Positions 1 through 64,000 of a stretch of DNA of 64,000 bases are shown here, in pieces (the first letter of the stretch is position 1; the number at the start of each line of letters is the position of its first letter). Source of the DNA: Alphaproteobacteria bacterium. Lineage in GTDB: Bacteria > Pseudomonadota > Alphaproteobacteria > Micropepsales > Micropepsaceae. Made by a program: the position numbers and the translations under genes. The notes beneath the pieces are model-generated. The model searched no databases and had not been told where the DNA came from. It saw only the letters and a program-made list of their open reading frames with translations. Where the stretch lies: the NCBI GenBank assembly GCA_947473475.1, contig CANJBZ010000001.1:62001-126000 (forward strand), given 5' to 3'.

Positions 1-62
1 CGCGACCGCGACCTGATCCTTAGAGGCAATGCGCAACGCATTTTGAAGCTGTAGGAGCCGTC

Positions 63-698
63 ATGGCGTTCGATCCCGAAGTCATCCGCAATATGAAGCC
101 CGGCGAAGGGCTGCCGTTCGAGATCACCAAGCTCGGTCATGTCGTGCTGAACTGCTCGGACATGGAACGCTCGGTGCGCTTTTACACGCAAGTGTTGGGC
201 TTCCGGATTTCCGACGTTTATCCCGATGGCATGGTGCCGGGCGGCATGGTGTTCATGCGCTTCAACGAAGACCACCACGGCGTTGCGCTCGTCGGCTCGA
301 TGGACAAGCCGTCGCCGAATTTTGAGATAAACCACATAGCGTTCGAAGTGGACACGCTGGACGAGGTGGTGCGCGCCCGCAATCATCTGCGCAAACATGG
401 CGTCAAAGTCGATTTCGAAGGCCGCCGCCGCGCGGGCGTGCAGATCGCGGTTGAATTCCGCGACCCCGATGGCCACCGGCTGGAAATTTATTGGGGATTG
501 GATATCGTCAAAGAGGACGGTTACATCCGCCCGGCATCGGAGTGGAAGCTTGCGCTCAGCCTGAAGCAGGCCGTGGAAGACCCCGTTGTGGGCCAGGACA
601 CGACGCTGAAAGACCCTGCCGCTCTGGAAGAAGCCGGGCAAACCGCCGACCAGTGGCAAGCAGGCGGTACCTCACGCTGGCCGCAACCCGGAACGTAA
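63..698 (+). CDS. VOC-superfamily (extradiol dioxygenase-like) protein
   Basis: 211 aa vicinal-oxygen-chelate protein. The likely metal ligands are all visible: His26 (GHVVLN), His91 (INHIAFEV) and Glu141 (HRLEIYW). This supports a metal-dependent enzyme of the catechol 2,3-dioxygenase/glyoxalase type. The start ATG follows TAGGAG at a good distance. It converges on an FAH-family hydrolase gene, a classical partner downstream of ring-cleavage enzymes, so aromatic meta-cleavage is the inferred role. The substrate cannot be read from sequence. The C-terminal 40 residues are polar and probably outside the VOC fold. Confidence 0.85.
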   Translation: MAFDPEVIRNMKPGEGLPFEITKLGHVVLNCSDMERSVRFYTQVLGFRISDVYPDGMVPGGMVFMRFNEDHHGVALVGSMDKPSPNFEINHIAFEVDTLDEVVRARNHLRKHGVKVDFEGRRRAGVQIAVEFRDPDGHRLEIYWGLDIVKEDGYIRPASEWKLALSLKQAVEDPVVGQDTTLKDPAALEEAGQTADQWQAGGTSRWPQPGT

Positions 699-737
699 GC
701 GGGAACAAACGGGGCCGCGAACACCGGCCCCGTTGCT

Positions 738-1652
738 TCACGCGATCCGGTTGGTGAGCGTGCCGAGACCGTCGATCTCCAACTTCACCACATCGCCTGC
801 TTTCAAAAATTCGCTGCGGCCCTGACCGACGCCGGCGGGCGTGCCGGTGAGAATGAGGTCGCCCGGATAGAGCGTCATGCTGATCGAAAGCTGGGCGATC
901 TGTTCGGCCAGCGTGAAGATCATCTCGGCCGTGTTGGAATCCTGCTTGATGACGTCGTTCACCCAAAGCTTCATCGCCAGGTTCTGCGGATCGGGAATGT
1001 CGTCGGCCGGAACGATCCACGGGCCCACCGGGCAAGCGCCGTCGAAGCTCTTCTGCATGGTCCAATCGAACGAGAAGGGCGAGCCCGCGGCGGCTTCCGC
1101 GCGGCGTCCCAATTCACGGGCCGAAAGATCGTTGGCGATCGTGTAGCCCGCGACATGCTTGAGCGCGTCTTCCGCGCGGATGTTTTTGCCCGGCGTTCCG
1201 ATGATCGCTGCAAGCTCCACTTCCCAGTCGAGATTCTTACAGTAATGCGTGGCCGCAACCGTCGCGCCCGGATCGGTGACGCTGCGCGAGGCTTTAAGGA
1301 AAAACCACGGCTTGCCGCCATTGAGCTTGGGATCGGGGTCGAGCGGCCGATTGAGGCGCTTGGCCATTTCCATGGCATGGTCGCGGTAATTGGCGCCGGC
1401 GCAGTAGATGGCGGGCGGATACAAAACCGGCGCACGCAAATGCGTTTCGGAAAGTTTCCAGCCCGCGCCGGTCTTTTGCGCCGCTGCTGCCAGCATGTCC
1501 TTAGCGCGCGTCCAATCTTCCAGGATCCGCAGCACGCTGCTGTAGGTGGGCTGATCCGTCAGCGTAGCGGCATCGAAAACCGTGTCGCCGACGATGATCC
1601 CGGCGCGCGGCCCATTGTCCGATTCATAGGTCGCCAGTTTGTATTTGGTCAT
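738..1652 (-). CDS. Fumarylacetoacetate hydrolase (FAH) family protein
   Basis: 304 aa. The C-terminal two thirds carry the FAH fold, with likely Mg2+/Ca2+ ligands Glu144 and Glu146 (LDWEVELA) and Asp175 (ANDLSARE). The family hydrolyses acylpyruvate-type C-C bonds or hydrates/decarboxylates 2-oxo acids in aromatic breakdown. It is the last gene of the minus-strand operon decarboxylase-receptor-hydroxylase-FAH. Its ATG lies one base after the TGA of the molybdenum hydroxylase gene, so translation is probably coupled. The exact substrate is unknown. Confidence 0.88.
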   Translation of the reverse strand: MTKYKLATYESDNGPRAGIIVGDTVFDAATLTDQPTYSSVLRILEDWTRAKDMLAAAAQKTGAGWKLSETHLRAPVLYPPAIYCAGANYRDHAMEMAKRLNRPLDPDPKLNGGKPWFFLKASRSVTDPGATVAATHYCKNLDWEVELAAIIGTPGKNIRAEDALKHVAGYTIANDLSARELGRRAEAAAGSPFSFDWTMQKSFDGACPVGPWIVPADDIPDPQNLAMKLWVNDVIKQDSNTAEMIFTLAEQIAQLSISMTLYPGDLILTGTPAGVGQGRSEFLKAGDVVKLEIDGLGTLTNRIA

Positions 1653-1653
1653 T

Positions 1654-4020
1654 TCAAGCTCCTTGCGCCCGCGCGGCGGTGATTAATTCCAGCACTCTGT
1701 ACGGAAACAGTGGCACCTGTGTAATGCGTACGCCGAATGGTTCAAGCGCATTCTCGACCGCCGAAATGATGGCCGCGGCGGAGGGAATTACCCCGGCTTC
1801 GCCCGCCCCTTTGACGCCCAGCGGATTCAGTGGCGAGGGCGCGCTCGTATAGAAGCTCTCAATGGTGGGCACTTCGGTCGAACTGGGCAGCAGGTAATCG
1901 GCAAAGGTCGTGGTGGTCGGCTGGCCGCCTTTGTCATAGCCCATATATTCGTAGAGCGCGTTGCCGATGCCATGGGCGATGCCGCCGCGCGTTTGCCCGT
2001 CCACGATCATAGGGTTCACCTGCACGCCGTGATCGTGCTGGGCCACATAGCGAAGAATGCGGACCTGGCCGGTTTCAATGTCCACCTCGACTTCGACGAC
2101 ATGGCAGGCATTGGCGTACGCCAGTTGATCGACGCGAAAGGCGGCGCTCGCTTCCAAGCCGGGATCGAACCCCGGCGGAAAGGCATAGCCCGGCCCGCCG
2201 CGTAGCAGGCGCGCAATTTCACCAAGCGATATGGCGCGGTCGGGCGTGGCTTTCATCCGCACGGCGCCATCGGCCAATTCCAGTTCGTCGGGTTTGGCTT
2301 GCATCAGCATGCCGGCCATCGCTTTGGCTTTGCGGCCCACCTCACGTGCGGCGAGCATTACGGAATTTCCGGCGGTCACGGTTTGGCGACTGGCGAAACC
2401 GCCGAGCCCAACCGGCACGGCGGCAGAATCGCCCGCGACAACGCTCACATCGTTTGGCGACACACCCAATTCGGACGCTGCGATTTGCGCCAACGCCGTC
2501 GCCAAGCCCTGTCCCATCGCGGATGCGCCCGTCAGCACGGAGACGCGTCCGGCGCCACTGACGCGCACAAGCCCCATCTCGAATGGCCCGCGCCCAGTGC
2601 CCTTCAGCCCGTGCGCCAGACCGATGCCGAGATAGCGCCCCCCTTTGCGCGCTTCGCTCTGGCGGCGGGGAAAATCACCCCAATCGGCGCGTTCCATCAC
2701 TTGCGCCTGCGTGCCCGGATAGTCGCCGCTGTCATAGAGAATGGGCGCGCCGGAACGCGCTTTCAGCGGGCTCTCATAGGGCATTTTGTCAGCTGGGATG
2801 AGATTGCGCCGGCGGATTTCGTCGCGGGCAATGCCCACCTCGTGCGCCGCTTTGTCGAGCAGGCGTTCCATGGCGAACGCCGCTTGCGGATAGCCCGCGC
2901 CGCGCACTGACGACACAGGCACCTTGTTGGTATGCGCCACCGCCACATCCATCGCGAGCGCAGGAACATGATACGGACCGGGCACAGCGGACGCGGAATT
3001 GTACGGTAGGTTCACATCCTGCAGCGCATACGCGCCCAAATCGTGGATCAGCCGGCCGCGTACCGCGAGAATGCATGCGCTTTCGTCCAGCGCCAATTCC
3101 AGCGTCCAGTACTGATCGCGCTCCTGCACGGCGGAGATAAAATGCTCGCGCCGGTCTTCCACCCATTTTAGCGACCGCTTGAGCAGCTTCGAGGCGGCAA
3201 CGATGGCGACATCCTCGGGGTACACGCACAGCTTGGGACCGAAGCCGCCGCCGATGTCGGGCGCGGTGACGCGAAAGCGGTTCTCGTCGATTTTCACAAA
3301 GGCGGAAATGTTCTGGTGCAGATCGTGCGCCTTTTGGGTCGATGCCCAATAGGTGATGCCATCGGCGCCCGGCTGATATTCGGCGACGCCCCCGCGGCCT
3401 TCCAGCGAATGCGCGCCGCCACGGTGTTGATAAAAATCTTCCTTGGTGACGTGCGCTGCGTTTCGGAACGCCGCGTCCACATCGCCATAGGCGACGCGAA
3501 AGGTGCTGACCACATTGGACGACAAATCGCGCCGCGCAAGCACCGAACCTGCCACAGCAGCATCGCGCGCGTCGGCAATCGCAGGCAACGGATCGTAATC
3601 GATATCGACGAGCGCCGCCGCATCTTCCGCGATATAGCGGCTGCTCGCGGCGACCAGCGCGACGGGTTCGCCGACAAACGCGGTTTCGCCGCTGGACAGC
3701 GGATAGGGCCACATATTCTCGCGCGGTTTTCCGCCTTGGCCCGGTTCGCGCACCATGCGCCGCTTGTGCAGCACGGGCGCCAAATCGTCCAAGGTCAGGA
3801 CGGCATAAACGCCGGGCAAAGCCCGCGCCACGCTCGCATCGATGCTGCGAATGGCGGCATGCGGGTGCGGGCTGCGCACAAAGGCAACATGCAGCAGGCC
3901 CGGTATTCTTATGTCATCGATAAAGCGTCCGTTGCCGCACAGCAGCGGTGCATCTTCCAGGCGGCGAAAGCGCGTGCCGATGCGGCCGTCGCGCGCGGGT
4001 TCCAAATGATGCGTGGTCAA
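1654..4020 (-). CDS. Xanthine dehydrogenase/CoxL-family molybdopterin-binding subunit
   Basis: 788 aa large subunit of a molybdenum hydroxylase. The N-terminus has the a/b hammerhead (RLEDAPLLCGNGRFIDD). The molybdopterin-binding part contains GGGFGPKL and, near the C-terminus, the catalytic glutamate (about Glu741) in GVKGAGEAG. Such enzymes hydroxylate N-heteroaromatics, aldehydes or aromatic rings using water. The start is a TTG overlapping the TGA of the upstream receptor gene as TTGA, which suggests coupling. No [2Fe-2S] or FAD subunit gene is in the window, although the family normally needs them. Confidence 0.9.
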   Translation of the reverse strand: MTTHHLEPARDGRIGTRFRRLEDAPLLCGNGRFIDDIRIPGLLHVAFVRSPHPHAAIRSIDASVARALPGVYAVLTLDDLAPVLHKRRMVREPGQGGKPRENMWPYPLSSGETAFVGEPVALVAASSRYIAEDAAALVDIDYDPLPAIADARDAAVAGSVLARRDLSSNVVSTFRVAYGDVDAAFRNAAHVTKEDFYQHRGGAHSLEGRGGVAEYQPGADGITYWASTQKAHDLHQNISAFVKIDENRFRVTAPDIGGGFGPKLCVYPEDVAIVAASKLLKRSLKWVEDRREHFISAVQERDQYWTLELALDESACILAVRGRLIHDLGAYALQDVNLPYNSASAVPGPYHVPALAMDVAVAHTNKVPVSSVRGAGYPQAAFAMERLLDKAAHEVGIARDEIRRRNLIPADKMPYESPLKARSGAPILYDSGDYPGTQAQVMERADWGDFPRRQSEARKGGRYLGIGLAHGLKGTGRGPFEMGLVRVSGAGRVSVLTGASAMGQGLATALAQIAASELGVSPNDVSVVAGDSAAVPVGLGGFASRQTVTAGNSVMLAAREVGRKAKAMAGMLMQAKPDELELADGAVRMKATPDRAISLGEIARLLRGGPGYAFPPGFDPGLEASAAFRVDQLAYANACHVVEVEVDIETGQVRILRYVAQHDHGVQVNPMIVDGQTRGGIAHGIGNALYEYMGYDKGGQPTTTTFADYLLPSSTEVPTIESFYTSAPSPLNPLGVKGAGEAGVIPSAAAIISAVENALEPFGVRITQVPLFPYRVLELITAARAQGA

Positions 4021-5033
4021 TAGACGGCGCGCGCGGCTTTTTGCACCACGTCCTTCGGCAAGCCGTACATTTTCGTAACCACGGCTTCGGCTTCGGCAGC
4101 ACTGACGGGATTGATATCGATCATGGTCTTGTTGGCATCGGCGAGAAACACCGGGTCTTTCAGGGTCTCCATGAACGCGGCGCGCAAAATTGCCTTGCGG
4201 TCTTCGGGAATTCCCGGCGGCGCCACAAAGGGACGTGCGAGCACTTCGTTCGCCATGGCAAATTCCAAAATCTGCCGCTGCTCATTCGTCTTGGGCAAAT
4301 CACTCGCCATGGGCACGTTGGGAAGATCGGGGTCCTTCATCGGCGCGGCTTGGATAAGGATGTTGAGCTTCTTCTCCTTCAACCAGCTGCCGTAACGCGC
4401 TTTGACCGTGCTCCAGGAAATGCCGCACAGGCCGTCCACTTCGCGGCGCTGCATGGCCAGCGTGATGTCCGTCGTTCCCGGAAAACCGGTGGCCAATTTG
4501 ATCTTGGCGCCGAAGACGTTCTTGTAGAGCTTGGCGAAAATGTCGGGATCACCCGCCGGGCCTTCGCCGCCAAACGTGACTTGCCTGGTCATCACATCGT
4601 TCCAGGTCTTGGCGGGCGATTCACCCCAACTGATGCACAGCGTTACGTCTCTTGTGGCGCTGCCGAGCCAGGTGAATTTGCGCGCATCAAAGGGCGCCTG
4701 TCCGATCAAAGCAGTTGCCGCCATCCCACGCGCAAACGTGCCGATGACGGTGCCGTCTTTGGGCGCTACCGAAAACACATAAGCGGCCGCCTTCACGCTG
4801 CCTGCGCCGGGCATGTTCTGCGGAATGACCGTCGGGTTGCCCGGAATATGCTTGCCCATATGCGCCGCCAGCACGCGCGCATAAAGGTCGTACCCGCCAC
4901 CGGCCGAATAGCCGATAATCACATAGACCGTGCGGCCCTTGTAAAAATCGGTCGCCGGCGCCGCGGCAGCCGTCCCTGCGTCCAGCAGCAGTGCGGAGGC
5001 AAGGAGGGCGGCGGCGGTCCGGACGAAGCGCAT
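4017..5033 (-). CDS. TctC-type (TTT/Bug) periplasmic solute receptor, orphan
   Basis: 338 aa with a Sec signal peptide (about residues 1-25, cut near AAA) followed by DFYKGRTVYVIIGYSAGGGY, the family's ligand-loop signature. These receptors bind carboxylates in the periplasm and deliver them to TctA/TctB permeases. No permease gene is adjacent. It sits 16 bases after the UbiD-type decarboxylase and overlaps the next gene, so it is part of the catabolic operon and probably binds its substrate. It closely resembles the receptor at 59541-60548 and differs from the one at 25175. Confidence 0.88.
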   Translation of the reverse strand: MRFVRTAAALLASALLLDAGTAAAAPATDFYKGRTVYVIIGYSAGGGYDLYARVLAAHMGKHIPGNPTVIPQNMPGAGSVKAAAYVFSVAPKDGTVIGTFARGMAATALIGQAPFDARKFTWLGSATRDVTLCISWGESPAKTWNDVMTRQVTFGGEGPAGDPDIFAKLYKNVFGAKIKLATGFPGTTDITLAMQRREVDGLCGISWSTVKARYGSWLKEKKLNILIQAAPMKDPDLPNVPMASDLPKTNEQRQILEFAMANEVLARPFVAPPGIPEDRKAILRAAFMETLKDPVFLADANKTMIDINPVSAAEAEAVVTKMYGLPKDVVQKAARAVY

Positions 5034-5049
5034 CGTCGTGCTTTCAGGT

Positions 5050-6510
5050 TTACGAGAAAAGCTGCGGAAATTTCGCTTTGATGTCGCCGCGCAGCTTGGG
5101 GCTTACGTCAACGACGGGTGGGAAGGTGCCTTTCAGATATTTGTCATAGGGTATGCAGGCGTCGATCAGGATGCGGTTGTTGAAATTGCCGGGCAGGTAC
5201 AGCGGATCGCGCTTGGAGGCCCAGGCCTTCTGCACCAGATCGATATCGGTCATCGGATCGAAGCGCGTGCACATAGCCCACAGCACCTGATCCAGATCGC
5301 CCGCGTCGATATCGTCATCCACCACCACGGTCCATTTGCCGGCATAGGCGCCGCCCTGACAGGAGCAGGCCACATGCAGCACGTTGCGCGCGTGACCGGG
5401 GTAACGCTGCTTGATCTGGATGACGGTGAAGCGCGTGGCGGGCCCAGCTTCATGGTTCCACACGCCCAGAATGTCCGGCAGGCCGCAGGCTTCCAGCGAG
5501 CGCCAAATCTGCGCCGAGCCCGCGATGCCTTTCAGCAGGCCGGTTTCGTCAACCGGCTTGTGCTGCGGCGCGCAGGTCAGAATGGGATTGTTGCGGTGCA
5601 GGATGGTTTTGATGTCCAGATAAGGGCGTGCCACCGTGTCGTCGGAATAATAGCCCATCCACTCGCCGAACGGGCCTTCTTCCAGCACTTGTCCGGGCAC
5701 CGCTTCGGCCTCAATGGCGATTTCCGCGTCGGCGGGAATGGGGAAGCCCGTGTACGGCCCGCGGATGACATCGATGGGTTCGCCGCGTAAGCCGCCCGCG
5801 AAATCCAATTCGCTGATGCCTTCCGGCAAGGGACTGGCGGCCAGCATGAACAGCAGCGGGTCCTGGCCGACCAGAACCACGACTTTCATCTTTTCGCCGC
5901 GCTCGAAATATTTGTCACGGTGGATGCGGCCGTGTTTGCCCTCGGTGATCTGACAGCCGATCCTCTTGGCGTCGTAAACCTGGTTGCGATAACAGCCGAG
6001 GTTGAACCAGCCCGCATCAGGGTCCTGGGTAATGACGCAATTGGCGGTGCCAATATAACGGGCCTTATCCGCCTCGTGGTGCCGTGGGACCGGGAATTTC
6101 AGGACGTCGATATCGTCGCCTTGGATCACGTTTTCCAGGATCGGGCCGTCTTTTACATACCGCGGGGGCATGTGCTTCATCGTCTGGATGCGGTCGTAAT
6201 ATTGTTTGACGATGTCGACTTTGCGCTCACGTTCGAGCGGCAGGCCCAGGGTCAGCGCCACGCGCCTGACTGACGAGAAATGCCCATACAGAGTACGGAA
6301 ACCCTTCGGGTAACCGGGAATGTCGTCGAACAGCAGGGCTGGCCCTGTCCCGTGGCTGTGCTCGGTGAGCATGTGCGTGATGGCGCCCATTTCGGTGTCC
6401 CAGCTGGCGCCGTTTACCCGCTTGAGTTCGCCCATGCGCTCGACCTGATCGATCCAGCCGCGCAGGCCGCCATATCCGCCCTGTACCAACTTCAACCCTG
6501 CTTCAGACAA
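5050..6510 (-). CDS. UbiD-family (de)carboxylase
   Basis: 486 aa, close to the usual UbiD/Fdc length. Family catalytic residues fit Arg175, Glu278 and Glu283 (EEGPFGEWMGYYS), with spacing as in Fdc1. The enzymes use prenylated FMN made by UbiX, which is not in the window, to decarboxylate unsaturated or aromatic acids reversibly. It is the first gene of the catabolic operon. It is more likely a catabolic aromatic-acid decarboxylase than ubiquinone-pathway UbiD, because of its company: hydroxylase, receptor and FAH hydrolase. Confidence 0.9.
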   Translation of the reverse strand: MSEAGLKLVQGGYGGLRGWIDQVERMGELKRVNGASWDTEMGAITHMLTEHSHGTGPALLFDDIPGYPKGFRTLYGHFSSVRRVALTLGLPLERERKVDIVKQYYDRIQTMKHMPPRYVKDGPILENVIQGDDIDVLKFPVPRHHEADKARYIGTANCVITQDPDAGWFNLGCYRNQVYDAKRIGCQITEGKHGRIHRDKYFERGEKMKVVVLVGQDPLLFMLAASPLPEGISELDFAGGLRGEPIDVIRGPYTGFPIPADAEIAIEAEAVPGQVLEEGPFGEWMGYYSDDTVARPYLDIKTILHRNNPILTCAPQHKPVDETGLLKGIAGSAQIWRSLEACGLPDILGVWNHEAGPATRFTVIQIKQRYPGHARNVLHVACSCQGGAYAGKWTVVVDDDIDAGDLDQVLWAMCTRFDPMTDIDLVQKAWASKRDPLYLPGNFNNRILIDACIPYDKYLKGTFPPVVDVSPKLRGDIKAKFPQLFS

Positions 6511-6523
6511 CGCAAACTCCCCG

Positions 6524-6565
6524 TCTGTTCCAAAATTTGGATTTGGTTTGATTTTGGGACACAGA
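6524..6565. promoter_or_regulatory. Inverted repeat between divergent catabolic genes (operator candidate)
   Basis: The 112-base gap between the UbiD-type gene (minus) and the second molybdenum hydroxylase (plus) holds an imperfect inverted repeat. The left arm is TCTGTTCCAAAAT at 6524-6536 and the right arm ATTTTGGGACACAGA at 6551-6565. Inside it, 6530-6540 is a tighter palindrome, CCAAAATTTGG. Both genes would be controlled from here. No regulator gene is adjacent, so the cognate protein is unknown. Confidence 0.5.
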
Positions 6566-6622
6566 CTATCTACATCGCGAGCCTAAGCACAACATCGGCG
6601 AAGGACAAATCTCGCTTCCGCG

Positions 6623-8920
6623 ATGGCCAAGACAGCAGCTTTCCAGGACGCCCAGCGCAGCGGCAAGGTGATTGGCCGGGCGGTTACGCGCGTGGAAGAC
6701 AAGGCGCTGCTGCTCGGCCAAGGGCGGTTTACCGATGATTTGTCGTTCCCCGGCCAGGTCCATATGCGTGTGGTGCGGTCCTCGCACGCGCACGGGCAGA
6801 TTGTGTCCATCGACGCAAGCGCCGCGCGCGCCATGCCGGGCGTGCTGGCGGTATGGACAGCGGAAGACATCACCGAGCTTGGTCCGATCGATTTCCGCGA
6901 TGCCGCCGCCGAGGCGCTTAAGCCCTACCGACAATATGCGCTGGCGCGGGACATGGTGCGGTACGTCGGAGATCCCGTCGGCGCGGTGTTCGCAAGCGAT
7001 CCTTATGTTGCGGAAGATGCTGCTCAGACGGTGGAGGTCGAGGTTGCGGCTCAGCCCCCCTTGATGGACGTGAGCCAAGAGCCCGGCTCGTTTGCGCCCG
7101 GCCTCAACACCGAGCCTGTGACGCTCACCAATGCGTATGGTGATCTGGCTGCGGAATTCGCCAAAGCGGCGCATATTTTCGAACTCGATCTCTACATCGG
7201 CCGCCATTCGGGCACGCCGCTGGAAAATCGCGGCGCGCTGGGCCGCTATGATGCAGCGCGCGATGTCATTGAATTGTATGGCGCCGCGAAGGTGCCGCAT
7301 CGCACGCGCGACAACCTTGCGCGCGTGCTCGGGCGTAAACCGGAATCGGTGCACCTGAAAGAAGGCCATGTCGGCGGTGGCTTCGGTATTCGCGGCGAGC
7401 TTTACCCCGAAGATGTGTTGGTGGCCGCCGCCGCGTTGCGCTTTGGCCGCCCGGTGAAATGGATCGAAGACCGGCGCGAGCATTTGATGGCGGCGAACCA
7501 TTCGCGCGAGCAGCGCCACGTGTTGCGCGCCGCGGTCGCTGCCGATGGTCTGGTGCTCGCAATGGATGACGAGTTCTTCCACGCGCAAGGCGCTTATGTG
7601 CGCACGCATGCGGCACGTGTGCCCGATCTGACCAGCGGCATGCTGGTGGGACCCTATCGTGTACCGGCGTTCCGCAGCACGGCGCATTTCCGTCTCGTGA
7701 ACAAGACGCCGGCCGCGACCTATCGCGCGCCCGGCCGCTACGAAGGCACTTTCGTTCGCGAGCGGTTGATGGATGCGGTCGCCGCCAAGCTTGGCTTGGA
7801 TCGCATCGAGGTGCGGCGGCGCAATCTTATACCGGTGGCCGAAATGCCGTTCGAGCGCGGCCTGTCCGCGCTCGGCACGGACGTGGTTTTGGATTCCGGC
7901 GACTACGCGCTTTTGCTGGACAAGGCGCTGGCGCAGATCGGCTGGGACGCGCTCGAACGCGAATGCGCGGCGCGGCGCAAGAACGGCGAGGCCGTGGGAA
8001 TTGGCCTTGGCGTCTTTGTCGAAAAGACGGGGCTCGGCCCGAAAGATGCGGTGCATTTCCATCTGCACGCCGACGGACGGCTTGAGCTGATTACCGGAGG
8101 CGCTTCGCTTGGACAGGGTTTCGAGACGGTGATGGCGCAGCTTTGCGCGGAAGGTCTCGGAGCGGATTATCGCTCCATCGCCGTCGTGCATGGGCAGACC
8201 GACCGCATCGCGGACGGTATTGGCGCCCATGCTTCGCGTGCAACCGTGATGACGGGAAGCGCGGCCTACGATGCGGCTGTGAATTTGCGCGCGGTTATTC
8301 TGAATGCTGCCGCCGAATTGCTTCAGACGCCGGCTACGGATCTGGATATCGTGGATAGCGTCATCGTGCGGCGCGACGGCAGCGGTCCATCTATTTCGCT
8401 GACCGAGTTCGCGCGTCAGCGCGGACCCTTGTCGGCGGATGGCATTCATCGCACCGATCACATGACGTATCCTTATGGCGTGCATGTTGCGCAGGTCCGC
8501 GTGGATCGTGAGACCGGCGGCACTACGGTCGAGAAATTCCTGGTCGCCTATGACATCGGCCGGTCGGTCAATCCCATGATGATTGAAGGCCAAATTGCAG
8601 GCGGCTACGCGCAAGGTCTCGGTGGTGCGCTGTTCGAAGAGTTCCTCTACAGCGAAGACGGCCAGCCGCTGTCGGTGACGTTCGCGGATTATCTACTGCC
8701 CACGTCCTGCGAAGTCTCGCCGGTCGACGTGCTGGTCACCGAAGATGCGCCAAGCCCCCTCAACCCGTTAGGTCTCAAAGGTGCGGGCGAAGCAGGTGTA
8801 ACAGCGGTCGGCGCAGCTATCGCTTCGGCTATCGATGATGCGATTGGCATCCCAGGTGCGGTAACAGCCCTACCGGTCACGCCGCAGCGGTTGCTGGCTC
8901 TACTCGCCCGCCCGCGTTAA
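6623..8920 (+). CDS. Xanthine dehydrogenase/CoxL-family molybdopterin-binding subunit (second copy)
   Basis: 765 aa large subunit of the same family as the gene at 1654-4020 but clearly diverged from it. Visible marks are the hammerhead start (RVEDKALLLGQGRFTDD), GGGFGIRGE, TYRAPGRYEG, and the catalytic glutamate (about Glu723) in GLKGAGEAG. It is transcribed away from the UbiD-type operon. Two different large subunits in one locus suggest successive hydroxylations or two related substrates. No iron-sulfur or FAD subunits are adjacent, so they must come from elsewhere or be dispensable. Confidence 0.9.
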   Translation: MAKTAAFQDAQRSGKVIGRAVTRVEDKALLLGQGRFTDDLSFPGQVHMRVVRSSHAHGQIVSIDASAARAMPGVLAVWTAEDITELGPIDFRDAAAEALKPYRQYALARDMVRYVGDPVGAVFASDPYVAEDAAQTVEVEVAAQPPLMDVSQEPGSFAPGLNTEPVTLTNAYGDLAAEFAKAAHIFELDLYIGRHSGTPLENRGALGRYDAARDVIELYGAAKVPHRTRDNLARVLGRKPESVHLKEGHVGGGFGIRGELYPEDVLVAAAALRFGRPVKWIEDRREHLMAANHSREQRHVLRAAVAADGLVLAMDDEFFHAQGAYVRTHAARVPDLTSGMLVGPYRVPAFRSTAHFRLVNKTPAATYRAPGRYEGTFVRERLMDAVAAKLGLDRIEVRRRNLIPVAEMPFERGLSALGTDVVLDSGDYALLLDKALAQIGWDALERECAARRKNGEAVGIGLGVFVEKTGLGPKDAVHFHLHADGRLELITGGASLGQGFETVMAQLCAEGLGADYRSIAVVHGQTDRIADGIGAHASRATVMTGSAAYDAAVNLRAVILNAAAELLQTPATDLDIVDSVIVRRDGSGPSISLTEFARQRGPLSADGIHRTDHMTYPYGVHVAQVRVDRETGGTTVEKFLVAYDIGRSVNPMMIEGQIAGGYAQGLGGALFEEFLYSEDGQPLSVTFADYLLPTSCEVSPVDVLVTEDAPSPLNPLGLKGAGEAGVTAVGAAIASAIDDAIGIPGAVTALPVTPQRLLALLARPR

Positions 8921-9141
8921 CGCGCGCGATGGAGAATGTAGCCTGCTCCGGCCAAACCTAGCGCAAACACCCAAAACGCAGGCGCGACACGTAGAAAATG
9001 CACGTTGAAGGACAGAGCCAGCGCGACTGCCGCGCCAAGCCCGGCAGCTATGTAAAGCAGCCTCGGACTGTGGCGAAGCCAGCCGAGATACAACAGCGCA
9101 CAGAACAAGAGGCCGAGATTTAGTCCCTGCAAAACGGTCAC
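8917..9141 (-). CDS. Small hydrophobic membrane protein
   Basis: About 74 aa from a GTG at 9141, preceded by GAAGAAGA. It is almost entirely hydrophobic, with about three membrane segments (LGLLFCALLYLGWL, LLYIAAGLGAAVALALSF, FWVFALGLAGAGYIL) and a basic end (HRAR). The frame continues upstream but is arginine/histidine-rich there and looks non-coding. Its stop overlaps the stop of the convergent hydroxylase gene. No function is recognised. Confidence 0.55.
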   Translation of the reverse strand: MTVLQGLNLGLLFCALLYLGWLRHSPRLLYIAAGLGAAVALALSFNVHFLRVAPAFWVFALGLAGAGYILHRAR

Positions 9142-9267
9142 GGGTCTTCTTCGCTGTTGGGGGGATCGATGCCGGCAACCGACGGCGTGGTGATAGCGGC
9201 GAAGTCTTAGCAGGCGATGAAAAGCCGGGGTATAGTGATCCGAGGAGCCTTGGCGGAGGGTTTCGTG

Positions 9268-10185
9268 ATGCGCACCAGGATTACCGGAGTGGCTTGTGCG
9301 TTCTTCATGGCTGAAGCTCTGGCTTCTGGTCAATTGGTCAGTGAATCCGCCAACGCGGCCGCGCCCGTTCCGGACCTTTCCGGCTTCTGGGCCCGTACCA
9401 CCTTCGGGCTAGAGCAGCCGGAATCGGGGCCGGGACCCATCCAGCCGCTCAATCGCCGCCGTCCTGACGGAAGCCGCATCGACAATTTCCAATTCAACGT
9501 CGGTGACGAAAGCAGCCCTATCCTGAAACCTGCGGCGGTGTTGGCCGTGCGCAAACGCAACGAGATGCAGCGCGCCGGCACCGATTACCCGTCTCCTTCC
9601 AACCAATGCACGACCATGGTTGCGCCCTACGCGTTCCGGGTACAGGGCTTGCAGGTGCTGCAGACCAACGATCAGGTGGTCTTTCTCTACATGCAGGACC
9701 ATCAAGTCCGGCACGTTCGCCTGAACGCGCAGCACCCGGTGAAACTCACGCGGACCTTGTCGGGCGATTCCGTCGGCCATTTCGAGGGCGACACGCTGGT
9801 CGTCGACACGGTCGGTTTCAAAGCCGGACGCATCGCGCAACTCGATCAATATGGCGCGCCCTATGGCGAGGACCTGCATGTCGTGGAGCGGTATCGCCTG
9901 GTCGATTACGAAGTGGCGCGCGCTGCTCAGGAGCGCATCGTCCAGGCAAATGGTGGTGTCACCACTGAGCAGGCGGCGGCGGTCGATCCCAATTACAGAG
10001 GCAAAGGCCTGCAGGTGCAGTTCACGGTCGACGACAAAACGTATTTCACGACCGCCTGGGGCGGCGCCGCGACCTATCGCAAGGCCGGTTCTTCGTGGGT
10101 TGAAAATGTCTGTGCCGAGAACACCCATGAATACTATCGAAACACAACCACCAAGGTTCCCGAGGCGGAACGTCCGGATTTTTGA
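9268..10185 (+). CDS. Exported hypothetical protein
   Basis: 305 aa from the ATG at 9268, chosen because GGAGGG lies just upstream and the protein then begins with a signal-peptide-like stretch (MRTRITGVACAFFMAEALAS). The mature part includes PDLSGFWARTTFG and the blocks SVGHFEGDTLVVDTVGF and LHVVERYRL. I recognise these from a widespread uncharacterised family of exported proteobacterial proteins, often found near oxidoreductases. Probably periplasmic. No catalytic motif is evident. Confidence 0.75.
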   Translation: MRTRITGVACAFFMAEALASGQLVSESANAAAPVPDLSGFWARTTFGLEQPESGPGPIQPLNRRRPDGSRIDNFQFNVGDESSPILKPAAVLAVRKRNEMQRAGTDYPSPSNQCTTMVAPYAFRVQGLQVLQTNDQVVFLYMQDHQVRHVRLNAQHPVKLTRTLSGDSVGHFEGDTLVVDTVGFKAGRIAQLDQYGAPYGEDLHVVERYRLVDYEVARAAQERIVQANGGVTTEQAAAVDPNYRGKGLQVQFTVDDKTYFTTAWGGAATYRKAGSSWVENVCAENTHEYYRNTTTKVPEAERPDF

Positions 10186-10338
10186 GATCACTCCAAGCGG
10201 CGCTTAAACATTGGCGTCCGGAACGGAGCAGGAATTCAAAGTTCCAGCTTGATACAGCTGGGGTACCCGGCCCATGGTCCCTATAACGTCACAAAGACCG
10301 CGTGTGAGTTGCACACGCCGGACCTGGATGCATCGTGG

Positions 10339-11394
10339 ATGAATAACGCGACCTTTGCACAATCCGCTGGCACCGCCGACGCACTAAGGACGTTTGAGCA
10401 TCTGGCGACTCTGGGCACCGAGGAGAATTTCCGTAAGTTGCTGGAGGCGCTGCCGGCCGCGGTTTTCACGACCGATGCCGAGGGTCGCATCACCTTTTAC
10501 AATCGCGCGGCTGTCGAACTGGCGGGGCGCGAACCTGTGCTTGGCGTGGACAATTGGTGCGTGACATGGCGCTTATATCGTCCCGACGGCACGCTGCTGC
10601 CGCATGACGAATGTCCGATGGCGATCACGTTGAAGGAGGATCGCGCGCTCTCGGGTGTTGAAGCGATTGCCGAGCGGCCGGACGGCACGCGCGTGCCTTT
10701 CCTGGCCTATCCCCGCCCCATCCATGACGCATCGGGTAAGTTGATCGGCGCGGTCAAGATGATGCTCGACATCACCGACCGTAAGGAAGCCGAGAACAAG
10801 ATCCGCGATTTGATGAACGAGCTCAATCATCGCGTCAAAAACAACATGCAGATGCTTCAGTCCCTGCTCGGCGCGGCGGAACGGGAAGCGTCAAGCGCGG
10901 AAGCCCGCGAGGCGTTGAGCGATGCCGTTCGCCGCGTTGGCGCCATGGCCGCGGCGCAGCAAGGCATGTATTCGGCGAGCGCGACCGAGTTTGAAGTGCA
11001 GCCCTTCATCGAAGCGTTGTGCCGCAACGCAAGCCAATCGTTTGGCGCGAAGGCCGATATCCACATTGTCGAAGCGTCCGGCCGTCTACACAATGATGCC
11101 GCCATTCCGGTGGCGCTCATCCTTAATGAGTTGTTAACCAACGCGGTCAAACATGGGCGCGCCGAGCAAAGCCGGGTGACCATTTCCGTGGCGCTCAGGT
11201 CCGTGGGCAGCCAGTGGGAATTGGCCGTTGCGGATGACGGTCCGGGATTTTCCCTGGGACAGCCCAGGCGGCGAGCGTCAGGTTTGGGACTTGTCATGGG
11301 GCTTGGGCGTCAACTCGGGGGCACGTTCCAGGTGGTTTCGGATAAGGGTGCGCGGTGCGTTGTGCGCTTCGGAGGGCCACGCACTGCGGAGTGA
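10339..11394 (+). CDS. PAS-domain sensor histidine kinase (HisKA_2/HWE type)
   Basis: 351 aa from the ATG at 10339. A TTG at 10249 would add 30 residues and neither start has a strong ribosome site. A PAS domain spans about residues 28-150 (ENFRKLLEALPAAVFTTD). The dimerisation helix holds the phospho-accepting His164 (ELNHRVKNNMQ), typical of HisKA_2. An HATPase domain follows (LILNELLTNAVKHG and ADDGPGF). No membrane segment, so it is a soluble sensor. A single-domain response regulator gene follows 87 bases later and is the likely partner. Confidence 0.85.
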   Translation: MNNATFAQSAGTADALRTFEHLATLGTEENFRKLLEALPAAVFTTDAEGRITFYNRAAVELAGREPVLGVDNWCVTWRLYRPDGTLLPHDECPMAITLKEDRALSGVEAIAERPDGTRVPFLAYPRPIHDASGKLIGAVKMMLDITDRKEAENKIRDLMNELNHRVKNNMQMLQSLLGAAEREASSAEAREALSDAVRRVGAMAAAQQGMYSASATEFEVQPFIEALCRNASQSFGAKADIHIVEASGRLHNDAAIPVALILNELLTNAVKHGRAEQSRVTISVALRSVGSQWELAVADDGPGFSLGQPRRRASGLGLVMGLGRQLGGTFQVVSDKGARCVVRFGGPRTAE

Positions 11395-11481
11395 TTGCGC
11401 ATATAGGCAGGGGGATATGCACTTTCCGTCGATCGATGCTCGTGCGCTGTTGCGCGGCGTGATCTTGCGCATGTGCGGCCG

Positions 11482-11898
11482 ATGACGACCCAAATCGCGC
11501 CATCGCCCGTATACGCGGCTGAGACCCGCGCGCGCGTTCTCGCCGTGGAGGACGATTTCTTCGTTGCGCTGGAAATGGAAACGGCATTGGCCGAGGCCGG
11601 CTTCGACGTCATTGGCCCTGCGAAAACCGCGGAGGATGCGGAACGCTACGCCGCTGAGATGCGGCCCGACCTCGTTGTGATGGATATCCGTCTGCTCAGC
11701 CGGCGCGACGGGATCGACGCGGCGCTTGCCATCTTCAACACCACGGGTATTCGCTCGATTTTCGCGACAGCCCATGACGATGCGCACACGCGCGCACGCG
11801 CCGCTGGCGCACAGCCGCTCGGCTGGATCACCAAGCCCTACACAATGGATGCGCTGATCGCTCTCATTCGCCGCGCGCTGAATGACGTGAAAAGCTAG
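11482..11898 (+). CDS. Single-domain response regulator
   Basis: 138 aa (ATG at 11482; a GTG or ATG slightly upstream is possible). A complete receiver domain: acidic pair at 24-25 (VLAVEDD), phospho-acceptor Asp68 (LVVMDIRL), switch Thr (FATAH) and Lys118 (WITKPY). There is no output domain, so it acts by protein contact or phosphotransfer. It follows the HisKA_2 kinase gene and is probably its target. Its TAG overlaps the stop of the convergent DUF1194 gene. Confidence 0.85.
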   Translation: MTTQIAPSPVYAAETRARVLAVEDDFFVALEMETALAEAGFDVIGPAKTAEDAERYAAEMRPDLVVMDIRLLSRRDGIDAALAIFNTTGIRSIFATAHDDAHTRARAAGAQPLGWITKPYTMDALIALIRRALNDVKS

Positions 11899-12800
11899 CG
11901 GCCTTCGTGTGACCAGCCGCCATATTTGTCGCAGCCGCCGGGATAGGTTTTGGCAATGGCGGTAAAGCGCGGCGGCGATGCCGCGTTTCCAGCGGCGACT
12001 TGCTTCAATAAGGGATTGGGCTGCAACTCGCGCAGGACTTGCTTGATCTGATTTTCGTTCTGCGAAATTTCGAGCACCAGCTTGCGGCGCATGGCGTTGC
12101 CGAAATCGTTGAAGTGCTTCACGACGATGAGAAACGCGCCTTTTCCCGATGTCACGCAGGCGCCGTAATATTTGTCGAGATCGGGAAAATACCCTTCCGA
12201 ATTCTCATCCATGATCGGCAGGCCGTTGACGACAATGCCGTTGTTGGCGGTGCGATCGTGCAGCTCTTGCAGCGAATAGCCGTCATTGTTCGGCCCGTCG
12301 CCGGACACGTCGACGACTTTGCGGGTCCCGACGATTTGCGGTTCGCTTTCTTCGATCATCGCGAAGGCGCGCTCCAGCGCGTCGCTGATCGAGGTCCGTT
12401 TGCCTGGGATGCGCCCGATCTTGCGGATTTTCGCGGAGAGCGCTGCGGCACTGGCTTTGTCGCTCACCAGCGTCCAGTCGAGCACAACCTTGTTTTCGCC
12501 ATAGCCCGCCCAATCCAGCATGGACACGGCGACAACGCCTAAAGGGCCGCTCTGAATCGCCTTAATAACCTCTGGATCCAGGAACAGATCCGCTATGCCT
12601 TGCCGCTGAAGCGCCGCCTCTTGATCGTCGATGCTGAGCGAAATATCGGTGGCGATGACAAGTTTGACATCGACCTGCGTCGGCCCGGCCGCCGATCGCG
12701 CGGCAGGCGCGGGAAGGGCGATGAGCGCCGCCATGGCACAGGCCGCGAGCGCAAATCGCGCCCGCTTGCGGACTGTCGCGCCGCGGTTTGCCCCGTTCAT
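11895..12800 (-). CDS. DUF1194 (VWA-like) exported protein, copy 1
   Basis: 301 aa from the ATG at 12800, giving a signal peptide (FALAACAMAALIALPAPAARS). An upstream in-frame start would add 21 residues. The DUF1194 domain begins VDVKLVIATDISLSIDDQE, whose DxSxS is a metal-ion-dependent adhesion site as in von Willebrand factor A domains. VVDVSGDGPNNDG is also typical. Probably periplasmic, function unknown. It is the second of two tandem paralogues; a palindromic repeat lies between them. Confidence 0.85.
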   Translation of the reverse strand: MNGANRGATVRKRARFALAACAMAALIALPAPAARSAAGPTQVDVKLVIATDISLSIDDQEAALQRQGIADLFLDPEVIKAIQSGPLGVVAVSMLDWAGYGENKVVLDWTLVSDKASAAALSAKIRKIGRIPGKRTSISDALERAFAMIEESEPQIVGTRKVVDVSGDGPNNDGYSLQELHDRTANNGIVVNGLPIMDENSEGYFPDLDKYYGACVTSGKGAFLIVVKHFNDFGNAMRRKLVLEISQNENQIKQVLRELQPNPLLKQVAAGNAASPPRFTAIAKTYPGGCDKYGGWSHEGR

Positions 12801-12880
12801 TCCACCCTGCTTCGGATCGTTCCGTCCCAGCTGAACGATATCCCGCCTCCCTTTAACCAGCAACGCTCGGACGCTTTGAT

Positions 12881-12940
12881 CCTCCCCTGCGAAGCGTAGC
12901 GCAGCGGGGGAGGGGGACCGCCGAAGGCGGTGGAGGGGGC
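12881..12940. repeat. CCTCCCC/GGGGAGG palindromic repeat
   Basis: The gap between the two DUF1194 genes carries CCTCCCCTGC ... GGGGGAGG followed by the small hairpin CCGCC-GAA-GGCGG (12918-12930) and GGAGGGGGCG. The same arrangement (G/C-rich hairpin, GGGGGAGG, short hairpin with GAA loop, GGAGGGGGCG) occurs at 54434-54480, so this is one dispersed repeat family. It may weaken read-through between the paralogues. Confidence 0.7.
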
Positions 12941-12965
12941 GCTGGCGCTGCGTTCCGGCGGTGTG

Positions 12966-13850
12966 TCAGAACCCGCCGAAACCAAATCCGTTCAGATCGC
13001 AACTGCCTTGAAACGCGGTGTTCGGGCGCAAGACTTGCGGCTGAGCCGGTGCGTCGCCCACGGCGGTAAGCTTAAACGGCGACTCCGCGTGCAGTTCGTT
13101 CAGCGCCTGTTTGATCTGTTGCTCGTCCTGGGAAATTTCCAGAATCAGCTTGTGCCGCATGGCAGCGCCGAAATCGGCGAAGCTCTTGACCACGACCACA
13201 AACGAACCGCGTCCGCCCACGACGCAGCCCTGATAATATTTATCGAGGTCGGGAAAATAACCGTTGGCGTTCTCATCCATGATGGGAAGGCCGTTGACGA
13301 TGATGCCGTTGGCGACCGTTTGGTCGTGCACCTCCTTCAGTGGATTGCCGTCATTGTTCGGACCGTCGCCCGATACATCGATCACCCGCCGCGTGCCGAC
13401 TATATCTTTATCGCTGCTTTCCAGCAGAAGTGCGCCCAATTCCAGCACGCTGCTGATCGAGGTGCGCCGTCCGCGCGTTCGCGGCAGGGCGCGGATTTTC
13501 TCGGACAGCGCGATTGCACTCGCCTTGTCCTTGACGATGGTCCAATCCAAAACCACGCGATCGAGGTCAGGACTGGACCAGTCGATCATGGCGATGGCGA
13601 TACGTCCGAGCGCGCCGCTTTGGATCGATTTGATGACGTCGGGATTGGCGAACGCATCGGCGATCCCTTCGCGCTGGATGCGGGCTTCCTCGTTGTTGAT
13701 GCTGCGCGACACGTCGGTCGCGAGGATCAGCTTCATATCCACCTGCGTTGCGCCCGCCGGAGCGGCAGGCGCAGGCGCGACAGCAATCACCGACAACAGC
13801 GCGCCCGCGAGCGCCCATTTCACCGGCTTGGAAAGACGGTCTGTGCGCAT
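12966..13850 (-). CDS. DUF1194 (VWA-like) exported protein, copy 2
   Basis: 294 aa with a signal peptide (WALAGALLSVIAVAPAPAAPA). The domain starts VDMKLILATDVSRSINNEEA, again with a DxSxS metal-site motif, and contains VIDVSGDGPNNDGNPL and GLPIMDENANGYFPDLDKYY, matching the neighbour nearly block for block. The pair arose by tandem duplication. It is transcribed before copy 1. Function unknown; exported VWA proteins usually bind partners or assemble complexes. Confidence 0.87.
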   Translation of the reverse strand: MRTDRLSKPVKWALAGALLSVIAVAPAPAAPAGATQVDMKLILATDVSRSINNEEARIQREGIADAFANPDVIKSIQSGALGRIAIAMIDWSSPDLDRVVLDWTIVKDKASAIALSEKIRALPRTRGRRTSISSVLELGALLLESSDKDIVGTRRVIDVSGDGPNNDGNPLKEVHDQTVANGIIVNGLPIMDENANGYFPDLDKYYQGCVVGGRGSFVVVVKSFADFGAAMRHKLILEISQDEQQIKQALNELHAESPFKLTAVGDAPAQPQVLRPNTAFQGSCDLNGFGFGGF

Positions 13851-13914
13851 CGGTGGGCCTTTTCGCTGACAGCGGCAAAGGCACGATAACGCGCCCCCAA
13901 CGCAGCGGCAACGC

Positions 13915-15159
13915 TCACTCTTTTGCGGTGGCGGTCACGAGGACTTGTTCTTTGCGGGCGGTGTGCAGGTCGGGCAGGAGCGCGGCAAGCAGGCCTAGGA
14001 TCGGCAAATAAGAGCAAAGAACATAGACATATTCGATGCTTGTGCGGTCGGCGACCCAGCCCAAGGCGGCCGCGCCAAGCCCCGAAAGCCCGAACGCAAA
14101 TCCGAAGAACAGCCCGGAAATGGCGCCGATCTTTCCCGGCACCAATTCCTGCGCATACACGACAATCGCAGGGAAAGACGCGGAAAGCGTCAGGCCGATG
14201 AATACGGACAGAATGCCGGTCCAGAACAAATTGGCATAAGGCAGCAGCAGCGAGAACGGCAGCGCGGCCAGCACCGAAAACCAGATGACGTATTTGCGTC
14301 CGAACTTGTCACCGGCGATGCCGCCCAAAAGCGTACCCACGGCCACCGGCGCGAGGAAGACGAACAGATAGATCTGTGCCGCTTGCACCGAAACGCCGAA
14401 GCGATGGATCAGGTAGAACGTGTAATAGGACTGGATGCCGGAAAAATAGATTTGCTTGGAAAAGATCAGTGCCAGCAGAACCAGAATGGCGCGGGTGATC
14501 TGACTGCTCGAGAGATCCGGTGCGCGGTGAATTTTAGCCGCGGCTTTGATGCGCGCAATACCGTGGTGCTTGTACCAGACGCCGACATTGTAAAGGATCG
14601 TCACCGAAAGCAGCGCCATCAGCGCGAAATAGGCGATCGAGCCCTGCCCGAAATTCAGCACAATGGCCGCCGCCATCAGCGGGCCGAGCGCCTGCCCGAA
14701 ATTGCCGCCCACCTGAAAGAACGATTGCGCCAGCCCGAAGCGGCCGCCCGACGCCATCCGTGCGACACGCGCGGATTCGGGATGGAAGATGGCCGAGCCC
14801 AGCCCGACAAGAACGGACGCCGTCAACAGCAGCGAATAGGTATGGGCGATCGAAAGCGTCAACAGCCCCACCAGCGTGAACACCATCGCCAGCGGCAGCG
14901 AAAAGGGTATTGGGCGCTTGTCGCTGTAGAGCCCCACAAGCGGCTGCAGCAGCGAAGCGGTGAATTGGTACGTGGCCGTGATCAGTCCGACTTGCGCGAA
15001 GTTCAGTTCCAGACGCTCTTTCAAGCTCGGATAGAGAGCCGCAAGCAGCGACTGCATCATATCGTTGAGCAGGTGGCAGAAGCTGATGGCGAACAACACC
15101 GTAAACGTCGTGACGTACACGGTATTGTCCGCGAGCGCGGTTTGGCGGGATGTGGTCAA
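13915..15159 (-). CDS. MFS transporter, Fsr (fosmidomycin resistance)-like
   Basis: 414 aa with about 12 membrane segments. The N-terminal half has the Fsr-like run FCHLLNDMMQSLLAALYPSL and GLGSAIFHPESARVARMASG, characteristic of this MFS branch. It is predicted to export small drug-like or metabolic compounds from the inner membrane. The substrate cannot be inferred. It is downstream of, and on the same strand as, the 2-hydroxyacid dehydrogenase gene with a 93-base gap. Confidence 0.85.
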   Translation of the reverse strand: MTTSRQTALADNTVYVTTFTVLFAISFCHLLNDMMQSLLAALYPSLKERLELNFAQVGLITATYQFTASLLQPLVGLYSDKRPIPFSLPLAMVFTLVGLLTLSIAHTYSLLLTASVLVGLGSAIFHPESARVARMASGGRFGLAQSFFQVGGNFGQALGPLMAAAIVLNFGQGSIAYFALMALLSVTILYNVGVWYKHHGIARIKAAAKIHRAPDLSSSQITRAILVLLALIFSKQIYFSGIQSYYTFYLIHRFGVSVQAAQIYLFVFLAPVAVGTLLGGIAGDKFGRKYVIWFSVLAALPFSLLLPYANLFWTGILSVFIGLTLSASFPAIVVYAQELVPGKIGAISGLFFGFAFGLSGLGAAALGWVADRTSIEYVYVLCSYLPILGLLAALLPDLHTARKEQVLVTATAKE

Positions 15160-15252
15160 AGGCGGGCGTTTCCGAAACGATTTTCTATGTGCGGGTAAAA
15201 TACGCCGCTCGCAGTTGGAAACAACACCTTATTCCTGGAAAACCCCGCCGTG

Positions 15253-16353
15253 CTATTTCCGCCGGCCGGTACGGCGGTTGTCGATGATCCGCCAGATGTT
15301 GCGGCACATTTCGGCCAAATCGCTCAAGCCCACCGTGCGGTCGCCGACCGCCGTATGCGGCATCGCGATGACGCGGCCGTCCTTGTATTTCAGCAGGGGA
15401 TCGTCCGGCGACCAGGGCTCCGCATAACCGACATCCATGGCCAAGGCGGCCAGCCGGCCGCTGTCCAAAGCTTCGATCAGGGCTTGCTGGTCCACCAAGT
15501 GGGCGCGGGCGGTATTAATCAGGATGGCGCCGGGCTTGGCGGCGGCAAGCTCCTTGCGGCCAATGATGCCCTGCGTGCTCTCGTTCAGCGGCAGTTGCAC
15601 GATGATGTAATCGGACTGCGCCATTACCTGGTCGAGCGAAGCGTACCGGGCGCCCAACGCTAGTTCGTCCTCATCGGAAAGCCGCGTGCGCTGGTAGTAG
15701 GCAATAATCATTCCGAAGGCGGCGGCGCGGCGCGCGAGTTCGCGGCCCACTTCGCCAAAGCCGACAATGCCCAGCGTGGCGCCCTTCAGTGTACGCAAAT
15801 GCGGAATGCGGGCGTAGTTCGAGCCGCCCGTGTAGCGCCGGTCATAGGAACGCACCGGGTGGCCGGCGCGGGCCAGATCGTCAGCCGTCACCACGCCGTT
15901 ATAGCGGCCGATATCCTTGGCGGCGGCCATCATCAGCGCAAACGCCTGCTCCGCCACCGCGACATTGCCTTGGCGCGCGACGGCGAACACGTTGATGCGC
16001 CGCTCTTCGCAGGCGCGGCGGTCGATATTCGATGTGATCGCGCCAAATTTGTGCACGATGCAGGTCGGCTTCATTTTGGCGACGGCGGCCCGGTCGAGCG
16101 TCAGGCCCTCCACGATCACCGCGTCGGCCTCGGGAAGTTTGGCTTCCAGTTCGGCCTGATCGGCCGCCAGATCCACATCGGCCGGGTAAAGGCCGGAGAT
16201 TTGCGTGCGGAACGTCTCGCACCACGCCGGAAAATCGATGTCATGGGCGAAGAAATCCGCCACCGCGCGGGCGTGCTCGTCATCGGCCTTGGGATCGAGG
16301 ATTACCGGCAGGATTTTGAGGAAATGGTCTGCCTCCACTAGAATGCGCGGCAT
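15253..16353 (-). CDS. D-isomer-specific 2-hydroxyacid dehydrogenase
   Basis: 366 aa. The NAD-binding Rossmann part has GATLGIVGFGEVGRELARRA. Family catalytic residues fit the Arg in NTARAHLVD, a downstream Glu (YAEPWSPDD) and the His in IAMPHTAVGD. These enzymes reduce 2-oxo acids to D-2-hydroxy acids, or are phosphoglycerate-dehydrogenase-like. GGGAG precedes the ATG. It diverges from the gene starting at 16380 with only 26 bases between the start codons. Confidence 0.87.
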   Translation of the reverse strand: MPRILVEADHFLKILPVILDPKADDEHARAVADFFAHDIDFPAWCETFRTQISGLYPADVDLAADQAELEAKLPEADAVIVEGLTLDRAAVAKMKPTCIVHKFGAITSNIDRRACEERRINVFAVARQGNVAVAEQAFALMMAAAKDIGRYNGVVTADDLARAGHPVRSYDRRYTGGSNYARIPHLRTLKGATLGIVGFGEVGRELARRAAAFGMIIAYYQRTRLSDEDELALGARYASLDQVMAQSDYIIVQLPLNESTQGIIGRKELAAAKPGAILINTARAHLVDQQALIEALDSGRLAALAMDVGYAEPWSPDDPLLKYKDGRVIAMPHTAVGDRTVGLSDLAEMCRNIWRIIDNRRTGRRK

Positions 16354-16379
16354 TACGAAAAACTCCCAAAGCGGTGAAT

Positions 16380-16919
16380 ATGGCGCGCGTTTCCACGATC
16401 GAAGACAATACGCATCCTGAGCTCTCGGATTTGATGGAGCGAATTCGCGGCGCGCGGCGCGGCCGCCTGATCAATGTTTACAAGTTGCTGTTGCACAGTC
16501 CAGCCCTCGCCGAAAGCTGGTTTCAGCACAACAACGCGGTGCGATGGAAGACCGATCTCGACGGCCGCTTGCGCGAAATGGTCATCATCCGAATCGGCCA
16601 TGTTTTGCGCGTGCCTTACATCGTGGGGCAGCACGTTCCCAAGCTGGCCATCCCCGAAGGGCTGACGCTCGAGGAATGCAACGATCTGCCGGACTGGGAA
16701 GCCTCGCCGCGCTTCAGCCCGCGCGACCGTGCGGTGCTGGCCTACGCCGATTCCATGACACGCGAGGTCAACGTGCCGGACGAGATATTCGAGCGGCTCA
16801 AGCCGTTCTTCGGGGAACGCCAGATCGTTGAACTCACCATTTTGATTGGCACCTACAACATGCATGCGCGTGTCATGTGCGCCCTGGGCATCGACCCCGA
16901 GCCGGCCTCGCCCGGCTGA
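16380..16919 (+). CDS. Carboxymuconolactone decarboxylase-family protein
   Basis: 179 aa from the ATG at 16380; a GTG at 16374 would add two residues. The CMD core is LREMVIIRIGHVLRVPYIVGQHV, with the family Glu and the final His but without the CxxC pair seen in AhpD peroxidases. So it is a gamma-CMD-like enzyme or an unassigned member rather than an alkylhydroperoxidase. The ribosome site is weak. It diverges from the 2-hydroxyacid dehydrogenase, so the pair may share control. Confidence 0.82.
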   Translation: MARVSTIEDNTHPELSDLMERIRGARRGRLINVYKLLLHSPALAESWFQHNNAVRWKTDLDGRLREMVIIRIGHVLRVPYIVGQHVPKLAIPEGLTLEECNDLPDWEASPRFSPRDRAVLAYADSMTREVNVPDEIFERLKPFFGERQIVELTILIGTYNMHARVMCALGIDPEPASPG

Positions 16920-17039
16920 CAGGCCCTGCCAGAGCCGCATTCCGCGGCCCCCCGGCCAGGGAGGCACGCTCCCCCTTGCCGATGCGGTGACTGCCACCAC
17001 GCACTGATTGCCTCTGTTTTTCCACAACTCTCCGCGTGT

Positions 17040-18545
17040 ATGTTCGAGCTGAATTGGCCGCCGATTCGAGCAGACGGCGGTATCGCTCGCTACCGGACAC
17101 ACGGCGAAACCTTGGACCCTGCGCGCGCGCTTCTGCCTGTTCTTGGCTTGACGCTGTTGGCTGGCGTCGTTGGGTCGTTGCCTGCCAAAGCTGCCGCGTG
17201 GACAGTGGACGATTGGCGCCCCACGATCAGCAGCAGTGACGGGCAATTTTCTCTGTCCGTGCGTGCCCGCCTGCAGCTCGACACCGCCGCTTTCAATCAG
17301 GCGGACGGCGTGGCGGTTGTAACGCCGGACCGTGACGTCGAATTCAAGCATTTGAAGTCACGGACGCTTGTGCGGCGGCTGTACCTCGGCGTCGAAGGAC
17401 GGGCGTTCGGAAACTTCTGGTACGAATACCGCATGGATTTCGGCGGCAGGGATCTGGCTGTCGCCAAACCCGTCATCAATCTCGGCCGTATCTCTTACAC
17501 GACCGGCAATATCGCCGATCCGGCGCGCGCGCACGTCCGCATCAATGCGGGATTGCTCAAGCCGGTTTTCACCTATGACGATTCCACGTCGTCGGCGGTG
17601 CTGACATTTCTGGAGCGTGCGGATGTCATCAACGTCGCGGCATCGAGCTATGGCGGTGGCATTCCCCGACTGGGGGCCGAGCTGACCTTTCAGCAAGCCG
17701 ACATTTTCCGGCACGGCGACAATCTCGTCATTTCCGGCGCGTTCACGGGGCAGAACCCCAACGGCAGGAACGGCGCGGTGCCCGCGGATGCTTCGCACGA
17801 AGGCGAGGAGGTTCTGGGACGCATCGCCTATCGTCTGTGGTCGGACGGTATTTCGAACGTCCACATTGGCGCAAGCGCGGCGCGCCTGTTGCGCATCGCC
17901 GAAAACAACGCCGCGCCAGGCGTTCACGCGGTCACGCTGCAGGACATGCCGGAAATCCGTGTGGATGGCGACCGCTTGATAAGCACCGGACCTATTCCGG
18001 CCAAAGGCGGGGCACTTTGGGGGCTCGAGTCGGTAGCCAATATCGGAAGCGTTTATCTGCAAGGTGAGTATTACCGGTTTGGATTCGAGCGCGACGTGCA
18101 TTGCTCAACCTGCGTGGCAGCGGCCAATCCCGAATTTTCCGGCTGGTATGTTCAGGCGTCGTGGATTCTCACGGGCGAGAGAAGGGCGTATCAGGCGATT
18201 GCCATGAACAACAATCTCGCAACTTTCGCCAATCCGCGTGTCACGCGGGCCGTATCAGTTGCGGAAAATGCCTGGGGCGCGTGGGAAATCGCCGCGCGTT
18301 ACAGCGATCTGGACCTCAACTGGAACGAAGGCGTGCCGGGCGCGAGCTGCACAGGTCAGTTTACCGGCTGCGTTCGTGGCGGTGAGCAGAAAGTCGTAAC
18401 GCTCGGGCTCAATTGGTATGTGAGCAACAATATCCGGCTGATGTTCAATTACCTGCGCGTCGACGTGGACCGCCTGAACGCGTCCGGCCAGCAAATCGGC
18501 CAGACTTTCCATGTCGTCGGCACGCGGCTTCAGCTGACGAACTGA
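17040..18545 (+). CDS. OprO/OprP-like outer-membrane porin
   Basis: 501 aa. A hydrophobic export segment (ALLPVLGLTLLAGVVGSLPAKAAA) sits about 30 residues in, so the true start may be the TTG at 17112. The mature part alternates as in a beta barrel and has the family marks FKHLKSRTLVRRLYLGVEGR and FWYEYRMDFGG, and near the end SNNIRLMFNYLRVDVDRL. It ends with an aromatic-free LQLTN. It should form an outer-membrane channel for anions; phosphate specificity is not established. It stands alone as a transcription unit. Confidence 0.85.
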   Translation: MFELNWPPIRADGGIARYRTHGETLDPARALLPVLGLTLLAGVVGSLPAKAAAWTVDDWRPTISSSDGQFSLSVRARLQLDTAAFNQADGVAVVTPDRDVEFKHLKSRTLVRRLYLGVEGRAFGNFWYEYRMDFGGRDLAVAKPVINLGRISYTTGNIADPARAHVRINAGLLKPVFTYDDSTSSAVLTFLERADVINVAASSYGGGIPRLGAELTFQQADIFRHGDNLVISGAFTGQNPNGRNGAVPADASHEGEEVLGRIAYRLWSDGISNVHIGASAARLLRIAENNAAPGVHAVTLQDMPEIRVDGDRLISTGPIPAKGGALWGLESVANIGSVYLQGEYYRFGFERDVHCSTCVAAANPEFSGWYVQASWILTGERRAYQAIAMNNNLATFANPRVTRAVSVAENAWGAWEIAARYSDLDLNWNEGVPGASCTGQFTGCVRGGEQKVVTLGLNWYVSNNIRLMFNYLRVDVDRLNASGQQIGQTFHVVGTRLQLTN

Positions 18546-18574
18546 TACCAATGATCTTTGATACTACGTTTTCT

Positions 18575-18673
18575 TGTCATGTCCCAGCTCGACAGGGCCA
18601 TCCAGTAAGCGCGCGTCAGCGCGCTGATGAGTCTTACGTTCGCCGGGATGGCCCGCTTTTGCGGGCCATGACA
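18575..18673. repeat. Nested palindromic intergenic element
   Basis: Between the porin and FKBP genes lies a nested set of inverted repeats: TGTCATG (18575) with CATGACA (18667), GGGCCATCC (18595) with GGATGGCCC (18646), GTAAG (18605) with CTTAC (18633), AGCGCG (18609) with CGCGCT (18621), and the terminal hairpin GGCCCGC-TTTT-GCGGGCC. The nesting gives one long folded structure. It is probably a dispersed REP-like element that also separates two convergent genes. Confidence 0.6.
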
Positions 18674-18725
18674 CGAGGAGTGGGTAATTTGGGCAGCCGT
18701 ATGAATTATTGCTTTGTCGCGCGCT

Positions 18726-19184
18726 CTACCGGCGCGGATGTTTTACCGCCATGAGCTGAATATTGAAGGTGAGCGCCTGCCCCCACAGATCGTTACCGGA
18801 ACGCTCTTCCCCATAGGCCAGCTTTGGGGGGACGACGACTTCCCATTCATCGCCCTCTTTCATCAGGGAGAGCACCTCTATCCAGCCTGGGATAACTTTA
18901 TTGACCGGCAAGTCGTGGGTTTCGCCCGGCTTGGTCTGATCGAAGATATAGCCGTCGACGCGCGTGCCCTTGTAGGCGACGGTCACGATATCGTCAGGGG
19001 CCGGCGTTGCGCCGCTCCCCGTCTTGATGACGCGGTATTGCAGCCCGCTTGGAAGGATAACGACGCCGGGTTTCTTGGCGTTCGCCGCGAGCAATTCGCG
19101 GTTGGCTTGCGGGCTGATGTCGCCAGCAAGGGCCGGCGTTGCGAGCGCAATGCTCAGAAGGATGGAGGCGAACCAGACGCGCAT
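18726..19184 (-). CDS. FKBP-type peptidyl-prolyl isomerase, exported
   Basis: 152 aa from the ATG at 19184, preceded by ACAGGA; this start gives a clean signal peptide (MRVWFASILLSIALATPALA). The FKBP domain covers about residues 50-148 (LQYRVIKTGSG, VTVAYKGTRVDG, VIPGWIEVLSLMKEGDEWEV, PPKLAYGEE). It catalyses prolyl cis-trans isomerisation, here in the periplasm. The gene starts 11 bases after the M16 peptidase stop, so both form one operon, possibly for envelope protein quality control. Confidence 0.88.
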   Translation of the reverse strand: MRVWFASILLSIALATPALAGDISPQANRELLAANAKKPGVVILPSGLQYRVIKTGSGATPAPDDIVTVAYKGTRVDGYIFDQTKPGETHDLPVNKVIPGWIEVLSLMKEGDEWEVVVPPKLAYGEERSGNDLWGQALTFNIQLMAVKHPRR

Positions 19185-19195
19185 AGCTATTCCTG

Positions 19196-22039
19196 TCATT
19201 TCGGGGACACGACGAGCTTCCAAGCCCGCTCCTCCGTCAGATATTTTTGGGCCACGCGTTGTACATCGGACGGCGTGACGGTTTCCAGACCCGGCCGGGC
19301 ATCGCGAACGAGCTTCAGCCGCCGCTCGTCCGTCTGCGCTCCGGCCAGAGCGCCGACCCAGTATCCGTTGGTTTCCAGCGCCTTTTCCAGCGAATCGACC
19401 TCCGGCTTGCGCGCCCGTTCAAACTCGTCGGTGCTGACCGGGCGGTCGCGCAGATCGGCGGTGACCTGTTTTACCGTATCGTAGAAAAGCTGCGCCTTTT
19501 CCGGCGGAATTTCGGCATAGGCGGCGATGTACCCATAGCCGGGGAAGATGCGCGACGCACTGGCCGTGGCTGACGGGGAGTAGGTGGCGCCGTCCTTGAT
19601 CCGCAATTGCTCCATCAGCCGGAATTGCAGAACGTCGGTCAGAACCCGCCGTGCCGCGGATTCGGAGTCGGAATAGACGTCCGTCGTTTGCCACGCGATG
19701 GCGGCAACACCCTGGTCCGCGCGTCCCGCGTGGCGCAACACCACGGGCTCCGCCACGGCGGCCGGGAATTTGACATCGCCGGCTTTAGGCTGCGGCATGG
19801 CCGAGCCACGGCGCTGCGGCAAGGCGCCAAAGGTCGAAGCGACAGACTTAACCGCCTGATCCACCGTGATGTCGCCGACCATGGTGATTTCCATGGGCGC
19901 GTCCGCGAGCGCCGGGGTCAGGATCGCCTTGACCTGTTCGAGCTTCGCCGACTGCACATCGGCGAGCGTCGGATAGGCCCAGCGTGCGTCGCCGGGATGC
20001 AGCAGTTCGGGCAGCTTTGCGCCAAACAGCGACATGGGCGTCGAGTCCAGCTTCGGCAAGCTATCGGTCAGCGATGTCAGCCCTTGCTGAAAGGGCTCGG
20101 GCCGCCAGCCGGGCTTCGTGACATAGGCCGTCAGCAACTGCATCTCGATATCGAGATCGGCCGGACGCGTGGAGCCCGACAGCGTGAAGGCATCGTCGTC
20201 GACACCAAAGCCGACGCTGGTGATCTTGCCGGTCAACGTCCGGCGCAGATCGAGATAGCTCATCGCTTCCAATCCGCCGGCGACGAACACGTTAGTGTTG
20301 ATGACGGTGCGATCCTTCGGATAAGCGAGATCGCCGCCCGCGATGTTCACCGTCACCAAAACCTGATCGGCGCGATATTTCGTGGGCTTTACCGTCAGGC
20401 GAACGCCGTTCTCGAAACGGATGAATGTGGCGTCCAGATCGTCGACGTGACGGGTTTCCGCCACTTTTCCTGGAGCGCCGAAATTCGTGTATGGCCACGC
20501 CGCCAATTCCGGCTGTGCGGCGGTGTCGATGGGCGCGGCTTCCGCCCGTTGAAACACGGATGCGAGCGTTGCCTTGCCGCCTTCCACCGGCTTAGTGCCG
20601 GACAGAAACAGCAGCGGCCCGTTGCCGGCGAATGCGGCCTTCAGAGCCGCCGTGACCTGTGCCGGCGTGAGCCCCTTGACGAACTCCTTGACGAGTTCGA
20701 GGTCGGTCGCATCGCTCGTGTAAACGGTGTCGCGATCGATGGAGCCGATCAAGCCGTTGGCGATGCCGCGCGAGGTCTGTGTCGATGCGGACGCGACCGC
20801 CGCTTCTTCGCGCGTTATCGCTGAGGTGATCTGCCGGTCCAGTTCGCCTTTGGTGACGCCCTGCGCGATGATCTGCCGCCTGATTTTGTCGGCTTCCTCA
20901 AACGCCGTCTGCCATTTCTCCCCGGCATAACTGACCCGCAGCGATGCGATCTCGGCCGAGCGCGAGACATTTCCACGCGAAGCGCCCGCGGCCTGGAACG
21001 GTGGATCCGGCCTTTGCGCCGCATCGGCAAACCGCTGGTTGAGAATGGAAAAGCCAATTCCCTCAATGAAGTCCCGGCGTTGGTGCGCTTTGGTGTCCGG
21101 TGCATTGTCGTAAGGCGCGACCCAGGCAACCGACGCGCTTTGCGGCGCGCCGGCCTCCGTGAACACCATCGCTTCCTGGCCGCGGGTGAGCGGCGTTCCA
21201 AGGTTGGGGTCGCCACGGCCGGTGCCTTGGCCCTTCCAATCGGAAAAGCGGGTTTTGATGTCGCGCTCGATCGCATCGGGATCGATATCGCCCACGATCA
21301 CCAGCGTCGCGCGCTCCGGACGGTAATAGGCGCGGTAAAAGTCCGCAGCCTCGGAAACCGGCGCGTTGCGAATGATGTCGACTTTGCCGATCGGGTTGCG
21401 CTCCGGCGCGAGCTGCCCCTTCAGCAGGAATTTGCTCTGGGCTTCAAACGCGCGCGTGCCCGGGCCGTCGCGCAGACGCTCCTCGGATAGTACCGGCCCG
21501 CGTTCGGCGTCGAAGGAATCGGACTTCAGGCTCAATTCGGTCGCGACGTCGCGCAGCACCATGAACGCGGTGTTCAGTGTCTCCGGGTCGGACTTCGGAA
21601 CATCGAATTGGTAGATCGTCTGCGTCTGGCTGGTGCTGGCATTGGCGTCGGCGCCAACCCGCAAACCCAAACGCTGCATGGTCTGGAAAACGTCGCCCTC
21701 AGGTATGTGCGTCGATCCGCGAAAGGCCATGTGCTCCAGAAAATGCGCAAGGCCCTGCTGGGCATTGGATTCCATCAGCGAACCCGCGCCAATGCGCAGG
21801 CGGAACGACACTTCGCCCTTGGGAGTCTGGTTCTTCTTGATGGCGTAACGCATGCCGTTCGGCAGCACGCCGTAACGAATGGAGGCGTCGGCCGGCAGAT
21901 CGCTGCGGGTTTGCGCCCAGCTGGGAAGGGCCGCGTCGGCGGCTGCGGCGTAGCTGGCCGGTCCAGAAAGGGCAAAGAGAACCAGGCCGGCGGTAGCCGC
22001 CCGCGTGAGAAAACCCATAGGCCGCATTATGTTCACCAT
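19196..22039 (-). CDS. M16-family (insulinase-like) zinc peptidase, exported
   Basis: About 947 aa from the ATG at 22039; upstream and downstream ATGs (22084, 22027) are also possible. A signal peptide ends near SYAAAAD. The inverted zinc motif HFLEH lies in the first M16 domain (AHFLEHMAFRGSTH), and the third-ligand glutamate lies further on. The length fits two M16 units plus inactive C-terminal copies. Likely a periplasmic metallopeptidase that degrades peptides. Coupled to a downstream FKBP isomerase gene. Confidence 0.9.
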   Translation of the reverse strand: MVNIMRPMGFLTRAATAGLVLFALSGPASYAAAADAALPSWAQTRSDLPADASIRYGVLPNGMRYAIKKNQTPKGEVSFRLRIGAGSLMESNAQQGLAHFLEHMAFRGSTHIPEGDVFQTMQRLGLRVGADANASTSQTQTIYQFDVPKSDPETLNTAFMVLRDVATELSLKSDSFDAERGPVLSEERLRDGPGTRAFEAQSKFLLKGQLAPERNPIGKVDIIRNAPVSEAADFYRAYYRPERATLVIVGDIDPDAIERDIKTRFSDWKGQGTGRGDPNLGTPLTRGQEAMVFTEAGAPQSASVAWVAPYDNAPDTKAHQRRDFIEGIGFSILNQRFADAAQRPDPPFQAAGASRGNVSRSAEIASLRVSYAGEKWQTAFEEADKIRRQIIAQGVTKGELDRQITSAITREEAAVASASTQTSRGIANGLIGSIDRDTVYTSDATDLELVKEFVKGLTPAQVTAALKAAFAGNGPLLFLSGTKPVEGGKATLASVFQRAEAAPIDTAAQPELAAWPYTNFGAPGKVAETRHVDDLDATFIRFENGVRLTVKPTKYRADQVLVTVNIAGGDLAYPKDRTVINTNVFVAGGLEAMSYLDLRRTLTGKITSVGFGVDDDAFTLSGSTRPADLDIEMQLLTAYVTKPGWRPEPFQQGLTSLTDSLPKLDSTPMSLFGAKLPELLHPGDARWAYPTLADVQSAKLEQVKAILTPALADAPMEITMVGDITVDQAVKSVASTFGALPQRRGSAMPQPKAGDVKFPAAVAEPVVLRHAGRADQGVAAIAWQTTDVYSDSESAARRVLTDVLQFRLMEQLRIKDGATYSPSATASASRIFPGYGYIAAYAEIPPEKAQLFYDTVKQVTADLRDRPVSTDEFERARKPEVDSLEKALETNGYWVGALAGAQTDERRLKLVRDARPGLETVTPSDVQRVAQKYLTEERAWKLVVSPK

Positions 22040-22220
22040 CGCAGTGGAACCGGGAATATAGGGTTTCCCCGGCTTTTGCGCCATTCACACAGGTGCGATT
22101 TCCGGGCTTGGCCAAGTAATTCGAGCAGCGGGAAACCCTCGTGAAAATCGGCAGGAAGACAGGGATTATCGGGACTACCGGGTGATATAAGGGCGGGCGG
22201 CATTACACAGCTTTCATCTC

Positions 22221-22979
22221 ATGAGCATTGAAGACAGCCTTCGCACGCGCATAGCCCGTGCCTGCCGTGTGCTTGGCGCGATGGAACTCACCCGGGCGCT
22301 GCGCGGCCATATCAGCGCGCGCATTCCCGGGACAAACCGGATTTTTGTGCGCGCCCGGGGCCCCGCCGAGCAGGGCGTGCGCTTCACCACGGAAGACGAA
22401 ATCGTTGAGGTCGATCTCGACGGCAAGCCGGTTGCCGGTATGCCCAAAGGTCTGCGGACGCCGAGCGAGATTTACATCCACACCGAGATTCTGCGCGCGC
22501 GGCCCGATGTTAACGCGGTGCTGCATCTGCATCCGCCGACCGTGGTTCTTTTCACCGTCACGGGTACGCCCTTGCTTCCCATCTATGGCGCGTACGATCC
22601 GCAGGGGCTGGGGATAGCACTGGAAGAGCCGCCCCTGTTCGACAGCAGCGTGCTGATCAACACGCCTGAGCTTGGCCGTCAGCTCACCGCGGTCATCGGC
22701 GGCAAGCGTGCCTGCCTTATGCGCGGCCACGGCATCACCACGGCTGCGGGTTCCATCGAGGAAGCCGGCGTCATCGCGCTCGGGCTCAACGAGCTGGCCA
22801 CGCTGAATTATCAGGCGCGCCTGCTCGGTACCCCGCAGCCGATATCGCAAGCCGACCGTGACGCGCTTCAGCCCGCGATCAAGCGTCTGGCCGAGAATGG
22901 CGCGGCGCCGGGAGAGCCCGGCCCTTCAATCGCCGCCGAATGGCGCTATTACTGCCGGCTGACGGGGGAAAGCGCCTGA
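22221..22979 (+). CDS. Class II aldolase/adducin-family protein
   Basis: 252 aa. Zinc ligands of the family are visible: His102 and His104 (LHLHPPTV) and His170 (RGHGITTA), with a likely catalytic Glu83 (PSEIYIHTEI). Members cleave or decarboxylate sugar phosphates or hydroxy acids; those beside carboxylate transporters often act on aldol-type acids. It is upstream of the S46 peptidase gene on the same strand with a 66-base gap. The substrate is unknown. Confidence 0.87.
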   Translation: MSIEDSLRTRIARACRVLGAMELTRALRGHISARIPGTNRIFVRARGPAEQGVRFTTEDEIVEVDLDGKPVAGMPKGLRTPSEIYIHTEILRARPDVNAVLHLHPPTVVLFTVTGTPLLPIYGAYDPQGLGIALEEPPLFDSSVLINTPELGRQLTAVIGGKRACLMRGHGITTAAGSIEEAGVIALGLNELATLNYQARLLGTPQPISQADRDALQPAIKRLAENGAAPGEPGPSIAAEWRYYCRLTGESA

Positions 22980-23045
22980 AGGCGCGGCTTGGAGCGTTTG
23001 GGGTAGGCTGACATACTGTCCCTCTGCTGCATGAACGGAAGATCC

Positions 23046-25106
23046 ATGCGTTTCAAATCCTTGCTCATAAGCCTGCTTATGTCCGCCGCCGTGCCTGCCT
23101 TCGCCGATGAAGGCATGTGGACGTTCGACAATTTCCCTGCCGCGCAGGTGAAACAGAAATACGGCGTCACCATCGATCAGAAATGGCTCGACCATGTACG
23201 CGCCGGCGCGGTGCGGCTGGCCGGCGGCTGTTCCGCCTCCGTCGTTTCGCCGAACGGGCTGGTGCTGACCAACCATCATTGTGTGGCGGGCTGCGCGCAG
23301 AATTTGTCTTCGCCCGAACACGATTACGTCAAGAACGGGTTCTTCACTGCGCGCAATGAGGACGAAAAACAGTGCCCAGGCGTGCAGGCGGAAATTCTTG
23401 AAACGATGGACGATATGGCGTCCGCCATGGATCGAGCCACCGCGGGCAAAGCCGGCGATGCGTTTGCGCGGGCGCGCGATGCGGAAATCGCCGTCATCGA
23501 GAAGAACGCCTGCATGGGCAAGGAAGCCACCCATCGCTGCCAGGTGATCGCGCTATATGATGGCGGGCAGTACAAACTCTACACCTATCGCAAATATTCC
23601 GATGTGCGTCTGGTGTTCGCGGTTGAGTTCGACACCGCCTTCTTCGGCGGCGATCCCGACAATTTCAATTTTCCCCGCTACGACCTCGATTTCTCGTTTC
23701 TGCGTCTGTACGAAAACGGCAAACCCGTTACGACGCCGGACTTCCTGAAATGGAACGCGTCTGCCCCAAAAGAGGGAGAGCCGGTGTTCGTCGCCGGTAA
23801 CCCCGGCGGCACCGACCGGCAATTGACGGAATCGCAACTCATCACTTTACGCGACAGCACGCTGCCCTTTGGCTTGTTCCTGGGGGCAGAATTGCGTGGA
23901 CGCTATACGCGGTTCGCGCAAGAAAACGCGGAACATGCGCGCATCGTCAACCGCGATTTGTTTGGCCTGGAAAATGGGCTGAAAGCGCAGCGCGGCGAAT
24001 ATGAAGCGCTGCTTCAGCCTGCGCTGATGGCCGATAAGCACAAAGCGGATGTAGAACTGAAAGCCCGGGTCGATGCCGATCCAAAGCTGAAAGCGCAAAT
24101 CGGCGATCCCTGGGCCGAGATTGCGCGCGCGCAAAACGAACGCGCTGCGCTGGCCAAACGCTATTACTTCATGGAAACGCGCGCCGGTGGCGGCTCTTCG
24201 CTTTACGGGTATGCGCACACTTTGGTGCGAGCGGCGGCGGAACGCGCCAAGCCTAACGGCGAACGCATGCGCGAATATGCCGATGCGCGGTTGCCGTTGG
24301 TGGAACGCGGGCTGTTGGCGCAGCGTCCCATCGAGAATGACGTCGAGCAGCTGAAGCTTGATTTCTGGATGACAAAACTGCGCGAGGAACTGACGGCCGA
24401 CGCGCCCGAAACCAAACTGGTGCTGGGAAAAGAATCGCCGGAAAACCTCTCGCGCGCATTGCTGACAAGCAAGCTTGCCGATCCTGCCGTTCGCAAGCGC
24501 CTGTGGGACGGCGGTATGGAAGCGATCAGGGCTTCGGACGATCCGATGATCAAGTTCGCGCTGAAGCTGGACGAACCGGGCCGGGCCATCCGCAAGCAAT
24601 ATGAGGAGCGCGTCTCCGGTCCGATCGACCGCGCCGCGGAGCGCATCGCCAAAGCACGTTTTGCTGTCTATGGAACCAGCGTCTATCCCGACGCGACGTT
24701 CTCGCTGCGGCTGACATACGGGAAGATTACGGGTTGGACGGAACCCGGCCGCACAATTCCGCCATTTACTACATTCGCGGGCCTGTACGATCGGGCGACC
24801 GGCGAGCCGCCGTTCCGTTTGGCGCCGCGCTGGGTGGATGCCAAAACGAAGATCGACTTGAATACCGTCTTCAATATGTCTTCCGACAACGACATTATCG
24901 GCGGCAATTCGGGTTCCCCCTTGCTGAACGCGAAGGCGGAAGTCATCGGCGCCATCTTTGATGGGAACATCCATTCCCTCGGCGGGGATTATTACTTTGA
25001 CGGCAAGCTCAATCGGGCGGTGACGGTTTCCACCGCCGCGATCACCGAAGCGCTTACCAAGGTTTATGGCCAGCCCCGGCTTGTTTCGGAGTTGACGGGA
25101 AGGTGA
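23046..25106 (+). CDS. S46-family serine peptidase (DPP7/DPP11 type)
   Basis: 686 aa from the ATG at 23046, behind GGAAGA, which gives a signal peptide (SLLISLLMSAAVPAFA). The trypsin-like catalytic His is in VLTNHHCV (His77/His78) and the nucleophile is Ser622 in IIGGNSGSP. The S46 alpha-helical insert fills the middle. Family members release dipeptides from oligopeptide N-termini in the periplasm. The S1 specificity (DPP7 versus DPP11) cannot be fixed by eye. Its role may be peptide scavenging together with the M16 peptidase. Confidence 0.9.
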   Translation: MRFKSLLISLLMSAAVPAFADEGMWTFDNFPAAQVKQKYGVTIDQKWLDHVRAGAVRLAGGCSASVVSPNGLVLTNHHCVAGCAQNLSSPEHDYVKNGFFTARNEDEKQCPGVQAEILETMDDMASAMDRATAGKAGDAFARARDAEIAVIEKNACMGKEATHRCQVIALYDGGQYKLYTYRKYSDVRLVFAVEFDTAFFGGDPDNFNFPRYDLDFSFLRLYENGKPVTTPDFLKWNASAPKEGEPVFVAGNPGGTDRQLTESQLITLRDSTLPFGLFLGAELRGRYTRFAQENAEHARIVNRDLFGLENGLKAQRGEYEALLQPALMADKHKADVELKARVDADPKLKAQIGDPWAEIARAQNERAALAKRYYFMETRAGGGSSLYGYAHTLVRAAAERAKPNGERMREYADARLPLVERGLLAQRPIENDVEQLKLDFWMTKLREELTADAPETKLVLGKESPENLSRALLTSKLADPAVRKRLWDGGMEAIRASDDPMIKFALKLDEPGRAIRKQYEERVSGPIDRAAERIAKARFAVYGTSVYPDATFSLRLTYGKITGWTEPGRTIPPFTTFAGLYDRATGEPPFRLAPRWVDAKTKIDLNTVFNMSSDNDIIGGNSGSPLLNAKAEVIGAIFDGNIHSLGGDYYFDGKLNRAVTVSTAAITEALTKVYGQPRLVSELTGR

Positions 25107-25174
25107 TTTTTCCCGCACGACAGGCCTGGGGATTGCGGTTAAACTCCGCGCCCGCCGGGAGGGATCACACGCCT

Positions 25175-26152
25175 ATGCGCTTGTTCAGAAAACAATTTTC
25201 CGCACTGTGCGCGGTGGCGGCGATTGCCGTTCTCGCGATGCCGGCATCGGCGCAGAACGCGCCGCAAAAGATTCCCTATCCGGTGAAAGTGGTCACCCTC
25301 GTGACCCATTCGAGCCCCGGCGCGGGCAGCGATGTTTTCCTGCGCGAACTCGTGCGGTACCTGCAGAAATACGTGAATGCGACCTTCATCGTGGAAAACG
25401 ATGAAGGCGGTTCCGGCGCGAAGGCGGTTTCCCGCGTGGCGAGCGCGCGGCCCGATGGCAGCATGCTGTATGCCTCGTCACCCACCTACATTCTTACGTC
25501 GCTGTTGAGTAAGCCGGCCAACACCTATCGCGATCTGGAACCGATGGCGAATTTCTTTACCGATTCCGAAGTCATCTATGTTCGCGCCGAAAGCTCGATC
25601 AAAACCGTAAAAGACTTGATCGACCGCGCCAAGACGACGCGCGGGCGTTGGGGCGCGGCAAATCCAGGCTCGCTGGAGCGTCAGGCGGCCGAGCAATTGA
25701 AGATTGCCGCCAAGGTGAACGCCGCCGTCGTCAGCCATGAAGGCGGCGGCGATATGATGATCAATGTGCTGAATGGCACGCTGGACATGGGCGTGGGGGA
25801 GATGGAGGAAATCCGCGCACAATACGAAGCCAAAAAGATACGTGTGATTGCTACCTTCAACGGCGAGCGCATTCCGGCGCTGTCCGATATGCCGACTGTG
25901 AAAGAGTCCGGATATAATGTGGTGCTGGTGAAATTCCGCGGCATCGCCGGGCCAAAAAATTTGCCGCCGGCCATTACGAAAATCTGGGATGATGTGGCGC
26001 AAAAGATTCTCGCCGATCCGGATTATCAGAAGGTCTACAACGCCGAGCATCTGTCGCCGCATTTCATTGGGCACGAGCAATATGGGCCATTCATCGCGAA
26101 ATTCGCGGCGGATACCGGAGCCTATCTGAAGAGCACCGGCGTCATCCGGTGA
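25175..26152 (+). CDS. TctC-type periplasmic solute receptor of a TTT system
   Basis: 325 aa from the ATG at 25175, behind GGGAGGGATC, with a signal peptide ending at PASAQ. The family start VKVVTLVTHSSPGAGSDVF and the ligand loops (SSPTYILTSLL, EGGGDMMINVLNG) are visible. It binds a carboxylate in the periplasm and passes it to the TctB/TctA genes that follow directly. It differs from the two orphan receptors at 4017 and 59541, so its ligand is probably different. Confidence 0.9.
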   Translation: MRLFRKQFSALCAVAAIAVLAMPASAQNAPQKIPYPVKVVTLVTHSSPGAGSDVFLRELVRYLQKYVNATFIVENDEGGSGAKAVSRVASARPDGSMLYASSPTYILTSLLSKPANTYRDLEPMANFFTDSEVIYVRAESSIKTVKDLIDRAKTTRGRWGAANPGSLERQAAEQLKIAAKVNAAVVSHEGGGDMMINVLNGTLDMGVGEMEEIRAQYEAKKIRVIATFNGERIPALSDMPTVKESGYNVVLVKFRGIAGPKNLPPAITKIWDDVAQKILADPDYQKVYNAEHLSPHFIGHEQYGPFIAKFAADTGAYLKSTGVIR

Positions 26153-26607
26153 TGCGCAAAGATATTTTCAGCAGCGCAATACTGCTTGCGATTGCCGGCG
26201 TGTACTATTGGGTTTCGACGGATATTCCGACGAGTACGCTCGAGGACGAGGTAGGCCCGCGGGGGCTGCCCGTCGTGCTCGCGATTCTTCTCGCGATGGT
26301 GGCTGTTGTCATCGGCACGCGGGCGTTCATGACAGCGCCCGTCGCGGGTGGAGCTCCCGAGGATGTGGAGGCCCCATGGCCGCGTGCCATGGGGATGTGG
26401 CTCATCGGCGCCGCTTATATTCCAGCGGCCGATTTTCTCGGCTATTGGATCGCGCTGCTGCTGTTGATCTCGGTCGTTGCGTTTTATGAAGGCATGAAGT
26501 TTTCCTGGCGCTCGGCGCTGGTGGCATTGGGCGGCGCGACATTCTTCTGGCTTCTGTTCAGCGTGCTGCTTGGGGTGCGCGTTCCCGAAGCCCGGTTGTT
26601 CGGCTAA
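26152..26607 (+). CDS. TctB-family small membrane subunit of a TTT transporter
   Basis: 151 aa with four membrane segments (DIFSSAILLAIAGVYYWVS, LPVVLAILLAMVAVVIG, MWLIGAAYIPAADFLGYWI, ALVALGGATFFWLLFSVLLG). Topology and position between receptor and TctA identify it as the poorly conserved small TctB subunit. Its ATG overlaps the receptor stop (TGATG), showing coupling. Confidence 0.85.
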   Translation: MRKDIFSSAILLAIAGVYYWVSTDIPTSTLEDEVGPRGLPVVLAILLAMVAVVIGTRAFMTAPVAGGAPEDVEAPWPRAMGMWLIGAAYIPAADFLGYWIALLLLISVVAFYEGMKFSWRSALVALGGATFFWLLFSVLLGVRVPEARLFG

Positions 26608-26628
26608 CGGGGCAGGGCCGGGGGGCAC

Positions 26629-28122
26629 ATGGAACAATTCTTCACCGCGGTTTCGATGCTGTTCACGACGTGGGTCGTGCCGGCCGCGCTTGGCGGTTTG
26701 ATCTGGGGCATCCTTGGCGGCGCCACACCGGGCCTGTCGGCGTCCATTACGATGGCGCTGCTGCTGCCGTTTACCTACGCGATGCCACCCATGCCGGCGA
26801 TCGTGATGCTGGCCACCTGCTACATCGGCGCGGAATATGGCGGCTCCATTCCAGCCATTCTCATCCGCACGCCGGGCACCAATGCTTCGGCCGCAACCAT
26901 CATGGATGGCTATGAGATGAACCGGCAAGGCCGTGCCGGCGAAGCGCTTGGGCTTTCCTTGTGGTCAGGCGTGGTGGGCGGCCTGTTCGGCCTCGCCATG
27001 CTGATCTTGCTGACGGAGCCGCTTTCGCGGCTGGCGCTGCTGTTCAAGCCGACAACCTATTTCGGCCTGGGCATTCTGGGTCTGTCCGTCATCGCCTCGC
27101 TATCGAGCAAATCGTTGTTGAAGGGACTCGCGGCCGCCCTGGTTGGATTGATGATCTCGACCATCGGAACCGACCCCATTTCCGGTGTTTCGCGTTTTAC
27201 ATTCGGTGCGCCTGATTTGCTGGATGGCATTGCTCCGCTGTTTGTTATGGTCGGGCTGTACGCGATGACGGAGTTGATGATGCGAGCCGGCATTATGGGC
27301 AACATCATCAAACCCAACGCCTCGATCCGCGTGCGTCTGCCGCGGCTTCCGATGATGAAAAAGGTGGCGCGCTCACAGGCGATCGGCTGCGGCATCGGCA
27401 CGGTCGAAGGGCTGATGCCGGGTGCCGGAGGAACGGTGGCTGCCTTCATCGCTTACAACGAGTGCAAACGCTGGTCGAAGACGCCGGAAGAATTCGGCCA
27501 CGGCGCGCCGGAAGGGGTCGCCGGTCCCGAAGCCGCCAATAATACGGTCGCCAGCGCGTCCCTGATACCGCTTCTTTCGTTCGGCATTCCCGCATCGAAT
27601 TCGGGGGCGGTTCTTCTGGGCGGGTTGTTGATTCACGGGCTGCTGCCGGGGCCGCGTTTGTTCGAGCAGAATTCCGACGTCGTGCTCGGCATCTATGTTG
27701 GCTCGTTCGTCGCCGATATCGCGCAAGTGGTGGTTGGGGCGGTGATCCTGCCGCTGTGCGTGTGGCTGGTGAACCGGCCAAAGCCATACCGGTCGGCCTT
27801 CATTCTCGCGTTAATCTTGTCGGGCGTATACACCGTGCACATGTCGCTGTTCGACGTCGGTATTGTGCTGGCATCGGGCATGCTCGGTTACTTCATGAAA
27901 TATTTCGGCTATCCCTTCCTTCCTGCCGTTCTTGGCGTTGTGCTTGGAAATTTGGTCGAGTCCAATTACCGGCGTTCGCTGGTGCTTTCGGGCGGCGATC
28001 TCGGCATCTTTCTGGAAGATCCCATCGCGATTGGCTTCTTCATTGCGGCTGCGCTCATCATGGCCGGCGCGCTCCTTGCCGAATGGCGCGCCTCCCGCGT
28101 CCGAAAGGCGGTTTCTGCGTGA
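26629..28122 (+). CDS. TctA-family large permease subunit of a TTT transporter
   Basis: 497 aa, the usual TctA size, with about 12 membrane segments. The family-typical blocks are present: GGATPGLSASITMALLLPFT, IGAEYGGSIPAILIRTPGT, GTVEGLMPGAGGTVAAFIAY and SFGIPASNSGAVLLGGLLIH. It is the sodium- or proton-driven carboxylate channel of the system. GGGGGG precedes the ATG. Its TGA overlaps the GTG of the MmgE/PrpD gene, tying transport to metabolism of the imported acid. Confidence 0.92.
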   Translation: MEQFFTAVSMLFTTWVVPAALGGLIWGILGGATPGLSASITMALLLPFTYAMPPMPAIVMLATCYIGAEYGGSIPAILIRTPGTNASAATIMDGYEMNRQGRAGEALGLSLWSGVVGGLFGLAMLILLTEPLSRLALLFKPTTYFGLGILGLSVIASLSSKSLLKGLAAALVGLMISTIGTDPISGVSRFTFGAPDLLDGIAPLFVMVGLYAMTELMMRAGIMGNIIKPNASIRVRLPRLPMMKKVARSQAIGCGIGTVEGLMPGAGGTVAAFIAYNECKRWSKTPEEFGHGAPEGVAGPEAANNTVASASLIPLLSFGIPASNSGAVLLGGLLIHGLLPGPRLFEQNSDVVLGIYVGSFVADIAQVVVGAVILPLCVWLVNRPKPYRSAFILALILSGVYTVHMSLFDVGIVLASGMLGYFMKYFGYPFLPAVLGVVLGNLVESNYRRSLVLSGGDLGIFLEDPIAIGFFIAAALIMAGALLAEWRASRVRKAVSA

Positions 28123-29480
28123 CAATTTCCGAACAGCTTGCCGCCTTCGCCGGCGGGATTTCGCCTGAGTCATTGCCGGAGCGGGCACGAGAAGTCATCC
28201 GTCTGCTGATGATTGACGTGTCCGGCCTCTGCATCGCCGCGCGGGAGCTGGATTACGTTGCCGCCGCGCGCAGCAGCGCGACGTCCGAAGGCTCGGTCAC
28301 CGCCATAGGGCACCCGGATTCCTACGGTCCCTACGATGCGGCGCTGATCAACGGCACCGCCGCGCATGGTGAGGATTATGACGACACCTTTGAAGGCGGC
28401 CCCGTCCATGCGGGCGCCGTCATCGTGCCGGCGGTCTTTGCTATAGCGGAGCACCGCGGCCTTTCCGGAGACGCGGTCGTCAGAGGCATCGCGGCGGGCG
28501 TGGAAGTCATGTGCCGCATGAGTTTGGTGGCGCCCCAAGCCACGCATAAAGCGTGCTTTCATCCTACCGCCATTTTCGGCGCCCCGGCGGCGGCTATTGC
28601 CGTTGCGACAGCCATCGGGCTTCCGCGCGAGCAAGCAGTGAATGCGCTCGGCATCGCAGGCAGCCTTGCTTCAGGCATTATCGAATATCTCGCCGACGGC
28701 AGCTCAACGAAGCGACTGCACGCGGGCGCGGCGGCGCAATCGGGATTGCGCGCAGCCTTGCTGGCCGAAGGCGGATTTACCGGACCCAAAACCGTGATCG
28801 AGGGTCAGCACGGCTTCTACAAAGCCTTCGCGCCGTCGAAAGCGCCCGATTTCCGCCCGCTGCTCGAAGGTCTCGGCAGCGAATGGGTGCTGGAGACCGT
28901 CGCGTTCAAACCCTACGCCTGCGGAACGATGACGCAGCCTTTCATCGACTGCGCCATTGCTCTGGCGCGCGACGGAGTGCGTGCGGACGATATCGTCAGT
29001 CTGGTTTGTGACACCGCGGAAGGCTATGTGCATCGGCTGTGGGAACCGCTGGCGTCGAAACAATCGCCGGCCAACGGCTATGCCGGAAAGTTTTCCGTGC
29101 CGTATTGCATCGCGGCGGGCTTCATCGACCACAAAGCGGGCTTTGAGCAATTCACCGATGTGCGCGTCAGCGATCCGGGCCTGAAAGCACTGGCGGCGAA
29201 AGTCTCCTACGTCGTCAATCCGAACGATCCGTATCCGAAGAATTTCACGGGCCACATTCGTGCCACGCTCAAAGACGGCAGTGTGCGTGAGGTGCGCAAG
29301 CCCCATATGCGCGGTGGCGCGCATGAGCCGCTTTCGGAATCTGACATCGTGACGAAGTTCTTCGACAACGCCGGCTTTGGCGGCTGGCCACGCGAGAAAG
29401 CCGCGGCATTCGCGGAAGCACTGAATCGGATCGCCGCGGGCGGTCCCACGGATCTAAGCATTGCACGGGGAGTTGTATGA
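28119..29480 (+). CDS. MmgE/PrpD-family dehydratase/isomerase
   Basis: 453 aa from the GTG at 28119, which overlaps the TctA stop (GTGA). An open frame extends much further upstream but only through the tctA gene. Family features include NGTAAHGEDYDD, CFHPTAIFGAPAAAIAVA and FKPYACGTMTQPFIDCA. Relatives dehydrate 2-methylcitrate or decarboxylate itaconate-like acids. Encoded with a carboxylate transporter, it most likely acts on the imported tricarboxylate or dicarboxylate. Its stop overlaps the next start (ATGA). Confidence 0.9.
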   Translation: MTISEQLAAFAGGISPESLPERAREVIRLLMIDVSGLCIAARELDYVAAARSSATSEGSVTAIGHPDSYGPYDAALINGTAAHGEDYDDTFEGGPVHAGAVIVPAVFAIAEHRGLSGDAVVRGIAAGVEVMCRMSLVAPQATHKACFHPTAIFGAPAAAIAVATAIGLPREQAVNALGIAGSLASGIIEYLADGSSTKRLHAGAAAQSGLRAALLAEGGFTGPKTVIEGQHGFYKAFAPSKAPDFRPLLEGLGSEWVLETVAFKPYACGTMTQPFIDCAIALARDGVRADDIVSLVCDTAEGYVHRLWEPLASKQSPANGYAGKFSVPYCIAAGFIDHKAGFEQFTDVRVSDPGLKALAAKVSYVVNPNDPYPKNFTGHIRATLKDGSVREVRKPHMRGGAHEPLSESDIVTKFFDNAGFGGWPREKAAAFAEALNRIAAGGPTDLSIARGVV

Positions 29481-30217
29481 AGGAATTGGAAGGTTCGGTC
29501 GCCATTGTTACTGGCGCGGCGCGTAACATCGGACGCGCGATTGCTCTCGATCTTGCCGACGCCGGCGCGGCTGTCACCGTTATGACCCGCTCCGATTTCG
29601 ACGGCGTCAAAGCCGTGGCTGCGGAAATCGAAGCCAAAGGCGGGCGGGCACTGGCGATACAGGGCGACGTTACGCGTCCCGACGACGTGCGGCGCATGGT
29701 CGAAGACACGCTGAAGACATTCGGCCGCGTGGACATCCTCGTCAACAATGCCGGCGTGCGGCCCGAAGGTCCGTTCGAGAATTTGAGTTTGGATGCGTGG
29801 CATCAGGTGTTGGCGGTGATTCTGGACGGGCCGTTCCTGTGCTCGCAGGCGGCGCTGCCCGCTTTGGAAAATAGCGGCCGCGGCACGATCATCAATATCG
29901 GCGGGCTGACCGCCTATACCGGCGCGCCGCATCGCGCGCATGTCATTACTGCGAAAGCGGGGCTTGACGGCTTAACCAAGGCGCTTGCGGTCGAACTGTC
30001 GCCGAAGAAGATCACCGTGAATCTTGTCGCGCCGGGGATGATCGAGACCAAACGCGACGGCGTCGACCCCACGCACCGCAAAACCCGCACCATGCTCTCA
30101 CCGCGCCAGGGCCAGCCCGAAGACATCGCCGCGATGGTGCGGTTTTTGGCAGGGCCAAAAGCGCGTGCCATGACCGGCCAAACCATCCACATCAACGGCG
30201 GCGTCTATTTGCCTTAA
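29477..30217 (+). CDS. SDR-family protein with altered active site
   Basis: 246 aa. The cofactor-binding TGAARNIGRAIAL and NNAGVRPEG motifs are intact. At the catalytic position, where SDRs have Tyr-x-x-x-Lys, this protein reads VITAK, so Tyr is replaced by Val with a His just before it. The usual catalytic Ser region reads IINIGGLTAY. It may use another proton donor or a different chemistry. It is the last gene of the TTT operon, coupled to MmgE/PrpD by ATGA, and converges on the DUF2442 gene. Confidence 0.87.
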   Translation: MKELEGSVAIVTGAARNIGRAIALDLADAGAAVTVMTRSDFDGVKAVAAEIEAKGGRALAIQGDVTRPDDVRRMVEDTLKTFGRVDILVNNAGVRPEGPFENLSLDAWHQVLAVILDGPFLCSQAALPALENSGRGTIINIGGLTAYTGAPHRAHVITAKAGLDGLTKALAVELSPKKITVNLVAPGMIETKRDGVDPTHRKTRTMLSPRQGQPEDIAAMVRFLAGPKARAMTGQTIHINGGVYLP

Positions 30218-30627
30218 CCAGCTGCCGTCTTCCTCGGGCGGCCGCCACGTTTTCCGTTTGCACGCGAAGCGAGCGTCTTGGCGCGGCTGCGTGATTTGCC
30301 GCCTTCGGCTCCCAATTGGGCTGCGATCCATGTTTTCGATCCGAAAATGCCCTGCATTAAGGCCGGCAAATACAGATGCGCGTCGAGTTTGGGAAAATGC
30401 ACCCCGAAACCTGAAGGACTGAGTTCAATGTCCGAAAGGTCCGATGGTGTGGCGTCTTGAAGGCCTTGCGCGATTCCCGGTGGAAACGCCAACTCGACAC
30501 CCGTGTTCAAGCTGATGACGATACGATCGCGGCGGCGATCGTAGCGCGCGGCCACCGCCACCGCCGTATTGGCGCGGCGCTCCGAGGCCCGTCGATTGGC
30601 AGCAGAAAACTCATCTGGTTTCGCCAT
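30214..30627 (-). CDS. DUF2442-domain protein
   Basis: 137 aa from the ATG at 30627, behind GGAGAAGA; a GTG at 30645 would add six residues. The DUF2442 core is RIVISLNTGVELAFPPGIAQGL and SGFGVHFPKLDAHLYLPALM. The C-terminus is basic (KSRSRAKTLASRANGKRGGRPRK), which suggests nucleic-acid binding. It overlaps the upstream DUF4160 gene by 17 bases. Such pairs are common and are suspected toxin-antitoxin or regulatory modules; activity is not proven. Confidence 0.82.
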   Translation of the reverse strand: MAKPDEFSAANRRASERRANTAVAVAARYDRRRDRIVISLNTGVELAFPPGIAQGLQDATPSDLSDIELSPSGFGVHFPKLDAHLYLPALMQGIFGSKTWIAAQLGAEGGKSRSRAKTLASRANGKRGGRPRKTAAG

Positions 30628-30862
30628 GGATTCTTCTCCATTCACGGCAGAGGTAAGTTACGGCGCTGTCCAGGTGCCCTCGTATGCGGGCGATGTCTCT
30701 CCTGGAAAATCCGTAATTTTCTCTCAGTTTCACCGGTCCATTCGGACAGTTCAAATTGAAGACCGCTTCTTTGCCGGCTGCAATGACATGCACGTGCGCT
30801 GGAATGTGGTCGGCTGGGTAGACGACCACCGTGAATCCGTCAAAGCGCAACACGGTTGGCAC
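30611..30862 (-). CDS. DUF4160-domain protein
   Basis: 83 aa from a GTG behind TGGGA. The short DUF4160 domain is nearly the whole protein (GFTVVVYPADHIPAHVHVIAAG, ENYGFSRRDIARIRGHL). The HIPAHVHV histidine cluster is typical. It is the first gene of a two-gene unit with DUF2442, overlapping it. The likely role is one half of a toxin-antitoxin-like pair, inferred from gene pairing only. Confidence 0.82.
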   Translation of the reverse strand: MPTVLRFDGFTVVVYPADHIPAHVHVIAAGKEAVFNLNCPNGPVKLRENYGFSRRDIARIRGHLDSAVTYLCREWRRIHGETR

Positions 30863-30892
30863 GATAATCCCAAGCGGTTAGGTTATCATTGA

Positions 30893-30937
30893 CAGCAAAA
30901 AAACAAAAGGGAGGGGTGATGCTATCACCCCTCCCCG
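30893..30937 (-). terminator. Rho-independent terminator after the formate dehydrogenase operon
   Basis: A 12-bp stem (GGGAGGGGTGAT at 30909-30920 with ATCACCCCTCCC at 30924-30935) and a three-base loop. On the minus strand it is followed by a T-rich run (TTTTGTTTTTTT). It lies 27 bases after the stop of the ketopantoate-reductase-like gene, so it ends the fds transcript before the DUF4160 gene. Confidence 0.85.
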
Positions 30938-30963
30938 AAACGAATGCGCCGTGTTGGCAGAGA

Positions 30964-32034
30964 CTACGCCGTGGCGGCTTTCTTGCGGTTGGCGTCGAGA
31001 CGCGCATCCACCAGTGCAACCGTTGCGTCGAGCGTCGGATGCGACTGGCCCTTCTGGCGGGCGATGAGCTGCACCAGTTTGTCGGCGCGTTCGATATTCG
31101 GTGCGCCGTTCTGCAGCGCACGTGCTGCGGAAGCCGGACGGGTCAGGCTTTCGGCGGCGGCGGCATATTTCTCGAATGGCACCAGATCGTTCGGATTGGC
31201 GCCGAGCTTCACGCACAGATCGTTGACGAAATTGTACACCGAACGCGAGGCTTCCAGGTCGGTATGCACGGCTTCCTTGGCGGTGCGCATGCCATCCGCC
31301 GTCACGGTGCGGTAATTGCCGGCGCACAGCATGGCCCATTTCGCCAGCGGCACGAAGATCGAGTCGTACACTCTCAGCTTCACGGGCAATTCGATCTTGC
31401 CTTCCGGCGTGTCGAAGCGGGCGGCATCCACGTCCTTTTCAAGCTGACGCAGGATCGCGGTGTCCTTCTCGTCGTCGAATCTCGCAACTTTGAAGTTGGT
31501 CGGCAGCGTCACCTGCAGCACGTTGGCTTTTTCTTCCGGCGGGCGGATGGCCTGCGGGTCGGGGCTGTTCAGCGTCAGCTTGGACGGATCGAAATTGTCC
31601 CACACGGTGGGATCGGTATAGGCGGGCTTCAGCGCCTCATAGTCCAAGCCGGGAATGCGTTTCACATAGGGAAGGGGCGGCATGTTCATGATGGACATGC
31701 ACGGCACGCGCGAGCGCGCCACCGCATCGAGCAACTCGCGCACGCCGGGGGAGCGGTATTGCGGCTCCTGCATGGCAAGCCCGACCAGATCGTAATCGGC
31801 GGGGTTCACGCCCGCCGCAGGACCGGCGGTCACTTTGCCCGGCAGATCGCGCGACTTCAGAACCACGTTCTCCTTGCGGCCACGCACCGGCAGGCGCACC
31901 TCGAAGCCTTCCGCATTGATCAGGTCCGCTTCGGCCGGCAGGCAGATCAGGTGGATCGAATGACCGCCGAACAGCAGCTTGGATGCGAGCAGCGAGCCAT
32001 AAGACGCGCCAAGAAGCAGGATTTTGTAGGCCAT
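30964..32034 (-). CDS. Ketopantoate reductase (ApbA/PanE)-like NAD(P)-binding protein
   Basis: 356 aa. The N-terminus is a Rossmann fold of the ApbA/PanE type (YKILLLGASYGSLLASKLL; the usual GxGxxG is degenerate). The C-terminal half is helical (DSIFVPLAKWAMLCAGNYR), as in the dimerisation domain. It is longer than typical PanE and its second glycine motif is weak, so the substrate may not be ketopantoate. It is the terminal gene of the fds operon, 28 bases after fdsD, so a link to formate or one-carbon metabolism is possible but unproven. Confidence 0.7.
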   Translation of the reverse strand: MAYKILLLGASYGSLLASKLLFGGHSIHLICLPAEADLINAEGFEVRLPVRGRKENVVLKSRDLPGKVTAGPAAGVNPADYDLVGLAMQEPQYRSPGVRELLDAVARSRVPCMSIMNMPPLPYVKRIPGLDYEALKPAYTDPTVWDNFDPSKLTLNSPDPQAIRPPEEKANVLQVTLPTNFKVARFDDEKDTAILRQLEKDVDAARFDTPEGKIELPVKLRVYDSIFVPLAKWAMLCAGNYRTVTADGMRTAKEAVHTDLEASRSVYNFVNDLCVKLGANPNDLVPFEKYAAAAESLTRPASAARALQNGAPNIERADKLVQLIARQKGQSHPTLDATVALVDARLDANRKKAATA

Positions 32035-32062
32035 GAAATACTCCCCTGGAAATTCGTGATGA

Positions 32063-32293
32063 TTAAGCGCTCGCGGCTGCTTTGCAGACCTGCTGGCACG
32101 CCTTTAGTGCAATCGGATTAAGACCCTCGCCGCCATGCGCCAGATGCTCTGTCATCTTCGCGCGCATGCGCGGGTCCCAGAAGCGCTTGATGTGGTTGGC
32201 GGTGCCGGCGACGGCCTGTTCTTCCGGACGCAGCCGGAAGAAGTTGGAGATGTCGTTCGCCATCTTCACAAGGTGGGTGTTGCCGTCGTGCAT
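32063..32293 (-). CDS. fdsD: Formate dehydrogenase delta subunit
   Basis: 76 aa from the ATG at 32293, two bases after the fdsA stop. The sequence HLVKMANDISNFFRLRP and HIKRFWDPRMRAKMTEHL is characteristic of FdsD, a small cytoplasmic subunit of NAD-dependent molybdenum formate dehydrogenases that supports assembly or stability. It lacks cofactor motifs, as expected. Confidence 0.92.
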   Translation of the reverse strand: MHDGNTHLVKMANDISNFFRLRPEEQAVAGTANHIKRFWDPRMRAKMTEHLAHGGEGLNPIALKACQQVCKAAASA

Positions 32294-32295
32294 GA

Positions 32296-35157
32296 TTATT
32301 CGGCCGCTACTTTGGGATCGCCGATACGCAGCGCCTTTTCCTTGAAGTCGGAATATTCTTCCTGCCATTCCGACGAGCGATTGGTGGGGCGGATTTCGAC
32401 AGCGGTGACTTTGTATTCCGGGCAGCCCGTGGCCCAGTCGCTGTTCTCCGTCGTCACCACATTGGCGCCCGATTCCGGGAAGTGGAACGTAGTGTAGACG
32501 ACGCCCGGCTGCATGCGCTCGGAAACGATCGCTGTCATGGAGGTTTCGCCGGCCCGCGAGATCACCGCCACATGGTCGCCGTTGCGGATGCCGCGAAATT
32601 CGGCGTCATGGGGATGAATTTCCAGCACGTCCTGCTGATGCCAGATGCTGTTGTCGGTACGCCGCGTCTGCGCTCCCACATTGTATTGGGAGAGGATGCG
32701 GCCCGTGGTCAGGATCAGCGGGAAGCGGTGGGTCGTCCGCTCTTCCGTCGGCACGTATTCGGTCAGCTCCATCTTGCCCTTGCCGCGGGCGAAGCCGTTG
32801 ATGTGCATGATCGGCGAACCGTCCGGCACCGTGTCGTTGCAGGGCCATTGCACGCTGCCGACCTTGTCGAGGAAGTCGTAAGAGACGTTGCGGAAACCCA
32901 AAGTCAAACGCGCGATCTCGTCCATGATTTCGGAGGGATGCGTGTAGTTCATCTTGTAGCCGAGCGCTTCGGAAAGCTTCATCGTCACTTCCCAATCGGC
33001 CAAGCCCGGCGCCGGCGGAACTGCCTTGCGCACGCGATTGATGCGGCGCTCGGCATTCGTGAAGGTGCCGTCTTTTTCCAGGAAGGATGAGCCCGGCAGA
33101 AACACATGCGCGTACAGCGCGGTCTCATTCAGGAACAAGTCCTGAACCACGACGCATTCCATGGAGGAGAGGGCAGCCTGGACATGCTTGGTGTTGGGGT
33201 CGGACTGCGCGATGTCTTCGCCCTGGACGTAAATGCCCATGAACGTTTTATCGATCGCCGAGTCGAACATGTTCGGGATACGCAAACCCGGCTCGGGATC
33301 GAGCTTTACGCCCCAATCGTTTTCAAACAGCAGGCGTGTGGAGTCGTCGGAGACATGGCGATAGCCGGCATATTCGTGCGGGAACGAGCCCATGTCGCAA
33401 GCGCCCTGCACATTGTTCTGACCGCGCAGCGGATTCACGCCCACGCCACGCCGGCCGAGCATGCCGCACAGCATCGCCAGATTGGCGATGCCCATCACCA
33501 TGGTCGAACCTTGGCTGTGTTCGGTGACGCCGAGGCCGTAATAGATGGCTGAGTTGGGACCCTTTGCGAACAGGCGTGCCGCGGCGCGCACGTCGGCAGC
33601 GGGCACGCCGGTAATCTTTTCCATCGCCTCCGGCGAATTCACGGGGCGGCGGATGAAGTCGGCCCATGTCCTAAAGTCGTCTGTATCGACGCGTTCGTCG
33701 ATGAATTTCTGATTTTGCAGGTTTTCGGTGAGGATCGTATGCGCGAGGGCATTGATCATCGCGACGTTGGTGCCGGGTTTCAGCGGCAGATGGTACTGCG
33801 CCTCGACGTGGGGCGTGCGTACGAGATCGATGCGGCGCGGATCGATGACAATGAGTTTGGCCCCTTCGCGCAGGCGCTTCTTCATGCGCGAAGCAAACAC
33901 GGGATGTGCGTCTGTCGGGTTGGCGCCGCAGACAAGCATGACATCGGCGTCGGTGACCGAGTCGAAATCCTGCGTGCCGGCGGAGGTGCCGAAGGCCGTA
34001 GCGAGGCCATAGCCCGTCGGTGAATGGCAAACGCGCGCGCAGGTGTCGACATTGTTGTTGTGGAAAGCCGCGCGGATCATCTTCTGCACGAGGTAGGTTT
34101 CCTCGTTCGTGCAGCGCGACGATGTGATGCCGCCAATGGAGCCGCGACCATATTTCTGCTGGATGCGCTTGAACTCGGAGGCGGCGTAATTGATCGCTTC
34201 GTCCCAGCTCACTTCGTTCCAGGGCTCGGTGATCGACTTGCGGATCATCGGCTTGGTGATGCGTTCTTTGTGCGAGGCATAGCCCCAGGCGAAACGGCCC
34301 TTCACGCAGGAATGGCCGTGATTGGCTTTGCCGTCTTTGTAAGGCGTCATGCGGACAACGCGGTTGCCTTGCAGCTCTGCCTCGAACGAACAGCCCACGC
34401 CGCAATAGGCGCAGGTGGTGATGACCGAGCGTTCCGGCGTGCCGTGCTTGATGACGGACTTTTCCATCAGCGTCGCGGTCGGGCAGGCCTGCACGCAGGC
34501 GCCGCAGGAGACGCATTCCGAATCCAGGAAGTCCTGGTTCATGCCCGCCGACACGTGCGAGGCAAAGCCGCGCTCGTCGATGGTCAGCGCAAAGGTGCCT
34601 TGCACTTCTTCGCACGCGCGCACGCAGCGCGAGCAGACGATGCACTTGGACGGATCGAAGGTGAAATAGGGATTGGATTCGTCTTTGGCTTGGCCGAGAT
34701 GGTTCGCGCCATCATAGCCGTAGCGCACTTCGCGCAAGCCGACCGCGCCCGCCATGTCCTGCAATTCGCAATCGCCATTGGCGGCGCAGGTCAAGCAGTC
34801 CAGCGGGTGATCGCTGATGTAAAGTTCCATCACGCCGCGGCGAAGCTTCGCCAGCCGGTCGTTCTGGGTCCACACCTTCAGGCCGTTTTCGGCCAGCGTC
34901 GTGCAGGAGGCGGGTGTGCCGCGGCGGCCATCGATTTCAACCAGGCAGAGGCGGCACGAACCGAATGCCTCCAGACTGTCGGTGGCGCAGAGCTTAGGCA
35001 CCTGAATGCCGGCCAGCGATGCCGCACGCATGAGCGAGGTGCCCGCCGGGACTGTGACCTCAATGCCGTCGATTTCCAGCGTCACCGTTTGGGTGCTGGT
35101 CCGCTCCGGGGTACCCCGGTCTGTCATCGTGCGATCGATGTCGGTGTGAACGGTCAT
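32296..35157 (-). CDS. fdsA: NAD-dependent formate dehydrogenase alpha subunit
   Basis: 953 aa catalytic subunit. In order: [2Fe-2S] ligands Cys57, Cys68, Cys71 and Cys85; a His117/Cys121/Cys124/Cys130 cluster; two [4Fe-4S] ferredoxin sites (Cys172-175-178-182 and Cys215-218-221-225); the [4Fe-4S] beside molybdenum (Cys249, 252, 256, 284); and the molybdenum ligand Cys377 in ARVCHSPTGYG. A cysteine, not selenocysteine, is used. It binds bis-MGD and oxidises formate to CO2 in the cytoplasm. It is in operon fdsG-B-A-D. Confidence 0.95.
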   Translation of the reverse strand: MTVHTDIDRTMTDRGTPERTSTQTVTLEIDGIEVTVPAGTSLMRAASLAGIQVPKLCATDSLEAFGSCRLCLVEIDGRRGTPASCTTLAENGLKVWTQNDRLAKLRRGVMELYISDHPLDCLTCAANGDCELQDMAGAVGLREVRYGYDGANHLGQAKDESNPYFTFDPSKCIVCSRCVRACEEVQGTFALTIDERGFASHVSAGMNQDFLDSECVSCGACVQACPTATLMEKSVIKHGTPERSVITTCAYCGVGCSFEAELQGNRVVRMTPYKDGKANHGHSCVKGRFAWGYASHKERITKPMIRKSITEPWNEVSWDEAINYAASEFKRIQQKYGRGSIGGITSSRCTNEETYLVQKMIRAAFHNNNVDTCARVCHSPTGYGLATAFGTSAGTQDFDSVTDADVMLVCGANPTDAHPVFASRMKKRLREGAKLIVIDPRRIDLVRTPHVEAQYHLPLKPGTNVAMINALAHTILTENLQNQKFIDERVDTDDFRTWADFIRRPVNSPEAMEKITGVPAADVRAAARLFAKGPNSAIYYGLGVTEHSQGSTMVMGIANLAMLCGMLGRRGVGVNPLRGQNNVQGACDMGSFPHEYAGYRHVSDDSTRLLFENDWGVKLDPEPGLRIPNMFDSAIDKTFMGIYVQGEDIAQSDPNTKHVQAALSSMECVVVQDLFLNETALYAHVFLPGSSFLEKDGTFTNAERRINRVRKAVPPAPGLADWEVTMKLSEALGYKMNYTHPSEIMDEIARLTLGFRNVSYDFLDKVGSVQWPCNDTVPDGSPIMHINGFARGKGKMELTEYVPTEERTTHRFPLILTTGRILSQYNVGAQTRRTDNSIWHQQDVLEIHPHDAEFRGIRNGDHVAVISRAGETSMTAIVSERMQPGVVYTTFHFPESGANVVTTENSDWATGCPEYKVTAVEIRPTNRSSEWQEEYSDFKEKALRIGDPKVAAE

Positions 35158-35234
35158 GATTGCCTCTTAGCTCTCCTGCCCAACTCCAACGCCAACGCTG
35201 GGGGCAGGGGATCTCTCAGTTTAAACGCATCATA

Positions 35235-36788
35235 TCATTCGGCCGCGGCGCGTTCACGCACACGGTCGAAATCCTCGGGAAAGTGTTCCATGGCGCTCAT
35301 AACGGGCATGGGTGTCAGCCCGCCCAGCGCGCACAGCGAACCATCCCGCATGGTTTCGCAAAGGTCACGCACGAGATCGATGTTTTGCACGACGTTCTCG
35401 CCGTCGATGATCTTGTCGATCGTTTCCGCGCCACGCGTCGATCCAATCCGGCAGGGCGTGCACTTGCCGCAGGATTCGATAGCGCAGAAGTGGAAGGCAA
35501 AGCGCGCTTGTTTGGCCAAGTCCACGGTGTCGTCGAACACCACGATGCCGCCATGGCCGACCATGCCGCCCTTGGCCGCGAAGGCCTCGTAATCGAGGGG
35601 CACGTCGAACAGGCTTTCGGGCCAATAGGCGCCAAGCGGCCCGCCCACCTGTACCGCACGCACCGGGCGCCCGGAATAGGTGCCGCCGCCGTAATCGTAG
35701 ATCAGTTCGCGCAAGGTGAGACCGAACGCACGCTCGATCAGACCGCCTTGCTTGATGTTGCCCGCAAGCTGGATGGGCATCGTGCCGCGCGAGCGGCCCA
35801 TGCCGAAATCCTTATAAACGGCCGCGCCTTCCGCGAGGATGAAGGGCACGCTTGCAAGCGAAACCAGATTGTTGACGACGGTCGGTTTGCCGAACAGGCC
35901 TTCGATGGCCGGCAGCGGCGGCTTGAAGCGAATCTGGCCGCGTTTGCCTTCCAGGCTTTCCAGCAGCGAGGTTTCTTCGCCGCAGATATAGGCGCCCGCG
36001 CCGAGCCGCGCTTCCATGTCGAACGCATGGTTGGAGCCGAGCACATTCGTTCCGAGCAGGCCGCCTTTGCGCGCAATTTCGATGGCGCGATTCATCTGCG
36101 CAAAAGCGTGCGGATATTCCGAGCGAATATAGACGTAGCCTTTGGTCGCGCCGACCGCGACACCGGCAATCGCCATGCCTTCGATCAACGCGAACGGATC
36201 GCCTTCCATGATCATGCGATCGGAGAAGGTGCCGGAATCGCCTTCGTCGGCGTTGCAGACGATGTATTTCTGATCGGCTTCGCAGCCCAGCACCGTCTTC
36301 CACTTGATGCCCGTCGGGAAGCCTGCGCCGCCGCGGCCGCGCAGGCCCGAATCGGTGACTTCCTTGACGATGTCGGCGGGCGTCATCTGGAGCGCGCGGC
36401 GAAGGCCCTTCAGCCCGTCATGGGCTTCGTAATCCGCAAGGCTCAGCGGATCGGTGATGCCGCAGCGCTTGAACGTCAGACGCTGCTGGTTTTTCAAATA
36501 AGGGATTTCGTCGACCGGGCCGAGATTGAGCGCGTGTGTTTTGCCCGCGAGCCCGTCGTCGAAAATGCTTTTCACGTCGGACGGCTTCACCGGCCCATAG
36601 CCGATACGGCCGTGGCCGGTTTCGACTTCCAGCAGCGGTTCAAGCCACAGGAGCCCGCGCGAGCCATTGCGGACAAGCACGGCGTCAAGCTTGCGGGCGG
36701 CGATTTCATTGGCCACGGCCGCGGCGACCGCATTGGCGCCCATGGAAAGGGCGGCGGCATCGCACGGAACGAAGATGCGCATGGTCAT
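35235..36788 (-). CDS. fdsB: NAD-dependent formate dehydrogenase beta subunit (NuoF-like)
   Basis: 517 aa. An N-terminal thioredoxin-like part is followed by the NuoF-like NADH/FMN domain (GLRGRGGAGFPTGIKW, CNADEGDSGTFSDR) and the [4Fe-4S] motif SCGKCTPCRIGSTRG. It carries FMN and passes electrons from the iron-sulfur chain to NAD+. Its ATG overlaps the fdsG stop (ATGA). The N-terminal extension over NuoF is normal for FdsB. Confidence 0.95.
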   Translation of the reverse strand: MTMRIFVPCDAAALSMGANAVAAAVANEIAARKLDAVLVRNGSRGLLWLEPLLEVETGHGRIGYGPVKPSDVKSIFDDGLAGKTHALNLGPVDEIPYLKNQQRLTFKRCGITDPLSLADYEAHDGLKGLRRALQMTPADIVKEVTDSGLRGRGGAGFPTGIKWKTVLGCEADQKYIVCNADEGDSGTFSDRMIMEGDPFALIEGMAIAGVAVGATKGYVYIRSEYPHAFAQMNRAIEIARKGGLLGTNVLGSNHAFDMEARLGAGAYICGEETSLLESLEGKRGQIRFKPPLPAIEGLFGKPTVVNNLVSLASVPFILAEGAAVYKDFGMGRSRGTMPIQLAGNIKQGGLIERAFGLTLRELIYDYGGGTYSGRPVRAVQVGGPLGAYWPESLFDVPLDYEAFAAKGGMVGHGGIVVFDDTVDLAKQARFAFHFCAIESCGKCTPCRIGSTRGAETIDKIIDGENVVQNIDLVRDLCETMRDGSLCALGGLTPMPVMSAMEHFPEDFDRVRERAAAE

Positions 36789-37273
36789 GAGCGCACACCC
36801 ACGAGTTCGAGAATTTTGCTCTCACTGGCACGGCCGTGCAGTTCGCCGTCAATCAGAACAGCTGGCGACAGGGCGCAATTGCCGAGGCAAAACACCTCTT
36901 CCAGCGTAATCTGGCGATCCGGCGTGGTTTCACCGAAGGCAATGCCCAGCGCCCGTTCAAGCCGTGCGGCCAGGGCCTCGCTGCCCATGCTCTGGCAGGC
37001 CTCGGCCCGGCAGACTTTGATCACGTGCCGTCCGGCCGGTTCCCGGCGGAAGTCGTGATAAAAACTCACAACCCCCTGCACGTCGGCGCGGGTCAGATTC
37101 AGAACGTCTGCCACCAAGACGATGGCTTCGTTGTTGATATGGCCGAATCGCTCAACGAAGGCGTGGAGGATCGGCAAAAGCGGACCTTCCATATCCTTGT
37201 GGCGGACGGCAATTTCACGGGCGGCCTCCGCGTCCCAAGGACTGGCGAATGCCGCGCGGTCTTTTAAAAGCAC
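36785..37273 (-). CDS. fdsG: NAD-dependent formate dehydrogenase gamma subunit (NuoE-like)
   Basis: 162 aa, thioredoxin-like [2Fe-2S] protein of the NuoE family. The cluster ligands are Cys88 and Cys93 (KVCRAEACQSMG) and Cys129 and Cys133 (VFCLGNCALSP). It begins with GTG behind CGGAG and is the first gene of the fds operon. The 99-base gap to fdhD must hold its promoter or read-through comes from fdhD. Confidence 0.94.
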   Translation of the reverse strand: MLLKDRAAFASPWDAEAAREIAVRHKDMEGPLLPILHAFVERFGHINNEAIVLVADVLNLTRADVQGVVSFYHDFRREPAGRHVIKVCRAEACQSMGSEALAARLERALGIAFGETTPDRQITLEEVFCLGNCALSPAVLIDGELHGRASESKILELVGVRS

Positions 37274-37372
37274 GTGATGCTCCGAGCAGGGCGAAACACA
37301 GTCCTATAGCGCAAATATAGTGCTTGTCCCACACGAAATCCCGGTTCCATCCGATTAGGAATAACGGTGACC

Positions 37373-38236
37373 TCAGAACGACTTAACCATTATTTCGCAG
37401 GGGTTATTGAAGACCAGAACCGAATCGGACCGTGCCAGTGCAACAAGCGTAAGGTTGGCGCCCTTGGCCATGGTGACGGCAAGCTCCGTCGGGGCGGAAA
37501 TGGTGACCAGCACGGATATGCGGGCGAGCACCGCTTTTTGCACCAGCTCATAGGAGCAGCGGCTGGTCAAAAGTGCGAAACCCGCATCCGGTTCAATGGC
37601 TTGGCGGGCCATATGGCCGATCACTTTGTCGAATGCGTTATGGCGGCCGACGTCCTCCCGAACCGCAAGGATGTCCCCATTGGTGGCGCAGAAGGAGGCG
37701 GCATGGACCGCTCCGGTCTGGCGATTAAGGCTTTGGCGGTCCGGTAAGGCGGCAAGCGCGCGGAACAGCGCTGCTTCCGAGATGGCCGGCGCGCTTGTCA
37801 GGGGCTGCAGCTCCGGCAGCGCTTCTTCGATGGTTGTTAACCCGCAAATGCCGCAGCCCGATTGGCCCGCCAGGGACCGGCGGCGCTCGGCGAGGCGGGC
37901 GGAATGTTCCCTTTCCAGCCGGACGTCCATGCCGATGCCGCGCGCGCCGTAGCGAATGTCGATGCGGGCGATTTCTTGAGGGTTCGCGATGATTCGCTCG
38001 GACAAGGCAAAGCCGACCGCGAAGTCTTCGAGATCGGCCGGGGTCAGCATCATCACGGCGTAAGGCTGGCCGTCGAACTCCAGGGCGACGGGCACTTCAT
38101 TGGCCAGAACGCGCGTACCCGCTTCGGATGTATTCGGGGTGACTCGCGCAGCCCGATGTTCATGCGCGACCGCATAGGCGGACGGCACGTCCTCGTCGCT
38201 AGCGGGAGCGGCGGCCTTCAGGATCGGGGCTGTCAT
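37373..38236 (-). CDS. fdhD: Formate dehydrogenase sulfur-carrier protein FdhD
   Basis: 287 aa sulfurtransferase. The persulfide-carrying motif is GCGICG (Cys128 and Cys131). Also typical are ALEFDGQPYAVMMLTPADLE and VREDVGRHNAFDKVIGHM. FdhD takes sulfur from a cysteine desulfurase and sulfurates bis-MGD before it is inserted into FdsA. It is upstream of and on the same strand as fdsG, so cofactor maturation and enzyme are expressed together. Confidence 0.94.
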   Translation of the reverse strand: MTAPILKAAAPASDEDVPSAYAVAHEHRAARVTPNTSEAGTRVLANEVPVALEFDGQPYAVMMLTPADLEDFAVGFALSERIIANPQEIARIDIRYGARGIGMDVRLEREHSARLAERRRSLAGQSGCGICGLTTIEEALPELQPLTSAPAISEAALFRALAALPDRQSLNRQTGAVHAASFCATNGDILAVREDVGRHNAFDKVIGHMARQAIEPDAGFALLTSRCSYELVQKAVLARISVLVTISAPTELAVTMAKGANLTLVALARSDSVLVFNNPCEIMVKSF

Positions 38237-38245
38237 GAAATCAAT

Positions 38246-38803
38246 CTAGCGGATCGTCCGCCGGTCGAACAGGACGGTAGCCTTCGCACGCACGAGCTGG
38301 CCTTCAACCTTTTTGGGCTTGAGCGGCCGGGCGAAGCACGCCGCGAAATAGACGGCCAGGGTTGAACATATGCCCACCGCCAGCAGCGCGCCGCCTTCCC
38401 ATCTCGGGGGCGTTTCCGAGGTTTGAAGCAGCATCACCAACAGCCAGAAAAAGCAGACGATACGATGCCAGTGCATTCCAGGCCGTAGCGGGTTGGCGCT
38501 GAGCGTCAAGACACCGCTGTGCTTCATTTCGGTGCGATGGATTTCGCCTCGCAGGATCGTCATCGCGGCAAGGCCGGGCGCCAATACAAGAACCGGGTAG
38601 AGGTAGGGGAGAGAGGTGTCCGCCGCAGCGATGCCCGGCAGGTGCGCGGCTTGGCTCAAGATCAAAGCGACGGCCGCGATATCGAGAAACATGCGTGCCA
38701 GTTGAAAGGTGCTCAGTCTGAAGCGCTCGGCCATCCGGTCCGCGATGGGCTGGAACAGGCCGTCGATCAGCATGTCGTCAAGCAGAGCAAACTGTTCTTT
38801 CAT
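38246..38803 (-). CDS. Hypothetical membrane protein
   Basis: 185 aa with about four hydrophobic stretches (FLDIAAVALILSQAAHL, YLYPVLVLAPGLAAMTIL, IVCFFWLLVMLLQT, GALLAVGICSTLAVYFAACF) and a soluble N-terminus of about 35 residues. No family is recognised. It stops 9 bases before fdhD, so it is probably co-transcribed with the formate dehydrogenase genes, which may be coincidence. Confidence 0.7.
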   Translation of the reverse strand: MKEQFALLDDMLIDGLFQPIADRMAERFRLSTFQLARMFLDIAAVALILSQAAHLPGIAAADTSLPYLYPVLVLAPGLAAMTILRGEIHRTEMKHSGVLTLSANPLRPGMHWHRIVCFFWLLVMLLQTSETPPRWEGGALLAVGICSTLAVYFAACFARPLKPKKVEGQLVRAKATVLFDRRTIR

Positions 38804-38963
38804 GCGTCTTTCTCGCGCGAACGTCGCCTTAGCCTAGTCGCCAATAGTTATCGGATGGTGTCATTGCCGCGCGCCCATACCGATTAAGCACCGCCCGCCT
38901 CGGGGCAGTGATCACAATCGCCAGAGGTTAACCCGCGCGCGTGTTGACGATCTATTCGGGCGG

Positions 38964-40244
38964 CTACGAGGGGGCCGCACAGGCCGCGGCCCGGGCGGTC
39001 AGCACGGCTTGTTCCCGTGCGTTCTTCGTGAGCGAAGCCGCGCGCTCGAATTCCGCGCGCGCTTCCCCGTAGCGGCCAAGCCTGAAGAGGAAGTCGCCGC
39101 GCACGCTCGGCAGCAGATGGTAGTTCTTCAGCGAAGGCTCGTCTTGGATCGCGTCCGTTAATGCGAGACCCGCCGCCGGTCCTTCGGCCATCGCCACCGC
39201 GACGGCGCGGTTCAGTTCAATGATCGGCGATGGTGTGACGCTCACGAGCACTTCGTAGAGGGCGACGATCTGCGCCCAGTCCGTTTCGTCGACGCTGCGC
39301 GCCTGCGCGTGGCAGGCGGCAATGGCGGCTTGCAGCAGATATGATCCCGGTGTGCGCTGCAACGAATCCGCAGCTCTGTCGGCCCGTTCGAGCGCGGCCA
39401 ATCCGCGCCGGATCAGCAGCCGATCCCACAGCGCGCGGTTCTGATCCATCAGCAGAATGGGATTGCCGTTCGCGTCCGTACGCGCGCGGAAACGCGAGAA
39501 CTGGATTTCCATCAACGACACCAAGCCGTGGACTTCGGGTTCCTCCGGCGCAAGCTCCGCGAGAATGCGCCCCAGCCGCAACGCTTCTTCGCAAAGCTGC
39601 GGCCGCATCCAGTCCGTGCCGGCCGTGGCCGAATAGCCCTCGTTGAACACGAGGTAGATCACCTCCAGAACGGACGCCAAGCGCTCCGCCAGTTCCGGCC
39701 CGCGCGGCGCCTCAAACGGAATCTTCTTCTCGGCGAGCGTGCGTTTGGCGCGGACAATGCGCTGCGCAATCGTCGCTTCGGGCGCCAGAAAGGCGCGGCC
39801 GATTTCTTCGGTCGTCAAACCGCCCAGCAGACGCAACGTCAGTGCGAGACGCGCTTCGGTCGACAGCACGGGATGGCAGGCGGTGAACATCAGCCGCAGC
39901 AGATCGTCACCGACCTCATTGTCCATCGCGGCATCGAGATCGGGCATGCTCAGCTCCTGCTCGATCTCCATCTCGCGGCCAATTTCCCTATGCTTGCGGT
40001 CCAGCATCTTGTTGCGCCGGATGCGGTCAATGGCGCGATGTTTGGCGGCGGCCATGAGCCAGGCGCCTGGATTGTCCGGGATTCCGCTTTGCGGCCATCG
40101 TTCCAACGCGACGACCAGGGCATCCTGCGCAAGCTCCTCGGCAAGGCCTACGTCGCGCACCATTCGCGTCAGGCCGGCGATCAGCTTCGCCTGCTCGATA
40201 CGAAAAACCGCGTTGATGGCGCAATGGGTGTCCGATGCCGTCAT
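38964..40244 (-). CDS. ECF42-type RNA polymerase sigma factor
   Basis: 426 aa. Sigma region 2 is at about residues 15-80 (AEELAQDALVVALERWPQ, NPGAWLMAAAKHRAIDRIRR) and region 4 at about 110-165 (LTLRLLGGLTTEEIGRAFL, ATIAQRIVRAKRTL). A long C-terminal extension (DUF6596 and TPR-like repeats) follows, the hallmark of ECF42. No anti-sigma gene is present, as expected: activity depends on the C-terminal domain. It ends an operon with two YciI/DGPF proteins and a VOC protein, the conserved ECF42 company. Confidence 0.92.
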   Translation of the reverse strand: MTASDTHCAINAVFRIEQAKLIAGLTRMVRDVGLAEELAQDALVVALERWPQSGIPDNPGAWLMAAAKHRAIDRIRRNKMLDRKHREIGREMEIEQELSMPDLDAAMDNEVGDDLLRLMFTACHPVLSTEARLALTLRLLGGLTTEEIGRAFLAPEATIAQRIVRAKRTLAEKKIPFEAPRGPELAERLASVLEVIYLVFNEGYSATAGTDWMRPQLCEEALRLGRILAELAPEEPEVHGLVSLMEIQFSRFRARTDANGNPILLMDQNRALWDRLLIRRGLAALERADRAADSLQRTPGSYLLQAAIAACHAQARSVDETDWAQIVALYEVLVSVTPSPIIELNRAVAVAMAEGPAAGLALTDAIQDEPSLKNYHLLPSVRGDFLFRLGRYGEARAEFERAASLTKNAREQAVLTARAAACAAPS

Positions 40245-40290
40245 GGCATCGGACTAGATCATCCCCCGAACCTCGCGCAAGAGCGGCGCG

Positions 40291-40653
40291 CTAACCCAAA
40301 TCTTCGAAGCAGGTTCCGATTTCGCGCACTTCGATCGTAGCCCAGGCGCTCGCCGGACATTGAGCGGCGAGATCGATAGCTTCCTCTCGGCTGGCGCAAT
40401 CCACGAGAAAATAGCCGCCGATCATTTCTTTGGACTCAGCAAAGGGGCCGTCCACGACAACCCGCTTGCCGTCACGCTGTTCGACGCGCGCGCCTTGATA
40501 GTCGCCACGCAGCGCATCGCTGGAAATGTGCAGGCCCCGCGCTTTCAGGTCGTCGCGAAAGCGCAGCATGGCGGCGTACGCCTCCTTGCCGCCCTCAAAC
40601 CCGCGCGCTTGCCGGTCGCCGTGCTTTTCCAGGATCAACAGCATGTAGGCCAT
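40291..40653 (-). CDS. YciI-family (DGPF) protein 1
   Basis: 120 aa from the ATG at 40653, behind TGGAG; the longer frame upstream reads into non-coding sequence. The core is MAYMLLILEKHGD and VVDGPFAESKEMIGGYFLVD, the DGPF signature that gives this ECF42-associated group its name. A ferredoxin-like barrel of unknown activity, possibly a small-molecule oxidation or stress enzyme. It lies directly upstream of the sigma gene, its predicted regulator. Confidence 0.88.
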   Translation of the reverse strand: MAYMLLILEKHGDRQARGFEGGKEAYAAMLRFRDDLKARGLHISSDALRGDYQGARVEQRDGKRVVVDGPFAESKEMIGGYFLVDCASREEAIDLAAQCPASAWATIEVREIGTCFEDLG

Positions 40654-40742
40654 GCAAAAACTCCACTCATCGGGCGATGAAAACGCGGCGCGCAAGTCGG
40701 CTACGCCGCGTTTTCTGTCCCGCACATCGGCGGTTCGTCAAG

Positions 40743-41147
40743 TCAGTGCTGGCAATTGATCATCCACGGGATGTCGAAGCGATCGACCAGCATGCCGAAG
40801 CCGTCAGCCCAGAAGGTCTTCTGGTACGGCTTGTTGATTTTGCCGCCATCCGCAAGCGCGTTGAAGATACGCTCGCCTTCGGCGGCGTCTTCCACCTGCA
40901 GGGAAACCGAAAAGCCTTGCGGCTTGGAATAATGTCCCGGCATCGCGTCGGAGGCCATCAGCAGCGTGTCGCCGATGGTCATGTTGGCGTGCATGATTTT
41001 GTCTTTCCACTCCGCCGGCACATGCGCCTCGGCAGGTGTTCCGGCGTACGGCATCATCGCCTCGATCTTGCCGCCCGTGACTTTGGCGTAGAAGGCAAAG
41101 GCTTCCTGGCAATTGCCATTGAAGAAGATGTACGGATTCACTTTCAT
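40743..41147 (-). CDS. PhnB-like VOC-family protein
   Basis: 134 aa. It starts MKVNPYIFFNGNCQEAFAFY, typical of PhnB/3-demethylubiquinone-methyltransferase-like VOC proteins, and has MHANMTIGDTLLMASDAMPG and WADGFGMLVDRFDIPWMINC. These are widely annotated but without proven activity. It sits between two YciI genes in the ECF42 operon. Confidence 0.88.
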   Translation of the reverse strand: MKVNPYIFFNGNCQEAFAFYAKVTGGKIEAMMPYAGTPAEAHVPAEWKDKIMHANMTIGDTLLMASDAMPGHYSKPQGFSVSLQVEDAAEGERIFNALADGGKINKPYQKTFWADGFGMLVDRFDIPWMINCQH

Positions 41148-41177
41148 GATCTGCTCCTGTTTATTGTTGCTGCGAAA

Positions 41178-41624
41178 TCAATGCTGAGCTTTTGAGACGC
41201 TGCCCGTCTTGCCGATCTGTTTGCCGACTTCACGGTGATGCTCCACGGCATCGCTGCTGCCGAAATCTTCCAACTCGAGGAACGGACGCACTTCGACTTC
41301 CGCATTCTCGTGCTCGGGAATTTGATTGAAGGGGGCGCGCTTCGCCCACTCAATAGCTTCGTCGCGAGACTTTGTCTGGATGATCCAGAAGCCGCCGATC
41401 AGCTTCTTGGTTTCGGTAAAGGGGCCGTCGGTTACGGTTACCTTGTCTCCACCGAAATGGACGCGCGCGCCGTGCGAGCTTGCCTTTAATCCTTGTGCAT
41501 CGAGCAACACGCCGGCCTTCACCAATTCCTCGTTGAATTTTGCCATCGTCGCGAGCCCCTGCTCCGACAGCAGCTGGCCGGCTTCAGACTGCTTCGTCGC
41601 TTTCACGATCAGCATGAAACGCAT
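41178..41624 (-). CDS. YciI-family (DGPF) protein 2
   Basis: 148 aa. It has MRFMLIVKATKQSEAG and VTVTDGPFTETKKLIGGFWI, the DGPF motif, and EWAKRAPFNQIPEHENAEVEV. It is the first gene of the YciI-VOC-YciI-sigma operon and so the nearest to the promoter that the ECF42 factor probably recognises. It is paralogous to, but diverged from, the gene at 40291. Confidence 0.88.
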   Translation of the reverse strand: MRFMLIVKATKQSEAGQLLSEQGLATMAKFNEELVKAGVLLDAQGLKASSHGARVHFGGDKVTVTDGPFTETKKLIGGFWIIQTKSRDEAIEWAKRAPFNQIPEHENAEVEVRPFLELEDFGSSDAVEHHREVGKQIGKTGSVSKAQH

Positions 41625-41785
41625 GAGGTCTCTCCTGTCTTCGAGCCTCGCGTCCTGCCGTCTTGGCGGGCCTCCCTGGCTCTACTGACACGACGAACGG
41701 GTAATCCCATGATCGACATCCAGAGGCGAAAATTTTTTCACGGTTTTGCGATAGCACGCCGCGGCGGCGCTTGACGATGAATTAT

Positions 41786-41797
41786 GTGCATATACAC
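41786..41797. promoter_or_regulatory. Palindrome overlapping the marR promoter (operator candidate)
   Basis: GTGCATATACAC is a near-perfect palindrome (GTGyATATrCAC), 8 bases before the marR start at 41806. A possible -35 TTGACG (41771-41776) and -10 TACACT (41793-41798) with a 16-base spacer place transcription start at or near the GTG, so the message could be leaderless. The site overlaps the -10 box, as expected for an autorepressor. Confidence 0.5.
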
Positions 41798-41805
41798 TTA
41801 TTCCT

Positions 41806-42207
41806 GTGAACCAGGAACTTTCCTTCTGCCGCCAGTGTCACTGTCTCGCCGCGCGCAAGCGGGCGCGGGCGATCACGCGGCATTTTGAGGCGTATCTGCG
41901 TCCGCACGGGTTGCGGGCAACGCAGTTTTCCATTCTTGCGGCGCTAACATTGGCGGGGCCCAAACGCATGGGGGAACTCGCGGGGATGCTCGGGTTGGAG
42001 CGCACGACGCTGACCCGCATTGCGGGGCTGCTTGAAGGCAAGGGCTGGGTGCAGCCGCAAACATCCGGCGACCACCGGGAACGGCCGCTGCGTGTGACCG
42101 CTTCGGGGCGGCGGAAATTGGAATCGGCTTATCCGTCATGGAAGGAAGCGCAGGATTTGGTCCCGAAGCTTTTCGACACGCCCGCCGCTGCTGCCGTGGG
42201 TAGGTAG
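41806..42207 (+). CDS. MarR-family transcriptional regulator with cysteine-rich N-terminus
   Basis: 133 aa from a GTG. The winged-helix core is RATQFSILAALTLAGPKRMG, LAGMLGLERTTLTRIAGLLE and GDHRERPLRVTASGRRKL. The first residues carry three cysteines (Cys8, Cys11, Cys13: FCRQCHC), which could sense oxidants or bind metal. It diverges from the YciI/ECF42 operon and may control it along with itself. Neither ligand nor targets are known. Confidence 0.87.
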   Translation: MNQELSFCRQCHCLAARKRARAITRHFEAYLRPHGLRATQFSILAALTLAGPKRMGELAGMLGLERTTLTRIAGLLEGKGWVQPQTSGDHRERPLRVTASGRRKLESAYPSWKEAQDLVPKLFDTPAAAAVGR

Positions 42208-42283
42208 CCGAAAAAATTTGCAGCTTTATGTCGATCCCGCGAAGCGCCGTTCGTCATAGGCATAGGTTCCAAACGGGGGAATT

Positions 42284-42811
42284 ATGATGATCACTGTTAT
42301 CGTTATTATAGTTGCTTTGACTGTCGCGGTGGTTCTGGCCTTGGCGGCCGCCAAGCCGGACACGTTCCGCATTCAGCGTTCCGCCAGCATCAAGGCGGCG
42401 CCGGATAAGATTTTTCCCTTCATCAGCGATTTGAAGAGTCATCTCGCCTGGTCGCCGTTCGAAAAGGACCCCGCCATGAAGCGGACCTTTACGGACGCAG
42501 GAAATGGCCGGGGCGCCGTTTATGAATGGGACGGCAACCGGAAAGTGGGAGCCGGGCGGATTCAGGTGATGACCGTGTCCGCGCCGTTTCTAGTCACCAT
42601 GGAACTGATGATGTTCCGCCCCTTCAAAGCGCACAATCTGGTGGAATTCACGGTCGAGCCAAAAGGCGAGGCGACCAATGTGTCCTGGGCGATGCAGGGC
42701 CGTCAGCCGTTCATGGCCAAGGTGATGGGTACGCTCATCAATTGCGACAAGATGGTGGGACGGGAATTTGAAAGCGGCCTCGCCAAACTGAAGGCGCTCG
42801 CAGAAGGGTAG
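42284..42811 (+). CDS. SRPBCC-family protein with N-terminal membrane anchor
   Basis: 175 aa. An N-terminal hydrophobic helix (VIVIIVALTVAVVLALAA) is followed by an SRPBCC/polyketide-cyclase-like domain (FRIQRSASIKAAPDKIFPFI, LKSHLAWSPFEKD, VSWAMQGRQPFMAKVMG). These folds bind hydrophobic ligands. SRPBCC proteins are frequent neighbours of YciI and MarR genes in this type of locus, so it may belong functionally with them. It is followed by a perfect hairpin. Confidence 0.82.
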   Translation: MMITVIVIIVALTVAVVLALAAAKPDTFRIQRSASIKAAPDKIFPFISDLKSHLAWSPFEKDPAMKRTFTDAGNGRGAVYEWDGNRKVGAGRIQVMTVSAPFLVTMELMMFRPFKAHNLVEFTVEPKGEATNVSWAMQGRQPFMAKVMGTLINCDKMVGREFESGLAKLKALAEG

Positions 42812-42828
42812 TGCTGCCCGTGCGTGCT

Positions 42829-42863
42829 GAGAGGCTCCCCGGCGTAACGCCGGGGAGCCTCTC
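42829..42863. terminator. Perfect GC-rich hairpin after the SRPBCC gene
   Basis: A 16-bp perfect stem (GAGAGGCTCCCCGGCG with its complement) and a TAA loop, starting 18 bases after the SRPBCC stop. There is no T-run, so it may be a REP-like palindrome rather than a true intrinsic terminator. The following 138 bases to the next start show no other gene. Confidence 0.55.
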
Positions 42864-43001
42864 AACATGACGGGAGTGGTGTAATTCAGACGAAAAATTT
42901 TAACGGCGCTGTCGAATCTCGCGTTCGCCCTTCGTCGTCAAGACAGTGGGGGCCGTTGTGGGCCAAAGAAATTGGAAATTGCAAGAAATGGGGGAGAGAT
43001 C

Positions 43002-44222
43002 ATGGCGCGTGCGATGAAGAAAGCGGTGGCGAAGAAGGTAAAGCCGGCAGCCAAGGCGGTGAAGAAAGCGAACGGCAAGGCGCGAGCGGCAAAATCGCCC
43101 AAAGTTGCGTTGCTGGTTTCCACGCGCAAAGGCGCCTGGATTTTCCACGGGGATTCCAACAGGAAGAACTGGAGCGCGGACGGCCCGCATTTCCTGGGCC
43201 AGATCATCAATCATCTCATGCTCGATCCGCGCGATGGAAAAACACTGATTGCAGCAGCCAGCACCGGCCATTTGGGGCCAACGATCTTTCGCTCCACGAA
43301 TATGGGGAAAAGCTGGACCGAGGCGAAGCGCCCTCCCGCATTTGCCAAAGCTGAGGATCCCAGCAAGGGCCGCACGGTCAAGCACACCTTTTGGCTGACG
43401 CCCGCGCATGCGAATGAACCCAATGTCTGGTACGCCGGCACATCGCCGCAAGGTCTTTTCCGCTCGGAAGATGGCGGCATGAATTGGGAACCGTTCGGTT
43501 TGGTGAACGACGACCCGCAATACCGCGCCTGGATGGGCAGCGAGCAGGACGGCACGCCGGACGGGCCGAAGATGCATTCGATAACGATCGATCCGCGCGA
43601 CCCCAAGCACATGTATATGGGAATGTCGGGCGGTGGTGTTCACGAGTCGTTGGATGCGGGCCGCACTTGGTCGCCCATGGTGAAGGGGATGGAAGTCGTC
43701 GGGGGCTTCGACGCCAAGAACATCGCGTTTCATGATCCGCATTGTCTGCGGATTTGCCCATCCAACCCCGACCGGCTGTATCAGCAAAATCATTGCGGCA
43801 TTTACCGCATCGACCGTCCGTCCGATGAATGGGTGCGGATCGGTCGCGCCATGCCGAAGAAGGTGGGCGACATCGGTTTTGTCATGACGGTGCATCCGCG
43901 CGACGACAAAACCGTCTGGGTGCTGCCAATGGATGGTCAAACGGTGTGGCCGCGTACGAGCCCGGAAGGACGGCCGTCGGTGTACGGTACGAAGAACGGC
44001 GGCAAGACGTGGACGCGTCTCGACAACGGCTTGCCGGAAGCCCAAGCGTGGTGGACGGTAAAGCGCCAAGCCATGACGGCGGATTCGCGCGACCCGGTGG
44101 GACTGTATTTCGGTACGACAAGCGGCGAATTGTGGATGAGCCGCGATGAGGGCGCGCGCTGGACAAATTTTGCGCGCCACTTGCCGGAAATCTACGCGGT
44201 CGAAGCGGCGGAAGTGATGTGA
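43002..44222 (+). CDS. BNR/sialidase-like beta-propeller protein with lysine-rich tail
   Basis: 406 aa from the ATG at 43002, behind GGGGGAGAG. The first 32 residues are a lysine/alanine tail (KKAVAKKVKPAAKAVKKANG). The rest is a propeller with repeated Asp-box-like turns: STNMGKSWTE, SEDGGMNWEP, SLDAGRTWSP, TKNGGKTWTR and SRDEGARWTN. Probably cytoplasmic, since there is no signal peptide. True sialidase catalytic residues are not evident; it is more like the VPS10/YCF48-type propellers. The next gene encodes a MoaD/ThiS-like protein, a pairing that looks deliberate. Confidence 0.8.
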   Translation: MARAMKKAVAKKVKPAAKAVKKANGKARAAKSPKVALLVSTRKGAWIFHGDSNRKNWSADGPHFLGQIINHLMLDPRDGKTLIAAASTGHLGPTIFRSTNMGKSWTEAKRPPAFAKAEDPSKGRTVKHTFWLTPAHANEPNVWYAGTSPQGLFRSEDGGMNWEPFGLVNDDPQYRAWMGSEQDGTPDGPKMHSITIDPRDPKHMYMGMSGGGVHESLDAGRTWSPMVKGMEVVGGFDAKNIAFHDPHCLRICPSNPDRLYQQNHCGIYRIDRPSDEWVRIGRAMPKKVGDIGFVMTVHPRDDKTVWVLPMDGQTVWPRTSPEGRPSVYGTKNGGKTWTRLDNGLPEAQAWWTVKRQAMTADSRDPVGLYFGTTSGELWMSRDEGARWTNFARHLPEIYAVEAAEVM

Positions 44223-44233
44223 GCATCCTCTCG

Positions 44234-44350
44234 TCACCCTGGCCGGGCTTGACCCGGCCACCCAGGGCGCCCGCGTCGGCGGGCGCAAGAGACTCATTGG
44301 CTCGCGGACGCTCGCCTGCTGGGTGGCCGGGTCAAGCCCGGCCATGGTGA
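44234..44350. repeat. Long palindromic (REP-like) element
   Basis: A 32-base left arm (44234-44265, TCACCCTGGCCGGGCTTG...) pairs almost perfectly with a right arm (44319-44350, ...CAAGCCCGGCCATGGTGA). Inside lies a second hairpin, GCGCCCGC-GTCG-GCGGGCGC (44267-44286). It lies between the BNR and MoaD genes and ends 6 bases before the latter's ATG. Arms of this type are dispersed in many alphaproteobacterial genomes. Confidence 0.75.
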
Positions 44351-44356
44351 GGGGAT

Positions 44357-44614
44357 ATGAAAGTTCTCATTCCTACACCCCTCCGCTCTTATACCGCGGC
44401 ACACGAAGTCGATGCGAATGGTGCGACCGTCGGCGAAGTGTTGGCCGATCTGGACCGGCGCTATCCGGGCTTCCGCTTTCGCATGGTGGATGAGCAGGAT
44501 AAAATCCGCCGTCACATGCGCCTGTTCGTCAATGGCGAACAGAGTTTCGATCTGGCGCAGCCGTTGCGCGCCAGCGATTCCATCCAGATCGTGCAGGCGT
44601 TGAGCGGGGGCTGA
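44357..44614 (+). CDS. MoaD/ThiS-like ubiquitin-fold protein
   Basis: 85 aa with the beta-grasp pattern of MoaD/ThiS (MKVLIPTPLRSYTAAHEVD, ATVGEVLADLDRRYPGFRFR, LFVNGEQSFDLAQPL, DSIQIVQALSGG). It ends in Gly-Gly, the site of thiocarboxylate formation. GAGGGG precedes the ATG. It may serve as sulfur donor or protein modifier. No moaE or thiazole gene is adjacent; its upstream neighbour is the BNR propeller. Confidence 0.87.
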   Translation: MKVLIPTPLRSYTAAHEVDANGATVGEVLADLDRRYPGFRFRMVDEQDKIRRHMRLFVNGEQSFDLAQPLRASDSIQIVQALSGG

Positions 44615-44616
44615 GG

Positions 44617-45063
44617 CTACTTGCCGTCCGCCACGGGAATGACGATCGCAATCCGGTCCTCGTTCCCGACGGTCCGGGTGATGTGGCCTTTGCCGGTCAG
44701 GTCATCCGCCAATTCGATGCTGCCGGGTCCAACTTGCAGGGTTTGCCCACCCGACAACACCAGTTCGGCATGGCCGCTCAGCGTGATGATGTATTGGCGG
44801 CGCGGCGCCACATGATAGCCGTTCTCGCGGCCCGGTGGCGTCCTGCGGATTTGCACACCGGCGGGCGCCTGCAAATTAAAGGAACCGCCTGTCGCAGGAA
44901 TTTTCGCCTCGATCTCCTCGGCGTGCGTCAGTCCGTCCGGGCCGGTAAAGAACCGCGTGATCTTGACTGGCTTGCCATTCTCCGCGCTCTGCGCAACAGG
45001 CGCCGATAAGACCGCAAAACTCAACGAAGCAGCGACAACGAATACCGCACCTTGTGCACGCAT
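44617..45063 (-). CDS. Exported cupin-like protein
   Basis: 148 aa with a signal peptide (AVFVVAASLSFAVLSAPVAQS). The cupin-like part is YHVAPRRQYIITLSGHAELV and GGQTLQVGPGSIELADDLTG, but the metal-binding histidines of a catalytic cupin are mostly missing. Probably a periplasmic small-molecule-binding protein. It converges on the MoaD gene with two bases between the stops. Confidence 0.75.
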   Translation of the reverse strand: MRAQGAVFVVAASLSFAVLSAPVAQSAENGKPVKITRFFTGPDGLTHAEEIEAKIPATGGSFNLQAPAGVQIRRTPPGRENGYHVAPRRQYIITLSGHAELVLSGGQTLQVGPGSIELADDLTGKGHITRTVGNEDRIAIVIPVADGK

Positions 45064-45105
45064 GAAGACCTCCCTTGTTATGGGGCGGTCACATTAGCAC
45101 GATTC

Positions 45106-45747
45106 CTACCCTCCCTTGAGGGAGGGGCGGGTTAGGGCGAGAAGCGATTCGGCGTGCGCGAGATCGTTGGGCGAATTGATGTTGAAAAACGGATCGACCG
45201 GGTCTGAAGGAAACCGGACGCGGACGTTCCGAAAGCGGGCGATGAAGTCGTCCATTTTGCGGGAGCCTTGATCCGTCAGAACGGATTCCGAACTGACCGC
45301 CAGCGATTTATTCCAAAGGGCAAAAACGGGGTGATGCCGTTCACCGCTTTGCGAGACAGCAACTTCAGCGTTTTCGCGCTCTGCTGCCGCTTGAAGGTCG
45401 CCAGTCATCGTCGTTGGAAAAAACGGGCAATCGCACGCGAATGTCGCAAGCCATTTGGCGCTGGGACGGTTTTCGCGAATCCAGTCCAGCCCGGCGAGCA
45501 CACCGGCCAGCGGTCCCTGAAAGCCGCCGACGCGGTCGGCGATCACCGGCAATCCGAATTGCGCGAACCGCGCCGGATCGCCGTTCGCGTTGACAATCAA
45601 TTCCGAGACTTGCGGCTTGGCGCGGGAAATAGCGCAGGCGATCAACGTCTCGCCGCCTAACGTCAGCAGCGCCTTATCAACGCCGCCCATTCGCCGGCCC
45701 TGACCGCCCGCGAGAATAAGTCCGATAATGTTTTGATGCGTGTTCAA
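45106..45747 (-). CDS. mobA: Molybdenum cofactor guanylyltransferase
   Basis: 213 aa. The nucleotide-binding signature is LILAGGQGRRMGGVDKALLT, and FACDCPFFP carries the metal-binding Asp. It joins GMP to molybdopterin to make MGD. It is last in the oxalate operon. Fds-type formate dehydrogenase needs bis-MGD, so mobA links this operon to the fds genes 8 kb away. The last residues (RPSLKGG) and the stop region derive from a palindromic repeat at 45109-45126. Confidence 0.93.
   Translation of the reverse strand: MNTHQNIIGLILAGGQGRRMGGVDKALLTLGGETLIACAISRAKPQVSELIVNANGDPARFAQFGLPVIADRVGGFQGPLAGVLAGLDWIRENRPSAKWLATFACDCPFFPTTMTGDLQAAAERENAEVAVSQSGERHHPVFALWNKSLAVSSESVLTDQGSRKMDDFIARFRNVRVRFPSDPVDPFFNINSPNDLAHAESLLALTRPSLKGG
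45109..45126. repeat. Palindrome encoding the mobA C-terminus
   Basis: CCCTCCCTTGAGGGAGGG is a perfect 18-base palindrome lying just inside the mobA stop codon, so it supplies the final residues of the protein. Related CCTCCC-type repeats occur elsewhere in the window. Confidence 0.7.
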
Positions 45748-45755
45748 GTGGAGTT

Positions 45756-45831
45756 CCCGCTATGCGGGGGAGGGTATTCCCTCCGCTCGCGTGCCGCGAG
45801 CACCTCCCCCGCAACGACGTTGCGGGGGAGG
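45756..45831. repeat. CCTCCCC/GGGGAGG palindromic repeat between fhs and mobA
   Basis: The gap between fhs and mobA holds CCCGC-TAT-GCGGG, CTCGCG-TGC-CGCGAG (45786-45800) and a 13-bp perfect stem, CCTCCCCCGCAAC-GAC-GTTGCGGGGGAGG (45803-45831). It is of the same family as 12881 and 54434. It may lower mobA expression relative to fhs. Confidence 0.7.
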
Positions 45832-45843
45832 AATGCCGTATTC

Positions 45844-47541
45844 TCAAAACAATCCGACGATTCTGCCGTCGGCGCCGATGTCGATGGCTTCCGCTGACGG
45901 AACCTTGGGCAGGCCCGGCATGGTCATGATCTCGCCGCAGATGGCGACCACGAATTCCGCGCCGGCCGACAGACGGACTTCGCGGACGTTGATGGTGTGA
46001 TCGACGGGGGCGCCCTTGGCGTCCGGGTTGGTGGAGAAGCTGTACTGCGTCTTCGCCACGCAAATCGGCGCTTTGCCATAGCCCATGGCTTCGAACGAGG
46101 TGAGTTGATCGCGCACCGACTTGTCGACCGAAATGTCCTTCGCGCGATAGATTTCCCGCGCGATGGTGCGGATTTTCTCGATCAGCGGCATGTCGTCGGG
46201 ATAGAGCATCTTTAGCTTGCTCTTGCCGCTGTCGCACACATTCACAACCGCACGGGCCACATCCGCCGCGCCTTCGCCGCCCATGGCCCAATGATCGGCC
46301 ATGTGGCATTCGACGCCGAGCTTCGCGCAAGCCGTCTTGACCAGATCGATTTCGGCAGCCGAGTCCGCAGAAAAACGGTTGATCGAAATCACCGGCTCCA
46401 GACCGAATTTGCGCGTGTTTTCGACGTGCCGCTGCAGGTTCGACATGCCGGCTTCGAGCGCCTTCAGGTCTTCCTTCTTCAGGTCTTCCTTCTTGACGCC
46501 GCCATGCATCTTCAGTGCACGGATGGTCGCGACCAGCACGGCGCAGGACGGCTCGATGCCGGCTTTGCGGCATTTGATGTCGAGGAACTTCTCGCCGCCG
46601 AGGTCGGCGCCGAATCCGGCTTCCGTCACGACGTAATCGGCAAGCTTCAGCGCGGTGGTGGTCGCCAGCACGGAATTGCAGCCATGGGCGATATTGGCGA
46701 ACGGACCGCCGTGGATGAACGCGGGCGTGCCTTCCAGCGTCTGCACGAGGTTTGGCGACAGCGCGTCTTTCAGCAGCGCGGTCATGGCGCCGTGCGCTTT
46801 CACGTCGCTTGCGCGCACCGGCTTACGGTCGCGGGTGTAGCCGATGATGATGTTGCCGAGGCGCTTCTTCAGGTCGTCCAGATCGGACGCCAGGCAGAAG
46901 ATCGCCATGACTTCGGACGCCACCGTGATGTCGAAGCCGTCTTCACGCGGGAAGCCGTTGGCGACACCGCCCAGCGAATTGACGATCGAACGCAGCGCGC
47001 GGTCGTTCATGTCGAGCACGCGGCGCCATGCGATGCGGCGCTGATCGAGGTTGAGCGAATTGCCCCAATAGATGTGGTTGTCGATCAGCGCGGCGAGCAG
47101 GTTGTTCGCCGAGGTGATGGCGTGGAAGTCGCCGGTAAAGTGCAGGTTGATGTCTTCCATCGGGACGACCTGGGCGTAACCGCCGCCGGCCGCGCCGCCC
47201 TTCATGCCGAACGAAGGCCCGAGCGAGGGTTCGCGCAGGCACAGCATCGCTTTCTTGCCGATGTGGTTCAGCGCGTCGGTGAGACCGACTGTCGTGGTAG
47301 TCTTGCCTTCACCGGCCGGTGTCGGCGTGATCGCCGACACCAGGATCAGTTTGCCGTTCGGCTTGTCTTTCAGCGACTTGATGTAGTCCATCGACACCTT
47401 GGCCTTGTAATGGCCATAGGGTTCGAGATTTTCCTCCGCGATGCCCAGCCGGTCGGCTGCGACTTTCATGATCGGCGTCATTTTCGCGGCTTGCGAAATT
47501 TCAATGTCGGATTTTGGAGTCTGATGCTGTGAAGCGGGCAT
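45844..47541 (-). CDS. fhs: Formate-tetrahydrofolate ligase
   Basis: 565 aa, normal length. The ATP-binding loop is [12 protein letters not shown] (residues 72-83). Also typical are [20 protein letters not shown] and the C-terminal [13 protein letters not shown]. It forms 10-formyl-THF from formate, THF and ATP in the cytoplasm. A five-residue tandem duplication ([10 protein letters not shown]) is visible. Encoded downstream of oxc and frc, it should assimilate formate from oxalate into one-carbon metabolism. Confidence 0.96.
46462..46491. repeat. 15-base tandem duplication inside fhs
   Basis: The unit CTTCAGGTCTTCCTT occurs twice in a row and is in frame, adding five residues to FHS. It looks like replication slippage. 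Confidence 0.8.
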
Positions 47542-47565
47542 GGTTTGGTCCTTATTAGAAGGCGT

Positions 47566-48495
47566 TCAGCCGAGGCGCGTGCCTTGGGCGAGATTGACGG
47601 AGGCGATGAAATCGGACGCGGCCATCTTGCCGCCATCGGCCGGTTTCACGCGGGTAACTTTGACGCGGCCATCGGCGCAGACGACCGAGAAACCGTCCGC
47701 CGAGACTTCGACGATTTCGCCGGTCTTGCCGCCGATATCTTTCGGCGTTTTGGCCGGCAGCGGTTTGGCTTCCAGAATTTGCACCACTTTGCCGTCTACT
47801 TTCGTCCACGCGCCGGGAGCCGGACTGCAGCCGCGGATCAAACGGTCGATCTGACGCAAGGGTTTGCCCCAGTCGATCATCGCGTTGTCGGCTTTGCACA
47901 TGCCTTCATAGGTCGCCAGATTCTCGTCTTGCTTGATACGCGGCGCATTGCCGGCCTTAACGAGATCGATCGATTCCATCATGGCTTCGACGCCCATCGG
48001 GAACAGCCGGTCGAAATAAACCGAGCCGAGCGTATCGGTGTCACTGATCGTGGTGCGCTTTTGCAGCAGCACGTCGCCGGTGTCCAAACCGTTATCCGGC
48101 CAGAAGATGGAGAGCCCGGTTTCCGCCTCGCCATTGATGATCGGCCAGTTGATGGCCGACGCGCCACGTCCCGCCGGCAACAGCGAAGGATGATATTGGA
48201 TCGAGCCGTGTGTCGGGATGTTCAGAAATTCTTCCGGCACGAACAGCGTCACAAACGCCATGACTTGCAGGTCCGGCGCCAGAAGGCGGAATTCTTCCCA
48301 GACTTCCGGCTTGCGATAGGACGCCGGCTGCACGACCGGAATGCCGGCTGCCAGGGCCGCTTCCTTCAATGGATCGGCCTTTGCGCCCGGCTTTTCCGGC
48401 GCCACGTAAACCGCAACCACGTTCTCTCCGCGCCGGATGAGCGCTTCGAGCACCGCTTTGCCGAAGGCCTGCTGGCCATGAACGACGATGCGCAT
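47566..48495 (-). CDS. Formyltransferase-fold protein, like the 10-formyl-THF hydrolase domain of ALDH1L1
   Basis: 309 aa with an N-terminal formyltransferase fold and a C-terminal Fmt_C-like domain. The core blocks HGSIQYHPSLLPAGRGASAI, LSIFWPDNGLDTGDVLLQ and ATYEGMCKADNAMIDW match the N-terminal hydrolase domain of mammalian ALDH1L1 better than Met-tRNA formyltransferase. His102 and Asp138 are the likely catalytic pair; the Asn of Fmt is Gln100 here. It lies between frc and fhs. Release of formate from, or formyl transfer to, folate is inferred. It is probably often misnamed Fmt. Confidence 0.85.
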   Translation of the reverse strand: MRIVVHGQQAFGKAVLEALIRRGENVVAVYVAPEKPGAKADPLKEAALAAGIPVVQPASYRKPEVWEEFRLLAPDLQVMAFVTLFVPEEFLNIPTHGSIQYHPSLLPAGRGASAINWPIINGEAETGLSIFWPDNGLDTGDVLLQKRTTISDTDTLGSVYFDRLFPMGVEAMMESIDLVKAGNAPRIKQDENLATYEGMCKADNAMIDWGKPLRQIDRLIRGCSPAPGAWTKVDGKVVQILEAKPLPAKTPKDIGGKTGEIVEVSADGFSVVCADGRVKVTRVKPADGGKMAASDFIASVNLAQGTRLG

Positions 48496-48545
48496 AATGT
48501 ATCCTTCCCCTCACTATTGAATTCGTCCACCGTCGCTCGTCATCC

Positions 48546-48580
48546 CGAGGCGCCCGGCGCGTGCTACGCGCCGGGCCTCG
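48546..48580. repeat. Palindromic element between frc and the formyltransferase-like gene
   Basis: A 9-bp stem CCCGGCGCG-TGCTA-CGCGCCGGG (48553-48575) flanked by CGAGG/CCTCG. It lies in the 108-base gap after frc. It is a REP-like element that could attenuate transcription into the folate genes. Confidence 0.65.
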
Positions 48581-48603
48581 AAGGACGCACGGTGGGCTAA
48601 CAA

Positions 48604-50151
48604 CTACGCCGCGCGCGCCGGCTTTTCCGGCGGCGTGATGGCGCCCGACGTTTTGATCTCAGCGACTTCCGCGTCGGTGTACCCGAGCACCTGCGTGAGG
48701 ATTTCCTCGGTGTGTTCGCCCAACAGCGGCGAGCGCTGCACCTCGCACGGCGAGTCGAACAGCTTGATCGGATTACCGACAGTCAGATAGGCGCCGCGGC
48801 CCGGATGGTCGACTTCGACCACCGTGCCGGTGGCACGCAGGGATTCCTCCGCGGCGATTTCCTTCATCGACAAAATCGGCCCGACCGGAATGTCCTGCTG
48901 GTTGCAAATGTCCATGACCTCGAATTTGTCTTTGGTCATCGTCCATTCTTCGATAACGCCGAAGATATATTTCAGACGAGGCAGACGTGCCGGCGGCGTG
49001 GCGAAGTCCGGATCGGTTTTCCATTCCGGCTTACCGATCAGATCGCAAATTTGGGCCCAAACCGGCGCTTGCGTGATGAAATAGATGTAGGCGTCCGGAT
49101 CGGTTTCCCAGCCCTTGCACTTGAGCAGCCATGCCGGCTGGCCACCGCCCGAGTCATTGCCCGCGCGTGGAACCGATTCGCCGAAGGGAATACCTTCGCC
49201 ATATTGGCTGTATTCGGTGAGTGGGCCGTGCTTCAGGCGTTGCTGATCGCGCAATTTCACGCGGCAAAGATTGAGCACGCCGTCCTGCATGGCGCAAAGG
49301 ACGCGCTGACCGCGGCCGGTACGATTGCGCTGATAGAGCGCCGTCACAATGCCGAGCGCCAGATGCAAGCCGGTGCCGGAGTCGCCGATCTGCGCGCCGG
49401 TTACCAGCGGCGGACCTTCGCGGAATCCCGTCGTCGATGCCGAACCGCCAGCGCACTGCGCGATGTTCTCGTACACCTTGCAATCTTCATACGGGCCAGG
49501 GCCGAAGCCTTTGACCGATGCGTAGATCATGCGGGGGTTGAGTTCGTGCACGCGCTCAAAGGTCAGGCCCATGCGGTCCAGCGCGCCGGGCGCGAAATTT
49601 TCCACCAGAACGTCGCAGGTTTTCACCAGACGCTCGAGGATTTCCATGCCCTTCTTGTTCTTGGAGTCGATGGTGATGGAGCGCTTGTTGCCGTTCAGCA
49701 TCGTGAAATAGAGGCTGTCCTGCCCCTTGATGTCGCGAAGCTGGGTGCGAGTAATGTCGCCGACGCCGGGACGTTCCACCTTGATGCAATCAGCGCCCAT
49801 GTATGCGAGCAACTGCGTGCAGGTCGGACCCGATTGCACATGCGTGAAGTCCAGAATCTTCACGCCATCGAGCGCCTTACCGGCTCCGCCCCACGCCGCC
49901 GTCGACGGCGCCGGATAGGCGCTGCCGTTTCCGTTCGCCTTCTTGGCGGCGGATTTTTTCGCCGCTGCTTTTTTGGCCGGCGCTTTGACCGAACGGGCCT
50001 TCGCTTTCGGCGCCGTTTTCTTGGCGGCGGCCTTTTTCGCGACCGGCTTCTTCGCAACGGTCTTCTTGGCGATGACCTTCTTCACGACCGGCTTTTTCGC
50101 TGCGGTCTTCTTCGGTGTGGATTTCGTCTTTGCTTTCTTCTTCGTAGCCAT
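48604..50151 (-). CDS. frc: Formyl-CoA:oxalate CoA-transferase with lysine-rich N-terminal tail
   Basis: 515 aa, about 87 longer than Oxalobacter FRC. Residues 1-75 are an Ala/Lys/Pro tail (repeats of AAKKxxAKK) like histone H1, then a short linker. The transferase core from about residue 92 matches FRC closely ([44 protein letters not shown]). The catalytic Asp fits Asp257 in [10 protein letters not shown] (Asp169 of Oxalobacter FRC). It moves CoA from formyl-CoA to oxalate. The tail's role is unknown. Confidence 0.93.
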
Positions 50152-50166
50152 GACTGGAGCCCCTCC

Positions 50167-51900
50167 TTATTTCTTTTTCTTCAGCGCGCTTTGCGGGTTG
50201 AGATTGCCGATACGGCCGCTTTCGCTGCCGGCGGCGGGATCGATGACGGCATTGATGAGCGTCGGCTTGCCGCTGTCCATCGCGGCATTGACCGCACGCT
50301 TCAGTTCATCCGGTGTTGTTGCATTGACGCCAACGCCGCCGAACGCCTCGATCATCTTGTCGTAGCGCGCACCTTTCACGAACACGGTCGGCGCCGGATC
50401 GCTGCTCGCATTGTTGACGTCGGTGCCGCGGTAGATGCCGTCATTGTTGAAGATGACGATACAAACCGGAAGGTTGTAGCGGCAGATGGTTTCGACCTCC
50501 ATGCCGGAGAAGCCGAACGCCGAGTCGCCTTCGATGCAGAGCACGGGGTTGCCCGTTTCGACGCTTGCCGCGATGGCGTAGCCCATGCCGATACCCATGA
50601 TGCCCCAGGTGCCGACGTCGATGCGCTTGCGGGGCTTGTACATGTCGATGACGCCGCGCGTCAGGTCGAGCGCGTTGGCGCCTTCATTGACGAGGAGCGC
50701 ATCGGGCCGTTCCTTGATGATGGTGCGCAGAACGCCCAACGCACCGTGGTAATCCATCGGGCTGTTGTTGTTCATCAGGCGGGGCGCCATCTTCGCGACG
50801 TTCTCATCGCGCTTGGACGAGACCGTTGCCATCCAGTCCGCCGGCGCCGCCGGCCAATCGCTGCCCATCGCCGCGAGCAGCGCGGAAACGGTGGAACCGA
50901 TGTCGCCAACCACGGGGGCGGCGATCTCGATGTTGGAGTCCATTTCCTTGGGCTCGATATCGATCTGGATGAACTTCTTGGAGTGCGGCTCGCCCCAGCT
51001 CTTGCCTTTGCCGTGCGACAGCAGCCAGTTCAAACGCGCGCCGATCAGCATGACGACGTCGGATTGCGCCAGCACGGTCGAACGCGCAGCGCCCGCGCAT
51101 TGCGGATGCGTGTCGGGAAGCAGACCCTTGGCCATGCTCATGGGCAGGAACGGCACGCCGGACTTTTCGACAAGTGCGCGGATGGCATCGTCGGCCTGCG
51201 CATAGGCTGCGCCTTTGCCCAGAATGATGAGCGGCTTCTTGGCGCTTTTCAGGACGGCGAGCGCACGTTGAATGGATTCGGGGGACGGAATTTGCGCCGG
51301 CGCCGGGTCGATCACTTTTACCAGCGACTTGCGGCCGGCTTCGGCATCCATGACCTGGCCGAACAGTTTCGCCGGAAGGTCGAGATAGACGCCACCCGGA
51401 CGGCCCGAAACGGCAGCGCGAATGGCACGCGCGACGCCGATGCCGATATCGGCCGCGTGCAGCACGCGATAGGCGGCCTTACACAGCGGCTTGGCGATCG
51501 CGAGCTGATCCATTTCCTCATAATCGCCCTGTTGCAGGTCGACGACCTCGCGCTCGGAAGAGCCGGAGATCAGGATCATCGGAAAGCAGTTGGTGGTGGC
51601 GTGCGCCAGAGCGGTCAGGCCGTTCAAAAAGCCCGGCGCCGACACGGTCAGGCAGATGCCCGGCTTTTTGGTGAGATATCCGGCGATCGACGCCGCGTAA
51701 CCGGCGTTCTGTTCGTGACGGAAAGACAGCACGCGAATGCCTTCGGCTTGCGCCATACGGCCAAAATCGGTGACCGGGATTCCGGGGACGCCATAGATCG
51801 TCTCGACCCCGTTCATTTTCAACGCGTCGATGATGAGATGGAACCCATCGGTCATCTCCCGTTCGGCGCCTGCATCCGTACTTTTTAATTCTGCGGACAT
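50167..51900 (-). CDS. oxc: Oxalyl-CoA decarboxylase
   Basis: 577 aa thiamine-diphosphate enzyme of normal length. The N-terminal PYR domain has [20 protein letters not shown] and the activating Glu63 ([11 protein letters not shown]). The C-terminal PP domain holds [19 protein letters not shown] and FNNDGIYRG for Mg-ThDP. It converts oxalyl-CoA to formyl-CoA and CO2. It starts 28 bases after the gntR-type gene and is followed 15 bases later by frc, its partner in the oxalate cycle. The C-terminus ends in four lysines. Confidence 0.95.
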
Positions 51901-51928
51901 TTTGTACTCCTCCCCTAGACGTAAAAGC

Positions 51929-52696
51929 TCAATCTAAATAGTCGGCATGCCGCGCCACGTGCTGGGCCAAACCCATTGCGTGCTCGCGGGTGAGCTGTTC
52001 GGCTCGCTCGGAGTTGCGCGCTTCCAAGGCTTCGATGATGTTCATGTGATCGTGGATGGATCTATCGGCGCGGTCCATCTCGCCGATGGTTTTGCGCCGG
52101 ATCATGCGCATATGGGTGAACAGATTTTCGGCCATGTCGATGAGCACGCGGTTGTGGCTCATGCGGATGATGGCCTGATGAAACTCGATATTCACTTCGG
52201 AATACTCGTCCAGCTTGGCCTGTACTTCGCCACCTTCGAAAGTGGTGAACATGCGGCGCAATGCGGCAACTTCGTCGGGCGTCGCATTTTCCGTCGCCAG
52301 CCGCGCGGCCATGCCTTCAAGCGCCGCCCACGCGGTGATCATTTCGATGGCTTCGCGTTTGGTCTTGCGCGCTATGTAAATGCCACGCCTCGGGACCGAG
52401 CGGACAAACCCCTCACGTTCCAGTTGCGCCAAAGCCTCCCGCACTGGCGTACGGCTGACCCCGAATTCACCGGCAAGCTTACGCTCATCCAGCCGGATGT
52501 CGTCCCGGCTTCGGTAGATATCCATGGAGACGATGAGGTTCTTCAGCCGGGCATAGGCTTGGTTTTTGAAGCTCGGCAGGGTTGCGATCGGGGCCAAAGC
52601 CTGCGTCGATCCGAAACCATAAGAGGTTGAAGCTGAATGGTTTTCAGCAGAAACCACGACCGAAGCCGTGTGCAATTGGGGATCGCGAGAATTCAT
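51929..52696 (-). CDS. GntR-family regulator (FadR/FCD type) of the oxalate operon
   Basis: 255 aa from the ATG at 52696; a longer frame upstream to 52888 is cysteine/arginine-rich and runs through the promoter region. The winged helix is at about residues 44-110 ([34 protein letters not shown]) and the FCD ligand-binding domain at 116-250 ([24 protein letters not shown]). FCD domains often bind organic acids. It is first in the oxc-frc operon and divergent from the oxalate carrier, so oxalate, formate or a CoA ester is the probable effector. Confidence 0.88.
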
Positions 52697-52698
52697 TC

Positions 52699-52715
52699 TG
52701 GTATACGGTATGCCA
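52699..52715. promoter_or_regulatory. Candidate GntR/FCD operator
   Basis: TGGTATACGGTATGCCA is an imperfect palindrome (TGGyATACsGTATrCCA) of the TGGTATACCA style common for FCD regulators. It lies two bases before the gntR-type start, within the 196-base intergenic region shared with the divergent carrier gene. It suggests autoregulation, possibly with control of the carrier. The remaining intergenic sequence shows no other gene. Confidence 0.55.
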
Positions 52716-52892
52716 GAGCCCTTTGGCCAAAAGCAAACGGAATCTGCCGGCCATCTTCGCCCTCGATGTGAGTGCCTGCATAATGCGAGGGACTGACAGC
52801 AGCGTGTACATGACAAGCAAGACGGCATTCGTGTAAGGGTGTAAAAAATTGCAAGTGCCGCAAAAGACGGCGTTGGGAGCATAGACAAACAG

Positions 52893-54185
52893 ATGTCGGT
52901 TCAGGCTTCGGCGCAGACAGCGCCTACCAATCGCTGGTTTCAGCTCGTTGTCGGCATCATCTGCATGGTGATGATCGCCAATCTCCAGTACGGCTGGACT
53001 TATTTCGTCGAGCCTATGGACGACGCGAATCATTGGGGCCGCGCCGGAATTCAGATCGCTTTCAGCCTTTTCGTCCTCACTGAAACTTGGCTTATCCCGA
53101 TCGAGGGCTGGTTCGTCGATAAATTTGGGCCGCGCATCGTGGTCATCGCGGGCGGCATCATTGTTGCTCTCGGCTGGAGTTTGAACTCCATCGCATCGTC
53201 ACTTCCGATGCTTTACATGGGTGCGATCGTTTCGGGTATTGGCGCAGGTTGCGTGTACGGCACCTGTGTGGGCAACGCGCTGAAGTGGTTCGCCGACCGG
53301 CGCGGGTTAGCGGCCGGACTGACCGCCGGCGGGTTCGGCGCGGGCGCAGCGGCCACAGTTGTTCCGATCATCAGCTCCATAGAGGCGTATGGCTATAAGG
53401 CGACGTTTCTCTATTTTGGCCTTGCTCAGGGCCTCATCATTCTTTGCCTGGCGCCGTTCCTTAAGGCCCCGGCCCCAGGCCAAGTCCAGGCACCGGCCAA
53501 GAAGGGCATAAGGCAGTCGTCGCGCAGCTTCACGCCCGGCGAGATGCTGCGCACGCCGCTGTTCTGGGTGCTGTATTTGATGTTTACCATGGTGGCGGCA
53601 GGCGGCCTGATGGCGACGGCGCAACTTGGCTCGATTGCCCGCGACTTCGGGCTGGACAAGATGCAGATTGTCTTCCTGGGCATCGCGGGCACGACGCTGG
53701 TGCTGGCCGGCATCTTCGACAACATCCTCAACGGTGTGGCGCGCCCCTTTTTCGGTTGGGTTTCGGACAATATCGGCCGCGAGCCGACGATGTTCATCGC
53801 CTTCGCTGGCGGTGCGGCGGCGATGTGGGGATTGACCGCGTTCGGCCATGAGCCGACCGCCTTCATTCTGCTGTTCGGCGCGATCTATTTCACCTGGGGC
53901 GAGATCTACTCTCTGTTCCCGGCGACCTGTACTGACGCGTTCGGTCCGAAATTTGCGGCGACCAACGCTGGTCTTCTGTATACGGCAAAGGGAACGGCTG
54001 CAATTTTCGGGGGACCGCTCGCTGCCTATCTGGTGGCGGCCAGCGGGACTTGGAGTTCGGTGTTCTGGGTGGCCGCGGTGATGGACCTGCTGGCGGCGCT
54101 GATGGCCATCATTGTCCTGCGTCCTATGCGGGCATCGCATTTGGCTTCTACGGTCGCGGCGGCTCAGCCGGCTCCGGCGGAATAA
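52893..54185 (+). CDS. OxlT-like oxalate/formate antiporter (MFS, OFA family)
   Basis: 430 aa with 12 membrane segments. Resemblance to Oxalobacter OxlT is strong: NRWFQLVVGIICMVMIANLQ, FVDKFGPRI, WFADRRGLAAGLTAGGFGAG, GEMLRTPLFWVLYLMF and TWGEIYSLFPATCTDAFG. It should bring in oxalate in exchange for formate across the inner membrane. It is divergent from the gntR-oxc-frc operon with 196 bases between starts, which fits a common regulator. Confidence 0.88.
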   Translation: MSVQASAQTAPTNRWFQLVVGIICMVMIANLQYGWTYFVEPMDDANHWGRAGIQIAFSLFVLTETWLIPIEGWFVDKFGPRIVVIAGGIIVALGWSLNSIASSLPMLYMGAIVSGIGAGCVYGTCVGNALKWFADRRGLAAGLTAGGFGAGAAATVVPIISSIEAYGYKATFLYFGLAQGLIILCLAPFLKAPAPGQVQAPAKKGIRQSSRSFTPGEMLRTPLFWVLYLMFTMVAAGGLMATAQLGSIARDFGLDKMQIVFLGIAGTTLVLAGIFDNILNGVARPFFGWVSDNIGREPTMFIAFAGGAAAMWGLTAFGHEPTAFILLFGAIYFTWGEIYSLFPATCTDAFGPKFAATNAGLLYTAKGTAAIFGGPLAAYLVAASGTWSSVFWVAAVMDLLAALMAIIVLRPMRASHLASTVAAAQPAPAE

Positions 54186-54208
54186 TCCGCCTCATTCGAG
54201 GTATTGGA

Positions 54209-56797
54209 ATGAGCGAAGGCGCGGAAAGGTCAGTTTCCGCGCCTTCGCGTTTTCTGCCGCTGCTGCTTTTGCTGTTTGCGGCGAGCGGCGCGTCGGCGCT
54301 GATTTACGAGATCGTCTGGTATCAGCTTCTCGAACTCGCCATCGGCGCGAGCGCGGTGTCCCTGGCATTTCTTCTCGCCACCTTCATGGGCGGCCTCTGC
54401 CTCGGCAGTCTCCTTCTCCCGCGCTTTTTTCTTCCCCCGCGTGCGGGGGAGGTGGCGCGAAGCGCCGGAGGGGGCGAGGGCGTAAGCTCCATATATCGCC
54501 TCCCCCCACGCGGGGAGGCCGAAGCACCCGAATCTTATTCGGGTGCTTCGGGTGGGAGGCCTCTCCACCCACTCGCTCTCTACGCAAGTATCGAAGCCCT
54601 CATAGGTCTGCTCGGGCTTCTCGAGCTTGTCCTCATCCCGCTAATCGGCCACGCTTATCTCGCCGGGCCGCAAGGCGGATTCGCCGGTATTCTGCTGCGC
54701 GGCGTCGTCGCCGGGGTTTGCCTGCTGCCGCCGACGGTGTTGATGGGCGCTTCGCTTCCGGCCATGGCGCGCTGGATCGAAAGTGACGGGCGCGGCGTCT
54801 CCTGGTGGGGGCTGCTTTATGGTGCCAATACGCTGGGCGCGGTCACCGGCTGCCTGGTGGCGGGATTTTTCCTGCTGCGCGTCTATGACGTAACTATCGC
54901 CACGTACGCCGCCGCCGCGCTGAATTTCGCCGTCGCGGCAGCAAGCCTGTTGCTGGCACGGCGAACGCCAAAGTCTCTTTCGATGCGAGAGCATGTCAGC
55001 GTCGGCGATGTTGTGACGCCTGTTCCGCCCCCCTGGACGCTCTACGCCACGATCGCTTTATCCGGCGCGGTCGCGCTCGGCGCGGAGGTGGTGTGGACGC
55101 GGCTTATGGGCCTGATGCTGGGCGGAACGGTGTACGTGTTCTCGCTGATCCTTGCGGTCTTTCTTGGCGGTCTGGCGCTCGGCACCTGGGCGGCATCGGT
55201 ACTGGCGCGCGAACTCAATCCGCGCGCGGCTTTGGGCTGGTGCCAATTGCTCGCCGCGGGAGGGATTGCGTGGACCGCCTACGCTATCAGCGATCAGCTC
55301 CCGTTCTGGCCGATCGATCCGCAGCTCTCGACGAATGCCGCCTTCACGTTCCAGATCGATTTGGCGCGCGTTATTTGGGCAATCCTTCCGGCGACGCTGT
55401 TCTGGGGCGCGAGTTTCCCCTTTGCATTTGCGGCAGCGGCGGAGCGCCAACGAGATTCCGCAGCCACCGTTGGCGGCATCTATGCCGCCAATACCGCGGG
55501 CGCCATCATCGGTGCGCTGCTGGTCAGTCTGGTGTTCATTCCCTCCATCGGCACCCGCGACACCCAGCGTCTGCTGCTGATCGTCTCCGCGTTCAGCGGC
55601 GTTGTGGCGTTGCTTCCGCTGCTGCGGAACGCGCGTACGCAGACATTAGAACTTACCGCCGGTGCTGCGGTTGGGTTGGCGGGGCTGCTCGCCTGGGGCG
55701 TTCACGGCGTGCCGGACGAATTGATCGCCTATGGCCGGCGCATCGCCACGATGCACGGCATGTCGAAAATCCTCTACACGGCGGAAGGGCGCAACACGTC
55801 CATTGCCGTGTCGCAGTGGTCCGACGGCGCAATGCAATTTCACGTCGCGGGCAAGGTCGAAGCGTCGACCGAAATCTACGACATGAAGCTGCAGCGCATG
55901 CTGGGGCATTTGCCGGGATTGATTCATCCGAACCCGCGCTCGGTGCTCATCGTCGGTTTCGGCGGCGGCGTCACGGCGGGCACGTTCACCACCTATCCCA
56001 ATGTCAGCCGCATCGTCATCTGCGAACTGGAGCCGCTGATCCCACCCGCCTCGACGCGCTATTTCGCCAAAGAGAATTACGGCGTGATGAACGATAAACG
56101 TACGCAGATCGTCTACGACGACGCGCGCCATTTCGTGGCGGCGACGCCGGAAAAATTCGACATCATCACCTCCGATCCCATTCATCCCTTCGTCAAGGGC
56201 AGCGCGACGCTTTATTCCAAAGAGTATTTCGAGCTGGTGAAAGCCCATCTCAATCCGGGCGGGGTGGTGACCCAATGGGTGCCGCTATACGAAAGCGACG
56301 CCGCAACGGTGAAAAGCGAAATCGCCACGTTCTTCGCGGTGTTTCCGTATGGCACGGTGTGGGCGAACAATATCGACGGGAAGGGCTATGACATTGTGCT
56401 GGTCGGCCAGCTTGAGCCGCCGATGTTCGATCTTGACGCGCTGCAAGCGCGGTATGACCGTCCTGATTATGCCCGCGTAAAGCGTTCGCTTTTCGATGCC
56501 GGCATGAAATCGGTTGCCGAGCTGTTCTCAACCTATGCCGGCAACAGCGTCGATCTGAAACCCTGGCTGCAAGACGCCGTCATCAACCACGACACCGATT
56601 TGCGCCTGCAATATTTGGCCGGCCTCGCGCTCAACCATTCCGAGGAAGACAAAATCTACCGCGACATGATGCGCTACTGGACGCCCCCGCGGGGCCTCTT
56701 CTCCGGCTCACCCGCCCACCTGGACGCGCTGTTCGCCGCCATGACGCACAGCCCGAGCGGCGCCCAACCGGGCCCGGCGGGAAAAGCGCCGGATTGA
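54209..56797 (+). CDS. Fused membrane/spermidine synthase-like protein
   Basis: 862 aa from the ATG at 54209, behind GAGGT. The N-terminal two thirds are a multi-span membrane region (EIVWYQLLELAIGASAVSLA, TVLMGASLPAMARW). The C-terminal third is a spermine/spermidine-synthase-like Rossmann domain (VLIVGFGGGVTAGTF, DARHFV, DIITSDPIHP). Such fusions are common but unproven in polyamine synthesis. Residues about 76-120 are encoded by a palindromic repeat and read as low-quality sequence (PPRAGEVARSAGGGEG), an in-frame insertion. Gene intact otherwise. Confidence 0.85.
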   Translation: MSEGAERSVSAPSRFLPLLLLLFAASGASALIYEIVWYQLLELAIGASAVSLAFLLATFMGGLCLGSLLLPRFFLPPRAGEVARSAGGGEGVSSIYRLPPRGEAEAPESYSGASGGRPLHPLALYASIEALIGLLGLLELVLIPLIGHAYLAGPQGGFAGILLRGVVAGVCLLPPTVLMGASLPAMARWIESDGRGVSWWGLLYGANTLGAVTGCLVAGFFLLRVYDVTIATYAAAALNFAVAAASLLLARRTPKSLSMREHVSVGDVVTPVPPPWTLYATIALSGAVALGAEVVWTRLMGLMLGGTVYVFSLILAVFLGGLALGTWAASVLARELNPRAALGWCQLLAAGGIAWTAYAISDQLPFWPIDPQLSTNAAFTFQIDLARVIWAILPATLFWGASFPFAFAAAAERQRDSAATVGGIYAANTAGAIIGALLVSLVFIPSIGTRDTQRLLLIVSAFSGVVALLPLLRNARTQTLELTAGAAVGLAGLLAWGVHGVPDELIAYGRRIATMHGMSKILYTAEGRNTSIAVSQWSDGAMQFHVAGKVEASTEIYDMKLQRMLGHLPGLIHPNPRSVLIVGFGGGVTAGTFTTYPNVSRIVICELEPLIPPASTRYFAKENYGVMNDKRTQIVYDDARHFVAATPEKFDIITSDPIHPFVKGSATLYSKEYFELVKAHLNPGGVVTQWVPLYESDAATVKSEIATFFAVFPYGTVWANNIDGKGYDIVLVGQLEPPMFDLDALQARYDRPDYARVKRSLFDAGMKSVAELFSTYAGNSVDLKPWLQDAVINHDTDLRLQYLAGLALNHSEEDKIYRDMMRYWTPPRGLFSGSPAHLDALFAAMTHSPSGAQPGPAGKAPD
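54434..54567. repeat. Palindromic repeat inserted in frame in a coding gene
   Basis: A run of hairpins within an open frame: CCCCCGC-GT-GCGGGGG (54434-54449), GGCGC-GAA-GCGCC (54454-54466), GCCTCCCC...GGGGAGGC (54498-54519) and a perfect 13-bp stem GAAGCACCCGAAT-CTT-ATTCGGGTGCTTC (54521-54549). The first part matches the intergenic repeat at 12881. Length and phase keep the host gene open. Confidence 0.8.
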
Positions 56798-56849
56798 GCC
56801 CGGACGCATTGCGGCGCAGGGGGCATTCGTCGTATGTCGCTGCCCCGGA

Positions 56850-56925
56850 GCCGGCTTAGCTCAGTTGGTAGAGCACGTGATTTGTAATCACGGGGTCGCG
56901 GGTTCGATTCCTGCAGCCGGCACCA
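56850..56925 (+). tRNA. tRNA-Thr (anticodon UGU)
   Basis: A 76-base cloverleaf starting GCCGGCT and ending AGCCGGC-A-CCA, with the CCA encoded. The D arm is GCTC-AGTTGGTA-GAGC, the anticodon arm CGTGA-TTTGTAA-TCACG (anticodon TGT) and the T arm GCGGG-TTCGATT-CCTGC. All stems pair. Confidence 0.97.
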
Positions 56926-57311
56926 GCCAAATCACGAATGCAGCGTCCCGTCAGCCAAGGTGCCTTTGCGCCTTCTTTTTACGCGGCTGAACCTTCGAGC
57001 TCCAGGCGCTGAGGCTTGCCGCCGAAATAGCCGGGACTCGGTCGAGTGACAGAACGCTGTGGCGCCACGTTTTGTCGGCTGTACGCGGCGGGCGGCGAAA
57101 AGAAATGCTCTTCAGGCTACGCCTTATGGGGCGGCAGCGCGTTGTGTCTGTGAAGACAGTCCCATCTACATGCGCGCGGTCCAATTGCGCATTGACACGC
57201 GTCCCCGCGCTGCCCGGCTAAGCCGATAACCGGCATTTTCTAGACGAAAACAGGCTCATGCGACCTGCCGCATAGGCGGCGCGCGCGGATTCGACCAAAA
57301 GGATACACAAG
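56926..57311. other. Intergenic stretch after the tRNA gene
   Basis: About 385 bases between tRNA-Thr and the DUF6600 gene. I see short open frames on both strands but none with a convincing ribosome site or protein-like composition. It presumably holds the promoter of the DUF6600 gene near its right end. No integrase or attachment-like repeat of the tRNA 3' end is apparent. Confidence 0.6.
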
Positions 57312-58931
57312 ATGTTTCGCCTCACGGCATCGACGTTTCGCGCGGCCGCCATCGCCATTCCCGCGCTTCTCGCGACATCCATCGCCGTTCCGGCGGTTGC
57401 GCAAAGCAGCGTGAGCATCAGCTACAACGAATTCCACAACCGGCTCGCGCCTTACGGCAACTGGAGCAACCATCCGCGTTGGGGCGAAGTGTGGCATCCC
57501 ACACGCGTCGATCGCGACTTCCGGCCCTATTACGATGGGCATTGGGAGAACACGAACGAATATGGCTGGCTGTGGGTCTCTGACGAAAGTTGGGGCGATA
57601 TTCCCTATCATTACGGCCGCTGGGTTTCCGATCCGCGCGAAGGCTGGCTTTGGGTGCCCGGCTATGTGTGGGGGCCATCCTGGGTCGTGTGGCGTTCGGG
57701 TGGCGGCAATATCGGCTGGTTTCCGATGCCGCCCGACGACGATTATTATGGCCAGGGCAGCTATCGCGACAATTACGACAATCAATACGGCTATCGCGAT
57801 TGGTACGGACCCAGTTTCGGCGCCGAGCAGTTTTTGTCTCTCTGGATATTTGTCGGCGAGGATCATTTCCGCGACCGCAACTTCCGCAACTATGCGGTGC
57901 CACAGCGCGATTACGGCCGCTTCATTTCCCAGACCAGAGATACGACGAACTACATCACGATCAACAATTACGTCGTCAATCGCAGCATCGACGAGAACCG
58001 GCTCCAGCAAGTCACGAAGCAGAGGTCCCAGCCCGTTCCTGCGCGCAATGTTCTGGGGCGCAATGCGTTGGTGAGGCAAGCAAACGAAGGCCGTCAGGTC
58101 GAACAGCGCGAACGCCAACAGCATCCCATCCCCTCGAACGTCAAACCGGACGAACAACGCGGCCGAGGCAATGTGAATCAGAACGCGCAGCCGCCGATTC
58201 CCGACCGGGGCGCGCCAGATACTCAGGGGCGCGGAGGCAACCGTAACCAAGGTGGAAATGACGCCGGTCAAGCAACGCCGCAAAACCGTGACGCCCCGGT
58301 AGCCAGCACGCCGCGGCAAAGCCCCAACCAAGCGCAACAAGACGCTCAGGGGCGCGGAGGCAACCGGAACCAAGGTCCGAATGACGCGGGTCAAGCGACA
58401 CGGCAAAACCGCGACGCCCCGGTAGCCAGCGCGCCGCCCGTCCCCAACCAAGGGCAACAAGACGCTCAGGGGCGTGGAGGCAATCGTACCCAGGACGCCA
58501 ATTGCGCGGCTCAAGAAAAGCCGCAAGCCGGGCGCAATGCGGAGGTGGCGCCGCCTGCCGCCGTGGCCAACACGCCACCACCGAAAGAGAATGCGGCATC
58601 TCAGAGCGTGCCGGAACGGCGCAATGGCGGCGGCCAGACAGGCAGGCAAAACGACCGTGCCGCTCAACCGTCTCAACCCGCACAGGGGCGCGAGACACCC
58701 GCGCAAAACAGCAAGGCCGATGCCCAAGACAATCGGGCGCCTGCGCGCGCTCGAGAAAATGTTCGCGCACCCAACGCTCAGGACAACGCAAGAGGCAACC
58801 AAGCCCGCGGCAGCAACCAAGGCGAAGCGAAGAATACCGGCCAAGACGCGGCTGCGGAGCAGAAAACAGCCGCGGACAAGAAGTCGGACGACGACAAGAA
58901 GAACGCTGGCGCCGGCCGCGGACGGAACTGA
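57312..58931 (+). CDS. DUF6600 exported protein with repetitive Q/N/R-rich tail
   Basis: 539 aa with a signal peptide (IAIPALLATSIAVPAVAQS). Residues about 35-150 are rich in tryptophan and glycine in a repeating pattern (LAPYGNWSNHPRWGEVWHP, YGWLWVSDESWGD, GWLWVPGYVWGPSWVVWRS), the DUF6600 type. From about residue 240 the protein is disordered and rich in Q, N, G, R and A, with repeats of about 40 residues. Probably an envelope protein. Function unknown. The lipoprotein gene that follows 36 bases later is probably co-transcribed. Confidence 0.82.
   Translation: MFRLTASTFRAAAIAIPALLATSIAVPAVAQSSVSISYNEFHNRLAPYGNWSNHPRWGEVWHPTRVDRDFRPYYDGHWENTNEYGWLWVSDESWGDIPYHYGRWVSDPREGWLWVPGYVWGPSWVVWRSGGGNIGWFPMPPDDDYYGQGSYRDNYDNQYGYRDWYGPSFGAEQFLSLWIFVGEDHFRDRNFRNYAVPQRDYGRFISQTRDTTNYITINNYVVNRSIDENRLQQVTKQRSQPVPARNVLGRNALVRQANEGRQVEQRERQQHPIPSNVKPDEQRGRGNVNQNAQPPIPDRGAPDTQGRGGNRNQGGNDAGQATPQNRDAPVASTPRQSPNQAQQDAQGRGGNRNQGPNDAGQATRQNRDAPVASAPPVPNQGQQDAQGRGGNRTQDANCAAQEKPQAGRNAEVAPPAAVANTPPPKENAASQSVPERRNGGGQTGRQNDRAAQPSQPAQGRETPAQNSKADAQDNRAPARARENVRAPNAQDNARGNQARGSNQGEAKNTGQDAAAEQKTAADKKSDDDKKNAGAGRGRN
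58218..58500 (+). repeat. Tandem coding repeats of 123 and 120 bases
   Basis: Three successive copies beginning at 58218, 58341 and 58461 encode DxQGRGGNRxQ... NDAGQATxQNRDAPVAS-type units. The first two are about 40 residues each. The third degenerates after about 12 residues. They lie in the disordered tail of the DUF6600 protein. Confidence 0.85.
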
Positions 58932-58967
58932 AATTTAAATTTGCCAAACCCTCAGGAGAAAACCTTC

Positions 58968-59318
<351 letters not shown>

Positions 59319-59382
59319 ATTTTAAGCAGTCCATCGTCCCATTCACGTAATCTGGTCCCTGCAATACGGACCCGTTTCCTAA

Positions 59383-59425
59383 ACAAGAAGCCCCGCCCAG
59401 GCCGTCCTGGAGCGGGGTTTCTTGT
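59383..59425. terminator. Strong hairpin terminator after the collagen-like gene
   Basis: The arms ACAAGAAGCCCCGC (59383-59396) and GCGGGGTTTCTTGT (59412-59425) pair with one mismatch, with CCAGG/CCTGG extending the stem. A and T tracts flank both sides of the core, so it can work in either direction. It isolates the DUF6600/lipoprotein unit from the receptor gene. Confidence 0.8.
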
Positions 59426-59540
59426 GTCGCCCAACGCGCGCACCTTGCAAACTGGGAGTGCCAGCGCCAGTCATTGCGTCCGGCTGTGAAGGCGTTATGT
59501 CTTCCAGGGCTAAATCGACTGACGATCTGGAGAGTGCCGG

Positions 59541-60548
59541 ATGAAGCATCTTTTCGCTTCTCTTCTTGCGGCGAGCGCCATGCTGGCGCCCGCGCATGCC
59601 GCCGCGCCCGCGGATTTCTATAAGGGCCGCACCGTTTTTGTCATTGTCGGGTTTACGCCGGGCGGCGGCTACGATCTGTACGCCCGGCTGCTTGCGCAGC
59701 ATCTCGGTAAGCACATTCCCGGTAATCCGGCCGTTGTGCCCCAGAACATGCCGGGGGCCGGTTCGCTGAAGGCGGTGAACTATCTCTATTCCGTCGCGCC
59801 GAAGGACGGTACCGTCATTGGCACGTTCGGCCGCGAGCAGATCGTGGCGCCGCTTTTCGGTCAGGCGCATTTCGACGCCACCAAGTTGAGCTGGCTGGGC
59901 AGCATCACCAAAGAGGTCAGCGTCTGCGTCAGTTGGTACACGTCGCCCATCAAGTCGTGGAACGACGTAATGACCAAGCAATTCACCGCCGGTGGCTCGG
60001 GGGCCGGCGCCGATCCCGACAATTTCAGCAAGCTCTACAAGAACGTCTTCGGCGCCAAGATCAAACTTGCCGTCGGCTTTCCCGGCACCAGTGACATCAC
60101 GCTCGCCATGCAGCGCGGCGAGGTGCAGGGTCTCTGCGGCTTTTCCTGGAGCACCGTCAAAAGCCATTACGGAAGCTGGTTGCGCGACAAGAAGATCAAC
60201 GTTCTGATTCAGGCAGGGACGGCAAGACGGCCGGATTTGCCCGATGTCCCGCTCGCCAGCGAGTTGGCGAAGACGGCAGAGCAACGCCAGATTCTCGATT
60301 TGCTGCTCGCCACACAAATCACGGCTCGCCCGTTCACGGCGCCACCGGGCATCCCCGCGGACCGCAAGGCGATTCTGCGCGCGGCCTTCGATGAAACGAT
60401 GAAGGATCCCGCCTTCCTTGCCGGCGCTAAGAAATTAGAGCTCGAAGTCGATCCGGTGAAAGGCGCCGAAGTGGATGCGATCGTCGCCTCGCTCTATGCG
60501 ACGCCGAAGGACGTGGTGGCGAAGGCCGTTCGCGCGCTGACCAATTGA
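59541..60548 (+). CDS. TctC-type (TTT/Bug) periplasmic solute receptor, second orphan
   Basis: 335 aa with a signal peptide (HLFASLLAASAMLAPAHAAA), behind GGAGAG. The start of the mature part, DFYKGRTVFVIVGFTPGGGY, and blocks such as GKHIPGNPAVVPQNMPGAGS and VFGAKIKLAVGFPGTSDITL match the receptor at 4017-5033 closely along the whole length. No TctA or TctB gene is near either. It is monocistronic here. It probably binds a ligand related to that of its paralogue. Confidence 0.9.
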   Translation: MKHLFASLLAASAMLAPAHAAAPADFYKGRTVFVIVGFTPGGGYDLYARLLAQHLGKHIPGNPAVVPQNMPGAGSLKAVNYLYSVAPKDGTVIGTFGREQIVAPLFGQAHFDATKLSWLGSITKEVSVCVSWYTSPIKSWNDVMTKQFTAGGSGAGADPDNFSKLYKNVFGAKIKLAVGFPGTSDITLAMQRGEVQGLCGFSWSTVKSHYGSWLRDKKINVLIQAGTARRPDLPDVPLASELAKTAEQRQILDLLLATQITARPFTAPPGIPADRKAILRAAFDETMKDPAFLAGAKKLELEVDPVKGAEVDAIVASLYATPKDVVAKAVRALTN

Positions 60549-60568
60549 GCGCCGCGGCTGAGAGCGCA

Positions 60569-60907
60569 TCAATTGCTGTAGAGACCCATAAGCGTGTCGA
60601 TTTCTTCCTGGTGGGAGTGGAACCGGCGGGCGTTTTGCGGCGGTGCGGTTTCGGTCTCGCCTTGCTCATTGTCCGCTGTAGGCCGCGCGCGTTCCGATTG
60701 CAGATCGAGCAGGCTGGCCATCGTCGCGGAAGCAATTTTGGGTGCGCCTGTGCCGACCAAAGGCGCGCCGGCGGTTACGCGTGTTTGCAAGCCCGGCCGC
60801 GCCGATGCTTTGCCGGAATTTCCCTCGACCGGGGCAAGCGCCTGCGATGACATCGCTTCCGACAAGGAATGCTGTGGGATTTTGGGCCCCACGGAATTGA
60901 TAGGCAT
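60569..60907 (-). CDS. Small hypothetical protein
   Basis: 112 aa from the ATG at 60907, preceded by GATGGAGAC at an ideal distance, the main reason to believe it. It is hydrophilic, proline- and alanine-rich and probably unstructured, with two short helical parts (SATMASLLDLQSE and SHQEEIDTLMGLYSN). No family is recognised. It converges on the orphan receptor gene. Confidence 0.55.
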   Translation of the reverse strand: MPINSVGPKIPQHSLSEAMSSQALAPVEGNSGKASARPGLQTRVTAGAPLVGTGAPKIASATMASLLDLQSERARPTADNEQGETETAPPQNARRFHSHQEEIDTLMGLYSN

Positions 60908-61404
60908 AAACGTCTCCATCGAATCAGGAGGCGGCGTGCTGAACCGCTCTCCGACACGATGAACAAGCAGGACTTATGCCGATTTAATCTCGCGGCATTT
61001 CCTGCCTGTTGTTGGTTAAAAATTTTCCGAGGTGGTTATTTTTTTCCCAACGCCAGGAATTTTTTACCTAGCGCATCGGCAATTCTTGCCGAGTCGATGC
61101 ATATCAGCACTCGATATCGATGGGCGTGGTTTGCGCCACATCGAATGCGCTCATCGGATCGTGGCCGCCTTCTTCGTGATAGAGCACTTGGTAAACCGAG
61201 CGTCGTGAACGGTCCCGTTGCGGCAGCCGGTTCCATGTCGTCTCTTGGTGGAGGGCAGAGCTCGCCGGCGGGTTGCCCTTTTCGGCCTTGCCGCCGCCGT
61301 GCAGAGCCATTCGAGAGAAAAGAGCGGGCAGGCCCTCAGGTTCCACAGCATCTTCGGTCCGGACCTCTCGACTCCGCCCGGCAGTTTGTTCTTGTATTGT
61401 TCTT
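60908..61404. other. Gene-poor stretch with one doubtful small frame
   Basis: About 500 bases between two small genes. The left part is A/T-rich (around 61010-61075) with TTTTTTT runs, unlike its surroundings, and may hold promoters. On the minus strand, 61104-61310 could encode about 68 residues ending DPMSAFDVAQTTPIDIEC, which looks protein-like but has no visible ribosome site. I leave it as a possibility rather than a gene. Confidence 0.35.
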
Positions 61405-61647
61405 ATGCCGCGCGGCCCATCGCAGCCTATCGTCTACCTCGTCGACGCGCTCGAAGCGCGCCGCATGCTGTGGCTGTTTTGCATGGCGTGCGGCCATTCC
61501 CACCGGACCCATCCCCATACCCTGGCGCGCCGCGGTGGCGGCCTTCAGACGCTGGAGCAAGCGGCGGGCAAGTGCCGCTGCCGGCGATGCGGGAGCCGCG
61601 ATGCGATGGTTTTTCCGTCCCGCATGAATTTCGACGGGCGCGGTTAG
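61405..61647 (+). CDS. Small putative zinc-ribbon protein
   Basis: 80 aa with two cysteine knuckles, CMACG at residues 31-35 and CRCRRCG near residues 58-64, separated by about 27 residues, as in a zinc ribbon. The sequence starts MPRGPSQPIVYLVDALEARR. There is no Shine-Dalgarno site before the ATG, but TATTGT lies about six bases upstream, so a leaderless message is possible. A perfect terminator follows 7 bases after the stop, which supports a real gene. Function unknown. Confidence 0.6.
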   Translation: MPRGPSQPIVYLVDALEARRMLWLFCMACGHSHRTHPHTLARRGGGLQTLEQAAGKCRCRRCGSRDAMVFPSRMNFDGRG

Positions 61648-61653
61648 GCGCAA

Positions 61654-61693
61654 AGAGAAAAACCCAGCCGGGAGAATGGCTGGGTTTTTCTCT
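61654..61693. terminator. Perfect 16-bp hairpin terminator
   Basis: AGAGAAAAACCCAGCC (61654-61669) and GGCTGGGTTTTTCTCT (61678-61693) pair perfectly around an 8-base loop, and the T-run is part of the right arm. It directly follows the zinc-ribbon gene. Confidence 0.88.
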
Positions 61694-61897
61694 CAACGCG
61701 CGACCACACGCTCGCGCACCAAGGAGGAGCTCTCAAGCATTGCTGTCCAAGAACTTAACTATAACGCGGCTCGGTGTGTACGGTTCCCTACGTTCGAGTT
61801 CAGGCGTCGGTCTGCGGCGAACGATTCATCCCTTGAGTTGAATGGTTCCCGCGCTAAGTATGTTGGCGAGGCTTCACCACCAGAAGAGAAAATTGCC

Positions 61898-62380
61898 ATG
61901 GCCGGGAACGCCAGAAAAATTCGCGCAGCCCTTATCGCAATTGCGTCCGTAACGTCTGCTTCGGTGCTGGGGCAGATCGCGACCTATCCGAATTTGCAAT
62001 CCTGGTATGCGGGGCTGATCAAGCCATCGTTCAACCCGCCGAATTGGATCTTCGCGCCTGTCTGGACGACATTGTTCGTGCTGATGGGTTTTGCGTTCTG
62101 GCGGATTCTGAGGCTTCCCAATTCTGCGGCACGCGATAGGGCTGTTTGGGTGTTCGCGCTGATGCTGGTGCTGAATGCGGCTTGGTCATGGATGTTTTTC
62201 GCCGCGCACAGCCCCGTGCTGGGACTGGTCAATATTGTGCCGCAGCTCGCGACGATTGGCGCCTCTATTGTTTTGTTCGGGCGGTTGGACCGGCTTGCCG
62301 CCGCTTGCCTGGCGCCCTTGTTCGCGTGGGTGACATTCGCCACCCTGCTCAACTTCTCCATATTCCAGTTGAACGGATAA
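61898..62380 (+). CDS. TspO/MBR-family membrane protein
   Basis: 160 aa from the ATG at 61898; the frame extends upstream through the terminator region but is not protein-like there. Five membrane helices and the family core IKPSFNPPNWIFAPVWTTLF and VLMGFAFWRI are visible, plus NAAWSWMFFAAHSPVLGLV. The length is typical. TspO binds porphyrins and other ligands in the inner or outer membrane and tunes tetrapyrrole or stress responses. Confidence 0.92.
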   Translation: MAGNARKIRAALIAIASVTSASVLGQIATYPNLQSWYAGLIKPSFNPPNWIFAPVWTTLFVLMGFAFWRILRLPNSAARDRAVWVFALMLVLNAAWSWMFFAAHSPVLGLVNIVPQLATIGASIVLFGRLDRLAAACLAPLFAWVTFATLLNFSIFQLNG

Positions 62381-62416
62381 TCTACCGTGCGATCTACGGA
62401 GCTATAGCTCGAGTCG

Positions 62417-63631
62417 TTAACCCGTCATCCGCACCGGCGGTATAGTGCGGGATGGTGGAAACCGCAGGCTCACGGTTGTGCCTACTCCCATGGCGCTATC
62501 GATGGTCACTTGACCATTGTGTTGCTCTGTCAGCAATTTAACCAACGAGAGGCCAAGGCCTGTCCCCTCCGTATTGCGGCTGAAGGGCGACTCGATCTGC
62601 CGGAATGGTTCCAACGCGGCAGGAATCATATCCGGAGCAATGCCGATCCCAGTGTCCCGCACAGCTATCAGCATTCCGCCGTCATCGCAGATCTGCGCGG
62701 ACATTGTGATGCTGCCGCCCGCGGGCGTGAATTTGATCGCGTTGGTCAACAGATTTAACAGCACCTGCTTAATGCGCAATGCATCCCCGTTAAGTGCTGG
62801 AACATCGTCGGGGATCACAATTTCGCATTGCACCTGTTGATCCTTGGCCCGTCCAGAGGTCAATCGAAGGCAATCGGCAAAGAGCGCCGCGATATCGATC
62901 GGCTCGGGGAAGAGTTCGAGATTTCCCGATTCCGCTTTCGAGAGGTCAAGAATGTCATTGATCAACGCGAGCAAGTGCTGGCCGGCTCCGTGAATATCTT
63001 TGGCGTAATCCACATAGCGCACGCCCCCCAAGGGTCCGAACATCTCCCTGGTCAGAATGTCGGAAAATCCGATGATCGCGTTGAGCGGCGTCCGCAGCTC
63101 ATGACTCATCAAAGCAAGGAAATGGCTCTTGGTCTTGTTGGCGTCGGTCGCCCGCAAGAGGGCCGATTGCAGCTCTGTCTCGCGCGCGGTCAGAATCTCG
63201 ACCTTGCAGCGAATGAGAGCCTCACTTGTGCCGATTCCAAGGTAGCGGCCTCTGCTGGTCACTACAAAGCATTCGCGCAGGGCGTCCGGCCATTCTAGAA
63301 CCAGGCTCTGCGCGAGCTCCAAAACAAGCAGGCGCTCATCCACAACCATTGGCTTCGGGTTGGATAGTCGCATAATCGATTGTCTGCCGTAGAGTTCCGG
63401 CACATAGCGCTGCGCGTAACGCTCAAGAAAGCGAAGCCGGTTCACGATGCCTATGACGCGGCTCTCTGAATCGAGGATGGCCGCCGCCGGTTGATCGGGG
63501 TGGCACGTGAACCAGTCGAAAGCTTCGGAGCAGGTCGCCGTCACCATGAATGGCAGCATGGGCGACGCAAGTGCGCCAGCGCACCAAATTGCCACAGAAG
63601 GCTGCATGTTTTTCGATTCGCTAATCGTCAT
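62417..63631 (-). CDS. CBS-domain sensor histidine kinase
   Basis: 404 aa from the ATG at 63631. The N-terminal 140 residues resemble a pair of CBS modules (AAAILDSESRVIGIVNRLRF, ECFVVTSRGRYLGIGTSEAL). Then a HisKA domain with phospho-acceptor His177 (FLALMSHELRTPLNAIIGFS) and an HATPase domain (NLLTNAIKFTPAGG, DTGIGIAP, GTGLGLSLVKLL). No membrane segment, so a cytoplasmic sensor, perhaps of adenine nucleotides via CBS. No response regulator is adjacent except the partial LuxR-type gene upstream. Confidence 0.87.
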   Translation of the reverse strand: MTISESKNMQPSVAIWCAGALASPMLPFMVTATCSEAFDWFTCHPDQPAAAILDSESRVIGIVNRLRFLERYAQRYVPELYGRQSIMRLSNPKPMVVDERLLVLELAQSLVLEWPDALRECFVVTSRGRYLGIGTSEALIRCKVEILTARETELQSALLRATDANKTKSHFLALMSHELRTPLNAIIGFSDILTREMFGPLGGVRYVDYAKDIHGAGQHLLALINDILDLSKAESGNLELFPEPIDIAALFADCLRLTSGRAKDQQVQCEIVIPDDVPALNGDALRIKQVLLNLLTNAIKFTPAGGSITMSAQICDDGGMLIAVRDTGIGIAPDMIPAALEPFRQIESPFSRNTEGTGLGLSLVKLLTEQHNGQVTIDSAMGVGTTVSLRFPPSRTIPPVRMTG

Positions 63632-63758
63632 GGATGGCAAAAGGACCGGCGTGCTGGCTCACCGTATGGCTGAGCCATTGTCCACTGGTTAACGCGCCTT
63701 AATTTTTATATGAAATTTTTGTGTCAGCAGCAGCGCGTGCGTGCGATAAAAATTCCAA

Positions 63759-64000
63759 CTATGCGTAAATTGCGCCCGAGCGCAGTCCGAAAACGATCGC
63801 CTGGTGGCGGGTCGCTACGCCATATTTGCGGCGGATATTTTCGATATGCGCGTAAGCGGTACGCTCGCTGATCGATAGAATTTCGCCGATTTCCCAATCG
63901 GATTTTCCCGCCGCCGACCAAGCCAGGCATTCGCGTTCGCGCGGCGACAATGGAGGAAGCGGCGGCAGGCGCCGTTTCCTCGGGTGCAACTCGCGTATAC
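63759..64000 (-). CDS. LuxR-family regulator, C-terminal part (cut by window edge)
   Basis: At least 80 residues are visible, open to the right edge, so the start lies outside. The visible part is a complete LuxR HTH (LSPRERECLAWSAAGKSDWE, ILSISERTAYAHIENIRRKY, HQAIVFGLRSGAI), the style of autoinducer-type (SolR/TraR) or orphan LuxR proteins. The N-terminal sensing domain cannot be seen, so the signal is unknown. Confidence 0.82.
   Translation of the reverse strand, partial: IRELHPRKRRLPPLPPLSPRERECLAWSAAGKSDWEIGEILSISERTAYAHIENIRRKYGVATRHQAIVFGLRSGAIYA

Follow-up and report, generated by a model that had tools for sequence, protein, structure and literature searches.

Formate is found in two activated forms, formyl-CoA and 10-formyltetrahydrofolate (10-formyl-THF). 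The locus described here raises the question of what a stand-alone formyltransferase gene is doing among genes of formyl-CoA metabolism. The gene, for which the name fdhN is coined here, lies in a 64,000-nucleotide stretch of a contig from a soil-type alphaproteobacterium (the window), where it is sited between frc and fhs (Table 1).

A formyltransferase gene in an oxalate catabolic operon

In an NCBIfam scan the products of oxc, frc and the divergently transcribed transporter gene oxlT each scored above the equivalog cut-off, which identifies the locus as an Oxc/Frc oxalate catabolic operon. Between oxc and frc lie 15 bp, between frc and fdhN 108 bp and between fdhN and fhs 24 bp, and the cassette is headed by a gene for a GntR-family regulator, the real start of which is probably downstream of the listed TTG. 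The fhs gene is the sole formate-tetrahydrofolate ligase (FTHFS) gene in the host genome. The 108 bp gap (48496-48603) contains a GC-rich palindrome-like stretch, GAGGCGCCCGGCGCG...CGCGCCGGGCCTC, which may be a repeat element or a hairpin.

The formate dehydrogenase encoded elsewhere in the window, together with FdhD, is an oxidative sink for the formate of the oxalate operon, and mobA could plausibly serve this enzyme. Another molybdenum enzyme is represented by the large subunit of a xanthine-oxidase-family protein (1654-4020, minus strand); it is nearest to the aerobic CO-dehydrogenase-like group and is probably not a true CO dehydrogenase, as its score of 681 bits is under the cut-off of 950. 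The interval 58941-59318 (plus strand) is predicted to encode a small protein whose Gly-x-y repeats, GNTGNTGNTG..., resemble those of collagen.

The Frc protein has an additional Lys/Ala-rich N-terminal tail of about 90 residues (49885-50151, minus strand). In the relatives L004-L083 the corresponding tails are of about 45-90 residues, are rich in Lys, Ala and Pro, begin MAKKK or MATRKK and resemble histone-H1-type tails. They are found in most Frc of the Xanthobacteraceae/Reyranella-type group, with varying sequence and length and a constant composition, and are missing in most other Frc, including those of Rhodobacterales, SAR11-like bacteria and gammaproteobacteria.

Table 1. Genes of the oxalate locus and of formate dehydrogenase in the window
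Feature	Position	Strand	Remarks
fdhN (name coined here)	47566..48495	(-)	Stand-alone ALDH1L1/HypX-type formyltransferase, 309 aa; catalytic-type residues H102, S104, R110, D138, Y196; Gln100 at the Fmt Asn106 position
fhs	45844..47541	(-)	Formate-tetrahydrofolate ligase; NCBIfam NF010030 936 bits (cut-off 652)
frc	48604..50151	(-)	Formyl-CoA:oxalate CoA-transferase; TIGR03253 696 bits (cut-off 504), residues 92-505
oxc	50167..51900	(-)	Oxalyl-CoA decarboxylase (ThDP), formyl-CoA source; TIGR03254 1032 bits (cut-off 739)
GntR-family regulator	51929..52888	(-)	Conserved cassette head
oxlT-type	52893..54185	(+)	Oxalate/formate antiporter, divergent; TIGR04259 586 bits (cut-off 335)
mobA	45106..45747	(-)	Molybdenum cofactor guanylyltransferase; TIGR02665 209 bits; 96 bp after fhs
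Formate dehydrogenase region	32296..38236	(-)	~7-9 kb from the oxalate operon
Formate dehydrogenase alpha	32296-35157	(-)	TIGR01591 898 bits
NuoF-type subunit	35235-36788	(-)	Subunit of NAD-type formate dehydrogenase
FdhD	37373-38236	(-)	TIGR00129 188 bits

FdhN is a stand-alone subfamily distinct from Fmt

The fdhN reading frame is intact, running uninterrupted for 309 codons from an ATG start and filling exactly the interval given in Table 1. Its product matches Formyl_trans_N (PF00551, 107 bits) and Formyl_trans_C (PF02911, 79 bits) of Pfam, both over the gathering scores. The reading frame stops after PF02911, with fhs next, and there is neither a fused carrier or aldehyde dehydrogenase domain nor, in the Pfam search, an enoyl-CoA-hydratase-like C-terminal domain.

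The best matches in the PDB were the hydrolase domains of zebrafish, human and rat ALDH1L1 (207-214 bits), with lower scores for Fmt (164 bits at most), ArnA (118) and HypX (48). The ALDH1L1 domain (PDB 4qpd, 1s3i, 2bw0) is about 40% identical to FdhN, has the same fold and has the blocks HPSLLP..RGASAINW..FW.D.GLDTG in common with it; in contrast to FdhN, ALDH1L1 also has carrier and aldehyde dehydrogenase domains, and FdhN is a bacterial protein found in formyl-CoA operons. Against the Fmt equivalog model TIGR00460 FdhN scored 158.6 bits, under the cut-off of 201.5, and three distant FdhN relatives scored 132-165 bits, compared with 248 bits for the host's own Fmt. The latter keeps the Asn, has a def-like motif nearby and is one of three PF00551 genes in the host genome (3.87 Mb, 66 contigs, 99% complete), the others being fdhN and a gene for a PurN-like protein. 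The NCBIfam scan of FdhN gave no match to the PurU model TIGR00655 at E <= 0.001, and a search of the host genome with the PurU model likewise gave no match.

The roles of the key residues of the ALDH1L1 hydrolase domain have been described (PMC4388273), and His106, Ser108, Arg114, Asp142, Tyr200 and Phe89 all have counterparts in FdhN (H102, S104, R110, D138, Y196 and F85). The first five are invariant in 118/118 FdhN sequences, and F85 is invariant in a 27-row alignment. The position of the Fmt Asn is occupied in FdhN by Gln (112/118) or Cys (6/118), in ALDH1L1 by Ile (Ile104) and in the HypX of C. necator by Val, whereas Asn is found in 10/10 Fmt, ArnA and PurU sequences. The ALDH1L1 variant I104N retains <10% activity (PMC4388273). 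Moreover, Pro103, Ser113 and Tyr160 are common to FdhN, ALDH1L1 and HypX and are different in most Fmt. Fmt itself has the fold of FdhN and the same domain order, PF00551 followed by PF02911, and PurU has the catalytic His and Asp of PF00551 in common with FdhN but retains the Asn.

The N-domain of HypX/HoxX (PDB 6j0p), a protein of [NiFe]-hydrogenase maturation for which the proposed partner is CoA, is only about 25% identical to FdhN; it resembles FdhN in the absent Asn, the catalytic Asp and the shared His-Pro, Ser, Trp and Tyr positions, and differs from it in having an enoyl-CoA-hydratase-like C-terminal domain. The fdhN cassette contains no hydrogenase genes.

Phylogenetic analysis with IQ-TREE split FdhN, the ALDH1L1 N-domain and the HypX N-domain from Fmt and ArnA, with support of 95/98.7 when PurU was included and of 100/100 when it was left out, whether one or two HypX sequences were used. 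Constraining ALDH1L1 with Fmt in the tree with PurU was rejected (p-AU 0.03). HypX forms a long branch, and its alternative placements inside the FdhN/ALDH1L1/HypX clade were not rejected. A 34% identical formyltransferase-like protein on a plasmid of Ensifer adhaerens (L189, 4001-4876, where the record carries no annotation) has the His-Pro and no Asn and yet falls outside the clade, so loss of the Asn alone is no proof of a thiol partner.

Together, these data bear out the initial annotation on several points: the blocks HPSLLP, GASAINW and FWPDNGLDTGD are present, at residues 102-107, 111-117 and 131-141; Gln100 is the residue at the Fmt Asn position; the protein is closer to the ALDH1L1 hydrolase domain than to Fmt by score (214 against 164 bits), residues and trees; and it is a stand-alone protein between frc and fhs, in an operon whose flanking genes exceed equivalog cut-offs. 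The phylogeny that it had called for, with Fmt, PurU, ArnA and ALDH1L1, does not group FdhN with housekeeping Fmt, and its caveat that another fmt gene might be absent from the genome falls away with the Fmt found here (TIGR00460, 248 bits). FdhN is an unnamed stand-alone bacterial subfamily of a known superfamily, mis-annotated as fmt.

It appears highly improbable that FdhN sits in the operon by chance as an additional formyltransferase for Met-tRNA or for some other amine acceptor. Its relatives are automatically annotated fmt, the fold is shared and, in Foldseek searches, Fmt structures follow close behind ALDH1L1; set against this are the score below the TIGR00460 cut-off, the position outside the Fmt clade, the replacement of the Asn in 118/118 sequences, the true Fmt elsewhere in the genome and the conserved synteny described below.

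An AlphaFold2 model of FdhN, made with 27 close relatives as input, has a pLDDT of 73 overall and of <50 at residues 102-148. The active site is not reliably modelled, and no active-site or CoA-docking argument is therefore built on the model. The Foldseek result obtained with this model, with the ALDH1L1 hydrolase domain first, is not discriminating.

The fdhN cassette is conserved

A scan of 84,980 species genomes gave 325 coding relatives of fdhN, and the best 80 of these 325 were kept for synteny. Among these best relatives frc adjoins fdhN in 79/80, and fhs follows fdhN in 76 of the 77 whose contig extends far enough; the gntR-oxc-frc-fdhN-fhs cassette recurs in ~80 species. Synteny conserved to this degree excludes a chance placement. 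A plasmid from Paracoccaceae has the same gene order, with an fdhN of 46% identity that is annotated fmt_2, and so do chromosomal loci at 49-50% identity. Where fdhN genes are not beside frc, their neighbourhoods appear unrelated and give no functional clue. The possibilities that fdhN is a duplicated copy of fmt, or a passenger gene with no link to its neighbours, were considered and rejected.

In three gammaproteobacteria (G512, G562 and G648) the order is oxc-frc-frc-fdhN, and in the first of these the stop codon of frc and the start codon of fdhN overlap. Fhs was not found in these genomes, two of which are single-contig and 100% complete. The Fhs-coupled route is therefore not universal, and the link to Fhs made in the initial annotation, although real in the window, is not general, as these Fhs-less genomes have fdhN beside oxc and frc. 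Their 10-formyl-THF may come from FolD.

The tight linkage to frc, with overlapping codons in one genome, would suit a non-catalytic FdhN, a subunit or regulator that binds folate and might sense 10-formyl-THF or partner Frc. The invariance of the catalytic residues in 118/118 sequences speaks against such a protein, which seems hardly credible.

In ten cassettes another ThDP enzyme, ~25-27% identical to Oxc, takes the position of oxc, and the accompanying frc is still 60-86% identical. Four examples of this enzyme were scanned and scored 341-358 bits with the 2-hydroxyacyl-CoA lyase model (cut-off 600) compared with 212-258 bits for Oxc models; the top NCBIfam match was a generic acetolactate-synthase model, also under its cut-off, and the best PDB match was an actinobacterial 2-hydroxyacyl-CoA lyase. 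The products of 2-hydroxyacyl-CoA lyase include formyl-CoA (PMC7176365), and the enzyme in the cassettes, here termed HACL-like, probably forms formyl-CoA as well. Three of the ten loci (L135-L137) are in 1.4-Mb genomes, which we guess to be SAR11-like, and some HACL-like loci contain a TctA-type transporter. These loci probably represent a pathway for some carboxylate yielding formyl-CoA, and the common denominator of fdhN loci is probably formyl-CoA, not oxalate or Fhs.

fdhN is associated with Oxc or the HACL-like enzyme across genomes

In a class sample of 385 genomes, fdhN (called at >=46% identity) was found in 34, Oxc (E <= 1e-150) in 26 and both in 20. Oxc was thus present in 20/34 fdhN genomes compared with 6/351 others (P=2e-19), or in 16/34 compared with 4/351 (P=1e-15) when only Oxc over the curated cut-off was counted; the counts share ancestry and the P values therefore overstate independence. 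The HACL-like enzyme is encoded by 12 of the 14 fdhN genomes that lack Oxc, within the cassette in six and elsewhere in the genome in the other six, and it was found in 0/22 tested genomes without fdhN. Strict Oxc or the HACL-like enzyme is present in 29/34 fdhN genomes of the class sample; of the remainder, three (G281, G288 and G359) have only a ~40% Oxc-like protein and two (G300 and G366) have neither enzyme. In a phylum sample, 6/6 further fdhN genomes have Oxc over the cut-off, so that for all 40 fdhN genomes the tally is 35 with Oxc or HACL-like enzyme, three with the weaker Oxc-like protein and two with neither. The association persists where the genes are non-adjacent. That fdhN keeps company with known or probable formyl-CoA-making enzymes in nearly every sampled genome that has it suggests that its product connects the CoA and folate one-carbon pools.

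The class sample also shows that fdhN and PurU never occur together in the 385 genomes, PurU being present in 0/34 fdhN genomes compared with 89/351 others (P=1.5e-4). This exclusion fits the replacement of a hydrolase, and may be of phylogenetic origin. On this reading FdhN would stand in for PurU: it would be a free-standing 10-formyl-THF hydrolase (EC 3.5.1.10), releasing formate so that THF can be used again. The nearest characterised relative is named a hydrolase domain, and the key His, Ser, Asp, Arg, Phe and Tyr are conserved. However, the isolated ALDH1L1 domain needs added thiol (PMC4388273), and the Asn kept by PurU is lost in FdhN. Moreover, a hydrolase does not account for the co-occurrence of fdhN with Oxc or the HACL-like enzyme, and formate release from folate beside Fhs, in an operon that produces formate, would be futile. 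A hydrolase role for FdhN is accordingly judged rather unlikely.

A proposed formyl exchange between folate and CoA

The two characterised relatives of FdhN both use a thiol. The isolated ALDH1L1 domain hydrolyses 10-formyl-THF only when 2-mercaptoethanol is added (PMC4388273), and in the full-length protein the thiol is thought to be supplied by the 4'-phosphopantetheine arm, to which the formyl group is passed (PMC8748788). Transfer of the formyl group from 10-formyl-THF to CoA by the HypX N-domain was proposed from structures (PMC6802093) and is described as biochemically shown (PMC12134894). With these clade precedents, and with the association with formyl-CoA enzymes, 10-formyl-THF/CoA exchange is the simplest reading for FdhN. 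The initial annotation had offered three roles, namely hydrolysis of 10-formyl-THF, a balance with Fhs in reverse, and formyl transfer between formyl-CoA and THF. The last appears to have the most support, from family, residues and genomic association alike, and in the light of HypX it would not be the wholly new reaction that it was taken to be; simple hydrolysis is less likely because the ALDH1L1 domain is thiol-dependent and the pathway already yields formate.

From the observed fold, clade, residues, synteny and genome-wide association we infer the CoA partner, the reversibility and the priming direction. FdhN would be a folate-dependent formyltransferase with a phosphopantetheine thiol, most likely that of free CoA, as second substrate, and together with Fhs it would prime the Oxc/Frc cycle, a proposal to which we give an even chance. 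The reaction would be 10-formyl-THF + CoA <=> formyl-CoA + THF, in which His102 and Asp138, held by Ser104, would activate the thiol for attack on the formyl carbon, a mechanism already put forward for the N-domains of ALDH1L1 and HypX.

Frc spends one formyl-CoA per oxalate activated, and so the cycle conserves CoA but needs starting and topping up. Fhs and FdhN would act as a two-step ATP-driven formyl-CoA synthase (formate + ATP + THF -> 10-formyl-THF -> formyl-CoA), the product of which would charge and top up the catalytic CoA pool for Frc and Oxc; with formyl-CoA in excess, a reverse run of FdhN would return the formyl group to folate. In E. coli an acetyl-CoA:oxalate CoA-transferase (ACOCT) is proposed to prime the Oxc/Frc cycle (PMC3720670). 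This protein and its chemistry are unrelated to FdhN, and the parallel would be one of role. The window cassette contains no close relative of YfdE; the host genome encodes eight other class III CoA-transferases, 31-38% identical to YfdE, and these could be alternative primers of the cycle.

Several observations count against exchange or priming. The CoA contacts of HypX are only partly matched: Gln15 aligns with FdhN Lys13 (114/118) and Arg131 with the invariant Phe161, and HypX anchors CoA mainly by the C-terminal domain that FdhN does not have. The exclusion of PurU fits a hydrolase too. Fhs is absent from the three gammaproteobacteria, two fdhN genomes are without Oxc or HACL-like enzyme, and three have only the ~40% Oxc-like protein.

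The same enzyme might also work in the opposite direction (formyl-CoA + THF -> 10-formyl-THF + CoA), draining oxalate-derived formyl groups into folate without ATP or feeding Fhs in reverse for ATP, and might then be a source of EC 3.1.2.10 activity. The clade and association evidence is the same as for priming, FdhN could be the entry of one-carbon units into folate in the Fhs-less genomes, and formyl-CoA hydrolase (EC 3.1.2.10) has been reported without a gene (PMC10192776). However, each formyl-CoA removed would need another CoA donor, or the Frc/Oxc cycle would halt, and none is encoded in the window cassette; furthermore, in each of the two biochemical precedents the formyl group moves from folate to a thiol. 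Draining is thus an unlikely main role, and if the exchange itself is right, priming is somewhat the more probable direction.

Significance

A literature search that reached little of the subscription literature found no description of fdhN in oxalate operons, and in the literature searched HypX was the only link between formyl-CoA and 10-formyl-THF. In a recent survey, formyl-CoA hydrolase and oxalate CoA-transferase are still entered as enzymes that lack a gene (PMC10192776). The data assembled here, genomic throughout, make a strong case for a role of FdhN in formyl-CoA metabolism, with a specific candidate reaction. In its widest form, which we consider an evenly balanced proposition, FdhN would link the activated one-carbon pools of CoA and folate as a free-standing formyl-CoA:tetrahydrofolate formyltransferase that works reversibly. 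Its partners would be Oxc and the HACL-like enzyme, and its hosts soil and SAR11-like alphaproteobacteria along with some gammaproteobacteria; it may account for the gene-less EC 3.1.2.10, and would come from the lineage that also gave the N-domains of ALDH1L1 and HypX.

If true, this would give an orphan activity a candidate gene, put right an 'fmt' annotation that is widespread and point to the bacterial lineage behind the ALDH1L1 hydrolase domain. In our judgement the enzyme would also be of use for synthetic formate assimilation, in which the supply and use of formyl-CoA are bottlenecks. For the bacteria themselves, it would show how degraders of oxalate and 2-hydroxyacids start and balance their CoA cycle.
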